A stretch of DNA of 64,000 nucleotides from Trichocoleus desertorum ATA4-8-CV12 (GTDB lineage Bacteria > Cyanobacteriota > Cyanobacteriia > FACHB-46), in the NCBI GenBank assembly GCA_019358975.1, contig JAHHIL010000023.1:1-64000 (forward strand), in the 5' to 3' direction. The position numbers and the translations under genes are program-made. The notes under the pieces were generated by a model. The model was not told where the DNA came from, ran no database searches, and worked only from the letters and a program-made list of their open reading frames with translations. Shown one piece after another: positions 1 to 64,000 of the stretch (position 1 is the stretch's first letter; every line of letters starts with the position of its first letter).

Positions 1-307
1 TGCCGCTTTTGATCAGCAGGTCTTCCACTTTTTTCACAATTCGTCCGACGCTCGTTTCATGCAACCCCCAACTCACGCCAATGTGAAACTGGCTGCGATA
101 CTCTCGCCAGTAGGCTAAGGCCACTAGTACTTGATCTTCGACACTTAGCGTCGTCTGCCCACCCCGTCGTCCTTGCCGATCTAGGTGGGGGCGTACCACT
201 TCGACCATCTCACGGAAGGCCCCTCGGCTCACGCCGCACCAGCGCTTGAACTCACGATTTGATAAATGCTCCGACTCTCGGTACTGCATCGCTGCTTCTG
301 AACTCAT
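1..307 (-). CDS. IS5-type transposase, N-terminal part (runs off left edge)
   Basis: An open minus-strand frame starts at ATG 307-305 and runs without a stop to base 1, giving about 102 residues. The segment SVEDQVLVALAYWREYRSQF, then the HIGVSWG and SVGRIVRKVEDLL motifs, match the helix-turn-helix (HTH_Tnp_4 type) that precedes the DDE nuclease domain in short IS5-group transposases. This is the DNA-binding end; the catalytic DDE part would lie left of the window. Whether the element is complete cannot be told. The 300 bp to its right hold no gene and lead to an IS110-type element, so this is part of a stretch hit repeatedly by insertion sequences. Confidence 0.75.
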   Translation of the reverse strand, partial: MSSEAAMQYRESEHLSNREFKRWCGVSRGAFREMVEVVRPHLDRQGRRGGQTTLSVEDQVLVALAYWREYRSQFHIGVSWGLHETSVGRIVKKVEDLLIKSG

Positions 308-433
308 GCTTATTCAGAATTTAGCGCGCTTTTCCTTCCGGCGATCGCTAAGTGTCACACCCTTTCCTATTCGTGCAGGAGACATCATGAGCGACTGCTC
401 ACAACCGCGAATGAAAGTGGTAAAGTCACACTG

Positions 434-610
434 ACAAACTGGTTCAGAAGTCGGATTGGAACTAGTGCCCCAAGCCTGAGCAGGAGACTGACCGCGCCCG
501 CTAACGGCACAACCCCTTGTGCATCTCGTTCAACACGAGGTAGCACGCAAAGCAGGATCGATTACCTTCATGGCGGGCGAACCAGTTCAACTCCATTGGA
601 GGATCAGCAG
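434..610 (+). other. Non-coding left flank of IS110 transposase, candidate bridge-RNA region
   Basis: About 175 bp without a convincing gene precede the IS110-type transposase. It contains a perfect 5-bp hairpin, CTCGT at 525-529 and ACGAG at 535-539 with loop TCAAC, and ends in the Shine-Dalgarno GGAGG at 598-602. In characterised IS110-group elements the long 5' non-coding end encodes a bridge RNA that guides recombination; in the IS1111 subgroup the RNA is on the other side. Here only the location and one stem are seen, so the RNA assignment is inference. Confidence 0.3.
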
Positions 611-1927
611 ATGCAAGTAACCCATGAGCGCTGCGCTGGAATCGATGTCCACAAAAAGACCGTTGTGGTCTGTTGCCTAAACTCGAGTGAAAACGGCAAA
701 CCAAATCGGGAAACGCGAACCTATGGTACTACCACCCGGGAGCTGCTGAGCTTGTGTGACTGGTTGTCGAGTGAACACATCACCCATGTGGCGATGGAGA
801 GCACGGGGGAGTATTGGAAACCTGTCTACAACTTGCTCGAAAGCAGCTTTGAGGTGAGGGTGGTCAACTCCCACCACTTCAAACAAGTCCCGGGACGCAA
901 AACCGATGTCAAAGATGCGGAATGGTTGGCTGAGCTACTGAGCTATGGGCTAGTGCGAGGCAGTTTCATTCCACCGCTCCCCCAGCGCGACTTACGAGAT
1001 TTAACCCGCCAGCGCACCACCCTCATCCGTGACAAGGCCTGTGTGATCAACCGCTTGCAGAAGGTGCTGGAATGGGCCAATCTCAAACTGGCATCGGTCG
1101 TGACTGATATTAGTGGCGTCTCTGCCAGAGCCATGCTCAAAGCACTAGTCAATGGAACCGAGAGCCCAGAAGCTTTGGCAGAGCATGCGAAAGGACGATT
1201 GCGGCGCAAACAATCTGCTTTGAGCGAAGCACTCACAGGTCGAGTGCGAGAGCATCATCGCTTTTTGATCCAAACCCATCTTGAGCAACTCGAGTTTCTC
1301 GAAGCCCATGTGCAACAGTTCGATGAGCGAATTGAGCAGTTGATTCAATCTCAATCTCTCCCACCTGGCTCTGAGCCCCTAGCACCTGCCGACTCCACAG
1401 ATGATGGCTCTGAGCGATGGTTATCCTGGCAGCAGGCGATGACGCTCCTCGATACCATTCCTGGGGTGGCTCGTCGAAGCGCTGAACTGCTGTTGGCAGA
1501 AGTTGGGGTAGATATGGGACGCTTTCCCAGTGCGGCTCACTTGTGTAAGTGGGCGGGAATTTGTCCGGGCAATCATGAGAGTGCGGGCAAGCAGTATTCG
1601 GGTAAGACCCCACCGAGTAATCGTTGGCTGCGGGGGATGTTGGTGCAGATGGCGAATGCGGCGGTACGCTGTAAAACCTCCTACTTTGCTAGTGTTTATC
1701 GTCGCTTAGCTCCAAGGCGAGGACACAAGCGAGCGATTGTTGCCGTGGCCCATCGATTGTTGATCGCGGTCTACCATATGTTGAAGCAGCATCAGCCCTA
1801 TCGAGATTACCGGGCTAGCGATACTGGAAAACGCTCCCAAGAACAACGTTTGAAGAGGCTGCAACAACAGGTCGAGCGGTTGGGCTATCAGGTTCAACTC
1901 GTTCCGCTTACTGTTGCTCAACCTTAG
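611..1927 (+). CDS. IS110-family transposase (DEDD recombinase)
   Basis: A 438-residue transposase. The N-terminal RuvC-like DEDD domain shows CAGIDVHKK (first Asp at residue 12), the Glu in AMESTGEYWKP and the Asp pair in KTDVKDAEWLAELL. The C-terminal Tnp_20 domain shows TIPGVARRSAELLLAEVG and the conserved Ser region SAGKQYSGKTPPSNRWLRG. This family cuts and re-joins DNA through a serine nucleophile together with the DEDD site, guided by an element-encoded RNA. I chose ATG 611 instead of an in-frame ATG at 596 because GGAGG at 598-602 sits 8 nt before it. No frameshift is seen, so the enzyme could be active. The stop codon overlaps the end of an antisense IS5 remnant. Confidence 0.92.
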   Translation: MQVTHERCAGIDVHKKTVVVCCLNSSENGKPNRETRTYGTTTRELLSLCDWLSSEHITHVAMESTGEYWKPVYNLLESSFEVRVVNSHHFKQVPGRKTDVKDAEWLAELLSYGLVRGSFIPPLPQRDLRDLTRQRTTLIRDKACVINRLQKVLEWANLKLASVVTDISGVSARAMLKALVNGTESPEALAEHAKGRLRRKQSALSEALTGRVREHHRFLIQTHLEQLEFLEAHVQQFDERIEQLIQSQSLPPGSEPLAPADSTDDGSERWLSWQQAMTLLDTIPGVARRSAELLLAEVGVDMGRFPSAAHLCKWAGICPGNHESAGKQYSGKTPPSNRWLRGMLVQMANAAVRCKTSYFASVYRRLAPRRGHKRAIVAVAHRLLIAVYHMLKQHQPYRDYRASDTGKRSQEQRLKRLQQQVERLGYQVQLVPLTVAQP

Positions 1928-2046
1928 GGATAGCTCTTGATTTTCAAAGCAGGTCTAATGATTTCATTGAGTCGAACCAGCAAATCCTTCTTCTCATTGA
2001 GTTTGCTTTGGCGTTTTTCCCAATCCCAAAACCCTGGCTGGCTCAT
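1924..2046 (-). pseudogene. IS5-type transposase remnant (N-terminal 40 codons)
   Basis: A minus-strand frame from ATG 2046-2044 reads MSQPGFWDWEKRQSKLNEK and then LLVRLNEIIRPALK before stopping. This is the characteristic start of larger IS5-group transposases (MxQxxFxDxxxRxxxLxxxxDPLxxLNxxIxWExFRPxL). The WEXF residues before RPAL appear deleted and the rest of the protein is gone; the frame stops at the IS110 gene's 3' end. It is a different IS5 lineage from the fragment at the left edge. The most likely history is an old IS5 copy broken by later insertion. Confidence 0.55.
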
Positions 2047-2277
2047 TGAATCTACCTCGACCGCTTCATCACTACGATCTCATAATTTGTCTCGGCCTAA
2101 AATACCTCTTCATGAATTTTTCGAGATGAACTAACATCAGGTTGCAGAGAAAGCTCCAGAGGTCATCATCTCCCAAAGTCAATTTGCTGAGTTTCTGATT
2201 TTTTTGTCCATAATGAAAGTCATGTAATTAACAGTATTAATTACAATTAATCACAGCTTGCATTTGGGGAGAGTTTT

Positions 2278-5200
2278 ATGATTGCCCTATCTGGAATTAC
2301 GATCCAAAGCAAGATTTATGAGAGCTTGGCGTCTTTAGTGTATCGGGGCATTAGGGAAGAAGATTGTCAGGAAATCATTATCAAACTGCTCAAGCAGGAT
2401 TATCCTTCTCCCCAGGAATTAACGCGCTACAGGCAGGAATATGCCATTACCCGATCGCTAGATGTAGAAGGTGTAATCAGAGCCTACAGCCAACAAGACT
2501 ATCAACGTACGCTCGTCATTCTTCTAGAAGATTTTGGCGGGGAGTCCCTGGAGTATTGGATACAGCAGCGCTCAGAAACTTTCTGCCCCATGCCTGTCTC
2601 TGAGTTTCTTCCGCTTGCCATCAAGCTCAGCAAAATTTTAGGCAGAATCCATACTGCTAATGTCATTCATAAAGATATTAATCCTGGCAACATCGTTCTC
2701 AATCCCAATACTGGCGTTGTCAAAATCATCGATTTTGGAATTGCTACTCAATTTAATCGCACCAATCGCAGGTTTAAAGGTTCGCATGTATTAGAGGGCA
2801 CTCTCGCTTATCTCTCTCCGGAGCAGACTGGGCGGATGAATCGTCCGATCGATTACCGCACCGATTTTTACTCACTTGGAGTGACGTTCTACAAATTACT
2901 TACCGGACAAGTGCCGTTTCCGACAACGGATATCCTTGAACTTGTCCATTGTCATCTTGCCAAACCTCCTATACCACCGTATGAATTGAATCCTCAGATT
3001 CCCCAGCCAGTTTCAGATATTATCTTGAAATTGATGGCGAAGAATGCCGAGGATCGCTATCAAAGCGCTTGGGGCATCAAAGCAGATTTAGAGAACTGCG
3101 CTGTTCAACTCGAACCAAAGGGTCAAATTAATCCTTTTCGGTTGGGTTTGCAAGATGTTTCCGATCAATTTCAGATTCCTCAGAAGCTGTATGGGCGAGA
3201 GGTAGAGCTTGCAGCATTACTGGAAATATTTGACAGAGTAGCTGAAGGGAAGGATATCGACGAAGATGCCCAGGTAGAGAGCATAGAAAAGCTGCAATTC
3301 AAAGTCGAGATGATGTTGGTCTCTGGCTATTCTGGGGTTGGTAAATCAGCCTTAGTGCAGGAACTGTACAAGCCGATTACGGCAAAGCGCGGGTATTTTA
3401 TCTCAGGTAAGTTTGACCAGTTGCAGCGCAATATTCCCTACAGTGCAATTGTGGATGCCTTGCGAAAACTGGTGCAGCAACTGCTGAGTGAACCAGATGA
3501 GCAGTTACAACGGTGGCGATCGCGCCTTCTCACTGCCTTAGGCAGCAATGGACAATTGATTATTGATGTCATTCCCGAAGTCGAACTGATCATTGGCAAA
3601 CAGCCCCCTGTAACGGAAGGTGGGGCAACGGAAGCGCAAAATCGCTTTAATCGAGTCTTTCAACAGTTTATTCGGGTGTTTTGTTCTGAAGAACATCCGT
3701 TGGTTATCTTCCTGGATGATTTGCAGTGGATTGACTCTGCCACCCTGAAGTTAATTGAGTTGATACTGCTCGATGAGCAAACCCAAGCGCTATTTCTGAT
3801 CGGAGCCTATCGAGACAATGAAGTCACTGCAACCCATCCACTAGCGCTGTCATTGGAGCACTTGCGAAAGCGAGGGGTAGTGCCTCAGAAAATCGTTCTA
3901 GCACCCCTCACACTGGAACCGCTGAATCAGTTAATTGCCGAGACGATGCATCAGAGTGCAGACAAGATTGCTTCCCTAGCCGAGTTAGTGCTACACAAAA
4001 CAGAAGGCAATCCCTTCTTTGTGGGCGAATTTTTGCGATCGCTATACAGTGAGAATCTGTTGAGCTTTAATCCTGAACAGCGAAGCTGGCAGTGGGACAT
4101 TGCTCAGATTGAAGCTCAGAATATTACTGATAATGTAGTGGAGTTGCTGCTGCTCAAGTTAAAGAAACTGCCAGAAAACACCCAGCAACTGCTTCAATTA
4201 GCCGCCTGCATCGGAGCTGAATTTGATTTGGAGACGTTGGCGATCGTCTTTCAGCAATCGCCTCAAACAGTTTTTCAGGATTTGTTAGCAGCCATCCAAG
4301 CTGGACTCATTCAACCCTTCTCTGAGTTAGACGAGAACTTGTTAGTTCAAGAGTATAAGTTTTTGCACGATCGCGTACAGCAAGCAGCATACGCCTTAAT
4401 TGATGAGTCGCAGAAACAAATTGTTCATCTTCAAATCGGTCGCAATCTACTGGAAAAATCCTCACTAGAGCGGATAACAGAGCGATTGTTTGAAATTGTT
4501 GATCATCTCAATCATGGGATTGCTCTCGCCACTGATCAAGCTGAACGGAATGAGATTGCCAAATTGAATTTGCAAGCAGGTGAGAAAGCGCTGGCAGCGA
4601 CGGCTTATGAAGCTGCTTTCCAGTATTTCAAGGCAGGGCTTGAACTGCTTGATGTAGAGAGCTGGCAGCATGAGTATGACTTGACCTTGGCGTTGCATTC
4701 GGGGGCAGCAGAGGCAGCCTACCTCAGTGGTCACTTTGACGAAATGGAGCGGCTTGTCGAAGCAGTGCTCAGTCATACAAAGACAGTGCTAGACACCGTG
4801 AAAGCTTACGACAGCAGGATTCAAGCTTGGCTGTCGCGGGGAGACTCTAAAGAAGCCCTAAAAGCTGGTTTGGAAGTGCTGCAACTCTTGGGAATTAGTT
4901 TAGTAGAAGCCCCAAGTCAGTTAGACGTTGAAGCAGGATTAGAGGAAACCGCTTCACGATTGGCTGGGCGGGAAATCGAAGATTTGATTGATCTGCCAGA
5001 GATGGCTGAACCTGTCCCACTAGCAGCAATCTACATTTTAGCAAGCACAGTGGGTGCGGCTTTTATGGTGTCACCCGCTCTGATGGTGCTGATTGTGTGC
5101 AAGATGGTGAATTTGTCGATTACCAATGGAAACGCTATCTGGTCGCTGCTTGGTTATGCTACCTATGGCATGATGCTCTGTGGAGTTGTACAAGACATTG

Positions 5201-8200
5201 AACTGGGCTATCGATTTGGCAAACTATCCTTAAATTTAGCGAAAAGATCAAGTAACAAGAAAGGTAACTGCAAAGCATTGCTAGTGGCGGGTTTCCACAT
5301 AATTCACTGGAAAGACCACCTTAAAGAGACGTTCCCCGTTTTAGCCGATGGTTATCAAAGCGGGATAGAAAGTGGAGAGTTTGAATTTGCGGGTTATTGT
5401 GCATTTAGTCTATGTTATTGCCCCTTTTTTGCAGGACAAGAACTGACAGAACTGGAACAACAAACAGCGATTTATCGTAAAGCTGCCAGTCAAATTAGAC
5501 GAGAGACTGTTTCCACTTGGCTCGCAATGTTGCAGCAAACGATCCTTAACCTGCGAGGTCAATCTGAAAATCCAAGTCGCTTAGTGGGTTATCTCTATGA
5601 CGAAGAGGAAACACTATCACAGGCGATCGCGGTCAAGGATGGAACTAGCCTTCACTACTTTTACTTAAATAAGCTGGTTTTATGCTATCTGTTCGGGGAT
5701 TATGAGCAAGCTGCAAAAACGGCTACTTTGTCAGAACAATATTTAAGCGCAGCCACAGCATTAGTCTCTGTACCGCCATTTCATTTCTATGACTCCCTCA
5801 TATTTTTGAGCTTGTGGGCAAATGCTTCAAACCCTGAAAAAGCAGCTTGGTTGTATCGCGTTAATGCCAACCAGGAGAAGATGCAGAAATGGGCACACCA
5901 CGCCCCCATGAATTTTTTGCATAAATTTCAGTTAGTTGAAGCAGAGAAAGCAAGAGTGTTGGGTCAGTTTTTTGAAGCAGAGGAGTTTTACGAACAAGCC
6001 ATTCAAGGTGCTAAAGAAAACGAGTATCTTCAAGAAGAAGCCTTAGCCTATGAGTTAGCAGCTAAACATTACTTGGCTCGTGGTCGAGAAAAGTTTGCTC
6101 AGCTTTATATGAAGGAAGCTCACTACTGCTATGAGCGGTGGGGCGCAATGGCAAAGGTCAAAGATTTAGAGATCCGCTATCCCTCATCCTTTCCTCAGTC
6201 AGGCAACATAGATTCCATACCCATTCGCACCACTGCTGGAACGACTTCTAACACCTCACAGGGCGCTCTCGATTTAGCAGCGGTGATGAAAGCATCTCAA
6301 GCAATTTCAAGCGAGATTGAGCTAGAACAGTTACTTTATTCTTTAATGCAGCTCCTAATTGAGAATGCTGGGGCACAAACCGGATATCTACTTTTAGAAA
6401 ATGCAGGAGAATGGACGATCGCAGCTGCTTGTGAACTTACCGATGGTGAGCAGGTCTGTGCTACGCAAGTGCTGCTATCAGCTCCAATAGCAAATCGTTT
6501 ACCTGAATCAATTATTCAGTATGTGATTCGGACCCATGAATCAGTGATTCTCAATGATGCTGCTCGTGACAGTAAATTTATTAATGATTCTTACATTCAA
6601 CATCATCAAGTTCAATCAGTCCTGTGTTTGCCGTTGCTGAATCAAAGCAATCTTGTTGGTGTGCTGTATCTGGAAAATCGATTAGTCACTGGGGTATTCA
6701 CAGCAGAGCGATCGCAACTTCTCAATCTACTCTCAACTCAGGCTGCGATCGCGATCGAAAATGCAAGGCTCTACTCAAAGCTCCGCGCCCGCGAAAGTCA
6801 GATGGCTCAATTTCTAGAAGCAATTCCAGTCGGGATTGGCATTGTTGATGCGGCAGGTCGCCCCTACTATGCCAATCAACGCGGCGTTCAACTAATGGGT
6901 AAGGGAATTGATCCTTCCGTAGCACCAGATGAAATCCCAGAAGTTTATCAGTTTTATCTAGCGGGAACGAATCAAATCTATCCGACAGAGAGGCTGCCAA
7001 TTATCCGAGCGTTGAGCGGCGAACGCACCACAGTTGATGATATGGAAATTCACCAAGACAGAATTCCAATTGAGGTGTGGGGAACTCCAGTTTTTGACGA
7101 ACAGGGCAATGTAGTTTATGCAATCGCAGCCTTTCAAGACATTACAGAACGTAAACAAGCTGAACAACTACTTGCTGATTATAATCGCACCTTAGAGCAG
7201 CAGGTTGCAGAACGGACATCAGCTTTACAGAGAAGCGAAGCAAAACTGCGCCGTCGAGAACGGGAACTACGGTTGATTGCCAACGCTCTACCAGCTCTAA
7301 TCGGCTACGTCAATGCCAATCGGTGCTATCAATTTATCAACCGAACCTATGAAGTCTGGTTCAACCGTAGCCGTGATCAAATTCTGGGCAACCCGGTTCG
7401 TCAACTTCTCGGTGAAGCGGTTTACCAACGGGTTGAGCCGTATATTAATCAGGTGTTTGCAGGACAGACGGTCAACTTCGAGGCAGAAATCCCTCTTCCG
7501 CTTGGTAAACGGTACATCAGTGCGACCTTGATCCCTGATTTTGATACCAATGTTCAGGTGAGAGGGTTCTACAGTCTGATCACAGACCTTACCGAACAGA
7601 GAGACGCTGCACTACGTGAACGCAGACGGGCCGAACAAGCCTCAGTTCTGGAAGAACGCAACCGCATGGCACGAGAAATCCACGATACGTTAGCGCAGTC
7701 CTTTACTGGCATTCTGCTTCAAGTCGGGGCAGCAACGCAAATGCTCTCCGACGATTTGATTATCTCCAAAACGCATCTGGAAATACTAGAAATCATTGAT
7801 GAGCTAGCCCGTACCGGACTGGCTGAAGCTCGTCGATCTGTGACAGCTCTCCGTCCTCAGCTGCTGGAAGAGGGCAATCTACAGAGTGCTTTGCAGCGCC
7901 TTGTCAATCAAATCCGAGCAACTGCTAATACCAATCTGATTTACAGGACCCAAGGTGAAGCTTTCTCTCTGCCAGCCGAAGTAGAAGATCATTTACTCCG
8001 GATCGGACAGGAGGCGCTCACCAATGCCATGAGATATGCTAATGCCAGTGGGATCTTGGTTGAATTGACATACAACAACACCCAGTGCCTTTTACGTGTC
8101 AAAGATGACGGACAAGGCTTTGGAGTTGGTACTATCCCATTGGGCAGCGGTTTTGGTTTGTTAGGTATGAGCGAACGTGCAGAGCTGATTGGCGCACAAC

Positions 8201-8262
8201 TGACGATTCAAAGCCAACCTGGGCAGGGAACAGAAATTACTGTCATTGTTAATCGAGCATGA
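2278..8262 (+). CDS. Trifunctional Ser/Thr kinase - ATPase - sensor histidine kinase
   Basis: A 1994-residue cytoplasmic signalling protein with no membrane segment. Domains in order: Ser/Thr protein kinase (about 1-280; catalytic loop HKDINPGN with D133, DFG at 152-154); AAA-type ATPase (about 305-520; Walker A GYSGVGKS with K356, Walker B VIFLDDLQWID at 476-); a long alpha-helical TPR/MalT-like region (about 600-1300); GAF (about 1340-1500); PAS (about 1510-1625); a short coiled coil; second PAS (about 1665-1785); HisKA_3 dimerisation domain with the H-box EIHDTLAQSF (phospho-His H1802); and a HATPase_c with EALTNAMRYANA and DDGQGFG. The catalytic loop has HKD in place of HRD but keeps the Asp. 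GGGGAGAG at 2266-2273 precedes the ATG. Such proteins are common in cyanobacteria and signal to NarL-type regulators; the ligand is unknown. The next gene overlaps by 4 bp and is the obvious partner. Confidence 0.93.
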   Translation: MIALSGITIQSKIYESLASLVYRGIREEDCQEIIIKLLKQDYPSPQELTRYRQEYAITRSLDVEGVIRAYSQQDYQRTLVILLEDFGGESLEYWIQQRSETFCPMPVSEFLPLAIKLSKILGRIHTANVIHKDINPGNIVLNPNTGVVKIIDFGIATQFNRTNRRFKGSHVLEGTLAYLSPEQTGRMNRPIDYRTDFYSLGVTFYKLLTGQVPFPTTDILELVHCHLAKPPIPPYELNPQIPQPVSDIILKLMAKNAEDRYQSAWGIKADLENCAVQLEPKGQINPFRLGLQDVSDQFQIPQKLYGREVELAALLEIFDRVAEGKDIDEDAQVESIEKLQFKVEMMLVSGYSGVGKSALVQELYKPITAKRGYFISGKFDQLQRNIPYSAIVDALRKLVQQLLSEPDEQLQRWRSRLLTALGSNGQLIIDVIPEVELIIGKQPPVTEGGATEAQNRFNRVFQQFIRVFCSEEHPLVIFLDDLQWIDSATLKLIELILLDEQTQALFLIGAYRDNEVTATHPLALSLEHLRKRGVVPQKIVLAPLTLEPLNQLIAETMHQSADKIASLAELVLHKTEGNPFFVGEFLRSLYSENLLSFNPEQRSWQWDIAQIEAQNITDNVVELLLLKLKKLPENTQQLLQLAACIGAEFDLETLAIVFQQSPQTVFQDLLAAIQAGLIQPFSELDENLLVQEYKFLHDRVQQAAYALIDESQKQIVHLQIGRNLLEKSSLERITERLFEIVDHLNHGIALATDQAERNEIAKLNLQAGEKALAATAYEAAFQYFKAGLELLDVESWQHEYDLTLALHSGAAEAAYLSGHFDEMERLVEAVLSHTKTVLDTVKAYDSRIQAWLSRGDSKEALKAGLEVLQLLGISLVEAPSQLDVEAGLEETASRLAGREIEDLIDLPEMAEPVPLAAIYILASTVGAAFMVSPALMVLIVCKMVNLSITNGNAIWSLLGYATYGMMLCGVVQDIELGYRFGKLSLNLAKRSSNKKGNCKALLVAGFHIIHWKDHLKETFPVLADGYQSGIESGEFEFAGYCAFSLCYCPFFAGQELTELEQQTAIYRKAASQIRRETVSTWLAMLQQTILNLRGQSENPSRLVGYLYDEEETLSQAIAVKDGTSLHYFYLNKLVLCYLFGDYEQAAKTATLSEQYLSAATALVSVPPFHFYDSLIFLSLWANASNPEKAAWLYRVNANQEKMQKWAHHAPMNFLHKFQLVEAEKARVLGQFFEAEEFYEQAIQGAKENEYLQEEALAYELAAKHYLARGREKFAQLYMKEAHYCYERWGAMAKVKDLEIRYPSSFPQSGNIDSIPIRTTAGTTSNTSQGALDLAAVMKASQAISSEIELEQLLYSLMQLLIENAGAQTGYLLLENAGEWTIAAACELTDGEQVCATQVLLSAPIANRLPESIIQYVIRTHESVILNDAARDSKFINDSYIQHHQVQSVLCLPLLNQSNLVGVLYLENRLVTGVFTAERSQLLNLLSTQAAIAIENARLYSKLRARESQMAQFLEAIPVGIGIVDAAGRPYYANQRGVQLMGKGIDPSVAPDEIPEVYQFYLAGTNQIYPTERLPIIRALSGERTTVDDMEIHQDRIPIEVWGTPVFDEQGNVVYAIAAFQDITERKQAEQLLADYNRTLEQQVAERTSALQRSEAKLRRRERELRLIANALPALIGYVNANRCYQFINRTYEVWFNRSRDQILGNPVRQLLGEAVYQRVEPYINQVFAGQTVNFEAEIPLPLGKRYISATLIPDFDTNVQVRGFYSLITDLTEQRDAALRERRRAEQASVLEERNRMAREIHDTLAQSFTGILLQVGAATQMLSDDLIISKTHLEILEIIDELARTGLAEARRSVTALRPQLLEEGNLQSALQRLVNQIRATANTNLIYRTQGEAFSLPAEVEDHLLRIGQEALTNAMRYANASGILVELTYNNTQCLLRVKDDGQGFGVGTIPLGSGFGLLGMSERAELIGAQLTIQSQPGQGTEITVIVNRA

Positions 8263-8900
8263 GGATGACGATGAAACAATCTACTCCGATTCGTGTTTTG
8301 ATTGCTGATGATCATGCCGTTGTCAGGCAGGGACTGGCAACTATCATCAACCATGATTCAGAAATGACCGTCATTGCTCAGGCCGAAGATGGTCAGCAGG
8401 CGATCGCACTCTATCGTCAACACCAACCCGATATCACGCTCATGGATCTGCGCATGCCCAGAATGGAAGGAGTTGAAGCCATTACTGCGATTTGTGCCGA
8501 ATTTAGACAGGCCCGGATTGCTGTGCTCACAACTTACGATGGGGATGAAGATATTTATCGTGGTTTGCGGGCAGGTGCTCAGGGCTACCTGCTCAAGGAT
8601 GCTAAGCCCAACGAGCTTTTAAATGCCATTCGCGCCATTCATAGCGGTGAAAAATATATTCCACCAGCTGTGGGTGCGAAATTATTACAGAGGATGAACA
8701 ATCCAGAACTCAGCGAACGAGAGTTAGAAGTGCTTCGTCTGATGGCGCAAGGGATGAGTAATCAAGAAATTGGCACAGCTTTAAGTATTGGTGAAAGTAC
8801 CATCAAATCACATGTGAATCGTATTTTGAGCAAACTGGGAGTGAATGACCGCGTTCAGGCCGTGATTATTGCCGTTAAGCGTGGGCTTGTCAGTCTGTAG
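8259..8900 (+). CDS. NarL/FixJ-family response regulator
   Basis: A 213-residue DNA-binding regulator. The receiver domain begins IRVLIADDHAVVRQGL (acidic pair) and carries the phospho-acceptor in ITLMDLRMPR (D63) and the conserved Lys in GYLLKDAKP. The C-terminal LuxR-type helix-turn-helix reads LSERELEVLRLMAQGMSNQE followed by the TIKSHVNRILSKLGV recognition region. The ATG overlaps the TGA of the upstream histidine kinase (ATGA), so the two are translationally coupled. HisKA_3 kinases normally phosphorylate this regulator class. Its targets are not visible; the enzyme island starting about 170 bp downstream is a natural candidate, which is inference. In-frame ATGs at 8265 and 8271 are alternative starts. 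Confidence 0.93.
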   Translation: MRMTMKQSTPIRVLIADDHAVVRQGLATIINHDSEMTVIAQAEDGQQAIALYRQHQPDITLMDLRMPRMEGVEAITAICAEFRQARIAVLTTYDGDEDIYRGLRAGAQGYLLKDAKPNELLNAIRAIHSGEKYIPPAVGAKLLQRMNNPELSERELEVLRLMAQGMSNQEIGTALSIGESTIKSHVNRILSKLGVNDRVQAVIIAVKRGLVSL

Positions 8901-8918
8901 GCGTACTTAAGTTGGGTT

Positions 8919-8944
8919 TTAAATCCTACTTTAGGTGGATTTAA
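8919..8944 (+). terminator. Hairpin after the kinase/regulator operon
   Basis: TTAAATCC at 8919-8926 and GGATTTAA at 8937-8944 form a perfect 8-bp stem with a 10-nt loop, 18 bp after the regulator stop. No strong T run follows, so termination is only suggested. Confidence 0.35.
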
Positions 8945-9095
8945 CTTTACCTAAGAGATGGATTAGATCATCCATCACTCGTTCGCACAGAAGTGTCAAC
9001 TTTATGTGGACGACAGGAAAGAGGTAAATACCTATACTGTTGCCTATAAAGGCTGACGTAGCTAGGTTGTGAGGCTCACGTTTGCCTTCAGAAAC

Positions 9096-9662
9096 ATGAC
9101 TTACGACCATTTTAATAGCTTTTTAGCTATACCACCTTCAGATCATGATCATTGTCACGGTTTGCTAGATGCCACTGTAGTGCTCGTCCTGTATGGAGAT
9201 TATGAATCTTTTCAGAGTGCAACTGGCTATCGGTCAATTAAAGCAGCTCAACAAGAGTTGAGAGACTCTTTGGGAGATCACAATTCATGTTTTATCTTTC
9301 GTCATTTTCCCCAGGTGCAAATGCATCCTCATGCCCAGCGAGCAGCGGAAGCAGCGGAAGCAGCAGCAACCCAAGGTCAATTTTGGCAGATGCACGAGAT
9401 GCTGTTCATTCATCAACAGGAGTTGGAAAACGGCTATCTGGTCGAGTATGCCCAGCGTCTAGGGCTTGATATTCCTCATTTTTTGCAGGACTTATCCAAA
9501 GGAGTATATGTCGATCGCATCCTTACAGACATTCAAGGTGGACATCGAAGTGGCGTAGAAACTGCACCCGCTCTGTTTGTGAATGGGATTCGTTACCGCG
9601 AACGTTGGACGATTGAGCAATTGATAGCAGCCATTGCGGTGGCAGTTAATCAACATTTTTGA
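9096..9662 (+). CDS. DsbA-like thioredoxin-fold protein lacking the CxxC
   Basis: A 188-residue protein of the DsbA/FrnE-like fold without a signal peptide. The first strand is VVLVLYGDYE, where relatives continue with Cys-Pro-Tyr-Cys; here the sequence is SFQS (S38 and S41), so both redox cysteines are serines. The other family landmarks are intact: FIFRHFP, HPHAQRAAEAAEAAATQGQF and the cis-Pro loop ETAPALFVNG. It therefore cannot do ordinary dithiol-disulfide exchange; a binding or glutathione-type role is possible. ATG 9096 gives the usual family N-terminus; an in-frame GTG at 9069 would add nine residues. Neither has a strong ribosome binding site. It is the first gene of the plus-strand enzyme island. 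Confidence 0.8.
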   Translation: MTYDHFNSFLAIPPSDHDHCHGLLDATVVLVLYGDYESFQSATGYRSIKAAQQELRDSLGDHNSCFIFRHFPQVQMHPHAQRAAEAAEAAATQGQFWQMHEMLFIHQQELENGYLVEYAQRLGLDIPHFLQDLSKGVYVDRILTDIQGGHRSGVETAPALFVNGIRYRERWTIEQLIAAIAVAVNQHF

Positions 9663-9687
9663 TGGTTATCTCAAAGGTCTTCATCTC

Positions 9688-10137
9688 ATGACACAATCTT
9701 TCTGGTTTTTTGGTTCTCGCCTCAGCATCGTTGCCGATCGCACCACAACCGGAGGTCATTATGATTTGATTGAAGGCTATCTTCCACCAGGTTCACAGAC
9801 TCCTCCCCATCGCCACACCCGTTACTCTGAACAGCTTTATGTGCTGGAAGGTGAGTTTACGATCTGGGCAGATGAGAACAAAGTTGTGTTAGGCGTAGGT
9901 GAAAGTTTCTTCATTCCTATCGGTACAACTCATGTGGTTGCTGCACTCAGTGACAAGCCAGCTCGCGGATTAGTCATTGCTGCCCCCAGTGCCTTTGCCC
10001 AGTTGATTGCAGCGGTGGGAACACAGGATGAAACAACAGCATCAGATATGGCTCTATTTGAGCGCATGAGTGCTGAAATTGGCGATGAGATTCTAGGCCC
10101 ACCCGGAACTTTACCCACCGTTGCAACGAGGATGTAG
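9688..10137 (+). CDS. Cupin-domain protein
   Basis: A 149-residue single-domain cupin. Motif 1 is visible as PPHRHTRYSEQLYVLEGEF, with two His and a Glu as likely metal ligands, and motif 2 as ESFFIPIGTTHVVAAL with the last His. Function beyond small-molecule or metal binding, for instance a quercetinase-like dioxygenase or isomerase, cannot be read from the sequence. An in-frame ATG at 9634 lies inside the upstream gene; I prefer ATG 9688 because AAAGG at 9673-9677 precedes it and the protein then starts MTQSFWFFGSRLS, typical of the family. The gap to the upstream Dsb-like gene is 25 bp, so co-transcription is likely. Confidence 0.82.
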   Translation: MTQSFWFFGSRLSIVADRTTTGGHYDLIEGYLPPGSQTPPHRHTRYSEQLYVLEGEFTIWADENKVVLGVGESFFIPIGTTHVVAALSDKPARGLVIAAPSAFAQLIAAVGTQDETTASDMALFERMSAEIGDEILGPPGTLPTVATRM

Positions 10138-10159
10138 CAATTCTATTGTTCTAAACTCC

Positions 10160-10297
10160 ATGACTGTCACTAACCGTTCATGCTGTAAGGAGATGATTGT
10201 TTATCTGCTCGGCGTTACCGCTTATCCAGATGGAGAGAATGGGCTAGGGCAGTTCTTAGGATATGGACGCATCAACTTCGACGGCAGCTCAAACTAA
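10160..10297 (+). other. Spacer holding a weak 45-codon frame of unknown value
   Basis: The 282-bp gap between the cupin and first VOC gene contains a frame ATG 10160 to TAA 10297 reading MTVTNRSCCKEMIVYLLG and ending GQFLGYGRINFDGSSN. It has no good ribosome binding site and I recognise no family; it may be a gene remnant or chance. The last 68 bp of the gap are the conserved leader described separately. Confidence 0.2.
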
Positions 10298-10351
10298 GCA
10301 GATTTCCATTTAAGTCGCGTTTTAATTCAAAGAACTTGAGTGATGTGCGCT

Positions 10352-10419
10352 GGGCGATCGCAGAAGAATAAAAAGCAACCAATCTGAACATCAAATCCAC
10401 CAACCTAAAGGAGAACAAG
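10352..10419 (+). repeat. Leader block A, repeated at 14679-14747
   Basis: The 68 bp before the first VOC gene closely match the 69 bp before the second. Both run from GGGCGATCGCAGAAGAAT through an AACCANTCT block, ACATCAAA and CCACCAACC or TACCAACC, to an AAAGGAG ribosome binding site and CAAGATG. The match shows that gene and leader were duplicated together. Confidence 0.8.
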
Positions 10420-10887
10420 ATGACTAGCAATACTGTAAGCAGCCAAAATATGAAACTCGAAATTGTGGTGATCCCCGTTGCCGATGTCGATCGCTCCAAA
10501 GACTTCTATAAAACGTTGGGATGGCGACTTGATGCTGATTTTCCTGGCGAGAATGGTTTCCGGGTGGTGCAATTAACTCCTCCCGGATCGGAGTGCTCAA
10601 TCATCTTTGGTAAGGGAGTGTCGTTAGCCGAGCCAGGTTCAGTTCAAGGTTTGTACCTCATCGTTTATGACATCGAGGCAGCCCGCGCCGAACTCGTTGA
10701 GCGGGGTGTGGAGGTGAGCGAGATATTTCACGACATCGACGGCATCTTCCACCACGCCGGAACTGAGGGACGGGTACCGGGTACCGATCCGAAACGTGGC
10801 GACTATGCCTCGTATGCCTCGTTCAGTGATCCAGACGGCAACGGTTGGGTACTTCAAGAGGTTAGGGTGCGGCTTCCTGGACGGTAA
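10420..10887 (+). CDS. VOC (glyoxalase/bleomycin-resistance) family protein
   Basis: A 155-residue protein of the vicinal-oxygen-chelate superfamily. It opens with KLEIVVIPVADVDRSKDFY and TLGWRLDADF, the usual first beta-alpha-beta unit, then VQLTPPGSECSIIFGKGV, the second unit from GLYLIVYDIEAARAEL, and ends SFSDPDGNGWVLQE, where the terminal Glu region normally supplies a metal ligand. The exact reaction (glyoxalase, dioxygenase or antibiotic binding) is unknown. AAAGGAG lies just upstream. A paralogue with the same leader is at 14748. It is one domain long, whereas the paralogue has a C-terminal extension. Confidence 0.9.
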   Translation: MTSNTVSSQNMKLEIVVIPVADVDRSKDFYKTLGWRLDADFPGENGFRVVQLTPPGSECSIIFGKGVSLAEPGSVQGLYLIVYDIEAARAELVERGVEVSEIFHDIDGIFHHAGTEGRVPGTDPKRGDYASYASFSDPDGNGWVLQEVRVRLPGR

Positions 10888-10924
10888 CAGGATATCGATC
10901 GCTTTTAAAGACGAGGTAAGCGTG

Positions 10925-12619
10925 ATGAAGACGAATTTTGAGCACAAGTTCTTTGAGGATGAACGTGAGAACTATCTACATGAAACTGATAGCCATGATA
11001 TTTTCGCCGAACGTGTTCGCCGCAACCAGCGCCAGCTCACCTCGGAGCTGAGGCACCAGTACGATTTTATTGTTTGCGGATCTGGATCTTCTGGCTCGGT
11101 AGTTGCCCGCAGACTAGCCGAGAATCCGGATGTCAGCGTTCTGCTGCTTGAAGCTGGAGGCAGCGATGATGTGCCCAGTGTCATGGAAGCGAATCAATGG
11201 CCGATTAACCTTGGCAGCGATCGCGACTGGAGCTTCCAGGGACAGCCGAATCGACATGTGAACGGTCGTTCGATTCCGTTCTCTATGGGCAAGGTACTCG
11301 GCGGTGGATCGAGCATCAACATCATGGTTTGGGCACGCGGACACAAGCAGGATTGGGATCTCTTCGCATCCGTTGCCAACGATCCTGCCTGGAGTTATGA
11401 ATCCATCTTGCAGATTTATCGCCGTCTGGAAGATTGGCATGGTGCACCGGACCCAATGTATCGCGGCACGGGAGGACCAGTCTTTGTCCAGCCCGCACCA
11501 GATCCAAACCCGAGCGCACCCGCCACGGTCGAAGCAGCAAGGGTGGTGGGTATTCCGACGTTTGAAAATCCCAACGGACGCATGATGGAAGCGGCGAAGG
11601 GTGCTGCTATCAGCGATGTGCGAGTCCGCAATGGCAAGCGCGAATCCATATTCCGTTCTTACGTCTTCCCGTATCTGGATCGACCAAACCTGACGGTTCT
11701 CAGTCAGGCACTGGTCACACGGCTAACGTTCCAGGGCAAACGGGTTACTGGCGTGGAGATTGCTTATCAGGATGCGATCTATCGCATTGGTGCGGCAGTC
11801 GAAGTCGTGCTGTCGCTTGGTGCAATCCATACGCCGAAAGTGCTGATGCAATCGGGTATTGGCGATGAGGTTGAGTTGCAGCGATTTGGCATTCCTGTCG
11901 TGCAGCACCTTCCCGGTGTGGGGCAAAATTTTCAAGACCACGTTGCCTTCGATTGTGTCTGGGAATATGAAACCGCTCTCGAACCCAGAAACAACTTCTC
12001 CGAGGCAATCTTTTTCACGGGCCACCAGTCCGGGATGGACAGTCCAGACTTATTTGTCTGTCAGGCCGAGGTGCCAAAATCCAGTGCTGAGAATGCCGTC
12101 CGGTTTGGGCTGCCTGGTGCAGGCTGGACGTTATTTGGGGCGCTCTCACATCCCAAAAGCCGAGGCCGTCTACGCCTGACGGGAGCCGATCCATCCGACC
12201 CAATTCTGATTGATGCCAACACGCTGTCTGACCCGGACGATCTCAAAACTGCGATCGCTTGCGTCGAACTCTGTCGCGAAGTTGGTAACTGTGCGCCGCT
12301 GCGTCCGTTCGTCAAGCGTGAAGTCATGCCAGGTAATTTGAAAGGAGTTGAACTTGAACGCTTTATTCGAGATGCTGCGACCAGTTTCTGGCACGAAACC
12401 TGCACCGCGAAGATGGGTCGAGATTCTATGTCGGTGGTGGATAGCAACCTGAGAGTGTATGGAATTGACAATCTCCGGATTGCTGATGGATCGATTCTGC
12501 CGCGAATAACCACGGGCAACACGATGGCTCCCTGCGTGATCGTCGGGGAGCGGGCAGCAGAAATTCTACATCTCGAATACCAGCTGCAAACCACCGTAAA
12601 AACAGACTCAGTCGCATAA
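10925..12619 (+). CDS. GMC-family FAD oxidoreductase (choline dehydrogenase-like)
   Basis: A 564-residue flavoenzyme that oxidises an alcohol. The Rossmann ADP-binding motif is YDFIVCGSGSSGSVVA followed by LLLEAGG; GMC signature 1 is GKVLGGGSSINIMVWARG; signature 2 is GAIHTPKVLMQSGIG. The active-site pair is H490 in SFWHETCTAKMG and N532 in TTGNTMAPC, a His-Asn pair as in many GMC oxidases and dehydrogenases. No signal peptide is seen. An in-frame ATG at 10796 lies within the VOC gene; I chose ATG 10925, 38 bp after that gene, because the protein then begins MKTNFEHKFF about 45 residues before the Rossmann fold. The substrate is unknown; neighbouring epoxide hydrolases and SDRs suggest a shared alcohol/aldehyde pathway. 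Confidence 0.93.
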   Translation: MKTNFEHKFFEDERENYLHETDSHDIFAERVRRNQRQLTSELRHQYDFIVCGSGSSGSVVARRLAENPDVSVLLLEAGGSDDVPSVMEANQWPINLGSDRDWSFQGQPNRHVNGRSIPFSMGKVLGGGSSINIMVWARGHKQDWDLFASVANDPAWSYESILQIYRRLEDWHGAPDPMYRGTGGPVFVQPAPDPNPSAPATVEAARVVGIPTFENPNGRMMEAAKGAAISDVRVRNGKRESIFRSYVFPYLDRPNLTVLSQALVTRLTFQGKRVTGVEIAYQDAIYRIGAAVEVVLSLGAIHTPKVLMQSGIGDEVELQRFGIPVVQHLPGVGQNFQDHVAFDCVWEYETALEPRNNFSEAIFFTGHQSGMDSPDLFVCQAEVPKSSAENAVRFGLPGAGWTLFGALSHPKSRGRLRLTGADPSDPILIDANTLSDPDDLKTAIACVELCREVGNCAPLRPFVKREVMPGNLKGVELERFIRDAATSFWHETCTAKMGRDSMSVVDSNLRVYGIDNLRIADGSILPRITTGNTMAPCVIVGERAAEILHLEYQLQTTVKTDSVA

Positions 12620-12724
12620 CAGACTTTTCCCTCCTTTTGATCCTCATCATGGGTGCAGCAGTCAGGCACGAACCCAAAGAGTTAGAGCCAACACACTAGA
12701 CAACATCTATAGCGAGGACGTCAG

Positions 12725-13591
12725 ATGACAACGCAGAAAGTATGGTTCATTACGGGAGCTTCCAGAGGCTTTGGGTTAGAAATTACCCAAGCAGCCCTAG
12801 CGGCAGGCGATCGCGTTGTGGCAGCGGTTCGCAGTGATCCCGCACAACTTACTGCTACCCTGCACAACCACCCGGATCTGTATGTGGTGCAGATGGATGT
12901 CACCCAGGAAAGCCAGGTACGAGAGGCTGTAAAGCAAGGTATTGCCCGTTTTGGTCGGGTTGATGTTCTAGTCAATAATGCTGGGTTTGGCATGGTGAGC
13001 GCGATCGAAGAAGCTACGGATGCTGAAGTTCGCAAACAGTACGACACCAACGTGTTTGGTTTACTGAATGTGACTCGTGCCCTGTTGCCCTACCTGCGCC
13101 AACAAAGGTGCGGGCGAGTGATCAATATCTCGTCTTTGTTTGCCTACGATGCCGTTGCGGGTTGGGGATTGTATGGGTCCACTAAATTTGCCGTCGAAGG
13201 CATCTCCAAAGGGCTAGCAGTCGAACTGGCTCCCTTTGGCATCCACGTTACAGCAGTGGCTCCTGGCCTTTTTAGTACCGACTTCTTGAGCACTGAATCT
13301 TATGTTGCTGCTAAAACTATTATCGCCGATTACCAGGAAACGGTAGGAGCGATGCGTAGGGGAGCCGATACGCTACATGGAAACCAGCCCGGTGATCCGA
13401 AAAAGTTGGCTCAGGTGATGATTCAACTCGCCAATACAGAACGTCCACCACTGCATTTGCCCCTCGGAAAAGATGCGGTCGATCTGTGCCAGAAGAATGC
13501 CACAAAAATGTCACAGGAACTCGAAACATGGCTACCAGTATGCCTCAGTACTGACCATGACCATCGCGTTACGGCTGCGACCACAGCCTGA
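12725..13591 (+). CDS. Classical short-chain dehydrogenase/reductase
   Basis: A 288-residue SDR. The NAD(P)-binding TGASRGFGLEI motif (TGxxxGxG), VLVNNAGFG, the Ser region INISSLFAY and the catalytic YGSTK (Y150, K154) are all present. The Arg in the first loop after the glycine motif (SRGFG) is compatible with NADP(H). The family SDR pattern QMDVTQESQVREAVKQGI is typical of the oxidoreductases that handle ketones or aldehydes of xenobiotic origin. GAGGA lies 8-12 nt upstream of the ATG. It is part of the island operon; the next gene is another SDR 39 bp on. Confidence 0.92.
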   Translation: MTTQKVWFITGASRGFGLEITQAALAAGDRVVAAVRSDPAQLTATLHNHPDLYVVQMDVTQESQVREAVKQGIARFGRVDVLVNNAGFGMVSAIEEATDAEVRKQYDTNVFGLLNVTRALLPYLRQQRCGRVINISSLFAYDAVAGWGLYGSTKFAVEGISKGLAVELAPFGIHVTAVAPGLFSTDFLSTESYVAAKTIIADYQETVGAMRRGADTLHGNQPGDPKKLAQVMIQLANTERPPLHLPLGKDAVDLCQKNATKMSQELETWLPVCLSTDHDHRVTAATTA

Positions 13592-13630
13592 CCTACAACA
13601 TTCACACATGATTTCCAAAGGAGTTTTACG

Positions 13631-14341
13631 ATGGGCACTGAACAGAAAGTTGCTGTAATCACTGGTGCGTCGCAAGGCATCGGTGCAGCTCTGGTCAAGG
13701 CGTACCGCGATCGCAACTACCGGGTAATTGCAACCTCACGCTCAATACAACCCTCAGATGACGATGAAGTCATAACGATATCTGGTGACATCGCCGATCG
13801 AAAAACTGCGGAGCGGGCGATCGTCGAAGGTGTGACCCGATTTGGGTGCATCGACACACTGATCAACAACGCTGGCATCTTCATCGCCAAGCCATTTACC
13901 GAGTACACCAAGGATGATTACGAGGTGTACCTGGGCACTAACGTTGCTGGCTTCTTTCACATGACACAACTCGCGATCGCTGAGATGGAGAAACAGGGTA
14001 GTGGACATATCGTGCAGATCTCGACGAGCCTAGTTGACAACGCGATCGCTGGTGTACCCTCTGTACTCGCGTCTCTGACAAAAGGCGGACTGAATGCCGC
14101 GACCAAATCCCTCGCGATCGAGTATGCCAAGCGCGGTATCCGGGTGAACGCGATCGGGCTGGGTATCATCAAGACGCCAATGAATCCCCCGGAGACCCAT
14201 GCACAGCTTGATGCCCTACACCCGATCAGACATATGGGCGAGATCTCCGATGTCGTCGATGCCATCCTCTACCTCGAATCAGCCAACTTTGTAACGGGCG
14301 AAATCCTGCACGTCGATGGTGGACAGAGTGCGGGGCATTAA
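13631..14341 (+). CDS. SDR-family protein with catalytic Tyr replaced
   Basis: A 236-residue short-chain dehydrogenase-like protein with TGASQGIGAALV, DTLINNAGIF and VQISTSL at the expected places and a C-terminus ending VTGEILHVDGGQSAGH, typical of complete SDRs. At the active site the usual Tyr-x-x-x-Lys reads ASLTK: Lys is kept (K151) but Ala147 occupies the Tyr position. Enzymes of this subgroup that keep the LASLTKGGLNAATK block exist elsewhere from memory, so it is probably a family trait and not decay. It may bind NAD(P)H without normal oxidoreductase chemistry or use another acid. AAGGAG precedes the ATG. Confidence 0.88.
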   Translation: MGTEQKVAVITGASQGIGAALVKAYRDRNYRVIATSRSIQPSDDDEVITISGDIADRKTAERAIVEGVTRFGCIDTLINNAGIFIAKPFTEYTKDDYEVYLGTNVAGFFHMTQLAIAEMEKQGSGHIVQISTSLVDNAIAGVPSVLASLTKGGLNAATKSLAIEYAKRGIRVNAIGLGIIKTPMNPPETHAQLDALHPIRHMGEISDVVDAILYLESANFVTGEILHVDGGQSAGH

Positions 14342-14345
14342 AGGC

Positions 14346-14672
14346 ATGATCTACGAATTACGCATTTATCGCGCCATGCCCGGACGACTACCCGCGCTGC
14401 TTTCGCGCTTCCAGAACCACACAATACAGATTTGGGAAAAGCATGGCATCCGTCAGGCTGGATTTTGGACAACGTTAATTGGCGAGAGCGAGAGTAACCT
14501 CATCTACCTGCTGGCGTGGAACAGCATGGCTGAGCGTGAGGATCGTTGGAGTGCATTCCTCGCCGACCCTGAATGGATCGCGATCAAAACCGAAACCGAG
14601 AAGGATGGACAACTCGTGCAAAACATCAGCAGCGAGTTGCTAGCCCCGACTGCCTTTTCCTCAGTGAAGTGA
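14346..14672 (+). CDS. NIPSNAP-family protein
   Basis: A 108-residue dimeric alpha-beta-barrel-type protein. It begins MIYELRIYRAMPGRLPALLS and contains FQNHTIQIWEKHGI and LIYLLAWNSMAEREDRW, the standard NIPSNAP pattern. These small proteins often accompany catabolic operons, but their chemistry is poorly known. ATG 14346 follows the SDR stop by 4 bp; an in-frame upstream ATG at 14316 lies inside the SDR gene and is not favoured. The tight spacing argues for translational coupling with the SDR. Confidence 0.88.
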   Translation: MIYELRIYRAMPGRLPALLSRFQNHTIQIWEKHGIRQAGFWTTLIGESESNLIYLLAWNSMAEREDRWSAFLADPEWIAIKTETEKDGQLVQNISSELLAPTAFSSVK

Positions 14673-14678
14673 GCGATG

Positions 14679-14747
14679 GGGCGATCGCAGAAGAATGCAA
14701 CGTAACCAGTCTAAACATCAAACTTACCAACCAAAAAGGAGATCAAG
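14679..14747 (+). repeat. Leader block B, copy of 10352-10419
   Basis: This 69-bp block before the second VOC gene matches the leader of the first VOC gene, including GGGCGATCGCAGAAGAAT, ACATCAAA, ACCAACC and the AAGGAGATCAAGATG translation start. It lies immediately after the NIPSNAP stop codon. Confidence 0.8.
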
Positions 14748-15434
14748 ATGAGCAGCAATCACGTCAGTCCAAACATGAAACTCGAAGTGGTGTTATTCAA
14801 CGTTTCCGACATCGATCGCGCGAAAGCATTCTACGCAAATCTCGGCTGGCGGTTCGACATCGATGTGGTGGGTGGCGACTTTCGTGGCATCCAGATGACG
14901 CCACCCAACTCGGACGCTTCGATTATCTTCGGTAAGGGAGTCACTCCCAACAATTCTGGCTCGACGCAAAACCTAGTCCTCGCCGTGGATGATCTCGATG
15001 CTGTCCGCAAAGATTTGAGCGATCGCGGTGTCAATGTGAGTGAGATCTTCCACTACGCTGGTGGGCCTTTTAACAACGCCGTGGAAAACTCCCATGTCGG
15101 TGGGCGTGACCCGGAAGGTCGTTCCTACTTCTCATTTGCCTCGTTCGAAGATCCGGACGGGAATGTCTGGTTGCTCCAGGAAATCCAAACGCGGCTTCCT
15201 GGTCGCCTATGGGACTCTACGCCAGCACAAGACCTAGATGTTGCAACCCTTGCAACCTTGCTCCGCGAGACGGCAGAGCACCACGACTCCTACGAGAAGG
15301 CTCACGGCGAGCATCATTGGTGGGACTGGTATGCGCCCTATCTAAGTGCCCGTCAGAGTGGCAGTACTCCAGAAGAGGCAGCCGCCGCCGCTGACCGCTA
15401 CATGGAGAAGATTTTGCCTGCTCTTGCCAAATGA
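14748..15434 (+). CDS. VOC-family protein with C-terminal helical extension
   Basis: A 228-residue paralogue of the VOC protein at 10420. The VOC core (about 1-150) shows KLEVVLFNVSDIDRAKAFY, LGWRFDIDV, DASIIFGKGVTP and SFEDPDGNVWLLQEI. Beyond it is an extra 70-residue helical tail rich in His and Trp, including AEHHDSYEKAHGEHHWWDWY and ARQSGSTPEEAAAAADRYM, absent from the shorter paralogue. I recall similar tails on some glyoxalase/bleomycin-resistance proteins of proteobacteria. The tail's role is unknown; the clustered His could bind metal. AAGGAG precedes the ATG within the shared leader. Confidence 0.88.
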   Translation: MSSNHVSPNMKLEVVLFNVSDIDRAKAFYANLGWRFDIDVVGGDFRGIQMTPPNSDASIIFGKGVTPNNSGSTQNLVLAVDDLDAVRKDLSDRGVNVSEIFHYAGGPFNNAVENSHVGGRDPEGRSYFSFASFEDPDGNVWLLQEIQTRLPGRLWDSTPAQDLDVATLATLLRETAEHHDSYEKAHGEHHWWDWYAPYLSARQSGSTPEEAAAAADRYMEKILPALAK

Positions 15435-15542
15435 TGCGATCGCAATGGCATCGACCAAGTTGGGTTCTCGCCCCACCATCACAACTGAGCCACGTAGACA
15501 GACAATCCGTAACCTCAGTGAAACGCAATTAGAGCAAGATCA

Positions 15543-16901
15543 ATGCCTGAAAAAATCAACCATCCACGCCGCCGCTTTCTAGGTATCGCGGGCATGACGA
15601 TCGCAACTACACAGCTAGGTCGAATCAGTTCGGCGATCGCCCAATCAAGCCAAACACAACCCCAGGAGCCCCCCACGGCTCAACCCAGAACCGTGCCGTC
15701 CACCGACCCAACCGCCATCCGCCCCTTCCGTATCAACATCCCGCAAGAGGCGCTTGTCGATCTCCGCCAACGCATCGCGGCGACCCGCTGGCCTGAAAAG
15801 GAGACGGTCGCTGACTACTCGCAGGGCTTGCAGCTCGCGACGATGCAGAAACTCACACGCTACTGGGCAACCGATTACGATTGGCGCAAGGTCGAAGCGA
15901 AACTGAAAGCCCTGCCGCACTTCATCACCGAGATCGATGGGCTAGACATTCATTTCATTCACGTGCGATCGCAATATGAGAACGCATTGCCGCTCATCGT
16001 CACGCACGGTTGGCCTGGCTCAATCATCGAGCAGCTAAAGATTATCGATCCACTGACTAATCCCACGGCACATGGCGGAAGCGCATCGGACGCTTTCCAT
16101 GTGGTGGTTCCGTCGATGCCTGGCTACGGCTTCTCCGGCAAGCCGACTACTACGGGCTGGGGCGTCGAGCGCATGGCACGTGCTTGGGACGTGTTGATGA
16201 AACGTCTCGGCTACAACCGCTACGTCGCTCAGGGTGGTGACTGGGGTGCGTTTGTGGTTGACCTGATGGGTGTACAGGCACCGGCGGGATTGCTCGCCAT
16301 CCACACCAACTACCCTGGTGCCGTTCCAGCCGATGTCTATAAGGCTCTCCTGGCTGGCGACCCGGTGCCATCCGGTCTCTCGGTTGAGGAACGACGCGCC
16401 TATGAGCAGCTGGACAAAACGTTGAAGCAAAAAGTTGCCTATGCCAAATATATGGCGTCGCGCCCGCAAACGTTGTACGGCATTGCGGATTCACCCGTCG
16501 GACTGGCCGCTTGGCTGCTTGACCACGATGATGATGGCGGTCAGCCAGCGGCGGCGGTCGTCGCGGCTCTGAACCGGACCACGAGCACCACGGGCGAACT
16601 GACGCGGGACGAGATTCTCGACAACATCACGCTGTATTGGCTGACGAACACGGGGGTCTCTGCGTCTCGCCTCTATTGGGAGTATAAAGGTGGTTTTTGG
16701 GACGCCAAGGGCGTCTCCATTCCGGTGGCCGTGAGCGTCTTTCCCGGCGAGGCATATCAGGCCCCACGAAGCTGGACCGAGCGGGCGTATCCCAATCTCA
16801 TCTACTTCAACCAGCTCGACAAAGGTGGACACTTTGCAGCGTGGGAGCAACCAACAATTTTTACTCAGGAACTCAGGGCGGCGTTCAGGTCGCTGCGCTA
16901 A
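15543..16901 (+). CDS. Exported epoxide hydrolase (EHN + alpha/beta hydrolase), Tat signal
   Basis: A 452-residue microsomal-type epoxide hydrolase. The N-terminus carries a twin-arginine signal (RRRFLGIAGM, then a hydrophobic stretch to SSAIAQ), so it should fold inside and be exported. The EHN domain runs from FRINIPQEALVDLRQRIAAT to about residue 150 and ends with the HGWPGS oxyanion motif. The nucleophile is D233 in AQGGDWGAF and the catalytic His is H430 in KGGHFAAWEQP. The reaction is opening of epoxides to diols. A second enzyme of the same family is encoded at 20211. The signal is almost the same as that of the unrelated-fold hydrolase at 19105. Confidence 0.93.
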   Translation: MPEKINHPRRRFLGIAGMTIATTQLGRISSAIAQSSQTQPQEPPTAQPRTVPSTDPTAIRPFRINIPQEALVDLRQRIAATRWPEKETVADYSQGLQLATMQKLTRYWATDYDWRKVEAKLKALPHFITEIDGLDIHFIHVRSQYENALPLIVTHGWPGSIIEQLKIIDPLTNPTAHGGSASDAFHVVVPSMPGYGFSGKPTTTGWGVERMARAWDVLMKRLGYNRYVAQGGDWGAFVVDLMGVQAPAGLLAIHTNYPGAVPADVYKALLAGDPVPSGLSVEERRAYEQLDKTLKQKVAYAKYMASRPQTLYGIADSPVGLAAWLLDHDDDGGQPAAAVVAALNRTTSTTGELTRDEILDNITLYWLTNTGVSASRLYWEYKGGFWDAKGVSIPVAVSVFPGEAYQAPRSWTERAYPNLIYFNQLDKGGHFAAWEQPTIFTQELRAAFRSLR

Positions 16902-16975
16902 TTATGAAAAATATCCTTGCCAGTCCGATGCTAATTCCACCGCACCTCTGAACGCAACGACAGGGAGGTCAGCGT

Positions 16976-18067
16976 GTGTTCAAAGCAATCAATCCTAATC
17001 GCCGCTCCTTTTTAACAACCATGATTAAAACCATTGCTGCCACCCAGCTCGGCATGATCAGTTGCACCAAACAGCACGCTACGCCAACAACGGCTGAGTT
17101 ACCGATTGAAGGCAAACTTCCCTCTCTTGGCGGCGCGATCGCATGGCTCAATTCGCAGCCATTAATGGTTGACGAACTGCGCGGAAAAGTCGTGCTGATC
17201 AACTTCTGCACTTATACCTGCATCAATTGGCTGCGGCAACTCCCTTATGTGCGTGCTTGGGCCGAGAAGTATCAGGATCAGGAGCTAACCGTGATTGGTG
17301 TGCACACACCCGAGTTTGAATTCGACAAGCATATCGATAATGTCCGTCGAGCTTTGACGGATATGAGCATTGATTATCCAATCGCCGTGGATAACGATTA
17401 TGCGGTGTGGCGCGCCTTTGAAAACCGTTATTGGCCAGCCCTTTATTTTATAGACAGGCAAGGACGCATTCGGCATCACCACTTCGGCGAGGGCGAGTAT
17501 GAGCAATCGGAACGGGTCATTCAACAGCTTCTGTCTGAGTCTGGGGCTGGTCGTGTCGGTCAGGAAATGGTTGAAGTTAACGCTCGTGGTTTTGAGGCTG
17601 CCGCCGATTGGGACAGTCTGCGATCGCCTGAAAACTACCTCGGCTACGAAAGAACAGAGAATTTTGCATCTTTCGGCAGCGCGGTGTTAAACAAGCCTCA
17701 TGCATATACCGCCCCCACACAACTACAACGTAATCAATGGGCGCTTTCGGGCGATTGGACAATCGGAAAACAAGCCATTGTCCTGAACCAGCCCGGCGGG
17801 CGGATTGTGTACCGCTTTCATGCCCGCGACCTGCATCTCGTCATGGGGCCGACTGAGCCAGGAACGTCGGTGGGGTTTCGCGTGCTCCTAGACGGGCAAC
17901 CAGCAGTCGCGGCTCATGGGCTTGATGTCGATGAGCGAGGCATAGGCACAGTCACTGAGCAGCGGTTGTATCAACTGATTCGACAGCCACAGCCCATCCG
18001 CGATCGCCAGTTCGAAATCGAGTTTCTGGATTCTGGGGTGGAGGCGTTTGCGTTCACATTCGGTTGA
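16976..18067 (+). CDS. DipZ-like thioredoxin-fold protein, exported
   Basis: A 363-residue protein with GTG start at 16976, fixed by GGGAGGT at 16963-16969. A twin-arginine signal NRRSFLTTM precedes a hydrophobic segment ending near the Cys of MISC (possible lipobox-like end). The redoxin domain (about 45-190) shows KVVLINFCTYTCINWLRQLP and VIGVHTPEFEF; where typical DipZ proteins have CxxC (CINC) this one has CINW, with an extra Cys four residues before (C78, C82). The C-terminal 150 residues form the carbohydrate-binding-module-like domain of DipZ proteins. It probably acts at the outside face in disulfide or peroxide handling, but the altered motif leaves this open. Confidence 0.85.
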   Translation: MFKAINPNRRSFLTTMIKTIAATQLGMISCTKQHATPTTAELPIEGKLPSLGGAIAWLNSQPLMVDELRGKVVLINFCTYTCINWLRQLPYVRAWAEKYQDQELTVIGVHTPEFEFDKHIDNVRRALTDMSIDYPIAVDNDYAVWRAFENRYWPALYFIDRQGRIRHHHFGEGEYEQSERVIQQLLSESGAGRVGQEMVEVNARGFEAAADWDSLRSPENYLGYERTENFASFGSAVLNKPHAYTAPTQLQRNQWALSGDWTIGKQAIVLNQPGGRIVYRFHARDLHLVMGPTEPGTSVGFRVLLDGQPAVAAHGLDVDERGIGTVTEQRLYQLIRQPQPIRDRQFEIEFLDSGVEAFAFTFG

Positions 18068-18145
18068 GCCCGCAAACAGATATGTTTTCGCAACGAGCGA
18101 CAAGATGGTGAACGCAGACAAGACAGTGAACGCAAGGTAAATGAT

Positions 18146-19084
18146 ATGACGATAAACTCCACCCATGACAGCCCCATCCTCGTCACCGGAGCCGCCGGAG
18201 ATATCGGTGCGATCGGTCGCAACCTCACCGCCATGCTGCTCGACAAGGGGCACAAGGTGCGCGCCTTGGTCCGGCGGGAGGATGAACGCGCTGAAGCTCT
18301 GCGCCAGCTTGGGGCCGAGGTTGTGCAGGGTGACCTGACCGACCTTACCTCAATGCACCGGGCGATCGCAGGGGTTAAGCGCGTCTATTTCGGCATGTCG
18401 GTCTCGGCGGCGTATCTCGAAGCCACGGTCAACACTGCTGCGGTGGCAAAGCACCACGGGGTCGAAGCTTTCGTGAATATATCGCAGATGACAGTAACGC
18501 AGATGAGCATTACCGAGACCACGGATAGCCCACAGCACAAGCTGCACTGGCTGGCGGAACAGGCATTGGCATGGTCGGGGTTGCCAGTTATCACGGTACG
18601 ACCGACGGTCTTCCTGGAAGGCTTCTTCCTGCGTCTCGCCGCTGCTAGCGTCCGGGATAACGACGAACTGGCTCTGCCGCTGGGTAATAGCAAGACCTCG
18701 CCGATCTCGGCGGTTGATGTAGCGCGCGCCCTTTCCGTGATCCTCGACGATCCTGGCCCACACATTGGCCATATTTACAATCTGACCGGATTTGAGTCAG
18801 CCGATCTGGACCACTACGCCCGTGTCTTGTCCGAAGCCCTCGGTCGAACAATCCGCTATCGTGATGTGCCGCTCTCCGGGTGGACTGATCAGCTGCGTGA
18901 GTTTGGGGTGCCAACGCACCTAGCCCACCACCTCGCGGTGATGGCCGAGCTTCACGCGCAGGGGCGGTATGACCGCATGACGGATGACCTGTTCCAGCTC
19001 ACGGGCAAGATGCCGACGAGTATGTACGACTTCGTGAAATTGCACGCTGCTGAATTCACGCCGAGTGAAAGCAAGTTGAGTTAA
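18146..19084 (+). CDS. NmrA-like NAD(P)-dependent reductase
   Basis: A 312-residue atypical SDR of the NmrA/QOR2 type. It begins SPILVTGAAGDIGAIGRNLT (glycine-rich dinucleotide site), followed by VRALVRREDERAEALRQLGA, GDLTDLTSM and a middle strand FVNISQMTV. Later HKLHWLAEQALAWSGLPVIT and VRPTVFLEGFF are typical of this group, which has no YxxxK site. Such proteins are either NAD(P)H sensors or quinone/NADPH reductases. The start ATG follows a 78-bp gap from the DipZ-like gene; the next gene begins 20 bp after the stop. Confidence 0.87.
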   Translation: MTINSTHDSPILVTGAAGDIGAIGRNLTAMLLDKGHKVRALVRREDERAEALRQLGAEVVQGDLTDLTSMHRAIAGVKRVYFGMSVSAAYLEATVNTAAVAKHHGVEAFVNISQMTVTQMSITETTDSPQHKLHWLAEQALAWSGLPVITVRPTVFLEGFFLRLAAASVRDNDELALPLGNSKTSPISAVDVARALSVILDDPGPHIGHIYNLTGFESADLDHYARVLSEALGRTIRYRDVPLSGWTDQLREFGVPTHLAHHLAVMAELHAQGRYDRMTDDLFQLTGKMPTSMYDFVKLHAAEFTPSESKLS

Positions 19085-19104
19085 ATCCAATTGGAAAAAG
19101 AGCA

Positions 19105-20157
19105 ATGTCTGAAAAAATCAACCGCCAGCGCCGTCGCTTTTTGGGTACTGCGGCTATGACCATTGCGACTACACAGCTAGGCATCTTCGGTTCTGCGATC
19201 GCCCAATCGAGCCAAACAAAACCAGCAGCTCTGCCCAGGATGAAGTCAGGGACAAACACATCATTTGGCTCACTCAAGCAGATCGAGGCTGGTGTCCTGA
19301 ATGTTGGATACGCTGAGGTTGGTTCTGCGAATGGTCGTCCAGTCATCCTCCTGCATGGATGGCCCTACGACATTCACAGCTATGTTGATGTCGCCCCATT
19401 GTTGGCGTCGGCGGGATATCGGGCGATCGTCCCGTATCTACGCGGCTATGGTACGACGCGCTTTCTTTCAAGCGAGACGCCTCGGAATGGGCAGCAGTCA
19501 GCACTTGCGGTCGATATCATCGCTTTGATGGATGCGCTCAAGATCGATCAGGCGATCATCGGCGGGTTTGATTGGGGAGCGCGCACCGCCAACATCATCG
19601 CGGCGCTTTGGCCCGAACGCTGCAAGGCTCTCGTCTCCGTTAGTGGTTATTTGATCGGCAACCCTGAAGTCAACCAGATGCCACTGCTTCCGCAAGCTGA
19701 ACTCGAATGGTGGTATCAATTTTATTTCGCGACGGAGCGGGGCCGCGCGGGCTACGAAAAATACCGACATGACTTTAACAAGCTCATCTGGAAGCTTGCT
19801 TCGCCACAATGGCACTTCGATGACGCGACATTCGATCGCAGCGCCGAGTCTTTCGACAATCCAGATCATGTCAGCATCGTCATCCACAACTACCGCTGGC
19901 GGCTCAGTCTGGCCGAAGGTGAGCCGCAGTACGATGAGCTTGAGAAGCGCCTCGCCACATTTCCTGCGATCGCCGTGCCCACCATCACCCTTGAAGGTGA
20001 CGCCAACGGTGCGCCGCACCCGGATGCCAATTCCTATGCCAGGAAATTCTCGGGCAGATACTCACACCGGGTTATCAATGGCGGAGTTGGGCACAACCCA
20101 CCGCAAGAAGCGCCGCGAGAGTTTGCAAATGCGATCGTCGAAGTTGACGGTTACTGA
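19105..20157 (+). CDS. Exported alpha/beta hydrolase, Tat signal
   Basis: A 350-residue hydrolase. A twin-arginine signal RRRFLGTAAM and a hydrophobic run to GSAIAQ are followed by the hydrolase domain: oxyanion motif LLHGWPYDIHSY, nucleophile elbow GGFDWGART with Asp as nucleophile (as in epoxide hydrolases and haloalkane dehalogenases) and the C-terminal His region NGGVGHNPPQEAP. An Asp nucleophile suggests ester-intermediate hydrolysis of epoxides or haloalkanes rather than a serine esterase. Its stop TGA overlaps an ATG of the next frame at 20157, but I favour the next gene starting at 20211. Confidence 0.9.
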   Translation: MSEKINRQRRRFLGTAAMTIATTQLGIFGSAIAQSSQTKPAALPRMKSGTNTSFGSLKQIEAGVLNVGYAEVGSANGRPVILLHGWPYDIHSYVDVAPLLASAGYRAIVPYLRGYGTTRFLSSETPRNGQQSALAVDIIALMDALKIDQAIIGGFDWGARTANIIAALWPERCKALVSVSGYLIGNPEVNQMPLLPQAELEWWYQFYFATERGRAGYEKYRHDFNKLIWKLASPQWHFDDATFDRSAESFDNPDHVSIVIHNYRWRLSLAEGEPQYDELEKRLATFPAIAVPTITLEGDANGAPHPDANSYARKFSGRYSHRVINGGVGHNPPQEAPREFANAIVEVDGY

Positions 20158-20210
20158 TGGTGTTTTGCCTAAGTCGTGAAACGGACAATTTGCAGCGCGG
20201 AGAAAACACC

Positions 20211-21653
20211 ATGATCAAACTGAAAAGAGCATATTACCCAACCAAAGCCCGCACGGTAGGTGCTTTCTTCCTCTCACGATTTCTCGTTGCGCTCTTGGTA
20301 GCAACGGTGTTTCTAGCACCGCTCAACCGCGTGCTGGCGCAGCAACCCGCCCAGACTGGCGCACAAGCCCAGGTTGTAATCGAGGCGATCGCGACCCAAG
20401 ACAACACACTCCGTCCCTTTAGCAATGAGACTGCCATAACCCAACTTGAAACCGCGCAGTCCACTGGCACAACTGCAATTCGCCCCTTTCAAGTTCATGT
20501 TCCGCAAGAGGCGATCGACGATCTCCGCCAACGCATCGCCGCAACTCGCTGGCCTGACCAAGAGACGGTCACCGACCAGTCACAGGGTTTGCAACTGGCG
20601 ACAATGAAGGATCTCGTCCGTTACTGGGGAACAGAGTACGACTGGCGGAAAGCCGAGGCGAAGCTAAATGCCTTACCGCAGTTCGTCACGAACATCGACG
20701 GATTAGATATTCACTTTATCCACGTCCGCTCCAAACATCCGAACGCTTTGCCGTTGATCATCACGCACGGATGGCCCGGATCGGTCGTTGAACAGCTGAA
20801 AGTCATCGGCCCGCTGACTGACCCCACTGCCTACGGAGGACAACCAGAGGATGCCTTTGACCTAGTCATTCCGTCGATTCCTGGCTATGGCTTCTCCGAC
20901 AAGCCAACCGACACTGGTTGGGACCCCGATCGCATCGCGCGAGCTTGGACGGAGCTGATGAAGCGCCTCGGGTATACCCGCTACGTTGCCCAGGGTGGTG
21001 ACTGGGGGTCTCCTATCTCCACCGCGATGGCGCACCGAGCACCCGCAGGATTACTCGGCATCCACCTCAACTTGCCAGCAACGATTCCGCCCGATATAGC
21101 CCCAGTGCTCGCCAGTGGCGGTTCTGCACCAGCAGGGCTTTCCCAGAAGGAACGGGCAGCGTTCGATTCACTCAACCTGTTCAATAAACAGGACCGAGCC
21201 TACGCTGTGATGATGGGCACGCGACCGCAGACGGTCGGATACGGACTGACAGACTCGCCGGTCGGTCTTGCAGCGTGGCTTTTAGGGCATCCAGGTTTTG
21301 CACACTGGACAAGCAGCGATGCCAAAAAGTCCCCGACAAAAGATGAGGTGCTGGATGACATCACGCTGTACTGGCTAACAAACAGCGCAGTCTCATCAGC
21401 TCGGCTGTACTGGGAGAATGGCAGCACCAGCCTTTTAAACGCGATCGCGCAGAAGACTAATGAGATTTCGCTCCCGGTGGCCATCACGGTATTTCCGGGA
21501 GAGATCTATCCAGCACCAGAGACGTGGGTCCGGCGTGCCTATCGCAACCTGATCTACTTCCACGAGGCGGATAAAGGCGGTCACTTCGCCGCGTGGGAGG
21601 AGTCACAGCTCTTCTCTGAGGAGATCCGCGCCGCGTTCAGGTCACTGCGTTAG
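20211..21653 (+). CDS. Exported epoxide hydrolase (EHN + alpha/beta hydrolase), Sec-type signal
   Basis: A 480-residue paralogue of the enzyme at 15543. The N-terminus is a long Sec-type signal peptide (hydrophobic FLVALLVATVFLAPL, then NRVLAQQ) in place of a Tat signal. The EHN domain begins FQVHVPQEAIDDLRQRIAAT at about residue 90; the oxyanion motif is THGWPGSVVEQL, the nucleophile D264 in AQGGDWGSP and the catalytic His H458 in KGGHFAAWEES. The 50-residue linker between signal and EHN is longer than in the paralogue. ATG 20211 is preceded by GCGGAG; an in-frame ATG at 20157 overlapping the previous stop would add 18 residues ahead of the signal and is less likely. Confidence 0.92.
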   Translation: MIKLKRAYYPTKARTVGAFFLSRFLVALLVATVFLAPLNRVLAQQPAQTGAQAQVVIEAIATQDNTLRPFSNETAITQLETAQSTGTTAIRPFQVHVPQEAIDDLRQRIAATRWPDQETVTDQSQGLQLATMKDLVRYWGTEYDWRKAEAKLNALPQFVTNIDGLDIHFIHVRSKHPNALPLIITHGWPGSVVEQLKVIGPLTDPTAYGGQPEDAFDLVIPSIPGYGFSDKPTDTGWDPDRIARAWTELMKRLGYTRYVAQGGDWGSPISTAMAHRAPAGLLGIHLNLPATIPPDIAPVLASGGSAPAGLSQKERAAFDSLNLFNKQDRAYAVMMGTRPQTVGYGLTDSPVGLAAWLLGHPGFAHWTSSDAKKSPTKDEVLDDITLYWLTNSAVSSARLYWENGSTSLLNAIAQKTNEISLPVAITVFPGEIYPAPETWVRRAYRNLIYFHEADKGGHFAAWEESQLFSEEIRAAFRSLR

Positions 21654-21711
21654 TTTAAGACCAATCGATTCACCCAAGGAACCTTAATAACCAACGATCA
21701 ACAGAGGAATC

Positions 21712-23088
21712 ATGGAAACAGCAGATGTGATTGTGATTGGCAGTGGTCAGGGTGGAGTTCCCCTCGCGGCTGACTTTGCCAAAGCAGGAAAGAACGTGGT
21801 TTTATTTGAGCGCGATGCCTTGGGCGGCAGTTGCATCAACTATGGCTGTACGCCTTCCAAAGCCTTTCTAGCCGCTGCCCATGCCGCAGGTCGGGCTCGA
21901 CAAGCTGCAAAGCTCGGCATCCACGCACAGGTTGAAGTCGATTTTCCGGCGGTGATGGAGCGGGTACGTGGCATTCGCAGCCAGTTTAACCAGGGCACTC
22001 AACGGCGATTAGATAGTTCCGGGGTTCGAGTCATCTGCGCTGAAGCTGCGTTCACCGGAGAGCGAACGGTCAGCGGCGGCGGTGTGACGGTGCAGGCTCC
22101 AATCGTGGTTATCAACACCGGGACATCCTCTGCCATTCCTGACTTTCCTGGTTTAGCGGGAACGCCTTATCTCACCAACCGAAATTTCTTTGAGTTGCAG
22201 CAGATGCCGCCCCGGTTGCTCGTAGTCGGCGGTGGCTATATTGCCCTGGAGTTAGGGCAGGGAATGGCGCGATTAGGAAGTCAGACCGAATTGATTGTAT
22301 GGGGCGATCGCCTGCTAGCTCAAGAGGAATCTGATGTCAGTGCTGTGCTGTTGGATGCCTTGAAGCAAGACGGAATTGGGGTGCATTTCAACACGACGGT
22401 CAAGCAAGTTGCTTATACCGATGGTGTGTTTACCCTAACGCTGAGTAATGGTGAAGGACTCGATGGGGAAGCATTGCTGATTGCGACTGGACGCAAGCCC
22501 AATACTGGGGCATTAAATACTGCGGCAACAGGGGTTGAATTAGATGCCCAAGGTTTTATTAAAGTTGACGATCAGTTTCAGACGACTTGCTCTGGAATCT
22601 ATGCGATCGGAGACGTTGCCAAACAGCCTGCGTTTACCCATGTTTCTTGGGAAGACTATCGTCGCTTGAAAGCTATTCTGTGTGGTGAACACCGGACACG
22701 CAACGATCGCGTGTTAGGCTATGCCGTCTATACAGAGCCGCAACTGGGACGAGTGGGGATGACATTAGAGCAGGCTCAGAAACAGGGCATTGCTGCCTGC
22801 GAAGTCACCCTGCCAATGGCTCATATCGCTCGCAGCATTGAGTGGGGACACGATCTAGGGTTTTACCGCATGGTCATCGACACTCAGACAAATTTGATTT
22901 TAGGCGCAACGCTAGTGGGATACGAAGTGGCTGAACTCGTGCATGTCTTTTTGTCACTCATGGAAGCTAAAGCAACATGGCAGGTACTCGAACAATCAGT
23001 TCACATTCACCCAACCTATGGTGAAGCATTGCCCAGTCTGGCAAGACTGCTGATTGGAGAGGATATGCCAACCTGTCCCAATATGTAG
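21712..23088 (+). CDS. FAD-dependent pyridine nucleotide-disulfide oxidoreductase
   Basis: A 458-residue flavoprotein of the dihydrolipoyl dehydrogenase/mercuric reductase type. It has the FAD motif VIVIGSGQGGVPLAADFAKA, the redox disulfide GGSCINYGCTPSK (C41, C46), the NAD(P)H motif LLVVGGGYIALELGQGMARLG, the second FAD motif GIYAIGDVA and the dimer-interface HIHPTYGEALPSL, whose His-Pro acts as the catalytic base region. There is no N-terminal heavy-metal domain and no C-terminal Cys pair beyond one Cys in the last residues (MPTCPNM), so mercury reduction is not supported. Its electron acceptor is unknown. AGAGGA precedes the ATG. Confidence 0.9.
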   Translation: METADVIVIGSGQGGVPLAADFAKAGKNVVLFERDALGGSCINYGCTPSKAFLAAAHAAGRARQAAKLGIHAQVEVDFPAVMERVRGIRSQFNQGTQRRLDSSGVRVICAEAAFTGERTVSGGGVTVQAPIVVINTGTSSAIPDFPGLAGTPYLTNRNFFELQQMPPRLLVVGGGYIALELGQGMARLGSQTELIVWGDRLLAQEESDVSAVLLDALKQDGIGVHFNTTVKQVAYTDGVFTLTLSNGEGLDGEALLIATGRKPNTGALNTAATGVELDAQGFIKVDDQFQTTCSGIYAIGDVAKQPAFTHVSWEDYRRLKAILCGEHRTRNDRVLGYAVYTEPQLGRVGMTLEQAQKQGIAACEVTLPMAHIARSIEWGHDLGFYRMVIDTQTNLILGATLVGYEVAELVHVFLSLMEAKATWQVLEQSVHIHPTYGEALPSLARLLIGEDMPTCPNM

Positions 23089-23306
23089 GGAGCAACTAAT
23101 TACTAACTTGAATGTGAGCGATCGCCCATACATTTCAGCTATTTATCAACATAAATGCCATTAATGTATGTAACTCATTGGGATCTATAAGCGCCACTTA
23201 TGCCCCTCTTGTACATAAATACAACTGTAAAGTTGGGCTAAAAGTAAACCTTGTAGGATCTGCCGAAGATTCTGCAAAGCTCGATTCGTATGAGAAGGAA
23301 GATAAC

Positions 23307-23693
23307 ATGTCAACAGAAGAGATTGGAGCGTTGCTGACTGTCTACTTTGATAACATGGCGGCGATGAATGCAGAAGGTTGGTTAGGGATTTTTTCAGAAG
23401 ATGCCATCATCTATGACCCTGTTGGCGCTCCCCCAAAGCATATACATCATGATGCTCAGCAGTTCTTTAAGGTGTTGGCTAACTTTTTTGAAAAGATAGA
23501 ACTGTCAAAAGACAACATTTTCTTTGTGAAAGATGGGGCAGCGGTCAAATGGACAATGCAGGTCGCTGCAAAAAACGGTCGCAATGTTACAAGTGAGGGA
23601 ATTAGTGTCTTTGAAATTAATGATACCGGCAAGATTCAAAAGGTATCATCTTACTGGGATGAAGCAGCAATGATGATGAAACTGAAGAACTGA
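23307..23693 (+). CDS. SnoaL-like/NTF2-fold protein
   Basis: A 128-residue protein of the SnoaL/ketosteroid-isomerase fold. The segments YFDNMAAMNAEGWLGIFSED, IYDPVGAPP, ISVFEINDTGKIQKVSSYWD show the typical cone-shaped helix-sheet pattern. I use ATG 23307 with AAGGA at 23295-23299 before it; an in-frame start at 23178 would add a poor 43-residue leader. Members are isomerases, hydrolases or small-molecule binders, and the exact role here is unknown. It closes the plus-strand island, 218 bp after the disulfide reductase, so it may have its own promoter. Confidence 0.82.
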   Translation: MSTEEIGALLTVYFDNMAAMNAEGWLGIFSEDAIIYDPVGAPPKHIHHDAQQFFKVLANFFEKIELSKDNIFFVKDGAAVKWTMQVAAKNGRNVTSEGISVFEINDTGKIQKVSSYWDEAAMMMKLKN

Positions 23694-23758
23694 TCAAGCT
23701 AGCTTAATAGGAGGATGCCAATGTCTGCGATCGCATCTAGGAGAGTGGAAAAAAGTTG

Positions 23759-23783
23759 AGGCTTGCTACTTGACCACAAGCCT
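23759..23783 (+). terminator. Weak hairpin after the enzyme island
   Basis: AGGCTTG at 23759-23765 pairs with CAAGCCT at 23777-23783 across an 11-nt loop, shortly after the last island gene. No T run follows. The rest of the 229-bp spacer holds no recognisable gene. Confidence 0.25.
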
Positions 23784-23922
23784 ACCCGAACAAACGCTGC
23801 CTTCACTCTACCAAGCTCACCTCCAACTGTGCCTCAGCCCTCGCCATTATTAACTCGTTAATCTGCTGGTGTTGCTCAATCCCACATCATTCTGACGTAC
23901 TACTGCTACTAGTTTTATGTAG

Positions 23923-24315
23923 CTAGTTGAGATCGCCGATGCGTTCACACCGGCCTGCTGCGGCACCCCAAGAGTTGTCTTCTACGTGACACTCAATGTT
24001 GCCACCAAACGCTCTAACTCGAACCGTTGTGCCTGCTGACGTCTGCCCGGAACCCATGGGTTGTCGTTTTCCTACAAGCTCTACTGCAATCTGTATGGTT
24101 TCAAGATAATGGTCAGGAGCAAACACAGAACCGTTGTAAATTTCTAAAACAAAGTGTGCGACAGCTCGATCGAGTTGGGCAACTTTATAAGAACGCAACC
24201 GACTTTCCGCCTCACATAGCCAAAGAATGGGTTCTTCTGCCAAAGATAAGCTTTCGAGATTGCTCACTGTGGTTGAGTTAATGCAGAGGAGGATGATTCC
24301 TAACAAAGCAGACAT
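23923..24315 (-). CDS. Small secreted hypothetical protein
   Basis: A 130-residue protein that I do not recognise. It begins with a hydrophobic segment LLGIILLCINSTTVSN that could be a signal peptide or anchor, then a mixed alpha/beta region with AQLDRAVAHFVLEIYNG and YLETIQIAVELVGKRQPMG, and a tail with GGNIECHVEDNSWG. It stands alone on the minus strand between the enzyme island and the amidase array. The start is ATG 24315; no strong ribosome binding site is seen. It could still be a decayed gene. Confidence 0.5.
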   Translation of the reverse strand: MSALLGIILLCINSTTVSNLESLSLAEEPILWLCEAESRLRSYKVAQLDRAVAHFVLEIYNGSVFAPDHYLETIQIAVELVGKRQPMGSGQTSAGTTVRVRAFGGNIECHVEDNSWGAAAGRCERIGDLN

Positions 24316-24606
24316 GAGGCAGATAGTACAAGTAAGTTAGAAACTATTTATCACGTCAGCTAAGCAATATTTGCTGAACACAGAAGGACTAAGCTTCCGC
24401 AAAACCCAGCCCCTCTGTGTTCTATAACAGCTCTAGGTGTTGCTGAAAAGTAATGATTTTTTCACGAAGAAATCTGCTTTTGAGATAGCTATACCATTAC
24501 CAAATCGGCAACGCCCAGTTCTAAATCAGTCGTGAGATGAATGAGTTGCTATAGACGCACCAACCTTGAATTGCTGGTTGAATTTTGGCTTTTAAGCTTT
24601 GTCAGC

Positions 24607-26298
24607 TCACAAAGTCTTAAGCTTAGTTTGGTTGCCATGTCGCTGTTTCAGTCTGCCTCCTATGAGCAACAACCCGATCGCTGCTAAGCCTACGGTTTGA
24701 CCGGGCTCAGGAATTGTCTCGCCCTCAAGCGGTGGCACAATGGAGGAAGGGCGACGATTCAGGGTTCCCTGCTCATAAGCATAGCTGAGTCGCAGCAGGG
24801 TTGATTCGCTGAAGGCTGGTCCCAAAAATTCTAGACCAATGGGGAGATTGCCAGATGTAAATCCGGCAGGAACTGTCAGGGCTGGGAAGCCAGAGAAGGG
24901 GCTAAGACGACTATTTGATCCTAGATTAGAAGGCGGCGAAATGAGTCCGGGGGGTCTCGTGTTAGTGGGATAGATCAGCGCATCCAGATTGTTCGATGAG
25001 TCTGAATCCAACAAGTTGAGAGCCTGAAGAAGGCTTTGCTGGGTCAGTTTGGGGCGATCGCGGATAATCTCTTGATATCTGGCGTTTGTCTCAAGAGGTT
25101 CTACGCTGTTTCTGGTGATCAACGTATTCAAGTTAGAAGGCAAAAAGCCGCCACTCTCAATAATTTCAGTAAGAGATTGCACAGGAGCATTGGGGTTTGC
25201 AGCTAAATAGTCATTCAAGTTGAACTTGAATTCAAATGCACTCAAACTGGGATAAGAAAGAATGGTGTCCAGATTGGGAATGGTGACATCATCCACGACC
25301 TCTGCACCCAACAGCTTCAGGTCAGCAATTGACTGATTGATCACCTGATTGACCTTTGCGGCTTCTGGGTCAGCATCTAACCCAAACAGCGATCGCACCA
25401 CCCCAATCCTTGCGCCTTGCAGCCCATTTAAGTTCAGGAAGCTGGTGTAAGTATCAGGGATTTTGCCAATACTGGTAGCCGTGATCGGATCTTGAGGATC
25501 AAAACCGACTGTGGCATCTAAAGCAAACGCTAGATCCGTGACAGTGCGTGTCATTGGACCGCCGACATCCTGAGAGAGTGCCAGGGGAACAATGCCAGAG
25601 CGACTGGAAAGACCAATGGTGGGTCTAAGCCCAACTAGATTACTTACAGATGCTGGGTTGCGAATGGAGCCGCCTGTGTCTGTACCAAAGCCAATCACCC
25701 CAAAGTTGGCCGCGATCGCCGTTGCCGTTCCACCACTCGAACCCGCAGGCGTTCTTAGCGGGTCATAAGCATTGCGTGTGATGCCGCCTAAAGAACTTTC
25801 AGAGGAGCCTCCCGAAAATGCAAATTCTGACAGATTAGCTTTTGCCAGAATAATTGCACCAGCCTCGCGTAGCTTTTGCACCTGAAAAGCGTCTTGCTCA
25901 GGAATAAAGTCCTTAAAGACTGTTGCACCCGCTGTGGTAGGAAGGTCAAATGTGTTGTAGTTGTCTTTGAGGATGACCGGAATGCCGTGGAGCGGGCTTC
26001 TGGCTCCTGTTGTTTGTCTCTCTAAATCTAACGCCGCCGCTTCTGTTAGAGCCTTTGGATTGACGGTAATGAGAGAGTTGAGTGCAGGTCCTTGATCATC
26101 ATAAGCAGCAATCCGATTGAGGTAAAGCTGCACCAGTTGTTCAGCATCAATCACCCCAGCGTCGAATGCCTCGTTGATACTGGTAACAGTTGCTTCTTGT
26201 AAGCGGAATGTTGCAGCGTTGGCAATTCCGGGCAACAGCGTTAAAAACGCGGCTGGGGTTGCAACTCCTACAGCAATTTTATGGGCGATCGTCAACAA
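24607..26298 (-). CDS. Surface amidase 1 (amidase signature family, PEP-CTERM)
   Basis: A 563-residue exported amidase, member 1 of seven. After a signal peptide ending near GIANA, the enzyme starts with FRLQEATVTSINEAFDAG. The triad is K111 (VILKDN), S187 (PAGSSGGT) and S211 (GTDTGGSIR). The C-terminus has IPEPGQ, a hydrophobic helix and a basic end GGRLKQRHGNQ, a PEP-CTERM sorting signal. I place the start at TTG 26298 because GGAGG at 26307-26311 lies 8 nt upstream and the catalytic Lys then falls at 111, as in the paralogues; a more distal TTG at 26328 would add 10 residues. Substrate unknown. It is divergent from amidase 2 across 453 bp and is the only one on its transcript. Confidence 0.9.
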   Translation of the reverse strand: MLTIAHKIAVGVATPAAFLTLLPGIANAATFRLQEATVTSINEAFDAGVIDAEQLVQLYLNRIAAYDDQGPALNSLITVNPKALTEAAALDLERQTTGARSPLHGIPVILKDNYNTFDLPTTAGATVFKDFIPEQDAFQVQKLREAGAIILAKANLSEFAFSGGSSESSLGGITRNAYDPLRTPAGSSGGTATAIAANFGVIGFGTDTGGSIRNPASVSNLVGLRPTIGLSSRSGIVPLALSQDVGGPMTRTVTDLAFALDATVGFDPQDPITATSIGKIPDTYTSFLNLNGLQGARIGVVRSLFGLDADPEAAKVNQVINQSIADLKLLGAEVVDDVTIPNLDTILSYPSLSAFEFKFNLNDYLAANPNAPVQSLTEIIESGGFLPSNLNTLITRNSVEPLETNARYQEIIRDRPKLTQQSLLQALNLLDSDSSNNLDALIYPTNTRPPGLISPPSNLGSNSRLSPFSGFPALTVPAGFTSGNLPIGLEFLGPAFSESTLLRLSYAYEQGTLNRRPSSIVPPLEGETIPEPGQTVGLAAIGLLLIGGRLKQRHGNQTKLKTL

Positions 26299-26751
26299 AA
26301 CTTTAGCCTCCAGGTAAACAGCACCCAAACGCGATCGCAGGGTTATGTGAACGCTGTACTGCTCTAGCCGCTAAGCAGAGGTAAACAGTATCAAGAACAC
26401 GGGGCTATTATGAGAAACTCTTGCGTGCAAATACTGTGACCCACTTTACAAACGATAGGATCGCTTGACTTAACCTTCAAAGTAACGATGTTATGCACTG
26501 CAATCTTTACGGCAACTTCACTTAGCTTCGATTGACCATCGCCTCAAATCCTATGTTCACGACATACGCAGAATTTAGAGATGAGGTTAAATGTTCCCCA
26601 GTGTTGAATGCTTGTATCTCACTGAACAGTTATTTCTTGGGGGAACTCATAACTTTAGGCATGAGAGATCTGCACAGGCACTATTCTGAGTAACGCATCT
26701 GTTAGTGCAGTTCTTTCAATTGGCTGAATCAGGAGTGGAACTGGTGCATCT
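26299..26751. promoter_or_regulatory. Divergent intergenic region between amidases 1 and 2
   Basis: This 453-bp spacer must carry the promoters of both diverging amidase genes. I see no gene and no convincing operator. AGGAG at 26731-26735 lies 16 nt before the ATG of amidase 2, wider than usual. Confidence 0.4.
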
Positions 26752-28428
26752 ATGCAAAATTCAATCACGAAGGCGATCGCCTCTTTAGCAATGCAGACGG
26801 CGATGGTGAGCGTTTTTCCATCTGCCGCCCAGGCATTTTCTTTTACCCTTCAGGAAGCAACAATTCCTGAAATTAACCAGGCGTTTGATGCTGACAAGTT
26901 AACTTCTGAAAAATTGGTGCAGCTTTACCTGAACCGCATTGAAGCTTATGACATCAATGGTCCCGGACTAAACACATTCATTAAAATTAATCCCAATGCG
27001 TTAGCAACCGCTGCTGTCCTGGATATTGAACGAGATTTGTCTGGGCCGCGCAGCCCGCTACATGGTATCCCGGTGCTGTTGAAGGACAACATTGATACTT
27101 TTGATTTACCGACAACGGCAGGTTCGGTGGCTCTGGAAGGGTCAATTGCTCCAGATGATGCCTTTTTGACTCAGCAACTCCGGGATGCGGGCGCAATCAT
27201 TTTGGGCAAAGCTAGGCTGACTGAGTTCGCCAATTTCTTGACCAATGGGATGCCTGCGGGCTACAGCTCTCTCAACGGCTATACGTTTAACCCCTACAAT
27301 CCAATTCCTTTGCCCGATGGAGATGGCAGAGCGATCCTGTCTCCGGGGGGCTCTAGCGCTGGCGCAGCCGCAGCCGTGGCTGCAAACTTGGTCCCGGTAT
27401 CTGTGGGAACGGAAACCTCTGGCTCTATTCTTAGCCCTGGCAACCAAAACTCAGTGGTTGGAATTAAGCCAACGGTGGGTTTAATTAGCCGTGATGGTGT
27501 GATTCCGATCGCCGCCAGTCAAGATACGGCAGGACCCTTTGGGCGAACTGTTACAGATGCTGCGATTCTTCTAGGCACACTTACGGGAGTTGATCCAAGC
27601 GATCCGGCTACGCTCACTAGTGAGGGTAAGTTTTACAACGACTACACATCTTTTCTGGATGCAGGCGCACTCAAAGGCGCAAGAATTGGGGTGCCCAAAG
27701 ATTTATATTGGGATTTTCTGAATGAAGAACAACGGGCGATCGCCTTCTCTGCGATCGCGGCAATGGAAAGCCTGGGAGCCGAAATTATCGAGGCAGAAAT
27801 TCCGACGGCACGAGAACTCTCCAGATTTAGCTCATCCGTGCTGACTTACGAATTTAAACGTGACCTCAATGCCTACCTCGCCAGCCTGGGTCCGGATGCT
27901 CCAGTTAAAACCCTGGCAGACGTAATTGCTTTCAACGAAGCAAACGCGGACATTGCACTCAAATATGGACAAACCCGGGCTCTGGCATCCGAGGCAATTG
28001 ATCTCTCTCTAGGCAGTGATGATACTGCTAAATATCTTTCTGATCGGGCTACGGATCTGTTGCTGTCCAAAGAGAAAGGACTCGATGCTTTTATTGACAC
28101 CTACAACTTAGACACTGTGTTCTTCCCCGGTACAACGGGAGCCTCGATTGGTGCGAAAGCGGGTTATCCCAGTATCATCGTCCCAGCAGGGTACCAGTCT
28201 AATCTCGCGCCCTACGGCATCACTTTTTTGGGTAAGGCCTATACAGAACCTGAACTGATAGGATTTGCCTATGCGTTTGAACAAGCAACTTTAGTCCGCC
28301 GTCCCCCTAGCAGTACCCCCGCTCTCCAAGGGGAAACGATTCCAGAACCGGGTACTGTGGTTGCGCTAGTGATATTCGGCGTCACGGCAGTAGGGCTAAA
28401 GCGAAGACAGAGCCAAACTAGGATTTAG
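26752..28428 (+). CDS. Surface amidase 2 (amidase signature family, PEP-CTERM)
   Basis: A 558-residue exported amidase and the only plus-strand member. Signal peptide to about SAAQA, then FTLQEATIPEINQAFDAD. Triad K111 (VLLKDN), S201 (SPGGSSAG) and S225 (TETSGSILSP); the spacer between Lys and Ser is about 14 residues longer than in the others. The nucleophile motif reads TETSGS in place of TDTGGS, and the gene is the most divergent of the seven. The C-terminus has IPEPGT, a hydrophobic helix and LKRRQSQTRI. It faces amidase 3 convergently with a 55-bp gap, so it is separately transcribed. Confidence 0.9.
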   Translation: MQNSITKAIASLAMQTAMVSVFPSAAQAFSFTLQEATIPEINQAFDADKLTSEKLVQLYLNRIEAYDINGPGLNTFIKINPNALATAAVLDIERDLSGPRSPLHGIPVLLKDNIDTFDLPTTAGSVALEGSIAPDDAFLTQQLRDAGAIILGKARLTEFANFLTNGMPAGYSSLNGYTFNPYNPIPLPDGDGRAILSPGGSSAGAAAAVAANLVPVSVGTETSGSILSPGNQNSVVGIKPTVGLISRDGVIPIAASQDTAGPFGRTVTDAAILLGTLTGVDPSDPATLTSEGKFYNDYTSFLDAGALKGARIGVPKDLYWDFLNEEQRAIAFSAIAAMESLGAEIIEAEIPTARELSRFSSSVLTYEFKRDLNAYLASLGPDAPVKTLADVIAFNEANADIALKYGQTRALASEAIDLSLGSDDTAKYLSDRATDLLLSKEKGLDAFIDTYNLDTVFFPGTTGASIGAKAGYPSIIVPAGYQSNLAPYGITFLGKAYTEPELIGFAYAFEQATLVRRPPSSTPALQGETIPEPGTVVALVIFGVTAVGLKRRQSQTRI

Positions 28429-28483
28429 AGTGACTCTATCAGACGACCGCTCCTCCACATAGCCAGAGGGGCGATCGCGCCCT

Positions 28484-30322
28484 TCAGCTTCGGGCAGAAC
28501 TAACCGCCGTAGAAGCATTCACGAGCTTACAGGATTCCATCGAGGTCTGTGCCAAGAAAGCTTTGTAGTCAGCTTTACGCTTGCGCTTCATTTGCTTGAC
28601 TGCAAAGGCACTCGCGCCGAAGGCCAGAAACGCTGGAATCATACCAGGCTCAGGAATAGGTTCAGGGATAGGTTCCTGATCAATGACTTCTCCTGGCAGA
28701 GGTGGCAGTAAGGGAGACGGACGGCGGAATTGAGTTGCCTGCTCGAAGGCATAGGCCAACCCCAACAGCTTTGACTCACTGTACGGGCGTCCGGTAAACG
28801 AAAGTGTCATCGGCAGTCCAGTTGAGCTAAAACCACCAGGAACGGTAATGTCTGGAAATCCAACCGAGCTGGCAAATTCTGCCTGACGTGCTGGAGGGGC
28901 ACCTGGATAACTAATAAAGGTCGGATCTGTCGTTCCAAACAGTGGACGAGCAAAAGAATTTACGGTTGGAAAAAGAAAGGTATCTAGATTCATCGAATCT
29001 AACGTATCCAACAGTGTGTTCCTGACAAAAGGAGTCAGAACATCAGCAACATTGATGTAGTTAGGATCAGAAAAGCCTTCACTTGCTGCTGATCTCCTCA
29101 AAGTATTGAGAATAATCGAGGGTGTTTCAGACTCTGCTACTTCCGGAGATTCTAAAACGGCAATCAGGTCATCAATCGTTTTCGGGTACTCAGAACCCAG
29201 CGTTGATAGATAATCCTCCAAATACACTTTTTGCTCAACCGGAATAGCAGTGCCATACAGACCATTCAGGGTAGATAAGAAGCTTCTTTCAAAGGAGACA
29301 TCAACCGTGGTAGCGCCGAGACTCAGCATAATTTCCAGCGCTTCCTCAGTTAGTTGAGTAATCTCTGGATCAACTCCGTTTTCCAGCCCTAAATAATTGC
29401 GAACCACACCGATTCGTGCGCCTTCTAGGGCACCAGAGTTGAGAAACTGCGTGTAATCGGTAAAGAACTTGTCCAGTTCAACCTCGGGCGCTGCAATTGG
29501 CGTGATGAAACTTGGGTTGTTGGGGTCAAACTCTACAATTGTACCCAAAGCAAATGCTGCGTCCGTCACAGTCCGTGCCATAGGACCAATCATGTCTCTA
29601 GATAATACGAAGGGAATGATGCCATCCAAACTGACAAGACCCCGCGTTGGTCTAATACAAGCTAAACCTTGAAATGAGCAAGGTGTCCGAATCGACCCGC
29701 CCGTATCGCTACCCATGCCAAGCACTGCAAAGTTAGCGGCAATTGCCGCACCCGTACCTCCACTTGAACCAGCGGAAGTGCGCAAGAAATTATAAGGGTT
29801 AACCGTAGCTCCGCCAATAGAGCTATAGCCCGATCCAGAGATCGCATACTCATCCATTTCAGTCTTGCCCAAAATAATCGCGCCTGCCTCACGAAATTTT
29901 TGGACGACAAAGGCATCATCTGGAGGGATGGAGCCGATCAGCGCAGCTGATCCACCTGTCGTTGGCAGATCAAACGTATCATGGTTATCCTTGAGCAAAA
30001 TAGGGATGCCATGAAGTGGACTACGAGGTCCAGAGATCTGGCGTTCCAGATCGAGCTGTATGGCAGTCTCTAAAACATTAGGATTAATAGTCAGAACCGA
30101 ATTGATGGTGGGGCCTGCATCATCGTAGGCAGCAATCCGATTCAGATAAAGCTGCACTAAGCTCTCAGAGGTCAGTATTCCTGTATTAAAGGCTTGATTA
30201 ATGTCGGCAATGGTTGCCTCTTCCAGCGTAAAAACTGCTGCTTCAGCAATACTGGGAACAAATGCAATAAGTGTAGCTGGAGCTGCCAAGTACACAGCAG
30301 TGCGTCTAGCCAATGTAAACAA
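28484..30322 (-). CDS. Surface amidase 3 (PEP-CTERM, extended C-terminal tail)
   Basis: A 612-residue exported amidase. Start TTG 30322, with AAGGAG ten bases upstream; the protein opens MFTLARRTAVYLAAP as in amidase 4. Signal peptide to about SIAEA; triad K111, S186 (SAGSSGGT) and S210 (GSDTGGSIR). The PEP region is doubled (PIPEPIPEPGM), followed by the hydrophobic helix and KQMKRKRK. Unlike its relatives, about 25 further residues follow the basic end (from ADYKAFLAQ to SSARS), which is unusual for a PEP-CTERM signal and might be a recent stop-codon readthrough. Two unusual Cys lie near the nucleophile (TPCSFQGLAC). Confidence 0.9.
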   Translation of the reverse strand: MFTLARRTAVYLAAPATLIAFVPSIAEAAVFTLEEATIADINQAFNTGILTSESLVQLYLNRIAAYDDAGPTINSVLTINPNVLETAIQLDLERQISGPRSPLHGIPILLKDNHDTFDLPTTGGSAALIGSIPPDDAFVVQKFREAGAIILGKTEMDEYAISGSGYSSIGGATVNPYNFLRTSAGSSGGTGAAIAANFAVLGMGSDTGGSIRTPCSFQGLACIRPTRGLVSLDGIIPFVLSRDMIGPMARTVTDAAFALGTIVEFDPNNPSFITPIAAPEVELDKFFTDYTQFLNSGALEGARIGVVRNYLGLENGVDPEITQLTEEALEIMLSLGATTVDVSFERSFLSTLNGLYGTAIPVEQKVYLEDYLSTLGSEYPKTIDDLIAVLESPEVAESETPSIILNTLRRSAASEGFSDPNYINVADVLTPFVRNTLLDTLDSMNLDTFLFPTVNSFARPLFGTTDPTFISYPGAPPARQAEFASSVGFPDITVPGGFSSTGLPMTLSFTGRPYSESKLLGLAYAFEQATQFRRPSPLLPPLPGEVIDQEPIPEPIPEPGMIPAFLAFGASAFAVKQMKRKRKADYKAFLAQTSMESCKLVNASTAVSSARS

Positions 30323-30511
30323 TATCTTTATCTCCTTGATAGACGGCCTTCGTAGTGGTGCAAAGATCCGTTAAATAAGTGCTTTCGGTATCTGCTGACA
30401 ACAGGTTTCACAGACGAGTTGAGAGCACGAAGTTAATGTGAGGCAGAGCCAAAGGATATAGGGGCAAAATCATACGGGATTCAGTAATACCCAAGGAAAT
30501 CAGGTTGAACT

Positions 30512-32218
30512 TTAAACTCTCTTACACTTCAAACCTAAAGCTGATAACCCAGCCACTCCTAAAGCGATCGCCATTCCCGGTTCAGGTACGGTTTCATACT
30601 CAATCCTCTCACCGGGAAGGGATGGAACAAGGGAGGATGGACGACGTAGCTTAGTGGCTTGTTCATACGCGTAGGCATAACCCAATAAGTTGGGTTCGCT
30701 GTAGGCACTGCCAAAGAAGGAGAGGGCGATCGGCAATCCGTCAGAGGTAAATCCAGCTGGAACCTGTACGTCAGGGAAGCCAGTTAGGTTGGCGATGTTG
30801 GTGGCTGATGTACCAGGATTACACACATAGGTCGGGTCCACAATGCCACTCCGTGGGGCTGCTGGACATCCAGATGTCGGGTAGATAATTGCATCCAGAT
30901 CGTTTGAGTTCAAGACATTCAACGTCGCATTTTTGATCAGGGTACGTCCATTGTTTAAAGCATCTAGATAGTCAGGGTTAGTCAGCGGACCTCTGACTTC
31001 TGCCTCAATCAGCCGCGCTAACACACTAGGATTCACCGGAAACTCCGAGTTAACGACTTCCGGTGATTGGCTGATCTCAATCACCTCCGCTAATGTTTTG
31101 GGATAGTCAACCGAGAGTGTTTCTAGATAATCAGCAATCTGCGCCTTAAACTCTGTATCAGAAATGGTGCTGTATACTCCTCCGCGAGCTGCCAACACCT
31201 CTGGAGGAAAGGTGACTGATTCGACAACGGTTGCCCCTAATGCTTTGATGTCCGCGATCGCCTGTTCAATTGCTTGATCAATATCAGAGTTACGTCCAAA
31301 GAAATCTCTAGCAACTCCAATGCGTGCACCTTGGAGTGAATCCTTATCTAAAAACTGAGTGTAATCTGTAAAAAATTTACCCTCGCTCTCTTTAGTAACT
31401 GAATCATTGGGGTCAATACCCGTCATAAAGCCCAGTGTAATTGCGGCGTCGGTGACAGTTCGGGTGAGTGGACCGCCCGTGTCTAGCGTTAACGAGAAGG
31501 GAATAATGCCATCTCGGCTGGTGAGACCCAGCGTGGGTTTGATGCCAACTAGCCCGTTAGCAGCAGCTGGACCGCGAATCGAGCCGCCTGTATCGGTTCC
31601 TAAACCAATTGTGCCAAAGTTAGCAGCGATCGCAGCTCCAGGACCACCACTTGAGCCTGCCGGACCCCGATTGAGGTTATACGGATTCTTAGTTTGCCCG
31701 CCTACAGAGCTGTAACCACCACCAGGTGCTCCTCCATGTGCCCATTCATCTAAATTAGCTTTAGCGAGAATGATTGCTCCTGCGTCGCGTAGCTGTTTAA
31801 CGACATATGCATCATCCGGTGGAATTGATCCTTCAAGGGCAAATGAACCACCTGTTGTAGGCAGATCAAAAGTATCAAAATTATCCTTCAAAATCACGGG
31901 GATGCCATGCAGAATGCTTCTCGGTCCGGTGGCTTGCCGCTCTAAATCGAGTGCTGCTGCTGTTTGAAGTGCATTAGGATTAACTGTAATCAGAGAGTTT
32001 AGTGTCGGACCTGCATCATCATAAGCTTCAATTCGATTGAGATAGAGCTGAACAAGCGTTTCAGAGGTTAATGCACCTGCCTCAAATGCCTGATTGATGC
32101 TAGAAACGCTGGCTTCTTGCAGGTTGAAGGTGGCGCTTTGAGCAGGTTTAGCACCTAGAACCAAAAGCGCTACTGGAACTCCTAAGGCAACCGTTGTTTG
32201 CTTTGTTAATTTGAACAT
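30512..32218 (-). CDS. Surface amidase 4 (amidase signature family, PEP-CTERM)
   Basis: A 568-residue exported amidase. Signal peptide to AKPAQSA, then FNLQEASVSSINQAFEAG. Triad K111 (VILKDNFDT), S189 (PAGSSGGP) and S213 (GTDTGGSIRGP), with the 24-residue Ser-Ser spacing found in structurally known family members such as fatty acid amide hydrolase. PEP-CTERM signal VPEPGM, hydrophobic helix, LKCKRV. It is closest to amidase 5: both share the block NGLVGIKPTLGLTSRDGIIP and a C-terminal SGCPA segment. It is the last gene of the run 38399-30512, 45 bp after the HpsJ-like gene. The substrate (amide, ester or peptide) is unknown. Confidence 0.92.
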   Translation of the reverse strand: MFKLTKQTTVALGVPVALLVLGAKPAQSATFNLQEASVSSINQAFEAGALTSETLVQLYLNRIEAYDDAGPTLNSLITVNPNALQTAAALDLERQATGPRSILHGIPVILKDNFDTFDLPTTGGSFALEGSIPPDDAYVVKQLRDAGAIILAKANLDEWAHGGAPGGGYSSVGGQTKNPYNLNRGPAGSSGGPGAAIAANFGTIGLGTDTGGSIRGPAAANGLVGIKPTLGLTSRDGIIPFSLTLDTGGPLTRTVTDAAITLGFMTGIDPNDSVTKESEGKFFTDYTQFLDKDSLQGARIGVARDFFGRNSDIDQAIEQAIADIKALGATVVESVTFPPEVLAARGGVYSTISDTEFKAQIADYLETLSVDYPKTLAEVIEISQSPEVVNSEFPVNPSVLARLIEAEVRGPLTNPDYLDALNNGRTLIKNATLNVLNSNDLDAIIYPTSGCPAAPRSGIVDPTYVCNPGTSATNIANLTGFPDVQVPAGFTSDGLPIALSFFGSAYSEPNLLGYAYAYEQATKLRRPSSLVPSLPGERIEYETVPEPGMAIALGVAGLSALGLKCKRV

Positions 32219-32263
32219 GTTCTATTGCCTCAAACAGGTAAATACACAACCTAAATCAAAAGC

Positions 32264-33073
32264 CTATCGAATAGAGGCAGCCACAGTTTGTGCGTTCTTT
32301 CGGGTTACGCTGGCTCCACTCCAACAGATGCCCAAATGGCCAAGTGACAGTAATAAACTGCTAACTGTAACGCGAAATTGTGACTTGCGAATTTCAGCTA
32401 CGATTTGCCTTTTTGTCTGTAGCTGAGTTTGACGAATTTGGATCAATCCCTGATCCCGCAGTCTTTTGACTCGCTGTTCTACAAATGCTGGGTTTGCTCT
32501 TGCCTGCTGAATATTTTCTTTAACTTGTTGCAACTGTACACGTAGTGCTTCTGTTACCTCATCTCCTTGGAGCTGTTGCTCCAGTTGTTTTAACTGCTCA
32601 TCATTAGACAACAAAGCATTGACCTGACTACGCTGCTGTTCCAGTTGGCTGTTCAGGTTACTTTCAGCACGTAATGCTTCTTCATTGATCTGCTTTGACA
32701 CTTCTGCATTGATCAATCGACTGGCATTGAAATGTAGCGGTGCAAACAGCAAAAAGACAACCCCCAATAACCCAGAGAGCAGCAGCGTCATCGTAATTAA
32801 ACTAGGGCGCGATCGCCTTCTTGATTCAGTTGGTTTAGGACTATTGCCAATCCAAAGCCCCATCAATAGTAGAGCAATGCCTACCATTGATATAACCCCG
32901 CGATCAGCGATCTGGGTAATCCAATTGGTTAACCATCGGCTGTTAAGTAGATTAGGCGACAGAGTAAAGCTGATACAGTCAATCAGAAATAAAACAATGA
33001 GAACGACGCCAGCAATTTTTAAGGTCTGGGCGATCGTAGATGGTGATGCACCTCGACTAGCTAGTTTCATCAT
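32264..33073 (-). CDS. HpsJ-like membrane protein
   Basis: A 269-residue membrane protein. Hydrophobic segments lie at about 17-40 (IAGVVLIVLFLIDCI), 58-75 (VISMVGIALLLMGLWI), 91-110 (ITMTLLLSGLLGVVFLLF) and a last one near 240; between them residues 120-220 form a charged Gln/Glu-rich coiled coil. The layout and the segment ITQIADRGVISMVGIALLL match my memory of the HpsJ family, which in filamentous cyanobacteria belongs to hormogonium polysaccharide secretion. It is inserted between amidases 4 and 5 with 45- and 33-bp gaps, so it is co-transcribed with them. Identification is from memory of the family and not from a search. Confidence 0.6.
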   Translation of the reverse strand: MMKLASRGASPSTIAQTLKIAGVVLIVLFLIDCISFTLSPNLLNSRWLTNWITQIADRGVISMVGIALLLMGLWIGNSPKPTESRRRSRPSLITMTLLLSGLLGVVFLLFAPLHFNASRLINAEVSKQINEEALRAESNLNSQLEQQRSQVNALLSNDEQLKQLEQQLQGDEVTEALRVQLQQVKENIQQARANPAFVEQRVKRLRDQGLIQIRQTQLQTKRQIVAEIRKSQFRVTVSSLLLSLGHLGICWSGASVTRKNAQTVAASIR

Positions 33074-33106
33074 CTGTACCTTTTGCTGCTACAAGGATTG
33101 AAACAC

Positions 33107-34828
33107 TTATGAAACTAGGACAACGGTTTCAGGCTGATCTTTGTTCTGTTTCCTGCCCCGCCTAATGACCTGGACTCCAAAAGCACTAATCCCTAAAACT
33201 GCTAGCGCTGGAATCATGCCAGGTTCAGGCACCGTTTCATACTCAACCTCCTCCCCGGAAAGTGCAGGAAACAATTCCGGAGAGCGACGAGCTTTAGTCG
33301 CTTGCTCAAAGGCGTAGGCATAGCCCAATAGCGTTGGCTCACTGTAAGCCCGTCCAAAGAAGGAAATCGTCACTGGCAAGTCATCGGAAGTAAACCCTGC
33401 TGGAACTTGAATATCTGGGAAGCCTGAAATGTTTGCAATATTTGTAGGCGATATCCCTGGGTTACACACAAACGTGGGGTCAGTTATTCCGGGAAGCGGA
33501 CTCGCTGGACAGCCTGATGTGGGGTAAATTAAGGCATCGAGATTATTGCCATTCAACAAGTCTAGAGCCGTATTGCGAACTAACGCTCTGCCATTGGTAA
33601 ATGCATCTATGTAATCAGGATCAGTAATAGATGCACTTGCCTGCTCATTCCTAAACAAATTTAAGCGCGTTGGATACTGCTTAAAAAAGTCATCCTGTTC
33701 TGCAAGAGCAATGATGTCATCAAGATCTTTGGGATATTCATCGCCTACGGTTGCTAAGTAATCAGGAATTTGATCCTTAAACTCTGGCCATCGAACCCGT
33801 GTGTAGATCGTTTCTTTGGCTGTAAGAATCTCGGGCGGGTAAAAGACAGAATCAACAATAGTTGCTCCCAACCTTTTCATGGTGGCGATCGCATTCTCAA
33901 CAATCTGATCGACCTCAGGATTACGACCAAAGAAATCACGCGCTACGCCAATTCGTGCACCTTGCAATGCGCCCTTATCTAAAAACTGCGTATAGTCTTT
34001 GAAAAACTTACCTTCGCTTCCTAGCGTTGCCGGATCAGCGGGGTCAATACCTGCCATGATGCCAAGAGTAATAGCAGCATCTTCAACGGTTCGCGTTAAC
34101 GGTCCCCCCACATCAAATGACAGGGCCAGCGGAATAATGCCGTCACGGCTTGTCAAGCCTAATGTTGGTTTAATTCCCACCAGTCCATTAGCCGTCGCTG
34201 GACCTCGAATCGAGCCACCTGTGTCACTACCCGTACCAATCACGCCAAAGTTAGCGGCGATCGCAGCTCCAGTACCACCGCTAGATCCAGCCGGGCTGCG
34301 CTCTAAGTTATAGGGATTGCTTGTTAAACCAGCGAGAGACCCACCCGGAACACCAGCCGCAAACTCTGACATATTTGCCTTGGCAAAGATAACAGCTCCT
34401 GCATCCCGCAGTTGCTTCACCAAAAATCCATCATCTGGAGGCACCGACCCTTCAAGAACCGCTGAACCCCCCGTTGTGGGCATATCAAAGGTGTCATAGT
34501 TGTCTTTGAGAATGACTGGAATGCCATGTAGTGCGCTTCTTGGCCCGGTTATTTGGCGCTCTAGGTCTAACGCCCTAGCAATTTCTAGTGCATCTGAATT
34601 AACCGTGATAATTGAATTAAGGCTGTCATCGTAAGTATCAATTCGATTGAGATAGAGCCCAATCAATTGTTCAGATGTCAGCGCGCCCGCATCAAATGCT
34701 CTATTGATTTCAGAAACTGTTGCCTCTTCTAGCTGAAACGTTGCTGCCAACGCTTCTAGCGGAAGAAGCCCTAGTGCTACCGTTTGAGCTGCTACCAATG
34801 TAGCCGTTTGTTTCATACTTTTTAGCAC
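33107..34828 (-). CDS. Surface amidase 5 (amidase signature family, PEP-CTERM)
   Basis: A 573-residue exported amidase. Start GTG 34828, with AGGAG 8 nt before it; a GTG at 34837 overlapping that site is less likely. The start aligns with those of amidases 6 and 7 (VLKSMK, VLKSMK, MLKTIK). Signal peptide to LEALA; triad K108, S182 (PAGSSGGT) and S206 (GSDTGGSIRGP). The numbering is 3 lower than in the paralogues because YDDSLNS lacks three residues present in YDDAGPTLNS. PEP-CTERM VPEPGM, hydrophobic helix and RRGRKQNKDQ, with a short further tail. It is followed after 33 bp by the HpsJ-like gene. Confidence 0.92.
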   Translation of the reverse strand: MLKSMKQTATLVAAQTVALGLLPLEALAATFQLEEATVSEINRAFDAGALTSEQLIGLYLNRIDTYDDSLNSIITVNSDALEIARALDLERQITGPRSALHGIPVILKDNYDTFDMPTTGGSAVLEGSVPPDDGFLVKQLRDAGAVIFAKANMSEFAAGVPGGSLAGLTSNPYNLERSPAGSSGGTGAAIAANFGVIGTGSDTGGSIRGPATANGLVGIKPTLGLTSRDGIIPLALSFDVGGPLTRTVEDAAITLGIMAGIDPADPATLGSEGKFFKDYTQFLDKGALQGARIGVARDFFGRNPEVDQIVENAIATMKRLGATIVDSVFYPPEILTAKETIYTRVRWPEFKDQIPDYLATVGDEYPKDLDDIIALAEQDDFFKQYPTRLNLFRNEQASASITDPDYIDAFTNGRALVRNTALDLLNGNNLDALIYPTSGCPASPLPGITDPTFVCNPGISPTNIANISGFPDIQVPAGFTSDDLPVTISFFGRAYSEPTLLGYAYAFEQATKARRSPELFPALSGEEVEYETVPEPGMIPALAVLGISAFGVQVIRRGRKQNKDQPETVVLVS

Positions 34829-34900
34829 AGTATTCACTCCTATAGACCAGTTGAATGAATGATTTAGATTGGGTTGATGTGCAAAACTTTGCTAACAGAA

Positions 34901-36598
34901 TTAAGCTGGGCTTTGTGCTTTCTGACGTTTCAGACCTAAAACTGATAGCCCGGTGATACTTAGTGCGATCGCCACTCCTGGCTCAGGTACAGTCTCATAT
35001 TCGATCTCCTCTCCAGGAAGCGCCGGGAAAAGTGATGGAGGACGACGGTGTTTAGTGGTTTGCTCGTAGGAATACCCCAATCCAATGAGCGTTGGTTCAT
35101 CAAAGGGACGGCCCCAGAATTGCAGTCCTGCGGGGAGCGTATTATTGACGGTGTAACCCATCGGCACTGTGATTGCTGGAAAACCTGTGGGTGGAGCAGT
35201 GATACCGCTGTTGTTGCCATCTGGACTGCTTTCATCGCCCACTAACCGAGGTGGATTACTCCAAGTCGGAAAGATAAATGCATCATATTTGTTGGAATCG
35301 ATCACATCTAAAACCACCTTGCGCATCACATCCCGGTTTGACTCCGCTGTCTGGCAAACTTCTCGCTGCTCAGGCGGCAAGTCCTCAACAGCCGCCCCAG
35401 CAGTCAAACTATTGGTTACGGTCGGATCAAACTTTCCAGATGCAATAATGTCGTCCAGGGATTTCACCGGTGCATTGGGTCCAAGACTATTCAGATAGTT
35501 ATTAATGTCGTATTCAAATCTGTTGCAGCCGCCTGTAGCCGTCACCAGTGCGTTAAAGTCAGGGATCACAGTAGGCTCAACGATCGCACCCTGGGATCTT
35601 AAATCAGCGATCGCCTGATCCATTAACCTCTCAATTTCTGGACTGGCCGTTGCTGCTCTGGTACTTCCGCTGGACGGTCTAAACAACTCATCCAACACTC
35701 CCAATCTCGCTCCCTTCAAGCGGTTTTTGTCGAGAAATTCGCTGTAGTCAGGGAGCGTTAGATTCTTCACCACTTCAGTTGATGAATCCGCTGGATCGTA
35801 GCCTGCGATCGCCTCAAAAACGAGTACAGCATCTTCAACCGTTCGTGCCATTGGCCCACCAATATCACGGTAGAGGTTGAGCGGGACAATGCCATCACGG
35901 CTGGTTAGACCAATCGTAGAACGAATACCAACCAGAGCATTGTGAGAAGACGGACCTCGAATCGAGTTACCTGTATCAGTTCCCAAGCCCACTGTGCCAA
36001 AGTTGGCCGCGACTGCTGCTCCTGTTCCGCCACTGGAGCCAGCAGGAACACGGCTCAGATCATAGGGGTTGCGAGTCGTTCCTAAAATCGAACTCACACT
36101 GCGCTGAGCACTAAAGGCAAACTCCGCCAAATTTGACTTTGCCAACACAATCGCACCTGCATCACGCAGCCGTTGCACCTGGAATGCATCATCAGGTGGA
36201 ATCGAACCTGCAAGCGATAAAGAGCCTGCCGTAGTTTGCAGATCAAACGTATCGTAGTTGTCTTTAACAATAATTGGAATTCCATGCAAGGGGCTGCGCG
36301 AACCATAAAGTTCACGTTCTAAATCTAATGCTCGCGCTGTTTCCAATGCATTGGGATTAGTCAAAATAATAGAATTAAGCGGTGTTTCCCCCGTTTTGTC
36401 ATAGATTTCAATGCGATCGAGATATAGTTGCACCAACTGTTCAGATGTCAATGCATCTGCATCAAATGCGCGATTGATTTCGGCGATCGTTGCTTCCTCT
36501 AAACGGAACGTAGCTGCTAACGCTCCTAGCGGAAAAAGCCCTAGTGTTACTGTTTGAGCCGCTATCAAAGCAGCCGCTCGCTTCATGCTTTTCAGCAC
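34901..36598 (-). CDS. Surface amidase 6 (PEP-CTERM, altered nucleophile motif)
   Basis: A 565-residue exported amidase, the nearest relative of amidase 5 in its signal region (VLKSMKRAAALIAAQTVTLG). Start GTG 36598 with AGGAG 8 nt upstream; a TTG at 36619 before that site is rejected. Triad K112 (IIVKDN), S188 (PAGSSGGT) and S212 (GTDTGNSIRGP). The conserved Gly before the nucleophile Ser is Asn here, a change next to the active centre. The C-terminal half is divergent (EEIEYETVPEPGVA, then LKRQKAQ). It lies 73 bp upstream of amidase 5 and 73 bp downstream of amidase 7. Confidence 0.92.
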   Translation of the reverse strand: MLKSMKRAAALIAAQTVTLGLFPLGALAATFRLEEATIAEINRAFDADALTSEQLVQLYLDRIEIYDKTGETPLNSIILTNPNALETARALDLERELYGSRSPLHGIPIIVKDNYDTFDLQTTAGSLSLAGSIPPDDAFQVQRLRDAGAIVLAKSNLAEFAFSAQRSVSSILGTTRNPYDLSRVPAGSSGGTGAAVAANFGTVGLGTDTGNSIRGPSSHNALVGIRSTIGLTSRDGIVPLNLYRDIGGPMARTVEDAVLVFEAIAGYDPADSSTEVVKNLTLPDYSEFLDKNRLKGARLGVLDELFRPSSGSTRAATASPEIERLMDQAIADLRSQGAIVEPTVIPDFNALVTATGGCNRFEYDINNYLNSLGPNAPVKSLDDIIASGKFDPTVTNSLTAGAAVEDLPPEQREVCQTAESNRDVMRKVVLDVIDSNKYDAFIFPTWSNPPRLVGDESSPDGNNSGITAPPTGFPAITVPMGYTVNNTLPAGLQFWGRPFDEPTLIGLGYSYEQTTKHRRPPSLFPALPGEEIEYETVPEPGVAIALSITGLSVLGLKRQKAQSPA

Positions 36599-36671
36599 AG
36601 TGTTAGCTCCTGTGTTCAAGTGAATGATGGATGTTGCTTAGGTTTTGCATAGCTCAACCCAAACGAGAGAA

Positions 36672-38399
36672 TTAGGCTAAACTTTGGGTTCTTTTACGCT
36701 TCAACCCTAAAGCTGATAACCCAGCAACCCCTAAAGCGATCGCCATTCCCGGTTCAGGTACAGTTTTGTACTCAATTCTTTCACCAGGAAGCGGTGGAAC
36801 AAGTGGCGAGGGAGCACGTAGCTTCGTTGCCTGCTCATAGTCATAGGCATAGCTGATTAGCTTTCCTTCCTCATAGGGTTTTCCAAAGAAGGAAATAGCT
36901 GTGGGCAGTCCCTGTGAACCAAACCCCATGGGCACAACAATGCCTGGGAAGCCAACCGAACTATAGCCTGCTATGGTTGCAGGGCTAGGAATGCCCGATC
37001 GCACAAAGTTTGGATCATTAACAGAGTAAACCGGATTATTAATGGGAGGCGCAAAACTGGTTTGGTACGGAAAGACAAGCGCGTCTAAATCGTAGGCATC
37101 AAAGAGCGCAAGCTTTAGCTCAGTTGCTTGAGGTAACACATTCTCGATGAGGTTTTTATAAGCGGGATCATCAGTAGATGTAGCAGCGGCTCTCTTCAAT
37201 AAGTTAAGAACGCTGTTCTCCACAGGGAGCGGAGATTGATTGACTTCCGTTTCGTAGATCTCGATAAACTCCTCCACAGTTTTGGGAATATCTGGTCCAA
37301 GGGTTGCTAAGTAAGCATCCCAATCCTCTTTAAAGCGGTAATCGGCGATCGTTCTAATGTTAGGACCTTGACCCCGGACAAAGAAATCAATAAATTCTGG
37401 AGAGAAGAGAACAGGATCGATGATCTCGGCTCCCAATTCTTCTAATTTGGCGATCGCTTGTTCTGCAAGCACATCAATTTCTGGAGCACCACCAAAGAAA
37501 TCACGCGAAATACCTAGGCGGGCTCCTTTCAGTGAACCTTTAACGAGGAAATCGGTATAGTCTTCAGCAATCTTTCCTTCGCTCTCAAAGGTAAGGAGGT
37601 CGGCAGGATCAACACCAGCAATGACATTGAGCAGAAGAGCCATATCCGTTACGGTACGGGCCATCGGACCTGCTGTATCAAAGGTCAGATTTTTAGGCGC
37701 AATACCATCTCGGCTGATCAGTCCTGTTGTCGGTCTGAGCCCTACAATGCCGTTAAACGATGCGGGACCTCGCACAGAAGTGCTAGTGTCGGTTCCAATA
37801 GCAAGAACAGTTAAGTTGGCAGCAACAGCGGCTCCAGAACCACTACTAGACCCGCCTGTGTTGCGATTGAAATTGTAAGGGTTGAGGGTTTGCCCATCGA
37901 TCGTGTTGTAGCTACCTCCGGCAAACTCCCCCATTGCTGCTTTGCCTAAGATGATCGCTCCAGCATCCCGCAATGCTTGAGTGATAAAAGCGTCATCGGG
38001 TGGAATAGAATCCTTCAAGATGACCGAACCGTTAGAAGTTGGTAAATCAAACGTGTCGATGTTGTCCTTCAGCAGGATAGGGATTCCATGCAACGGGCTT
38101 CTGGGGCCATAGAGCTGACGCTCCAAATCTAGTGCGGCTGCTGTTTCTAAAGCGTTGGGATTGATCGTTGTAATCGAGTTGAGTTTCGGTCCGCCATCTT
38201 CGTAGGCTTCAATGCGGTTGAGATATAGCTGCACTAGCTCCTCCGCAGTTAACGCACCTGCATCAAATGCTCTGTTGATTTCAGCGATCGTTGCTTCTTC
38301 TAACTCAAATGTTGCAGCTAGCACTGATACTGGGAACACCCCCATAACAAAGGCTTGAGTCATTAAAATAACCGCCGATCGCTTGATGGTTTTGAGCAT
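36672..38399 (-). CDS. Surface amidase 7 (amidase signature family, PEP-CTERM)
   Basis: A 575-residue exported amidase and the first gene of the minus-strand run. ATG 38399 with AGGGG upstream. Signal peptide to SVLAA; triad K111 (ILLKDNIDT), S184 (GGSSSGSG) and S208 (GTDTSTSVRGP), where the motif before the nucleophile is TSTS instead of TGGS, implying a changed binding pocket. PEP-CTERM VPEPGM and LKRKRTQS. The C-terminus is near identical to that of amidase 4 (ALGVAGLSALGLK), although the N-terminus is closest to amidases 5 and 6, a pattern suggesting recombination or gene conversion between copies. Confidence 0.92.
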   Translation of the reverse strand: MLKTIKRSAVILMTQAFVMGVFPVSVLAATFELEEATIAEINRAFDAGALTAEELVQLYLNRIEAYEDGGPKLNSITTINPNALETAAALDLERQLYGPRSPLHGIPILLKDNIDTFDLPTSNGSVILKDSIPPDDAFITQALRDAGAIILGKAAMGEFAGGSYNTIDGQTLNPYNFNRNTGGSSSGSGAAVAANLTVLAIGTDTSTSVRGPASFNGIVGLRPTTGLISRDGIAPKNLTFDTAGPMARTVTDMALLLNVIAGVDPADLLTFESEGKIAEDYTDFLVKGSLKGARLGISRDFFGGAPEIDVLAEQAIAKLEELGAEIIDPVLFSPEFIDFFVRGQGPNIRTIADYRFKEDWDAYLATLGPDIPKTVEEFIEIYETEVNQSPLPVENSVLNLLKRAAATSTDDPAYKNLIENVLPQATELKLALFDAYDLDALVFPYQTSFAPPINNPVYSVNDPNFVRSGIPSPATIAGYSSVGFPGIVVPMGFGSQGLPTAISFFGKPYEEGKLISYAYDYEQATKLRAPSPLVPPLPGERIEYKTVPEPGMAIALGVAGLSALGLKRKRTQSLA

Positions 38400-38777
38400 G
38401 AAGCACCCCTGACAAGTGATGAATGAATAACGGTGGATGAAATGAGTAAGTGACTATCAACTATTGAAAGTAAAGAATGTTAGTTTCGGAATTGCTGAAT
38501 TATTTTCTTTTTAATTCACGGGAAAACTAAGGTTGTAGAGTTTAGGATTCTAAAACCTTGCCCGCACAGGTAAGACAAATGAATTGTCAAAGTGGGGTGT
38601 TATACCAAGTCTGTTAGTACGAGAATATTTAAGAGTACAAACAAGTCTGTTCTTGTTCTGTACAATACAGTCTTGCAGTTTTTATCTAAAAGTTTTTCCA
38701 ATCTCAGACCAGAGGAGGATTTTGAACGGAAAGTTAGGGTTCTGAGTTGAGAGGATGTTTGAAAAGGTTTGAGGAAG
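38400..38777. promoter_or_regulatory. Leader upstream of the amidase 7-4 run
   Basis: This 378-bp spacer must hold the promoter of the minus-strand amidase operon. The first 25 bp next to the gene share CAAGTGATGAATGA-like sequence with the spacers before amidases 5 and 6. A short direct repeat, CAAGTCTGTT, occurs near 38607 and 38643. No gene is seen. Confidence 0.4.
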
Positions 38778-39590
38778 CGGTAGTGCATCAAGATGTAGTG
38801 GGTTAGGTAAAGTAGAGGGATAACTACTCTCCAGCAAGACCTATGGAATGTCGTCTGTGCGGTCATCCCAGCACTCATAAACATGGTAAAGCCCCCAATG
38901 GTAGCCAACGGTATTTCTGCCCCCCAATGCAAGCAAACCTTCAATGAACGGTTTGACACCTTGTATTACCTCGCCACGTCACGCCCGAACAGATTCGGCA
39001 GGTTTTACAGGTGCATAGTGAAGGCAGCAGTTTGCGAGGGATTAGCCGAACCAGTGGGCTTGCCTACAACACCGTAGTGAGCATTGTTCGTGTTGCCAGT
39101 CAGAAGGCTCAGTTAGTTCACAACGCCCAGGTGAAAGCTGTGCAAACCGGGGAAGTGAGTGCGGATGAGATGTGGTCGTTTGTTTCAAAAAACAGAAGCA
39201 ATGCCTGCCCCAGGAGCTAGAAGCGGGAGATTGTTGGATTGCAGTAAGCTTGGCAGATTCCAGTGGACTCATTCTGGCAGCCCGAGTCGGAAAACACACT
39301 GATGAATTGATCGAAGCATTAGTGGTCAGCAGTGAAGGAAAAACCGCTTGTAAACAATTCAATAGCGATGATTGGGGAGGCTATGGACGAGTCTTGCCTG
39401 CCGAAATTCTGCATCATATCGCTAAAGACAAGACACAACGCTTGGAGAGGACCAATGGTGAGTTATTTCAACTGAATTTGGCAGCATAGCCGATTGAAGA
39501 CAACCGCAGCACAACGAGCAGGATTAGCCGAAAAGCCTTGAACTTGGCACGACCTCGTTACCTACCCCACCATCATTTGATGCACTACCG
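38778..39590 (+). mobile_element. Decayed IS1-family insertion sequence with terminal inverted repeats
   Basis: An 813-bp element is delimited by imperfect 33-bp inverted repeats: 38778-38810, beginning CGGTAGTGCATCAA, and 39558-39590, whose reverse complement begins the same way. The first 14 positions are identical and about 27 of 33 match. Inside is one broken IS1-type transposase gene. I see no convincing target-site duplication outside the ends, so flanks have diverged or moved. Confidence 0.8.
38843..39580 (+). pseudogene. IS1-family transposase, frameshifted and internally deleted
   Basis: The reading begins at ATG 38843 with MECRLCGHPSTHKHGKAPNG, the zinc-binding InsA-like start. An extra C in the run CCCCCC near 38928 shifts the frame to PQCKQTFNERFDTLYY; it shifts back near 38970 to EQIRQVLQVHSEGSSLRGIS. 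At AAAAAAC near 39187 a -1 change is needed to continue into KQCLPQELEAGDCWIAVSLA, the InsB-like DDE part. After RLERTNG the middle is deleted and two stop codons interrupt the end (SRLKTTAAQRAGLAEKP, then TWHDLVTYPTII). The A6C site matches the programmed frameshift site of IS1, but the other lesions make it a pseudogene. Confidence 0.85.
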
Positions 39591-39615
39591 GATGATTTCT
39601 ATTGAAATGAGTGAG

Positions 39616-39641
39616 AAGCTGGAGGTTTATACCTTCAGCTT
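39616..39641 (+). terminator. Strong hairpin downstream of the IS1 remnant
   Basis: AAGCTGGAGGT (39616-39626) and ACCTTCAGCTT (39631-39641) form an 11-bp stem with one G-U pair and loop TTAT, followed by TTC. It would act as an intrinsic terminator for plus-strand transcripts coming out of the element; reading in the other direction it has AAAAG-type flanks. Confidence 0.5.
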
Positions 39642-39871
39642 TTCAGTATTTGCATGTAGTAGAGCAAGCTTAGTTTGTCGAAAACATGGCTGAATTGAGG
39701 TATTTGTTCGTGTTCTTGTGTCCCCCTGATCAAGCCACTTGCTAGCATTTCTTTACGGAAGTACGGAAAATGTTACGGTTCGTGTGTATCAAGGGAAGGA
39801 TAGAACTACATCCGCTTTGAGGATGCAGTGCGAGTACACTCACTAGCCTTGCCAGCAGTAGGAATCGATTT

Positions 39872-40546
39872 ATGTCAGTGACCGGTCTGATCCAGGGACT
39901 CAATGCGTTTCACAGCGACTACTTCACCACAAATCGAGCACTGTTTGAACGACTCTCGAACGGGCAGGCACCCGAAGTTCTATTCATTACTTGTTCCGAT
40001 TCACGGATTGACCCCTGCTTAATCACGCAGTCTCAGCCCGGTGAACTATTCGTGATGCGGAATGTCGGTAATATCATTCCGTCTTATGGAGCTGCTAGTA
40101 GTGCTGAAGCCGCCGGGGTAGAGTATGCGGTATCTGGAGTCGGTGTGCAAGACATCATTGTTTGTGGTCATTCCCACTGTGGGGCCATGAAGGGGTTGCT
40201 GCAAATCGGCAATCTGAGTGAGCAGATGCCGCTGGTCTACGACTGGTTGAAGCGCCATGGAGAAGCGACGCGGCGCTTAGTGTTAGATAATTATGCGAAC
40301 GTGCAGCCCGAGCGATTGCTCAAGATCGCGATCGAGCAGAATGTGTTGACACAGATCGAGAATTTAGAAACGTATCCTGTCATTCGGTCCAAACTGCATA
40401 GCAGGCAACTGAATTTGCATGCTTGGATGTACGAAATAGAGACCGGTCAGGTATTCGCTTATGATGCTGGATTACGACAGTTTACGCTGCTGAGGCAGCG
40501 CTCCTTCCCGGTACCCGACCCATTAATTACCACTATTTCAGAGTAA
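39872..40546 (+). CDS. Beta-class carbonic anhydrase
   Basis: A 224-residue zinc enzyme interconverting CO2 and bicarbonate. The metal/active-site motifs are FITCSDSRIDP (C41 ligand, D43-R45 dyad) and VCGHSHCGAMKG (H100, C103 ligands), and VMRNVGNIIP is the conserved substrate pocket. No signal peptide and no carboxysomal (CcaA-type) C-terminal extension is seen; length is that of the common short beta enzymes. It stands alone between the IS1 remnant and a minus-strand group. The ATG at 39872 has AGGAAT about 10 nt upstream. Its exact place, cytosol or other, cannot be told. Confidence 0.93.
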   Translation: MSVTGLIQGLNAFHSDYFTTNRALFERLSNGQAPEVLFITCSDSRIDPCLITQSQPGELFVMRNVGNIIPSYGAASSAEAAGVEYAVSGVGVQDIIVCGHSHCGAMKGLLQIGNLSEQMPLVYDWLKRHGEATRRLVLDNYANVQPERLLKIAIEQNVLTQIENLETYPVIRSKLHSRQLNLHAWMYEIETGQVFAYDAGLRQFTLLRQRSFPVPDPLITTISE

Positions 40547-40939
40547 TCAGGAAGACCCTGTCGTTTCATTGGAATGGTCCTTCAGCCGATAAAAATGCGT
40601 TTGTTAACGCCTAATACCAATTCTCCAAAATAGAGTTACAAAAGCAGAGCCCTCTGAATGTCGAGAGTGAACCGTGTCGGGTGTACTCAAATTAGACATT
40701 CCAGCATCCGCAGACGAGCTGAAAGCTTTGCTGACTCAGCAAGCGTCGCGGTTGAGCGCAGTAAACTTCAGATTCTAGGGTGCTTGAAGGTAGATGCGTT
40801 TGGCCTAAAGAGATGCAGCAGATACTCTCTGAATCAGGCGAAAATTCCTGGATGTTGGGCAACGAATCAGGGAAGCAGTGAACTAGCACAGAACTGTCTT
40901 CTAGGAATGCTTGCAAGTTAGTTCAGGCTACCGCGATCG
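40547..40939. other. Intergenic stretch without recognisable gene
   Basis: About 390 bp after the carbonic anhydrase hold only short unconvincing frames on both strands. I see no RNA gene or clear terminator. Confidence 0.4.
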
Positions 40940-41206
40940 CTACAGCTCCACATAAAGCAAATCTTTGGGGTCCACATCCACTCGCTCACCTCTGGAGTTT
41001 TTGCCGCTGACCCAGATTCGACCCGCATGCGTGAATACTCGCTCCACAGCCATCTCTTCCCCTTGCAAAAGCTCCCCTCGACAGTTTCCTGCTTCCCCCT
41101 TAGCAGGCTGAGTGGTGACAAGCGCTTTAACCCTGAAACTGATGTTGTAGAGGTCTACCATCACTGCCCCATTGGCAAAGGCAATTTCCTTGAGTTTGAC
41201 CCGCAT
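40940..41206 (-). CDS. Small conserved-looking hypothetical protein
   Basis: An 88-residue protein beginning MRVKLKEIAFANGAVMVDLY and ending GERVDVDPKDLLYVEL. The regular strand-like pattern (VMVDLYNISFRVKALVTTQ, ERVFTHAGRIWVSG) suggests a small beta-rich fold, but I do not recognise the family. The start is chosen at ATG 41206 because GGGAGG lies about 8 nt upstream at 41215-41220; an in-frame start at 41347 would add a poor leader. It is followed upstream by another small minus-strand gene. Confidence 0.55.
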   Translation of the reverse strand: MRVKLKEIAFANGAVMVDLYNISFRVKALVTTQPAKGEAGNCRGELLQGEEMAVERVFTHAGRIWVSGKNSRGERVDVDPKDLLYVEL

Positions 41207-41393
41207 AGCGATCGCCTCCCTTCCGTCTTTCTTTAGCGAGTGGCCTGAATTATCTCCCAGTATGTGACTCAATCGGTCGGCTCCAAATTGCTGATGCCTG
41301 CTTTCCCCTTTAGCGATCATGACATCGGTTGAACCTGGGCCATTCATCCCTTTGCCTCATTTCCCAATACGAGTGATGAGATGAGTGGGATCG

Positions 41394-41663
41394 TTAAACC
41401 TTCGACTGACGCTTTGACTTAGGCGGGGTTCGGCGCGTGCCAAAGTACTTCTCACTGCGATAGCGCAGCCACACCCGTAACGCCTGCGGAATTTGCGCCT
41501 TTTGTTCCTGGGTGAGGGTATTGTAAAGGGCTAAAGCGCGATCGCGCTCTCCGCGACAAGCCGCATTATTATGAGCATCCCAGTAACTTCGGGCAACTCG
41601 AATCCGCCGACAAACTTCTTTGACCAAGGCTGTTCCCGTTAAGGGCTCTTCTTGCTTTGCCAT
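41394..41663 (-). CDS. Small basic hypothetical protein
   Basis: An 89-residue, strongly basic helical protein: ALVKEVCRRIRVARSYWDAH, then ERDRALALYNTLTQEQKAQI and a Lys/Arg-rich tail RRTPPKSKRQSKV. The composition and the many Arg suggest nucleic acid binding, but that is inference; I do not recognise the family. It starts at ATG 41663 and is 187 bp upstream of the other small minus-strand gene. Confidence 0.55.
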   Translation of the reverse strand: MAKQEEPLTGTALVKEVCRRIRVARSYWDAHNNAACRGERDRALALYNTLTQEQKAQIPQALRVWLRYRSEKYFGTRRTPPKSKRQSKV

Positions 41664-41704
41664 ACTTCAATTTCATGTCCTCTGTCCAATCCTAACCTGC
41701 AACA

Positions 41705-42919
41705 TTACGAGTGGACGGCTATGGTCATGCCAGCGTGGCGTAAGCGTTCTGCCAGAACCTCTCCCAAGCCCGTTGCGGGTGTGAGAATGCCGCCTCGCGT
41801 CCGACCACCCGGTAGCTCATCGCTATGGAGTGCCAGACTAAGAGCTGATTCACAAACAAACTTGACCGTGGCGCGATTGCCAGGGTCTCCCTGGTCTCGA
41901 ATCAGTCCCCGCACTTGGCGTCCATCTACAGCAGTGCCCACCAGTTCGCAGGAAAACCATCCCTCATTCATCGTTTGCTTAGAAGGTCCATGACCCGGTT
42001 GCGGCAGTATGGGTTGCAGCAGTGAACGCAGTTGAGGCTGTTGCAGAACTCCTGTAAACAGGCCCATCCCAGCGGTCACCCCCGTTGCCTTTAACCAAGC
42101 GAAGGGCTCATCGAACTTGAGATACTCCTGATAGGTGAAGTCAGGTCCGTAGGGTTCTTGCCATTGCTCGTAGAGGGCACAACTGCGACGGACGATGCGG
42201 GTATTGACGAGCCCCATGAAGAAGGGAGCGACCCAGGTGTTGAGATCGGCGTCAAAGGAGGGCCTGTGCGGGTCACGGTTACGCTCATCTGGAGCGGGAG
42301 GTGGAGGCGGGGGAGGATTAAGCAGGAAAGGTTCATTCATCTGAGCTGCCCCTGCCGAATCATAAAGATGGAAAGCGGAAGCGAGAGTACCGCCATTCAA
42401 CCCGCCATAGGCCTGAAAATAAGCCTTCACCTGCCTGCAAGGAACTCCTAATTCTCGTTGCAAATGCCGAACCACCAGGTAGGTGCCGAGGTCTGATGGC
42501 ACTGAATCAAAACCACAACTGGGAATGATGCGAGTGCCATTGGCTGCTGCCTGAGTCTGGTAGCGATCGACCAAGGTTCTGACCCAAGGTGTTTCTCCTG
42601 TGATATCGACGTAGTGAGTTTTGAAGCGAACGCAGGCATCCACGAGGGCATTGCCATAGAGAACAAAAGGGCCAGCCGTGGTGAGGAGCACTCGGGTTTG
42701 AGAGACAATGGCATCGATCGCAGCTTTGTCTTGGCTATCGGCAACCAGCACATCGACCGCTGCCCCAACTTCAGCACGAACCGCTTTCAACTTCTGGCGG
42801 TTTCTGCCCGCGATCGCCCATCGCACTGGTGGCATATGGCGGAAAAAGTATTGCACGGTCTGTTTGCCGACGAAACCAGTGGCACCGTAGAGGATGACAT
42901 CATAGGGACGCTCAGGCAT
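41705..42919 (-). CDS. Trans-acting enoyl-reductase-like protein (saccharopine dehydrogenase NAD-binding fold)
   Basis: A 404-residue protein with an N-terminal Rossmann fold YDVILYGATGFVGKQTVQYF and WAIAGRNRQKL, and the family region GPFVLYGNALVDACV and YVDITGETPWVR, typical of the saccharopine dehydrogenase-like/trans-acting enoyl reductase family (as in mycobacterial phthiocerol lipid synthesis). These act on acyl chains of lipids or polyketides, but no such pathway is visible here. ATG 42919 is preceded by AGGAGTG; an in-frame start at 42949 would read into the divergent promoter. The adjacent SDR is read the opposite way with a 66-bp gap. Confidence 0.85.
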   Translation of the reverse strand: MPERPYDVILYGATGFVGKQTVQYFFRHMPPVRWAIAGRNRQKLKAVRAEVGAAVDVLVADSQDKAAIDAIVSQTRVLLTTAGPFVLYGNALVDACVRFKTHYVDITGETPWVRTLVDRYQTQAAANGTRIIPSCGFDSVPSDLGTYLVVRHLQRELGVPCRQVKAYFQAYGGLNGGTLASAFHLYDSAGAAQMNEPFLLNPPPPPPPAPDERNRDPHRPSFDADLNTWVAPFFMGLVNTRIVRRSCALYEQWQEPYGPDFTYQEYLKFDEPFAWLKATGVTAGMGLFTGVLQQPQLRSLLQPILPQPGHGPSKQTMNEGWFSCELVGTAVDGRQVRGLIRDQGDPGNRATVKFVCESALSLALHSDELPGGRTRGGILTPATGLGEVLAERLRHAGMTIAVHS

Positions 42920-42985
42920 GGTAAAACCACTCCTAGTCACAGGCTGCATTGGTCACTATACTCTTTCGAAGCGATCGGAGTTCAC

Positions 42986-43651
42986 ATGGCAACTTATCTT
43001 GTTACAGGGGCAAATCGCGGCATTGGTTACGAGTACTGTCGGCAACTGCAAGCTCAAGGCGATCGCGTCATTGCGGTTTGTCGCAGCACCTCTGAGGCAT
43101 TGCAGCAGCTAGGAGTGCAGGTGGAGGCAGGCATTGATATTACCTCAGATGCTTCTGTAGCAGATTTACGAAAGCGCTTAAGTGACAAGGTCATCGATGT
43201 CTTGATTCACAATGCAGGCATCGTCAAGTGCGTGACGCTGGACAACCTGGATTTCGACAGCATCCGAGAACAGTTCGAGGTGAATGCGCTGGGGCCTCTC
43301 CGGGTGACGCAGGCACTGCTGCCGCACCTGCAAGCAGGCTCCAAGATTGGGTTGATGACGAGTCGAATGGGCTCGATTGCCGACAACACTTCAGGCAGTT
43401 CTTATGGCTACCGCATGTCGAAAGTGGCGTTGTCAATGGCAGGCAAATCCCTGGCTCATGACCTCAAACCTCGTGGCATTGCCGTCGCCATTCTGCATCC
43501 TGGACTCGTGCAAACCCGCATGACGAACTTTATTTCCAGTGGCATCACACCTGAAGAGTCTGTGAAGGGGTTGTTAGCTCGAATGGAGCAGTTGACGTTG
43601 GAGAACACAGGCACGTTCTGGCACGCCAATGGAGAGGTGTTGCCTTGGTGA
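42986..43651 (+). CDS. Short-chain dehydrogenase/reductase
   Basis: A 221-residue SDR: YLVTGANRGIGYEYCRQLQA, DVLIHNAGIV, the Ser region GLMTSRMGSI and the catalytic YRMSK (Y142, K146). It belongs to the short SDRs close to the C-factor/CsgA group, which end soon after QTRMTNF. CGGAG precedes ATG 42986; the longer upstream in-frame reading crosses the divergent enoyl-reductase-like gene and is rejected. The two divergent genes may share a 66-bp promoter region. Confidence 0.9.
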   Translation: MATYLVTGANRGIGYEYCRQLQAQGDRVIAVCRSTSEALQQLGVQVEAGIDITSDASVADLRKRLSDKVIDVLIHNAGIVKCVTLDNLDFDSIREQFEVNALGPLRVTQALLPHLQAGSKIGLMTSRMGSIADNTSGSSYGYRMSKVALSMAGKSLAHDLKPRGIAVAILHPGLVQTRMTNFISSGITPEESVKGLLARMEQLTLENTGTFWHANGEVLPW

Positions 43652-43809
43652 TGATGTCACTTTGATCCAACTCAAATTCCGGAGGCGATCGCAAGCCGAA
43701 GCATCACACCATCTTCCGCCAGAGGCTGACTGACTCCTTGTCCATCCGGGCGTGCATTAAATCGATGGCAAAATAAATGGTTGAAACACCCCTCAGCCTG
43801 CTCTGCACG

Positions 43810-44592
43810 ATGAACCAAGAAGAAATCACCCGCCAACAGTTTGACCGGACGGCCCCAGCCTACAGTACCGCGTCACTGTTTGGGCGCGGCCAAGACTTGC
43901 AGTGGCTCGTGGAAGCCGCTCACCCAAGTCCTGATTGGCAGGTTCTGGATGTGGGCTGTGGGGCAGGACACACGACCTTTGCCTTGGCTCCTTTTGTGCA
44001 GCAAGTGATAGGCGTCGATCTCAGCGCTGGCATGCTAGCGGAAGCAGAGCGCAACTTGAGCGATCGCGGGCTGACGAATGTTTGGTTTCAAGCTGCGATC
44101 GCCACAGCCCTCCCGTTTGCGGACCAACAATTTGATTTAGTTACCTGTCGCTTTGCCGCCCATCACTTCTCGGCGCTCGAACCTGCCTTGGCAGAAATTC
44201 ACCGAGTCCTGAAGCCGAAGGGACAGTTTTTAGCGGTGGATGTAATCTCGCCCGAAGATCCCGAGTTGGCTCACTTCATCAACCGCATCGAACAGTTGCG
44301 AGATCCCTCGCACTACTGGGAGTGGCAACTTTCTCAATGGCACTCCGCGATCGCCGCAGTCGGCATGAGCTTGGAACTGCTCCAACAGTGGCGCTTGCCC
44401 ATCGACTTTGAGGATTGGGTGAGTCGGCAACAAACATCGCCTACGGCTGTAACCCAACTGGAGGAGTTATTAGACCACGCACCGCTGGCGCTTCAGCAAT
44501 CGCTAGCAATGACGCGAGCACCCCAACGGACATTCCAGCTCTGGGCTGCCCTGATGCGAGGTGTGCCTGTCTCTGCTAGTTCTCCCCTCTAG
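43810..44592 (+). CDS. Class I SAM-dependent methyltransferase
   Basis: A 260-residue methyltransferase of the UbiE/Methyltransf_11 type. Motif I is QVLDVGCGAGHTTFALAPF, motif II region VIGVDLSAGMLAEAERNLSD, then TALPFADQQFDLVTCRFAAH and VLKPKGQFLAVDVISPEDPE. The C-terminal 90 residues are a variable substrate region, so the target is unknown. ATG 43810 gives the usual short N-terminus (MNQEEITRQQFDR); ATG 43777 would add 11 residues. Neither has a clear ribosome binding site. Confidence 0.9.
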   Translation: MNQEEITRQQFDRTAPAYSTASLFGRGQDLQWLVEAAHPSPDWQVLDVGCGAGHTTFALAPFVQQVIGVDLSAGMLAEAERNLSDRGLTNVWFQAAIATALPFADQQFDLVTCRFAAHHFSALEPALAEIHRVLKPKGQFLAVDVISPEDPELAHFINRIEQLRDPSHYWEWQLSQWHSAIAAVGMSLELLQQWRLPIDFEDWVSRQQTSPTAVTQLEELLDHAPLALQQSLAMTRAPQRTFQLWAALMRGVPVSASSPL

Positions 44593-44916
44593 TGAGCATT
44601 TATATCCTGCTTTGTGTCTCCCTCCCTCCAGTGCAATCCTCCCAAGTTGTACATCGGAGGTTGCAGCGATCGCCTCTGGTCATTCAGGTTGGCACTTCCT
44701 AGACTTCCATCGCCTCCCGCTCGCATTAGGAGTGAAATCGGGAGTATTCACGCCTCTCCTTTCTCTCCCCCTCGCTTTCAGTCACCGTCGTGTTGGGTAG
44801 AGATAGCAGAGTAGTACAGCATTCAGAAACACTTCTGAAGAGCCTGCCTGCTCATAGCCAGGTGCGGCTTCGTCATTTGACTGCACAACGGTGAATGATT
44901 TAACCATTCTGGAAAA
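44593..44916. other. Intergenic stretch without recognisable gene
   Basis: About 324 bp between the methyltransferase and the pilin-like gene. No gene, RNA or clear terminator is seen; short overlapping plus-strand frames have no ribosome binding site. Confidence 0.4.
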
Positions 44917-45669
44917 ATGCGAGTCAAGTTGGAGTTATTACTTACCGCAAAGATCGCCAACCTCATGCTCAAATTTATTACTTGTCTAGCTATAATCTCG
45001 CTTCTAGTCAGTGGTTTTGCTCGACCAACTGCGGCCTCGTCTATCTCAGTTAAAGCTCAAAGCGCTAAAGCTCAAACTCTCTCAAATTCTTCGGTAGGGC
45101 AGTGGCAAGTCCGTCTTGTGACAGGTGATATATTAACGGTACTTATCACTTCAGACGGCACGTTGTACTTGATCGATCCATCCAACAATGAAGCTACTAA
45201 GCTAGCAACACAGATCAAGAAGATTTCGGATGTTGGGAGCATTCCTATAGGCACCCAAATTTCAGAATCTTTTGAAAATCAGATCAAGATAATGATACAG
45301 TTCGAAGCTAAACTATATGTCCGTGCACTCAATAGAGCGCAACAAGCATTCCATTTGGAGGAAAGTCGCTTTGCCTCTGATGTACCTTCTCTAGGCATGT
45401 ATCAAGACGGAGATAATGAAAGCTACAAGTATTCTGTCAGGCTAATTGGTGAAAGAGGAATAGCCCAAAGTATCGGGCTTGCAAAAGTAGAAAGCCTGAA
45501 AAGCTACACTGGTATTGTGGCAACGCGAGGGGGAGAAATTAGTGGAGAGATTATAACCGTGAGTATTCTCTGCCAGAGCAATCAACCTACTACAGCATTG
45601 CCTCCGAAGCCATCTCAAAGTGAAATAGATAATTTAAGGTGTCCTGCTGGTTATTCAATTCTAGACTGA
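44917..45669 (+). CDS. Type IV pilin-like G/H family protein
   Basis: A 250-residue exported protein. A hydrophobic N-terminal segment (FITCLAIISLLVSGF, about 21-35) ending near TAASS acts as a signal peptide. The C-terminal half has the pattern LNRAQQAFHLEESRFASDV, LGMYQDGDNESYKYSV and KSYTGIVATRGG, which I associate with cyanobacterial type IV pilin-like G/H (GspH-like) proteins. The middle (about 60-110) is a QWQVRLVTGDILTVLITSDG beta region. It may take part in pili or pseudopili, but no pilus genes lie nearby. ATG 44965 is an alternative start. Confidence 0.6.
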   Translation: MRVKLELLLTAKIANLMLKFITCLAIISLLVSGFARPTAASSISVKAQSAKAQTLSNSSVGQWQVRLVTGDILTVLITSDGTLYLIDPSNNEATKLATQIKKISDVGSIPIGTQISESFENQIKIMIQFEAKLYVRALNRAQQAFHLEESRFASDVPSLGMYQDGDNESYKYSVRLIGERGIAQSIGLAKVESLKSYTGIVATRGGEISGEIITVSILCQSNQPTTALPPKPSQSEIDNLRCPAGYSILD

Positions 45670-45783
45670 TAAGTGGGATGCTATCCATCGTCACATATTC
45701 CAATCAAAGGTTTTGCCATCTTTTCTGGAGTTCCTAGAAAACCCATAAGATATTGAGAAGATGCAGCTTTTGGGAGGCGTGAC

Positions 45784-45945
45784 GTGCCCATCAATATTTT
45801 GGCGTGCTTAATTGGGCTGTTGTTGGCCTTAGCTGGATGCGCGATCGCTTTGACTTCGATGCGATGGGGATTGCAGACTTTAACGCCGCTCACCCAGGAC
45901 TTTCTTCGGTCCTCATTCCTTCGCAGGCATGCACCAAAAAGATGA
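45784..45945 (+). CDS. Tiny membrane protein
   Basis: A 53-residue frame with GTG start at 45784 preceded by GGGAGG at 45772-45777, a strong site. It begins MPINILACLIGLLLALAGCA and has one hydrophobic segment, then a basic end FLRRHAPKR. The Cys at the end of the hydrophobic run gives a weak lipobox-like look. Its stop TGA lies 15 bp inside the next gene, so the two would be translationally coupled. Family unknown. Confidence 0.45.
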   Translation: MPINILACLIGLLLALAGCAIALTSMRWGLQTLTPLTQDFLRSSFLRRHAPKR

Positions 45946-46236
45946 TTCGAAAGAACTGGTTCTTTTTGATGTGCAAACAGAGCAGGGGATGGTGATGCCA
46001 GCACAATTCATTGAAGATTTTAAGACGCTCAGTATTGCCCGTGTGATCTATCAGGGTAAATTGACGGGTCAGTTTATCGAGGACGTGCGCAATGGAAAGT
46101 ACGGAGTCGCTGGAGGCGTGGTGTATAAGGGAGGTCGCTATCGCGATGAGCTATGGAGGGTGAAGATCAAGACTTATGCTTATATGAGCAACTCCAACAA
46201 GCTTTCCAGGACAATTGGGATGCTTATTGGGAGTAG
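45929..46236 (+). pseudogene. Hypothetical protein with probable single-base frameshift
   Basis: From ATG 45929 the frame reads MHQKDDSKELVLFDVQTEQG through VYKGGRYRDELW, then continues in frame as a low-complexity RVKIKTYAYMSNSNKL. In the +2 frame from about 46153 the sequence instead reads EGEDQDLCLYEQLQQAFQDN and ends DAYWE at TAG 46236, a far more protein-like C-terminus. Inserting one G in TATGGAGGG joins the two into a natural 102-residue protein. So either a sequencing error or a real lesion lies near 46155. Unshifted, the frame ends at 46252 after 107 residues. Family unknown. Confidence 0.45.
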
Positions 46237-46361
46237 TGGCTTGGGCAACTGAGGAACCCCTTCAAAGCCGAGAGACTACTGATGTCAAGAGAGGGTTAGT
46301 CGAATCGGCGCTATTGGTTCTTCTGCTTGCTGGAGTTGCGGGCGCGCTTCTGCATCTTTAG
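46236..46361 (+). CDS. Possible 41-residue single-span membrane protein
   Basis: GTG 46236 overlaps the TAG ending the restored upstream frame (TAGTG). The product reads MAWATEEPLQSRETTDVKRG and ends with a hydrophobic segment LVLLLAGVAGALLHL. Coupled translation and the membrane segment make it plausible; there is no own ribosome binding site. Family unknown. Confidence 0.3.
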   Translation: MAWATEEPLQSRETTDVKRGLVESALLVLLLAGVAGALLHL

Positions 46362-46448
46362 GATTGAGCTTGAGCGCTATGGACAAGCGGGAGCATCAAT
46401 TATGATTAGTTGCAGTACGTTGCGATCGCTACTTGTGTGCATTGAGCT

Positions 46449-47810
46449 ATGAAATCTGTGTCTGATACTACTACCTCAAAATCTCTACCACCCGGGCAAT
46501 CTGGCTGGCCTTTGTTAGGGGAAACCTTGGCATTTTTTGGAGATGCGAAGTTTGCCCTTAAACGTCACGAAAAATATGGGGATGTCTTTAGAACTCAGTT
46601 ACTGGGGCAGCCCACTGTTTTCTTGCGGGGTGCTGAGGCTAACCGCTTCGTTCTGTCGCAAGAAAATGAATATTTCGCGATTAGTTGGCCAACAAGTACC
46701 AAAGTTTTACTTGGCCCTCTCTCGTTGTCTTTGCAGACTGGAGGCACCCATCAAAGTCGCCGCAAATTGCTCGCTCAAGCATTTCTGCCGCGATCGCTAT
46801 CTAGCTATATCCCCACGATGTTAGAGATTACTCGCACCTATCTCAAGCGTTGGGAGAGCCTAGAGACTCTCACTTGGTATCCTGAACTGCGGAACTATAC
46901 GCTCGATGTGGCTTGCAAATTATTCGTCGGTCTCGATCAAGGTTCACAAACCAAGTTGGGGCATGAATTTGAGACTTGGTGCGCCGGGTTGTTTTCAATC
47001 CCCATTCCTCTACCTTGGACTACGTTTGGGCGGGCACGGCGTAGTCGTAAACGATTGTTAGCAGAATTGGAGCGGATCATCTACGATCGCCAGCAGCAAC
47101 AGGAGCGCACTGAGGACGCCTTACAGTTATTAATTGAGGCTCGTGACGAAAATGGTCAAGGATTGAGCTTAGAAGAGTTGAAGGATCAAGTTTTGCTGCT
47201 CTTGTTTGCTGGGCATGAAACTCTCACGTCAGCGATCGCCTCGTTCTGCATGCTGACAGCGCAGCATCCAAATATCACCGCTGCTTTGCGAGCAGAGCAA
47301 CAAGGTCTTGCCGCCTCTGAGACCCCCACCTTGGACGAACTGCGGCAAATGACCTACCTCGATCAAGTGTTGCGGGAGGTGTTGCGCCTGATTCCACCTG
47401 TGGGAGCGGGTTTCCGGAAGGTATTGCAACCCTTTGAGTTCAATGGTTATCAGGTACCTGTAGGTTGGAGCGCTATCTACCAGATTGGCCCAACCCATAA
47501 GGAAGCCAACCTCTATCCCGAACCCGATCGTTTTGACCCAGAGCGCTTTAATGCATCCCAAACGGCTGAGCGGCCTAGATATGGCTATGTGCCCTTTGGG
47601 GGTGGCCTTCGCGAGTGTATCGGCAAAGAGTTTGCTCGTCTTGAAATGAAGTTATTTGCGATCGCCCTCCTCCGGAGCTATGAGTGGCAGTTACTACCGG
47701 ACCAGAATCTGGAGTTGTCCACCATTCCTACTCCCCGTCCGCAAGATGGGCTCCGAGTTCAATTTCGGGCTCTGGCCACTCCGCTGGCACCGATGACTAG
47801 TCCTGCGTAA
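46449..47810 (+). CDS. Cytochrome P450 (CYP120-like)
   Basis: A 453-residue soluble P450. The Pro-rich start SLPPGQSGWPLLGETLAFF, the I-helix oxygen motif LFAGHETLTSAIA, the K-helix LREVLRLIPP (ExxR) and the heme loop YVPFGGGLRECIGKEFARLE with thiolate ligand C390 are all present, so it should be functional. It resembles cyanobacterial CYP120 (retinoid-hydroxylating) enzymes. There is no membrane anchor and no ferredoxin or reductase partner nearby, so it must use host ferredoxin. ATG 46449 is used without a strong upstream site. Substrate here is inferred only by family. Confidence 0.93.
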   Translation: MKSVSDTTTSKSLPPGQSGWPLLGETLAFFGDAKFALKRHEKYGDVFRTQLLGQPTVFLRGAEANRFVLSQENEYFAISWPTSTKVLLGPLSLSLQTGGTHQSRRKLLAQAFLPRSLSSYIPTMLEITRTYLKRWESLETLTWYPELRNYTLDVACKLFVGLDQGSQTKLGHEFETWCAGLFSIPIPLPWTTFGRARRSRKRLLAELERIIYDRQQQQERTEDALQLLIEARDENGQGLSLEELKDQVLLLLFAGHETLTSAIASFCMLTAQHPNITAALRAEQQGLAASETPTLDELRQMTYLDQVLREVLRLIPPVGAGFRKVLQPFEFNGYQVPVGWSAIYQIGPTHKEANLYPEPDRFDPERFNASQTAERPRYGYVPFGGGLRECIGKEFARLEMKLFAIALLRSYEWQLLPDQNLELSTIPTPRPQDGLRVQFRALATPLAPMTSPA

Positions 47811-47984
47811 TTTTTCTTAGTGATGTTCTAGCCACAGAGATGAGGGGAGATGGCTATCCCAGGAGAGGTTCAATCTGGGTGCAGAAGATTGTCACAAATT
47901 AATTGCTGGGCTGGCTTACGTCTACCATCCATCATCCCTTCCCTCCCAACGCCATCACGTTGACCTCTAAACCGTTCTGGGGAA

Positions 47985-48052
47985 ACGCCCCATGCGGAGC
48001 CGCACGTGGGGTGTTGTGGGGACTGGGGAGAAAATCCCCTTGCTACCCGATT
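47985..48052 (+). ncRNA. Group II intron 3'-end-like fragment (domain V/VI-like)
   Basis: ACGCCCCA at 47985-47992 pairs with TGGGGTGT at 48007-48014 (one G-U, at the CGC triad position), with upper stem GCG/CGC (48001-48003), a two-base 3' bulge (AC at 48004-48005) and a GAGC loop: the layout of domain V. After it comes a hairpin with TGGGGA and TCCCC (48024-48039) and then GCTACCCGAT, where A48045 sits 7 nt before the end (-7), where a branch-point adenosine is expected, and the end is AT as in group II introns. No maturase or 5' intron start is in the window, so it is a remnant if real. It rests on structure read by eye. Confidence 0.4.
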
Positions 48053-48090
48053 GTGCTACTGTCACCAATTACCTTCTTGACAACACATCT

Positions 48091-48477
48091 TTATACTTCG
48101 ACTTTGTAGTTGAGTTGGTGCTCATCACCCGGTAAACCCCGAAATCCCCAATTATGCTTCGGCGTTTCAAATATTGTAATCTCCAAGTCTTGCGTTGTGA
48201 TCCCAAGGGATTGAACCCGTTCAAACAATAACCGAATCAACTGCTTTTTAGCTTCAGCACTACGTCCCTCAAACATACTGAACTCGATAATGGTGTATCG
48301 TTCTGTGCGCCCACTAGGGTAGAAAAAGTCATTGGCATCAAGTGGGAAAAATCGGTGTGCCCGTTTATCAGCAGGGTATTGGAGCGCATCCATCACACAG
48401 GAATGGATGATATCGGAGAGTTTTTGTTTGATCGGGTCAAGCTGCACTCTCAGACCATAAATTTTGACTTGTGACAT
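48091..48477 (-). CDS. Tautomerase-family protein
   Basis: A 128-residue protein with VKIYGLRVQLDPIKQKLSDI, RFFPLDANDFFYPSGRTERY and TIIEFSMFEGRSAEAKKQLI, the pattern of the Tautomerase_2 family. Such enzymes normally use an N-terminal Pro after Met removal; here the start is MSQVKIYG, so catalysis of the classical type is doubtful. It is convergent with nothing and lies just after the intron-like fragment. Start ATG 48477. Confidence 0.8.
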   Translation of the reverse strand: MSQVKIYGLRVQLDPIKQKLSDIIHSCVMDALQYPADKRAHRFFPLDANDFFYPSGRTERYTIIEFSMFEGRSAEAKKQLIRLLFERVQSLGITTQDLEITIFETPKHNWGFRGLPGDEHQLNYKVEV

Positions 48478-48744
48478 TGCACCATTTAACTCAGCAACTA
48501 TTCATTAAAACTGTCTGGCTGCTCACCGGTCGTCTCAAGGCACCTGAATACCTCAAAGTTTCCGTGTAATTCTGTCTATTTCAAATCTTTTACAAGATAT
48601 TACTGCCTTTTAAGCTTCGATTGAACTTGATTTAACCATAGCTTCACGTTCCCATAAGTAATGCGTGGGAGCATTAACGGGATGGCAATTCATGAAGTCA
48701 TATCAATTCTGATTGATTATCCCTCCCTAAACTACTTTAGATAG

Positions 48745-49275
48745 GTGCTTGGTTTTGTGACGCAAAAGATTCTAACTCGTCAGCTTCTAATAGCTGTTGC
48801 AGCAGCGTGTATTTTAGGGTTCCTGAATGGCATTAATCAACCTGCACATGCAGAAGCGCAAGGTGTCGTGATTGATATACCTGTGTATGGTCAAACCCTA
48901 TATAGCGATTTGACAACACGGGCAGAGTCCTTGGTTAGCAATGCCATCAATGATCAGTTTGGCCAAAATCCTGGCCTGTCAACTATTCAAGTAGTGGTTA
49001 CAGGCGATCGCCACGGCGAAATTATTCCGATTCTAACTACGACGGTTTCTCGGACTCAGTGGCAAGAAAATCCCCAAGTCAATGCTTGGACCAAGTACTA
49101 CAGTGCTTCCCAGGCTCTACTACAACGGCATGAGCAGACAGAAATAGTAGCAATGGCTCCAAGCAGATCGACTACTGTGAGTGGGCTAGAACGAGCCTTT
49201 CAAATTGATGAAGCTTTTGATTCAGGTCGTCTAACTGGACAACCTGCTCAGGAATATCTAAGTGACTTGGATTGA
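48745..49275 (+). CDS. Secreted hypothetical protein
   Basis: A 176-residue protein with GTG start at 48745 and a clear signal peptide (TRQLLIAVAAACILGFLNG, cleavage near AHAEA). The mature part has GVVIDIPVYGQTLYSDLTTR, STIQVVVTGDRHGEIIPILT and RTQWQENPQVNAWTKYYSAS, which I do not recognise as a defined family. It is likely a periplasmic or extracellular protein. A GTG at 48757 is an alternative start. Stands alone between divergent tautomerase and the phosphatase. Confidence 0.65.
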   Translation: MLGFVTQKILTRQLLIAVAAACILGFLNGINQPAHAEAQGVVIDIPVYGQTLYSDLTTRAESLVSNAINDQFGQNPGLSTIQVVVTGDRHGEIIPILTTTVSRTQWQENPQVNAWTKYYSASQALLQRHEQTEIVAMAPSRSTTVSGLERAFQIDEAFDSGRLTGQPAQEYLSDLD

Positions 49276-49437
49276 TGTTTGGATGGCTGACGTGATTGAA
49301 GCGTGATTGACAAATAAGGTTAGCCACTCAGGAGCAGGTGTCAGAATTCCTGCCCAGTTGATGAATGCGATTGCTCATGAGAAAAGAAGTGTTTCTTGTA
49401 AGGGAAAATCCAACCTTTGGGTTGGGAAATTAACCAT

Positions 49438-49465
49438 GTTTTAGCTCAAAAGTTTTAGCTCAAAA
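49438..49465 (+). repeat. Tandem 14-bp repeat upstream of PhoX
   Basis: Two adjacent copies of GTTTTAGCTCAAAA lie about 90 bp before the phosphatase start. A small hairpin CCAACC/GGTTGG precedes them at about 49410-49425. Either could be a regulator site; a Pho box was not identified. Confidence 0.5.
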
Positions 49466-49554
49466 AAGTCAGTCTTGGTTCGCGATCGCAGAGAAGCAGA
49501 AAAACAGAAAAACAGATTCAACAGTAAGCGTTCAACATTGAGAGGAGAGTACAG

Positions 49555-51450
49555 GTGATTCACGATAATGGAAGTAGCAACAAATCGGGCAATCGTTCCT
49601 TTGAGGATGTGCTGCGAGTCAGAATGTCTCGACGTAACGTTTTGGGGCATGGAGCGGCGCTGTCAGCTACTGGCTTTTTAGCAGCACTGGCTGGCAACAA
49701 GCTTCTAGCTCAAGGGGTTAAAGCGGCTACCGCCCAAGGTGGGAGTGGTGCTATGTCTCCAGGCTCCAGTACTGCGATCGCCCAGAGTCAGGCTGGCAGC
49801 TTGATCAACTTTTCCTTTGTCCGCCCTACCGATGCTGTAGGCCCCACACCTAGCATTTCATCCGATTACCAGTATGATGTACTGATCCCTTGGGGCACTC
49901 CACTTCAACCCGGTGGCTCCACCTACGAGGGCGACCCCAATACTCGTCCCACTGCTGCCCAACAAACTCAACAGGTGGGAATTGGTCATGACGGCATGTG
50001 GCTCTTTCCAATTGGTAACGGAAATGATCGCGGCATGCTGGCGATTAACCACGAGTTCGGTACTAATCAGCATGTATTGGGCAAAGAAGTACCAGAGAGC
50101 CTGGAAGATGTGCGGCTCTCTCAACATGCTCATGGTGTTTCAGTCCTTGAGATTAGAAAGGTGAATGGTAGGTGGCAGAATGTTGGCAGCCCCAATGCTC
50201 GTCGCATTCATGTCAACACACCCGTCACCTTTAGCGGGCCAGCAGCCAAAAGCAGACTGCTAAGAACCCGTGCGGGGAATCCGACCTTGGGGACAGTCAA
50301 CAACTGTGCCAACGGTAAAACCCCGTGGGGAACTTACCTCACCTGTGAGGAAAACTTTAACGGTTACTTTGGTGCTACTGGAGCTTGGACACCCACCGCA
50401 GCTCAAGCCCGCTACGGCTTCAGTGCAGGTGGCGCTGGCTATGGCTGGCACTTGTTCGATCCTCGCTTCGATCTCTCAAATTCCAGCTATACCAACGAAG
50501 AAAACCGCTTTGGTTGGGTGGTCGAAATCGATCCGATGGATGCTTCTCAAACCCCTGTAAAGCGTACTGCACTCGGTCGCATTAAACACGAAAATGCAGA
50601 ACTCGTAGTTGGACAAGGCGGTCGGGTCGTGGTTTATATGGGTGATGACGAGCGCTTTGACTACATCTACAAGTTTGTTTCAGATAGCAACTGGCGATCG
50701 CTGCGAGCACGTAACATTAGCCCCTTGGATCAAGGTAAGCTCTACGTCGCTAAATTTAATGACAACGGCACAGGCAACTGGCTCGAACTCAGCATCAATA
50801 ACCCTGCCCTCAAGGCTAAGTTTGCTGACCAAGCTGAGATTCTGACTTACACCCGCATCGCGGCTGACACGCTGGGTGCCACACCTATGGATCGTCCAGA
50901 ATGGATTGCGACTGCTCCGAATGGGGATGTTTATTGCACCCTCACTAACAACACCCGACGCACAGAAGCGACCCCTCCTAACCCCCTGGCACCCAACCCT
51001 TTTGGTCACATCATCAAGTGGCGTGACAGCAACAACCACGTTGGCACTACCTTTACTTGGGACATTTTTGTTCTGGCTAAAGACACACACTCGATCGAGA
51101 AAAGTGCCTTTGGTAGCCCGGATGGTCTTTGGGCCGATCCGGACGGACGGCTGTTTATTGAAACTGATGGAGATCAGCCAGAAATCAATGGCGTCAAGCT
51201 GAATGACCAGATGCTCGTCGCGGATACAAATACAGGTGAGATCCGCCGGATCTTTGCAGGTGTAACGGGTTGTGAGGTCACGGGCATTACAGTAACGCCC
51301 GATCGCCGCACGATGTTCGTTAACCTCCAGCATCCAGGCGACGGCGACCCCAGCCTAACTAATTTCCCAGCACCCCCAAGAAGCGGCAAAATCCCTCGCG
51401 ACGCAACCGTTGTGATTACCCGAAAAAACGGCGGCATTATTGGTTCCTAG
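49555..51450 (+). CDS. PhoX-like alkaline phosphatase (DUF839), Tat-exported
   Basis: A 631-residue exported phosphatase. GTG start 49555 with AGAGGAGAG at 49541-49549. A twin-arginine signal MSRRNVLGHG and hydrophobic ALSATGFLAALAG are at residues 22-45. The mature enzyme has DGMWLFPIGNGNDRGMLAIN and EFGTNQHVLG, WGTYLTCEENFNGYF, and the metal-rich C-terminus SPDGLWADPDGRLFIETDGD of the PhoX calcium/iron phosphatases. It releases phosphate from organic esters outside the membrane. It would be phosphate-starvation regulated in most cyanobacteria, though no Pho box is seen here. Confidence 0.9.
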   Translation: MIHDNGSSNKSGNRSFEDVLRVRMSRRNVLGHGAALSATGFLAALAGNKLLAQGVKAATAQGGSGAMSPGSSTAIAQSQAGSLINFSFVRPTDAVGPTPSISSDYQYDVLIPWGTPLQPGGSTYEGDPNTRPTAAQQTQQVGIGHDGMWLFPIGNGNDRGMLAINHEFGTNQHVLGKEVPESLEDVRLSQHAHGVSVLEIRKVNGRWQNVGSPNARRIHVNTPVTFSGPAAKSRLLRTRAGNPTLGTVNNCANGKTPWGTYLTCEENFNGYFGATGAWTPTAAQARYGFSAGGAGYGWHLFDPRFDLSNSSYTNEENRFGWVVEIDPMDASQTPVKRTALGRIKHENAELVVGQGGRVVVYMGDDERFDYIYKFVSDSNWRSLRARNISPLDQGKLYVAKFNDNGTGNWLELSINNPALKAKFADQAEILTYTRIAADTLGATPMDRPEWIATAPNGDVYCTLTNNTRRTEATPPNPLAPNPFGHIIKWRDSNNHVGTTFTWDIFVLAKDTHSIEKSAFGSPDGLWADPDGRLFIETDGDQPEINGVKLNDQMLVADTNTGEIRRIFAGVTGCEVTGITVTPDRRTMFVNLQHPGDGDPSLTNFPAPPRSGKIPRDATVVITRKNGGIIGS

Positions 51451-51587
51451 ATCGCTCGGCAGTGAGTTTTCGAGCATTCTGACCATAAAGAAGCTCATTA
51501 CCAGAAACTTGCTTTTGCTCAAGGTTCTTTTGCTCATGGTTGTGCTTTGTTAACCAGTTCCACATAGTTCGTTCATTAGGTGATTTT

Positions 51588-52163
51588 ATGAAACGCTTTT
51601 TTCTGGCTATCGGTTTGGGTTTAGGGTTGGCATCACTCGCTGCCCCTGCTAGTGCTGCAACATTTGCTTGGGATATTGAATATAGCGGCTGGTGGGAAGG
51701 AAGTGAGAACGCTTCCATTTCAGGGACGATTGTGGCTGATGAGAAGGATGCTGAAGACGGAATCGTTTCTAGTAATGAATTGAAATCCTGGCTCTGGAGC
51801 TGGAGCGGTGATGATGTGGTGCCTGCATTCTCTTTTTCTTCTAAAGAGCCAGGCGCGATCGCAGATTTTGACTCCAGTTTTTATGTAGATGGCAGATTGA
51901 ATCAGCCTGGTCTTCTAGATGGGCTTGACCAGGGAACATTCACCTCTGGCTCTGGTAATGAATTTCTAGATTTAGAGTACTTATTTGCAATCTCTTTTGC
52001 TGACAACGTTGAATCTTTCTCACCTGGAAATCTCGATTCAACGATTGGAACTGTCACTGTTTCAGACCCCGTTCTCGTTCCTGAGCCTACCGCCGTCTTA
52101 AGTTTGTTTGCCCTAGTTGGTCTAGGTGCTGCTACCCTCAAGCGTCAGAAGCGAGAAGCTTAA
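51588..52163 (+). CDS. PEP-CTERM surface protein
   Basis: A 191-residue protein starting at ATG 51588 with a signal peptide FFLAIGLGLGLASLAAP and cleavage near ASAAT. The mature region is Trp/Ser/Asp-rich (YSGWWEGSENASISGT, LKSWLWSWSGDD) with no known domain, and the end LVPEPTAVLSLFALVGLGAA plus LKRQKREA is a PEP-CTERM anchor. So the exosortase system handles at least eight proteins of this window, although no exosortase is encoded in it. It is preceded by the phosphatase and followed by a strong terminator. Confidence 0.88.
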   Translation: MKRFFLAIGLGLGLASLAAPASAATFAWDIEYSGWWEGSENASISGTIVADEKDAEDGIVSSNELKSWLWSWSGDDVVPAFSFSSKEPGAIADFDSSFYVDGRLNQPGLLDGLDQGTFTSGSGNEFLDLEYLFAISFADNVESFSPGNLDSTIGTVTVSDPVLVPEPTAVLSLFALVGLGAATLKRQKREA

Positions 52164-52204
52164 AGACATTTTGTAGCAATACCGTATAAAAGACATCAGT
52201 CATG

Positions 52205-52239
52205 AAGGCTTCTCTTAGCTTGAATCTGGGAGAAGCCTT
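52205..52239. terminator. Strong bidirectional hairpin terminator
   Basis: AAGGCTTCTC at 52205-52214 and GAGAAGCCTT at 52230-52239 make a perfect 10-bp stem with a 15-nt loop, followed by TGTTGTT. It lies between the convergent PEP-CTERM gene and the minus-strand cassette and can serve both. Confidence 0.65.
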
Positions 52240-52296
52240 TGTTGTTGAAAAGAGAAATGCAAAACTCAGTCGCCCGGAAGTACGATCGTGGTCTGA

Positions 52297-53253
52297 TTAC
52301 TGTCTACTGCGATCGCTCCCTAGAAAAAAGTCCACTTTTTCCAGATATTGTAAGCACCGCTGATACTGGTCTGGATAATCCTTAGCTACCCGTGTCTCTA
52401 GGCGTTGAGCGATCGCGGCATCTCGTTTTGCTTCTCCAATCAAGTGAGTATAACCTACCTCAACGGGTCGTTTAGAGCCAAAAGCAGTTTCTGGAGAATC
52501 AAACAAGCACTGCATAGTGACATCTGGAAAACGGGACTCGGCAGACTGTTGATGATATTCCAGGCAAGCTGCTAGGAAATATTGTTCAATTAGGAGAGAG
52601 TCGCCCAGCTTGTTATCCATTAGGGCAAAAGCTGCCTGGTTGCCAGAGTTTGCAGCAATTTGCAAGGCCATATCGGCATAATGGTGAATAAAGTCTACAT
52701 GGTTGCCACCGATAATCCCGCAGCAATAAGCTAAATTGCGACGACCCGAAAAATACCAGTGCCACTCCTTCGGTAGCCAGCCATTGTTACTTTTTACGCG
52801 CTGATCAAACAGTTCAGGTCGATACCACCAACAAGTCGCATGATGTTCCCCAAAGACAAATGACTCCGGATTCTGCGTGAAAACCGGAGCTGAATCTAAT
52901 TCTGGAGGGAGCGGCTTCCACAAAAACACATCATTATCGACATGAACAAAGGGCTGGCTTTGACTACGGTAGGCCCACAGTTTGCCCAAAATCCACCAAT
53001 CCGGATCTTGGTGCTGGAGAGCATTCAATTCGGTAGATACCGTATCAAACTCTAGACCCAAACCATCCACCAGCATCTTCGCCCCTGCATCATCAGTCAC
53101 TAGCGCAGTTTCTGGATAATGTTTTCTTGCTGTTTCGAGGGATAAAATCCAGGCCAGTAAATGATGCTTCTCAGTGAACCAAATCGTCTGCCGATGGGCC
53201 CGGAAGGGTTTTGTCCAGAACGACCACACGGAGCGAGTGATGGATTGGGTCAT
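52297..53253 (-). CDS. DUF6734-like protein, possibly glycosyltransferase-fold
   Basis: A 318-residue cytosolic protein. It opens SVWSFWTKPFRAHRQTIWFT, then LALVTDDAGAKMLVDGLGLE-type sequence, and the central PFVHVDNDVFLWKPLPPELD carries a DND motif like the metal-binding DxD of GT-A glycosyltransferases. From memory this resembles the DUF6734 family. Whether it transfers a sugar is unproven. ATG 53253 overlaps the stop of the upstream IPT/CARDB gene (ATGA), so it is translated with it and is the last gene of the cassette. The terminator lies after it. Confidence 0.55.
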   Translation of the reverse strand: MTQSITRSVWSFWTKPFRAHRQTIWFTEKHHLLAWILSLETARKHYPETALVTDDAGAKMLVDGLGLEFDTVSTELNALQHQDPDWWILGKLWAYRSQSQPFVHVDNDVFLWKPLPPELDSAPVFTQNPESFVFGEHHATCWWYRPELFDQRVKSNNGWLPKEWHWYFSGRRNLAYCCGIIGGNHVDFIHHYADMALQIAANSGNQAAFALMDNKLGDSLLIEQYFLAACLEYHQQSAESRFPDVTMQCLFDSPETAFGSKRPVEVGYTHLIGEAKRDAAIAQRLETRVAKDYPDQYQRCLQYLEKVDFFLGSDRSRQ

Positions 53254-54794
53254 AAAAGACTGCTCCCGATCGCGCCTCCAGAGCCGTAGTAACTGGTTGC
53301 AGCGACGGTAAATGAATCTGTGGTCGTGACAGTACCGCCTCCAGTTTGAACCGTGATAGGCCAGTTGCCTGACGAAATGGAAGGCGCTTTGACAACAATT
53401 TGCGTTGCCGTAGGTGTGCCCACAATCGTGGCGTTGGTAGCCCCAAACCGAACCGAAACTTCGCCAACATTCAAGTAGTTGCCCACCAACGTCACATTAT
53501 CTCCCGCTCTGCCTGACTTCGGCGAGAACTGATTGGGCGACGGGTTGAAAACAGGAGCAGGGGGCGGAGGCGGGGCAGGAGGTGGGGGCAAACGATTGAC
53601 CACAAACTCGCGAATGAAGCTGTTATTGGTTGGCAATAGATCAGAGATTTTGTTCTCTGGATCTGCTGTGAAACGAATTCTGTAAACCCCAGGTTGATCA
53701 AACTTGTATTTAAAGCTGATTGAGTTATCGGTTGATTGCTGCTGCGATCGCAGTGCTGCATGAGCGTAGACGACTTGTTGGATCGCCTGCATTGATTCCT
53801 GAATTTCGTCTCCCTCGTCCTCAAACCTGAGCATGGTTTCAGTCTTAGGACTGGGTAGCGGCCACCTCCGCACCCTCACCTGAAAGAGCTGCCAACTCAC
53901 ATTGAAGTTAGTAGCATCGACGGTTCCTTGATTACTCAAAACTGCCCGAAACGTCGCTTCCTGCCCCTGGATCAGCGGTAGGGATGACTCTAAAACAATA
54001 TCTTTCACATAGAGATCCCAGACATCTGCTCGCCAAGGCAGAGAATTGATTTTCTGATTCGCGATTTTGGCAAATACTAAGCCACTGCCAATGACATTTC
54101 TGGGCATCTCCACCGTGAGACGGGTACTGGTGCGATCGCTCACCTTGGCTGCTTGGTCTTGAAAGTAAACTTCTACTGAGTCAGTACCACCCAGATTGCC
54201 GCCGTCAATCACCACAATACTACCTGGAGCCCCACTCTCTGGTTTAATTTGGGTGATAAACGGTAACTGTCGCCACAGCCGCAGCCGCGCTTCGTCTAGC
54301 CCACTCTTAGATGAGATCTCTGTCAGCATGGCAGGTGTTAGCGTTACCATTTCCAAGTCATTTACAGAATGGATGCCAACCGTTTTTAACTTTTGAATCT
54401 CTGAACTCTGAATATCCGGTAAGGTTTCTAACGTTCGATATTCGTTAGTTTCTAGGTCAATAGACTTGCGAGTTTCTTGGACTTGCGTATCCAATGCTGG
54501 CGTGAAACCTAGTTTGAGCACGGTAGCCCCAGTTTGTCCAGGCGGAGCAGTGCGAAACATGAGATGCCCTGCGGGGTCACGGCGCACATCCACTTGGAGA
54601 TCTAGGTTTAACTGGTTCACCATCATTGACAGCCGCCGATTTTGCGACTTGAGGATCAAAGTATCTTGGGCTTGATCCAACTCTGCCGTAATGATTTGAA
54701 TTAACTCCGACAACTGCCACTCATCATTGGGCAGCGCTGATGGTTCGTTGGAGAGAGACTCATTGGAGATGAAGGGGCGGTCGCTATTGGTCAC
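53250..54794 (-). CDS. IPT/TIG and CARDB multidomain protein of unknown function
   Basis: A 514-residue protein without a signal peptide, starting at GTG 54794. Domains: N-terminal region (about 25-110) with WQLSELIQIITAELDQAQD and VNQLNLDLQVDVRRDPAGHL then KLGFTPAL, a pattern close to trypsin-co-occurring (Trypco2-like) domains; a helix-hairpin-helix-like stretch SSEIQKLKTVGIHSVNDLEM (about 130-185); an IPT/TIG domain (ITQIKPESGAPGSIVVIDGG, 190-255); a CARDB-like Ig domain (270-390); a Pro-rich linker PPPPAPPPPPAP; and a second IPT/TIG domain (FSPKSGRAGDNVTLVGNYL) to the end. It looks like a modular scaffold or adaptor. Its stop overlaps the next start, so coupling with the 318-residue gene is certain. 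Confidence 0.75.
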   Translation of the reverse strand: MTNSDRPFISNESLSNEPSALPNDEWQLSELIQIITAELDQAQDTLILKSQNRRLSMMVNQLNLDLQVDVRRDPAGHLMFRTAPPGQTGATVLKLGFTPALDTQVQETRKSIDLETNEYRTLETLPDIQSSEIQKLKTVGIHSVNDLEMVTLTPAMLTEISSKSGLDEARLRLWRQLPFITQIKPESGAPGSIVVIDGGNLGGTDSVEVYFQDQAAKVSDRTSTRLTVEMPRNVIGSGLVFAKIANQKINSLPWRADVWDLYVKDIVLESSLPLIQGQEATFRAVLSNQGTVDATNFNVSWQLFQVRVRRWPLPSPKTETMLRFEDEGDEIQESMQAIQQVVYAHAALRSQQQSTDNSISFKYKFDQPGVYRIRFTADPENKISDLLPTNNSFIREFVVNRLPPPPAPPPPPAPVFNPSPNQFSPKSGRAGDNVTLVGNYLNVGEVSVRFGATNATIVGTPTATQIVVKAPSISSGNWPITVQTGGGTVTTTDSFTVAATSYYGSGGAIGSSLL

Positions 54795-54842
54795 AGAAGC
54801 TATGTCACGTTGAGATGGATATCACTGAACAAAAGTTCAGCC

Positions 54843-55178
54843 TTAAGGATTTAGCTTTAAGGTAACTCTAAAATGGCTCAATGCGTTAACCGACTTTGTG
54901 ACTAGGGGCGAGGGTAGGGTAGTCATCAGTCGAGCGGTTGCTAGCGAACCTGTGGAGCGTGGGGAAAGATGAAAATGCACAGGGAGATCGATAGCAATCT
55001 CATCTAAAATCAGGCTCGGCAAAGAGAGTTCCGAAGTGAGTTCCGAGGCGGATTCAGGCAAATTCGCTTGAGCCAGGAGATCTGGTAGGTCGTCCGGTTC
55101 TACTCCTTGAGTCGCTGGGATTTGGGACATCTCCCCGGCGGTCATCACGACTAGGTCACTAAAGTGGATAGAAGGCAT
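54843..55178 (-). CDS. Small acidic beta-rich hypothetical protein
   Basis: A 111-residue protein from ATG 55178 (an in-frame upstream start at 55232 is weak). It begins MPSIHFSDLVVMTAGEMSQI, is acidic in the middle (PDDLPDLLAQANLPESASEL) and ends with strands LDEIAIDLPVHFHL and SHFRVTLKLNP. The end pattern (x-I-x-L-D-L-x-V ... V-x-L-x-L-x-P) recurs in the upstream and downstream proteins of this cassette. No family recognised. It lies 48 bp before the IPT/CARDB gene. Confidence 0.5.
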   Translation of the reverse strand: MPSIHFSDLVVMTAGEMSQIPATQGVEPDDLPDLLAQANLPESASELTSELSLPSLILDEIAIDLPVHFHLSPRSTGSLATARLMTTLPSPLVTKSVNALSHFRVTLKLNP

Positions 55179-55244
55179 GTCGTTTCTACAGATATAAATT
55201 TGCAGTTGAGGTTTTAGAAGTGCTGGTTGCAAGTAAAATTTAAA

Positions 55245-55282
55245 CCTAAGCCCCAGCCCCTTCCTGGGTGTGGAAGGGGAGC
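55245..55282. repeat. Palindromic repeat, copy A
   Basis: CCTAAGCCCCAGCCCCTTCC then GGAAGGGGAGC with a 7-nt loop; the perfect stem CCCCTTCC/GGAAGGGG lies at 55257-55264 and 55272-55279. It follows the stop of the 412-residue gene (minus strand) and may also end transcription. A second copy is at 60924. Confidence 0.6.
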
Positions 55283-55294
55283 CAACTACTTCGT

Positions 55295-56533
55295 CTAGAC
55301 GATGGGAGCTAGATCAGACTCTTTTACTGAACCTGTACCGTCGTTTAGCGGCTTGTAATCTGTTTTGAACTTCAGGGTGACTTGCCCACTCATTTGAGTC
55401 AGGGTTTCAATGTTGCCCACAGAAGTTTGATCTACAGTGCTGACGCTGAGGTTGTTATAGTAGGCACTGACGCTAGCATTGCCCCAACCCCAGGTTGCGC
55501 CTGCCTTGACCGAACCTCCATAACTTGTGCTATTTCGCTTAGCAGTGTTCGTGCTGCTTGACTCAGTAGAGGCAACTCGGAAAATTAGCTTGGTATTAAT
55601 TTCTCCCTCGGTGATGACAATCCGAGCCATCCCTTCGCGTGCCATCTGCCGCAGTTGGTTCATGCCATCACGGGCTAGACCATGCTTGATGGCAGTCTGA
55701 ATGGTACTGATATCAGTGTTGATGTAGACTTTGGAACTATTGGCCTCAATGCCATCGGCCTTATCAAAATCGCTTTCAAAGAGTTCTTTGACTTTTGTTT
55801 CATCAATGACATTAGTGGTGGACTTAACGATGTCATCTTGCCCGAAAAGCCTCAAGATCTCCGCTCGGTGTCCACCTGTAACAGGTGCCATGTAGTAGAG
55901 GCGCTTGAGATGGTAAGCTCGTCGAGGCTCACCCACTACGACTCCGAACGCTTTGTCCTTTCCAGTAGTATCCTTTTCTGTAAACGTCAGTTGGTCAAGT
56001 TTTTCTGCGACTGCATCGTCTGATACGTTGTCAGAAGCAAATTCTTTCAGGCTCTTGGTCAGCTCAGCAACCATCTCACTGTAAGCTTTCATCTGATCAA
56101 TAGTCGCTTTGATGATCGAGTTGAAAGTACCTGTGATTAATCCTTGAGTGAATTCAACAAACGCCATCCCGGTTTGCTGGGAACCTCTCACCGCTGCATC
56201 GATCGCCCGCTCTGTCGTACCATTACCATTACCCATTGCCAAGTTTTCGTTAATTGGAGCCACCAAGCCCATCGGCATTGATTCCATATTGGCATCTTGG
56301 GGTCGCAGGAGTTCTAACAACGTATCCTGCACAACTGTGGTAACTCCCTGGCGTAGCAGTTCACGCTCTGCATCATCACTGCCAATTTTCTCAACACTAC
56401 GCTCAATCACTTCCATCAAGCGGTCTACCCCACCTGCGACTGCTTCATCTACAGGGGCGATCGCTTCGAGCTGAGGTTGTAGCTCTGAGTTATCAGTGTT
56501 GGAATCGTTGTTCTGCTTGCGATTGCGAGCCAT
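55295..56533 (-). CDS. Unknown 412-residue protein, helical N-half and Gly/Ser beta C-half
   Basis: ATG 56533 is preceded by AAGGAGAT at ideal spacing. Residues 1-190 are helical and Glu/Asp-rich (VDRLMEVIERSVEKIGSDDA, TTVVQDTLLELLRPQD, TKSLKEFASDNVSDDAVAEK). The middle holds RRAYHLKRLYYMAPVTGGHR and AEILRLFGQDDIVK. The C-terminal part alternates small and hydrophobic residues (SYGGSVKAGATWGWGNASVS, AYYNNLSVSTVDQTS), as in membrane-inserting beta-hairpins of pore-forming proteins, then ends TLKFKTDYKPL. No signal peptide. I know no family. It sits between the broken papain-like gene and the small beta-rich gene. Confidence 0.7.
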   Translation of the reverse strand: MARNRKQNNDSNTDNSELQPQLEAIAPVDEAVAGGVDRLMEVIERSVEKIGSDDAERELLRQGVTTVVQDTLLELLRPQDANMESMPMGLVAPINENLAMGNGNGTTERAIDAAVRGSQQTGMAFVEFTQGLITGTFNSIIKATIDQMKAYSEMVAELTKSLKEFASDNVSDDAVAEKLDQLTFTEKDTTGKDKAFGVVVGEPRRAYHLKRLYYMAPVTGGHRAEILRLFGQDDIVKSTTNVIDETKVKELFESDFDKADGIEANSSKVYINTDISTIQTAIKHGLARDGMNQLRQMAREGMARIVITEGEINTKLIFRVASTESSSTNTAKRNSTSYGGSVKAGATWGWGNASVSAYYNNLSVSTVDQTSVGNIETLTQMSGQVTLKFKTDYKPLNDGTGSVKESDLAPIV

Positions 56534-56674
56534 GTTTAAGATCTCCTTAGTTTTTGATTAATAGAAAGCAATTCAACTGAGAAGCAGGCGAAACAGGAGA
56601 GATTACTCTCAGGCTGCTGACTGTTGCAGTGAAAAAACTTTTAGCTAGGACTATGACGCTGAAGATCATTGGGT

Positions 56675-57459
56675 TTAGCAACTCAGGCCAAAGACGCCAG
56701 TATCTACCCAATCTTGTTTTAGAAGCACCCACCAGTCCACCGAAAGCCCACCCTGAATATATTTGTAGGGCAACCAGCCATACCCTTCTTTACCCCAACT
56801 CGTACCCCAGGAATTTCGGATTAGGATCGCTCCTTTGCTCTTGCTTCCCCCTGCTTTAGGATGCTCAATCACCATAGAATCGTCGTAGCCAACTGCAACC
56901 ATTGCATGACCTCCTTTGGGGCGATCGCTGTTGCATGGATAGGGAAGTTGACCCAAGGTTTCAGGTTGCGTGGCATGTAGTAAAGGCGCATCAAAAAGCA
57001 TGGTGCCAAACGCCAAGGGAAAGCCTGCCGCCAATTGAGTTTTGATAGTTAACAACAATTCATCAACTTGGATGTTTGGGGTATCTAAGCGGACATAATT
57101 GATCGACTTATAATTGGCCTCAATAAGTTTTTGGTGGCTTTATAGAGAAACAAGCGGGAGCGGTGGCTGTACTCGTCGAGAGCTTTTTGCTCCAAGTACT
57201 CTGCGATCGCAGTAACGACATGGGCTGTACAAGCTTCTACTTTGCCTTGATCTTCAACCGGAGAGAAACCCGGACGTAGATCGACAAAAGCGGGCAGGTC
57301 TAGTTTCTTGAACTGCTTTTTTTCTACGAGTTCTGCGGAGCGACCCAGGAGAGTTTCCATCATGGGTTGCACGACTCGGCTGGTCAACCTGAGATCTCGG
57401 TGATCTGGATAATCACGGACCCAGCCCATGCTATGTTGACGGCTAGCAATTCCATTCAT
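56675..57459 (-). pseudogene. Papain-like C1 protease with internal deletion
   Basis: The first 124-codon frame starts ATG 57459 with MGWVRDYPDHRDLRLTSRVV, PAFVDLRPGFSPVEDQGKVE and the catalytic Cys in EACTAHVV, then ends soon after LFLYKATKNLL. The second frame resumes about 57118 with NYKSINYVRLDTPNIQVDEL and carries the catalytic His in GGHAMVAVGYDD and the Asn in LIRNSWGTSWGKEGYGW. Compared with full-length relatives, the middle stretch of several dozen residues is missing and the frame is shifted by the same event. So all three catalytic residues survive but the gene cannot give one chain. Confidence 0.75.
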
Positions 57460-57481
57460 GTAGCGTTGTGACTTTCAATTT

Positions 57482-57664
57482 TCAGGATGAGTGAAGTAAC
57501 TTGGGGGGTAGATGCCGAGGCTCCCAACTTGATCGAGCGAAAAAGTTGAAAATCGCCTCCGAGTCGGTCTTGAGGTTAGCCTCAAAAACCAACGCTAGGT
57601 GGACTTTAATAGGCTTCAACCCTAGATTGCAGTATTCCGTATTTTCCTCAGCCAATTCCTGCAA
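57482..57664 (-). CDS. Short frame of unknown function, possible trypco-like fragment
   Basis: A 60-residue frame upstream of the broken protease. Its centre LKPIKVHLALVFEANLKT shows beta strands like those of neighbouring cassette proteins, then an unrelated-looking end. It may be the truncated start of a small partner gene. No ribosome binding site. Confidence 0.3.
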   Translation of the reverse strand: MQELAEENTEYCNLGLKPIKVHLALVFEANLKTDSEAIFNFFARSSWEPRHLPPKLLHSS

Positions 57665-57846
57665 TTGATACCGTTAATTTCTGTTAAAGCCCTGCTGTTC
57701 CGGTTCTACAAAAGCGATCGCGACTCACTCATCCTGAACGATTAACCTAGAATTGCTAGATTACTAGTTTTAGCTGTTTTGTAGCTTGTCCAATAGTTCA
57801 TGACATCTTTAGCCAGCTCTGAAATTTTTTGCCTAATACTTTTTGC

Positions 57847-58230
57847 CTAATCCTGAATGTATTCCTGGCCTGAGAGCATCGCAATTTCGGCTCGGACGAA
57901 TTCTCGGCCTAGATAGGCGGCATGATCGAGTCTGGTGATGGGGTTGGCTGCTTCGGACTCAAAGATTTGGATGCAAAGTTCTTTGGCACTTCTGCCGCTG
58001 TAAATTTTGGTATGGGTTCGCTCGATTTTTCCCCGAACCGGAATCACTTCGCCTGTTTCTGGGTCAACGGCAAGACCGCGCTCGTTGATGACGTTGGTGT
58101 AGTGCTTGGCGCAAATTTGGTTGGCCTCGCGATCGATATAGATGATGAAGTAGCCGCCTGGATCGAGTTCGATGTAGCGGTTGGATAGTTTGTGATCGAG
58201 CGCAGTAACCGCTTCAACAAGTTGACTCAT
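57847..58230 (-). CDS. DUF4346-family protein
   Basis: A 127-residue protein matching the conserved cyanobacterial DUF4346 pattern: SNRYIELDPGGYFIIYIDRE, ICAKHYTNVINERGLAVDPE, GKIERTHTKIYSGRSAKELC and DHAAYLGREFVRAEIAMLSG. In some genomes the same domain is fused to a dihydropteroate-synthase-like enzyme. Its function is unknown. I use ATG 58230 (MSQLVEAV); ATG 58239 would add three residues. Confidence 0.85.
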   Translation of the reverse strand: MSQLVEAVTALDHKLSNRYIELDPGGYFIIYIDREANQICAKHYTNVINERGLAVDPETGEVIPVRGKIERTHTKIYSGRSAKELCIQIFESEAANPITRLDHAAYLGREFVRAEIAMLSGQEYIQD

Positions 58231-58336
58231 GGGATGCAACGTTTAAAGAATGGACATTTGTGACCCTGACTACATTCTACGAAGAGAGGGTGCCCCTGCG
58301 GATCAAATCGAGCAGGCTTGTGAGAAGTGATGTCAA

Positions 58337-58939
58337 CTAAGCTTGAGGTTGAAAGTAGCCTAGGTGCTCCTCTCCTTGCCGCTCTGGAACAGAATTGGTC
58401 ACTGGTTTTAGCCCTAGAAGATCAAACCGGGGTTCGAAGTACTGCCGAATTTCGGTGGGTGTAATGCCAAAGGGAGGGCCACCCGGACGGTGGTGAGTGA
58501 AGAAAAGGGCTAGCAGTTGACCTTGGGGTTTAAGCAGGGTGTGGACGAGTTGCACGTAGGTAGGTCGCTGCTCTGGGGCGATCGCGCAGAAGCAGGTATG
58601 CTCAATTACGTAGTCAAACTCGCCCGGAAATTCAGCAGCTAAATCAAAAATATCGCGCTGGAGGAATTGAGCTGGGCTTTGGCTGGCTTGGGCTAGCGCG
58701 GTAGCGGCGGCGATCGCGGCAGGGGCAAAGTCGAACCCCACTACGTCAAAACCATGTGCTGCAAATAAAAGCGCGTCATAACCACGACCGCAGCCCAGAA
58801 CCGCAACTCGACCGGGTTTAGGGGCACTTGGCGAACTGAGAAGGGTGACAAACGCTGGTGCAGCTTGCCCCAGATCCCAGCGGTCTGTGCCTTCGTGATA
58901 CCGTTGTTCCCAATATTCTACTTCTTTGACTGACACCAT
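58337..58939 (-). CDS. Thiopurine-type/class I methyltransferase
   Basis: A 200-residue SAM methyltransferase. YWEQRYHEGTDRWDLGQAAP is the TPMT-like substrate loop; motif I is RVAVLGCGRGYDALLFAAHG, motif II VVGFDFAPAAIAAA, and later CAIAPEQRPTYVQLVHTLLK and RPGGPPFGITPTEI. Such enzymes methylate thiols, halides or tellurite-like substrates. ATG 58939 is used; the upstream in-frame extension to 59095 enters the divergent RibD-like gene. Confidence 0.88.
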   Translation of the reverse strand: MVSVKEVEYWEQRYHEGTDRWDLGQAAPAFVTLLSSPSAPKPGRVAVLGCGRGYDALLFAAHGFDVVGFDFAPAAIAAATALAQASQSPAQFLQRDIFDLAAEFPGEFDYVIEHTCFCAIAPEQRPTYVQLVHTLLKPQGQLLALFFTHHRPGGPPFGITPTEIRQYFEPRFDLLGLKPVTNSVPERQGEEHLGYFQPQA

Positions 58940-58982
58940 CAGTAAGATTGTCCTCAATTCGTCTAGTTTAAACAAAACTTCT

Positions 58983-59681
58983 ATGGATAACTCTGCTTCT
59001 CGACCACAGACCACGGTGGTATTGGCGATGAGTGCGGATGGCAAAATTGCTGATGTAACGCGATCGCCTGCTCGCTTTGGCTCTGAGGCAGACAAAGCCC
59101 ATTTGGAGCAACAGGTGGCTCAGGCGGATGCAGTGCTATTTGGGGCGGGTACGTTACGCGCTTACGGCACAACGCTGCGGGTATCTCATCCAGAACTTTT
59201 GGCAATGCGATCGCAGCAAGGGAAGCCGCCTCAGCCTGTGCAAATGGTCTGCTCCCGATTGGCTGAATTTGACCCGAATCTCCGCTTTTTTCAGCAGCCT
59301 GTTCCTCGTTGGTTGCTGACGACTGCGGCTGGCGCTAAGACTTGGCAGGAAAGGACGGGTTTTGAGCGCATTCTAGTGGCTGAGGCGGCTGAGCAAACCT
59401 TGGATTGGGTTACGGCGTTGCAGCAATTAGCAAGCCTAGGGATTCAGCGGTTAGCGGTGCTAGGAGGGGGTGAGTTGGTGGCCTCTTTGATGGCATTGGA
59501 TTTGATTGATGAACTGTGGCTGACGGTTTGCCCGTTGATCCTGGGCGGAGCGATCGCGCCGACTCCGGTGCAAGGTGTAGGTTTTCCGGCGGAGTTGGCT
59601 CCCCGTCTAGAATTGCGCTCAGTAGAAACCTGCGGCCCCGAAGTTTTTCTGCACTATCGCCTGCAACGCGGAAAAGATTGA
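58983..59681 (+). CDS. RibD C-terminal-like reductase
   Basis: A 232-residue protein with the RibD/DHFR-like reductase fold: TTVVLAMSADGKIADVTRSP, DAVLFGAGTLRAYGTTLRVS, IQRLAVLGGGELVASLMALD and LVDELWLTVCPLILGG-type end. It matches the stand-alone reductase half of RibD and lacks the deaminase domain, so it may reduce a pyrimidine or similar compound. ATG 58983 is used; a start at 58926 would overlap the divergent methyltransferase. The acyltransferase gene follows after 17 bp. Confidence 0.88.
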   Translation: MDNSASRPQTTVVLAMSADGKIADVTRSPARFGSEADKAHLEQQVAQADAVLFGAGTLRAYGTTLRVSHPELLAMRSQQGKPPQPVQMVCSRLAEFDPNLRFFQQPVPRWLLTTAAGAKTWQERTGFERILVAEAAEQTLDWVTALQQLASLGIQRLAVLGGGELVASLMALDLIDELWLTVCPLILGGAIAPTPVQGVGFPAELAPRLELRSVETCGPEVFLHYRLQRGKD

Positions 59682-59698
59682 ATTACGCTAGAGAGCGG

Positions 59699-60919
59699 AT
59701 GGCCCTAACTCCAGCAATCATGGTCGAACAACTCCAGCCCCGTTATTCTCTCGCTTGGATCAACAAAATTTCTGAGGTGCCCCAAGCCGAATGGGACGCT
59801 TTAGCCCTGCCCTTGAAAACACCGTTTTTTGAGTGGGATTGGCTGAATAATATGGAAACTTCGGGTAGTGCCACGGCTAAAGCGGGGTGGTTGCCCAATC
59901 ACCTCACCGTTTGGCGCGATCGCCACTTGATCGCTGCTGCCCCGCTCTACCTCAAAGGCCACAGCTACGGTGAGTTTGTCTTCGACCAGCAGTGGGCCGA
60001 CTTAGCCCAACGCTTAGGCGTCAGCTACTACCCTAAACTTTTAGGCATGTCTCCCTTCACCCCTGCCGAGGGCTATCGCTTTCTGATTGCTCCCGGCGAA
60101 GATGAAGACGAAATCGTGGAAATGATGCTAGACGAAATCGATCACTTCTGCGATCGCAACCGTATCTCTGGGTGTCACTTTCTCTACGTCGATCCCGAAT
60201 GGCGACCTGTCCTAGAGCGCCACGGCTTCACCACTTGGCTGCACCATAGCTTCATCTGGAGCAACCTCGGCTTCCAAAGCTTTGATGACTACTTGAATGT
60301 TTTCAACGCCAACCAACGACGCAACATCAAGCGAGAACGCAAAGCAGTCGAAAAAGCTGGCCTAACGGTGAAAACCTTCACTGGAGAAGATATCCCTAAC
60401 TCTCTATTCTCGTTAATGTATACCTACTACGCCGATACCTGCGACAAATTCGGCTGGTGGGGCAGCAAATATCTAACTCGTCGCTTCTTCGAGCAACTCC
60501 AGCCCCATTATCGTCATCGTGTTGTCTTCGTTGCCGCCTACAGCGAACAAGATCCCCGCCAGCCAATGGGTATGTCCTTTTGCCTCACCAAGGGCGATCG
60601 CCTTTACGGACGCTATTGGGGTAGCCAGCAAGATATTGACTGCCTCCACTTCGACGCTTGCTACTACACCCCGATTGAGTGGGCGATCGCCAACGGCATC
60701 CAAACCTTCGATCCTGGCGCGGGCGGTCGTCACAAAAAACGCCGGGGCTTTCCCGCCACCCCTAACCACAGCCTGCACCGCTTCTACGACAAACGCCTCA
60801 GCCAAATCCTGCGATCGTATATCCGTGAAGTGAATGAACTAGAACAACAAGAGATGGACGGCATCAACGAAGCCCTCCCCTTCAAACAAGCCAACCCCAG
60901 TTTAGACAATCAAGAGTAG
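59699..60919 (+). CDS. FemAB-like/GNAT acyltransferase (peptidogalycan-type)
   Basis: A 406-residue protein. From AEWDALALPLKTPFFEWDWL through NHLTVWRDRHLIAAAPLYLK and GCHFLYVDPEWRPVLERHGF to YGRYWGSQQDIDCLHFDACY and PGAGGRHKKRRGFPATPNHS it follows the FemAB-like DUF482 pattern, in which a GNAT fold transfers an acyl or aminoacyl group. The acceptor is unknown. ATG 59699 starts 17 bp after the RibD-like gene, so they form an operon; ATG 59720 is an alternative. Confidence 0.88.
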   Translation: MALTPAIMVEQLQPRYSLAWINKISEVPQAEWDALALPLKTPFFEWDWLNNMETSGSATAKAGWLPNHLTVWRDRHLIAAAPLYLKGHSYGEFVFDQQWADLAQRLGVSYYPKLLGMSPFTPAEGYRFLIAPGEDEDEIVEMMLDEIDHFCDRNRISGCHFLYVDPEWRPVLERHGFTTWLHHSFIWSNLGFQSFDDYLNVFNANQRRNIKRERKAVEKAGLTVKTFTGEDIPNSLFSLMYTYYADTCDKFGWWGSKYLTRRFFEQLQPHYRHRVVFVAAYSEQDPRQPMGMSFCLTKGDRLYGRYWGSQQDIDCLHFDACYYTPIEWAIANGIQTFDPGAGGRHKKRRGFPATPNHSLHRFYDKRLSQILRSYIREVNELEQQEMDGINEALPFKQANPSLDNQE

Positions 60920-60923
60920 ATGA

Positions 60924-60983
60924 CCTAACCCCCAGCCCCTTCCCTGCTGTAGCTTGCTTCCCCGCAGGGGTGGGAAGGGGAGC
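60924..60983. repeat. Palindromic repeat, copy B
   Basis: CCTAACCCCCAGCCCCTTCCC and GGGAAGGGGAGC, with an inner stem CCCCGCAGGGG-type insert, lie right after the acyltransferase stop. The ends match copy A at 55245; the longer loop carries extra sequence. It may work as a terminator. Confidence 0.6.
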
Positions 60984-61108
60984 TTAAAAAAGAAGGGGGA
61001 GTAAATATATCCTTTTGGAGGGGGTCTGGGGGACGCAACCGTCCCTCAGCGGGGGTTTGGGGGCGAGTGCCCCCAAGGCTCGGATTTCCAAAGAGATAAC
61101 CAACCTCA

Positions 61109-62366
61109 TCACCCATACCAACTCATCTTTGCCGCCGCCATCTCCGCCAATAATCTCCCTCGCGAAATCACATATCTCACCCCTGCTCTACGCCGGATGG
61201 CATCATAGCGATCGCTTGCATTCAACACAATTAGATTTGCAGGTTTCCCCACATCTACCCCATACTCCTCTGCCAAATGTAGCGTCTTGGCTCCATGCCA
61301 AGTCACCATGTCATAGCAGGCATCGATCTCTGACATCCCCGTCATTTGGCAAACATGCACCGCCATAAACGCCACATCCAGCATGTTACCCGTACCCAAG
61401 CTGTACCAGGGGTCTTGCACACAATCATGCCCTAAACTCACGTTTAATCCCTGTTGCCATAGCTCCTTCACCCGCGTTACACCTCGGCGTTTGGGGTAGG
61501 TATCCGTTCTCCCTTGCAACGTGATATTAATCAACGGATTGGCAATGAAATTAAGCTGTGCTCGTTGCAGAAACCCCATCAGCTTTTGAGCATAGGCATT
61601 GTTATAAGACCCAAAGGCCGTCGTGTGGCTTGCCGTCACTCGTGGTCCTAACCCAGTGCGAATTGCGCATGCCGTCACTACTTCCAAAAACCGAGACTGA
61701 TCATCATCAATTTCATCACAATGTACATCAATCAAGCGATCATACTGCTGCGCCCACTCAAACACTCGCTGCACCGATCGCACTCCATCTTCTCGCGTCA
61801 GCTCATAGTGAGGAATCCCCCCCACCGCATCCACACCGAGTTTTAGGGCTTCCTCCATTAATGCCTCATTTTTAGGGCCACCATAAATTCCATCCTGAGG
61901 AAAGGCCACCACTTGCAAGGTGATCCAATCTTTCACTTCCTCTCGAACTTCTAGTAACGCTTGCAACGCGGTCAAATTTGCTTCACTCAGCATGACTGCG
62001 GACAAACAACGCTCCCTGCATCGCCTGTTGCTTGAGCGTGGCGATCGCACGTTGCTTCACATCTTCCAGCGTCAAACTTTGCTTACGTTCGCGCCAAATC
62101 TCAATCCCCTCAAACAAAGTACCACTTTGATTCCATCGCGGTTCTCCTGCCGTCGAAGCTGAATCTAAATGGATATGAGATTCAACAAAGGGTGGACTCA
62201 CCAACTGTCCCTGTACATCCAACTCTTGCAGGGCGGTAGCTTCTATGTGAGGCGCGATCGCAGCAATTTTACCTGCTTGAATCGCAATGTCCACAGACTC
62301 TAAAGAATTGGGCGATCGCAACAAACGACAATGACGCAGAATCAAATCATAAGACTGTGAGGACAT
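61109..62366 (-). pseudogene. Cytosine-deaminase-like amidohydrolase with frameshift
   Basis: The N-terminal frame from ATG 62366 reads SQSYDLILRHCRLLRSPNSL and GQLVSPPFVESHIHLDSAST, with the HxH metal motif, and stops at 61983 after LFVRSHAE. A second frame continues SEANLTALQALLEVREEVKD to VDVHCDEIDDDQ-type metal residues and HDCVQDPWYSLGTGN, ending at 61109. They join at 61990-61995, where about five bases or a single-base equivalent are missing in CATGCTGAGTGAAGC. So the gene is broken, or the assembly has an error. The intact enzyme would be CodA-like and hydrolyse cytosine or related bases. Confidence 0.8.
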
Positions 62367-62390
62367 AGATTCAAAATAGCGACTTCACCT

Positions 62391-62419
62391 AAAAAAATAC
62401 CCCCGCAGAGCAGGGGTAT
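62391..62419 (-). terminator. Intrinsic terminator of the DUF4278 gene
   Basis: On the minus strand ATACCCC (62419-62413) pairs with GGGGTAT (62403-62397) around a 9-nt loop and is followed by a run of seven T (62397-62391). This is a textbook rho-independent terminator, 24 bp after the stop of the 147-residue gene. Confidence 0.8.
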
Positions 62420-62442
62420 AGAGATTAAGTTGTACCGATTAA

Positions 62443-62886
62443 CTAGCTGAAAGAAACATGACTGCGCTCATAATCGCGCCGAAACGTAGGATGAATGTCA
62501 CCTTGAATATGGTTCCAATAATTGCTCAGATGAGTCAACCCTGCTTCAGCCGCAGAACGAGTGAGTAGCGTTTGCTGGCGATTCTTAATTAGATGATGCT
62601 GTTGGGTCATCCGAGTGCGAGCTTTGGCCTCAGTCGATAAACCGCTCACTCTAGTAGGCTCAACCGCAGTTGATGCTGCCAAAACTGGCTCACTAACTTC
62701 CAAGTTGTGGTTGGTACGATAAGCCACACCCCGGTATTTCAAATCTAAGCTAGGCTGTTGAACAGGTGCTTTCTTAAGATTCCGAAAACGCCAGTCTAAA
62801 CCCCGATATTTGCCAGTCTCCCCAACGTTGGTTTCAACCGCAGGAGAATTGGACTCGTATTTGCTACCACGATAATTTAGTTGCAT
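62443..62886 (-). CDS. DUF4278-family protein
   Basis: A 147-residue protein beginning MQLNYRGSKYES. The short pattern Y-R-G recurs three times (NYRGSKYES, GKYRGLDWRF, LKYRGVAYR), as in cyanobacterial DUF4278 proteins. The C-terminus is a basic helical region (STEAKARTRMTQQHHLIKNR, QQTLLTRSAAEA). Its function is unknown. ATG 62886; a clear terminator follows the stop. Confidence 0.85.
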   Translation of the reverse strand: MQLNYRGSKYESNSPAVETNVGETGKYRGLDWRFRNLKKAPVQQPSLDLKYRGVAYRTNHNLEVSEPVLAASTAVEPTRVSGLSTEAKARTRMTQQHHLIKNRQQTLLTRSAAEAGLTHLSNYWNHIQGDIHPTFRRDYERSHVSFS

Positions 62887-63118
62887 GATTTTCGCCTCAA
62901 ATTAGGATTGTAGTGATATGAGGCGCGTTCCTTCGGGATCACTCCCTACTTCCGTTTCTTGGGTACTTTCAGCCTTTAATAACTCAATTTACCCAAAGAA
63001 ATGAACGATTTCGTTTTCACTTCTGTATCAATTATGACAGTTTTTCCTGAAATGTGCTCAATTCAGGAAATATTTCTTCAAGGTTTCCTGACAAACCTCT
63101 AAACCCTCTAACCTTAAA

Positions 63119-64000
63119 TTAGTCATCAATTTGCCACATATCCTTGGTGAGGCCCTCATCTACAATCCGTTTCGGACGCACTACCAGAATCACTTGGCCT
63201 AATAGGGGAATGCCAGGTGCCTCATCAAACCATTGCAACTCCAGATTTTGCTCTTGAGCTATTACAAAATAGCTGTTAGCATCCCACTGTCGCTGGGCTC
63301 GGTCTACCACAACTAATACTTCTTCTGGCGGTCCTGCCAAAGGGGTGGGTAAGCGATCGCTATCACACAGCAACACCACTGGATCTTCAGCACCTAAGAG
63401 CACTTTCCAACCTGGGACAGGCACCCAAGCTCCAGTTCCAGAGAATTTCACCATGCGAAATGCCCCGATCTCTTCAGTCAGTGGCGCTGCTTGCAAATCG
63501 TCTAGAGTCAAAGGCAATTTGCCCACGACAGGTAGCACTCGTGGCAGTTCTTCTTCTTGTTCTAGGCGATAAATTGGTAAGCGAGGCGTGGGACGCGAGG
63601 AAGTAACGCCAAAGTCGGTGAGTAGGTGTTCCAGTTTTTGCCGTGCCGTGGTGCTGTTAACAAAGCGGAAACCTTTAGCGATCAGACGAGAGCGGTCTTG
63701 TAGATCAGCATGCTGTTGAGCTAGTTTCCAGCATTGGTAGGCGATCGCATCGCCCGGGTGCTTGGTGAAACCCTCTGGTGGAGTGCTCCGGGGAGACAAA
63801 TCTTTCATAGCTTTGGCTAGATCACGCGCGTCATCCATATCAATGTTCTTCTCAAACGCCAGATCTGCTGCGGCGGCTCGGTCTGTCTGAGTCAGGATCC
63901 GGAACTCATACAACACATCGCTACCTTTATGCTCAAAGTGCTGTCGCGTTGCTTCCGAAACGCCTGCACTCACCATAGAAGTAAAAACCTGTGATCCTAC
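63119..64000 (-). CDS. raf1: RuBisCO accumulation factor 1 (C-terminal part, runs off right edge)
   Basis: Reading is open from base 64000 to the stop at 63119, so the N-terminus lies beyond the window; the ATG at 63976 is internal (the preceding codons VGSQVFTS fit the family). The visible part has HKGSDVLYEFRILTQTDRAA, AFEKNIDMDDARDLAKAMKD, PEGFTKHPGDAIAYQCWKLA, the beta domain TGAWVPVPGWKVLLGAEDPV and the end KRIVDEGLTKDMWQIDD, matching Raf1. Raf1 dimers assemble RuBisCO large subunits after chaperonin folding, in the cytosol. It supports a cyanobacterial origin for the window. Confidence 0.9.
   Translation of the reverse strand, partial: VGSQVFTSMVSAGVSEATRQHFEHKGSDVLYEFRILTQTDRAAAADLAFEKNIDMDDARDLAKAMKDLSPRSTPPEGFTKHPGDAIAYQCWKLAQQHADLQDRSRLIAKGFRFVNSTTARQKLEHLLTDFGVTSSRPTPRLPIYRLEQEEELPRVLPVVGKLPLTLDDLQAAPLTEEIGAFRMVKFSGTGAWVPVPGWKVLLGAEDPVVLLCDSDRLPTPLAGPPEEVLVVVDRAQRQWDANSYFVIAQEQNLELQWFDEAPGIPLLGQVILVVRPKRIVDEGLTKDMWQIDD

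What the first reader, a model, noticed from the sequence alone, without database searches (positions are those of the whole stretch)
52297..57664. Uncharacterised cassette around a broken papain-like protease
Six minus-strand genes in order: short frame, papain-like protease (now deleted in the middle), 412-residue helical/beta protein, small beta protein, IPT/CARDB scaffold with a Trypco2-like N-terminus, and DUF6734-like protein (4-bp overlap with the scaffold). Three members share a strand pattern LDLxV...LxLxP. Trypco domains are known from predicted ATP- or protease-based conflict systems, where they accompany peptidases. This may be an undescribed cyanobacterial relative, with a protease, scaffold and a pore-like protein.
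Basis: inference. Interest (0 to 1): 0.65.

Follow-up and report, generated by a model that had tools for sequence, protein, structure and literature searches.

The report
Conserved protease cassette with broken protease
A conserved and apparently undescribed set of bacterial genes pairs a protein-cutting enzyme with a scaffold, a small partner and a new protein family; it occurs in cyanobacteria and some proteobacteria, and in this genome the enzyme gene has been broken by a deletion or, possibly, an assembly error.

Summary
The cassette is real; five of the six genes hold up, the 60-residue frame does not. The same order (papain-like C1 protease, 412-aa protein, 111-aa protein, Trypco2/TIG/CARDB scaffold, DUF6734) recurs in two other cyanobacteria with an intact 307-aa protease; in the window the protease has a 139-bp frameshifting deletion.

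There the peptidase is an S8 subtilase. The papain clade nests among S8 lineages, so the protease was exchanged while its partners stayed.

Trypco2 kinship of the scaffold is supported by profile comparison, though the window copy is below Pfam's cut-off. No NTPase is conserved beside it. The 412-aa family matches nothing in Pfam, NCBIfam, PHROGs or PDB sequences. The pore idea does not hold as a family trait.

Most likely: a cytosolic protease complex in which scaffold and small protein hold the protease on its 412-aa partner, in a conflict-type role. The wiring and role are inferred, not shown.

The parts
57085..57459 (-). 5' half of a broken papain-like (C1) protease; holds the region with the presumed catalytic Cys (EDQGKVEACTAH)
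   Evidence: 83-84% identical to residues 1-115 of the intact 307-aa orthologue; out of frame with the 3' half after a 139-bp deletion
56675..57127 (-). 3' half of the broken C1 protease; holds the presumed catalytic His and Asn (GGHAMV, RNSWGTSWG)
   Evidence: Pfam Peptidase_C1 1.6e-6; 86-87% identical to residues 159-307 of the orthologue
55295..56533 (-). 412-aa protein ('p412'), member of an unnamed family (helical region with F125, F128, L132, F137, Q147; then G301, R304, G310 and a predicted long beta hairpin)
   Evidence: no Pfam, NCBIfam or PHROG family and no PDB sequence match worth the name; relatives in Cyanobacteria, Rhodobacteraceae, Burkholderia; AlphaFold2 model of low confidence, mean pLDDT 58
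54843..55178 (-). 111-aa small protein with the 'DLPxxV' motif, possibly a diverged Trypco2-like beta module
   Evidence: small proteins at the same place in the other quartets; the sets match each other by hhalign at E 2e-4 to 3e-4 against reversed controls 0.04-0.37; match to Trypco2 itself weak, E 0.002
53250..54794 (-). 514-aa scaffold: Trypco2-like N-terminus (about 24-82), a linker that looks helix-hairpin-helix-like (by eye), TIG, CARDB, proline-rich linker, second TIG
   Evidence: Pfam TIG and CARDB; Trypco2 by hhalign
52297..53253 (-). DUF6734 protein, last gene; invariant HxDxDVF motif suggests a GT-A-like glycosyltransferase (inference)
   Evidence: Pfam DUF6734 9e-57; alignment with D106 and D108 invariant

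Best explanation
It is a papain-type variant of a protease cassette whose core is four genes: a p412-family protein, a small 'DLP' protein, a Trypco2-like TIG scaffold and a peptidase. Shown: the four genes travel together across three bacterial classes; the peptidase is S8 in most lineages and C1 in the window's clade; in the window genome the peptidase is broken while the partner genes are intact and conserved. Inferred: the window proteins have no obvious signal peptide, so the complex is cytosolic; the Trypco2-like scaffold and the small protein hold or gate the peptidase; the peptidase cuts, or is positioned by, the p412 protein, a presumed oligomer; the output harms an invader, a rival or the cell itself, as in other protease-based conflict systems. 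In the window genome the cassette would be inactive, or would use a protease encoded elsewhere.
For: Order conserved in L032 and L034, and in L033 without protease; the quartet in L037, L073, L076, L104 and, spread out, in the S8 clusters L038, L039, L042-L044, L103 (contigs of L041 and L045 end early). S8 relative at 14 loci, C1 only in window-type loci. Tree: the five window-type p412 rows join the Okeania (S8) and RM1_1_8 rows with 100/100 support among S8-bearing loci, so the protease was swapped. Trypco2 relation. dN/dS against L032 0.06-0.21 for all parts (dS is near saturation), 0.065-0.069 in the protease remnants, so the break is recent or an assembly error. Enzymes in the G264 and Burkholderia clusters: Amidase_2, Peptidase_C70 and C92 in both, M15 and trypsin in G264, guanylate cyclase-AAA and patatin downstream in Burkholderia. 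No strongly hydrophobic N-terminus in the parts. Trypco2 is described as a neighbour of trypsin-like peptidases in predicted conflict systems (PMC7159879).
Against: No experiment and no defence-database match. No NTPase seen conserved beside the core. L033 and L035 keep the partners with no such protease next door, and L070 too as far as its contig goes, so the partners may have a protease-independent role. No direct sign of interaction among the proteins. Similarity of the small protein to Trypco2 is weak.
Confidence: 0.42

Rival explanations
1. A protease-activated pore: the peptidase cuts the p412 protein, whose long beta hairpin then inserts in a membrane, much as bacterial gasdermins are released by a protease.
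For: The AlphaFold2 model has two strands of about 39 residues (303-341, 356-393), and Foldseek's top matches include hairpins of pore-forming proteins and ring proteins. The window-type hairpin has a 24-residue uncharged stretch.
Against: Mean pLDDT 58, and under 50 in the hairpin tip; VIA-align finds nothing above Z 4.4. S8-type cyanobacterial members of the large clusters have charged, mostly basic hairpins with uncharged runs of only 7-18 residues, and the most amphipathic windows of the window type lie at the strand bases, not in the tip.
Confidence: 0.15
2. Part of a large particle or secreted machine: p412 paralogues are ring subunits of an assembly that delivers peptidoglycan hydrolases or other effectors.
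For: Clusters in G264 and Burkholderia each hold four p412 paralogues that pair one to one in the tree, beside a multi-enzyme cell-wall protein; cyanobacterial S8 clusters carry a variable gene with a lectin or peptidoglycan-binding domain; DUF6734 also sits at the end of an eCIS-like cluster in G108; Pvc16_N in 9 of 14 carriers against 153 of 390 genomes, p 0.048.
Against: The window genome and G002 have no Pvc16_N hit; no tail, sheath or secretion gene recognised in the window cassette; no PHROG match.
Confidence: 0.2
3. A housekeeping or surface-glycan cassette: DUF6734 as glycosyltransferase acts with the scaffold, and the protease is a dispensable processing enzyme that is being lost.
For: DUF6734 overlaps the scaffold by 4 bp, has an HxDxDVF motif and is in all window-type loci that reach that far; protease broken or absent in several.
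Against: DUF6734 is missing from all S8-type quartets and is in only 5 of 145 genomes; Pfam GT8 finds nothing in the six genomes tried; a patchy distribution, 14 of 390 genomes, is unlike housekeeping.
Confidence: 0.13

Closest known systems
Trypco1/Trypco2 with trypsin-like peptidases in MoxR-vWA-VMAP ternary conflict systems (Kaur et al. 2020, PMC7159879)
   Same: A Trypco2-like domain and a peptidase encoded side by side; effector-type enzymes near some clusters
   Different: Peptidase is S8 or C1 rather than trypsin or caspase; the Trypco2-like part is fused to TIG/CARDB; the p412 family is always present; no conserved MoxR, vWA or other NTPase seen
Bacterial gasdermin operons (protease plus pore-former)
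   Same: A protease encoded next to a protein with a possible membrane-active part
   Different: Not compared directly; no gasdermin among the fold matches listed, and a pore property is not supported across the p412 family
Nuclease-protease pairs recurrently acquired by antiviral systems (PMC12799240, start of abstract only read)
   Same: A protease kept with a client it may activate
   Different: No nuclease recognised here; protease types differ (theirs trypsin-like)
DUF2589 (PF11655) proteins
   Same: Resemblance by eye: helix then beta region, and a small neighbour with a Trypco-like look
   Different: Profile comparison does not support homology (hhalign E 0.32)

Membership tests
Trypco-peptidase conflict systems (Kaur et al. 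2020) | Trypco1 or Trypco2 domain | tested here: inconclusive
   Window scaffold 15.9 bits, below Pfam's 24.2; profile-profile E 1.5e-5 with clean reversed controls; G045 scaffold 25.4 bits, above cut-off
Trypco-peptidase conflict systems (Kaur et al. [quoted passage not shown]
   Partner is C1 in the window type and S8 elsewhere
Trypco-peptidase conflict systems (Kaur et al. 2020) | MoxR/vWA/VMAP or other NTPase core in the neighbourhood | tested here: inconclusive
   No such gene recognised in the window flanks by reading the ORF list, but the flanks were not profile-searched; a DUF5682 gene lies near the L032 copy only; an AAA-cyclase protein lies downstream in Burkholderia
Papain family (C1) | Profile match and Cys/His/Asn catalytic residues in one chain | tested here: not met
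   Motifs present but split between two frames in the window; in one chain in L032 and L034; nearest solved structure to L032 is 3ois, 5.6e-27
DUF6734 (PF20508) | Pfam match above cut-off | tested here: met
   193 bits against 27
GT8 glycosyltransferases | Pfam Glyco_transf_8 match | tested here: not met
   No hit at E 1e-3 in six genomes, five of which carry DUF6734; DxD-like motif only by eye; fold not testable, model failed
DUF2589 (PF11655) | Profile similarity to PF11655 | tested here: not met
   No PF11655 hit in G000; hhalign of the p412 family with three DUF2589 proteins E 0.32
Pore-forming beta-hairpin proteins | Amphipathic membrane hairpin and oligomeric pore | tested here: inconclusive
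   Low-confidence model and charged hairpins in many members

The most novel reading that the evidence does not exclude
The p412 / small DLP protein / Trypco2-TIG / exchangeable protease quartet is a new protease-based conflict or cell-death system without a dedicated NTPase, shared by Cyanobacteria and Proteobacteria, with p412 as its client or oligomeric effector.
Probability: 0.3. Interest if true: 0.8.

Novelty: new variant of a known kind. Interest (0 to 1): 0.52.

Why it matters
Protease-plus-partner modules have repeatedly turned out to be immune or cell-death devices. A core conserved across three bacterial classes, with a protein family that none of the libraries searched names and with a protease that has been swapped for one of another catalytic type, is a compact and testable new case, and would give Trypco2 a setting without the usual NTPases.

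Tried and rejected
DUF2589 as the family of the 412-aa protein: rejected, hhalign E 0.32; the DUF2589 neighbour as Trypco-like: not supported. Pore as family trait: not supported. Fold search with the p412 model: only hairpin or helix matches, best VIA Z 4.4. DUF6734 model: mean pLDDT 40, unusable, not searched. GT8 membership: no hit. eCIS dependence: weak enrichment (p 0.048, one of several tests), and both window-genus carriers lack the marker. Virus or plasmid origin of the window type: no relative on viral contigs with A2; a broader alignment could not be used; plasmids hold S8-type relatives only. First genome-contig scan with the scaffold found nothing. PADLOC: no match. Papers: none names DUF6734, two name Trypco. 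For the p412 orthologue in L034 the longest frame (473 aa) was cut to the homologous start.

Full report
What is there. The window holds five genes on the minus strand from 57459 to 52297: two out-of-frame halves of a papain-like protease, a 412-aa protein (p412), a 111-aa protein, a 514-aa TIG/CARDB scaffold and a DUF6734 protein, with a 4-bp overlap between the last two.

The broken protease. Orthologues of 307 aa are intact in L032 (same genus) and L034 (G137, which matches the named record of Leptolyngbya sp. FACHB-8, L071). Against L032 the window lacks 139 bp in the middle and the frame shifts; the Cys half and the His/Asn half survive in different frames. The remnants still show dN/dS near 0.07, so the break is recent, or it is an assembly error that I could not test. 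The window genome has another, 37% identical C1 gene on contig C3. L033 and L070 have the partners and no adjacent protease.

Conservation. In L032 and L034 the order protease, p412, small protein, scaffold, DUF6734 is the same; L033 has the last four. A profile of the p412 family finds 16 of 390 Cyanobacteria genomes, of which 14 are solid and two are marginal matches. Named relatives include Okeania, Ruegeria spongiae and an uncultured Rhodobacteraceae bacterium, Fremyella/Tolypothrix plasmids and a Burkholderia pyrrocinia plasmid. In Okeania, G264 and Burkholderia the order is p412, small protein, scaffold, S8 subtilase; in Ruegeria a frame between p412 and scaffold encodes the small protein. 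The small proteins share a DLPxxV-like motif. In the larger cyanobacterial S8 clusters the same four parts are spaced by other genes.

Protease exchange. A profile of the S8 proteins hits 14 loci; the C1 profile hits only the window type. L035 has neither in its 15-kb contig. The p412 tree puts the window-type clade (100/99) with Okeania and RM1_1_8 (100/100) among S8-bearing loci. The simplest reading is one replacement of S8 by C1. The root is a midpoint, so direction is inferred.

Trypco2. Pfam gives the window scaffold 15.9 bits, the Burkholderia scaffold 16.6 and the G045 scaffold 25.4 in the genome search, above the 24.2 cut-off. hhalign of six true Trypco2 proteins against scaffold N-termini gives E 1.5e-5, reversed controls 0.11 and 0.28. 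These E-values are for single comparisons. The small proteins, pooled, are closer to the scaffold set (E 3e-4) than to Trypco2 itself (E 0.002).

The 412-aa protein. It matches no family at a meaningful score. The model has mean pLDDT 58 with a long beta hairpin. Foldseek lists pore and ring proteins for the hairpin, with low TM-scores; VIA-align stays at Z 4.4 or less. Charge patterns speak against a membrane hairpin in the members from the large S8 clusters.

Wider setting. G264 and Burkholderia clusters hold four p412 paralogues that pair by tree and a large protein with Amidase_2, C92 and C70 domains. S8 clusters in cyanobacteria hold a variable gene with ricin-type lectin, fascin-like or peptidoglycan-binding domain. 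An eCIS marker is in 9 of 14 carriers against 153 of 390 genomes (hypergeometric p 0.048), but not in the window genome or G002. DUF6734 was found in 5 of 145 genomes, four in this cassette and one at the end of a cluster with Baseplate_J and Tail_P2_I.

Mechanism. Shown are the linkage, the exchange of protease type and the loss of the protease in this genome. Inferred are the cytosolic place (no hydrophobic N-terminus), the scaffold and small protein as holders of the protease, p412 as client or oligomer, and the conflict role.

Verdict. It is best compared with Trypco-peptidase conflict modules; it fails at least one of their defining features (peptidase type) and another is in doubt (NTPase core), so I do not file it as a member.

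Noticed in passing
L037:900-18998 and L104:3340-19080: Cyanobacterial and Burkholderia clusters with four p412 paralogues that pair in the tree and a large cell-wall enzyme protein (Amidase_2, C92, C70; also M15 and trypsin in L037); points to horizontal transfer of a complex machine.
   Followed up: partly
L038, L039, L042, L043, L044 (ends of the S8 clusters): Genes at the end of S8 clusters share short motifs like NRLLALE near the N-terminus and AFDFDEAIELTY; could be a docking or export tag. No Pfam match in the two tried.
   Followed up: no
L044:12255-13589, L041:4757-7003, L045:5426-6868, L042:12197-13672: A variable gene near S8: peptidoglycan-binding, ricin-type lectin or fascin-like N-terminus; coiled-coil-like remainder in some.
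   Followed up: partly
L092:390-10081: DUF6734 at the end of an eCIS-like cluster (Baseplate_J with LysM, Tail_P2_I with NHL repeats).
   Followed up: partly
L077:8000-9953, L078:7124-8415: DUF2589 genes beside a small protein that looks Trypco-like by eye; profile comparison did not support it.
   Followed up: yes
L073:1587-2685: Tandem duplication of the small DLP gene in Okeania.
   Followed up: no
L035:7902-9902: Scaffold frame runs on into a solute-binding-protein (SBP_bac_5) match; possible fusion or assembly chimera.
   Followed up: no
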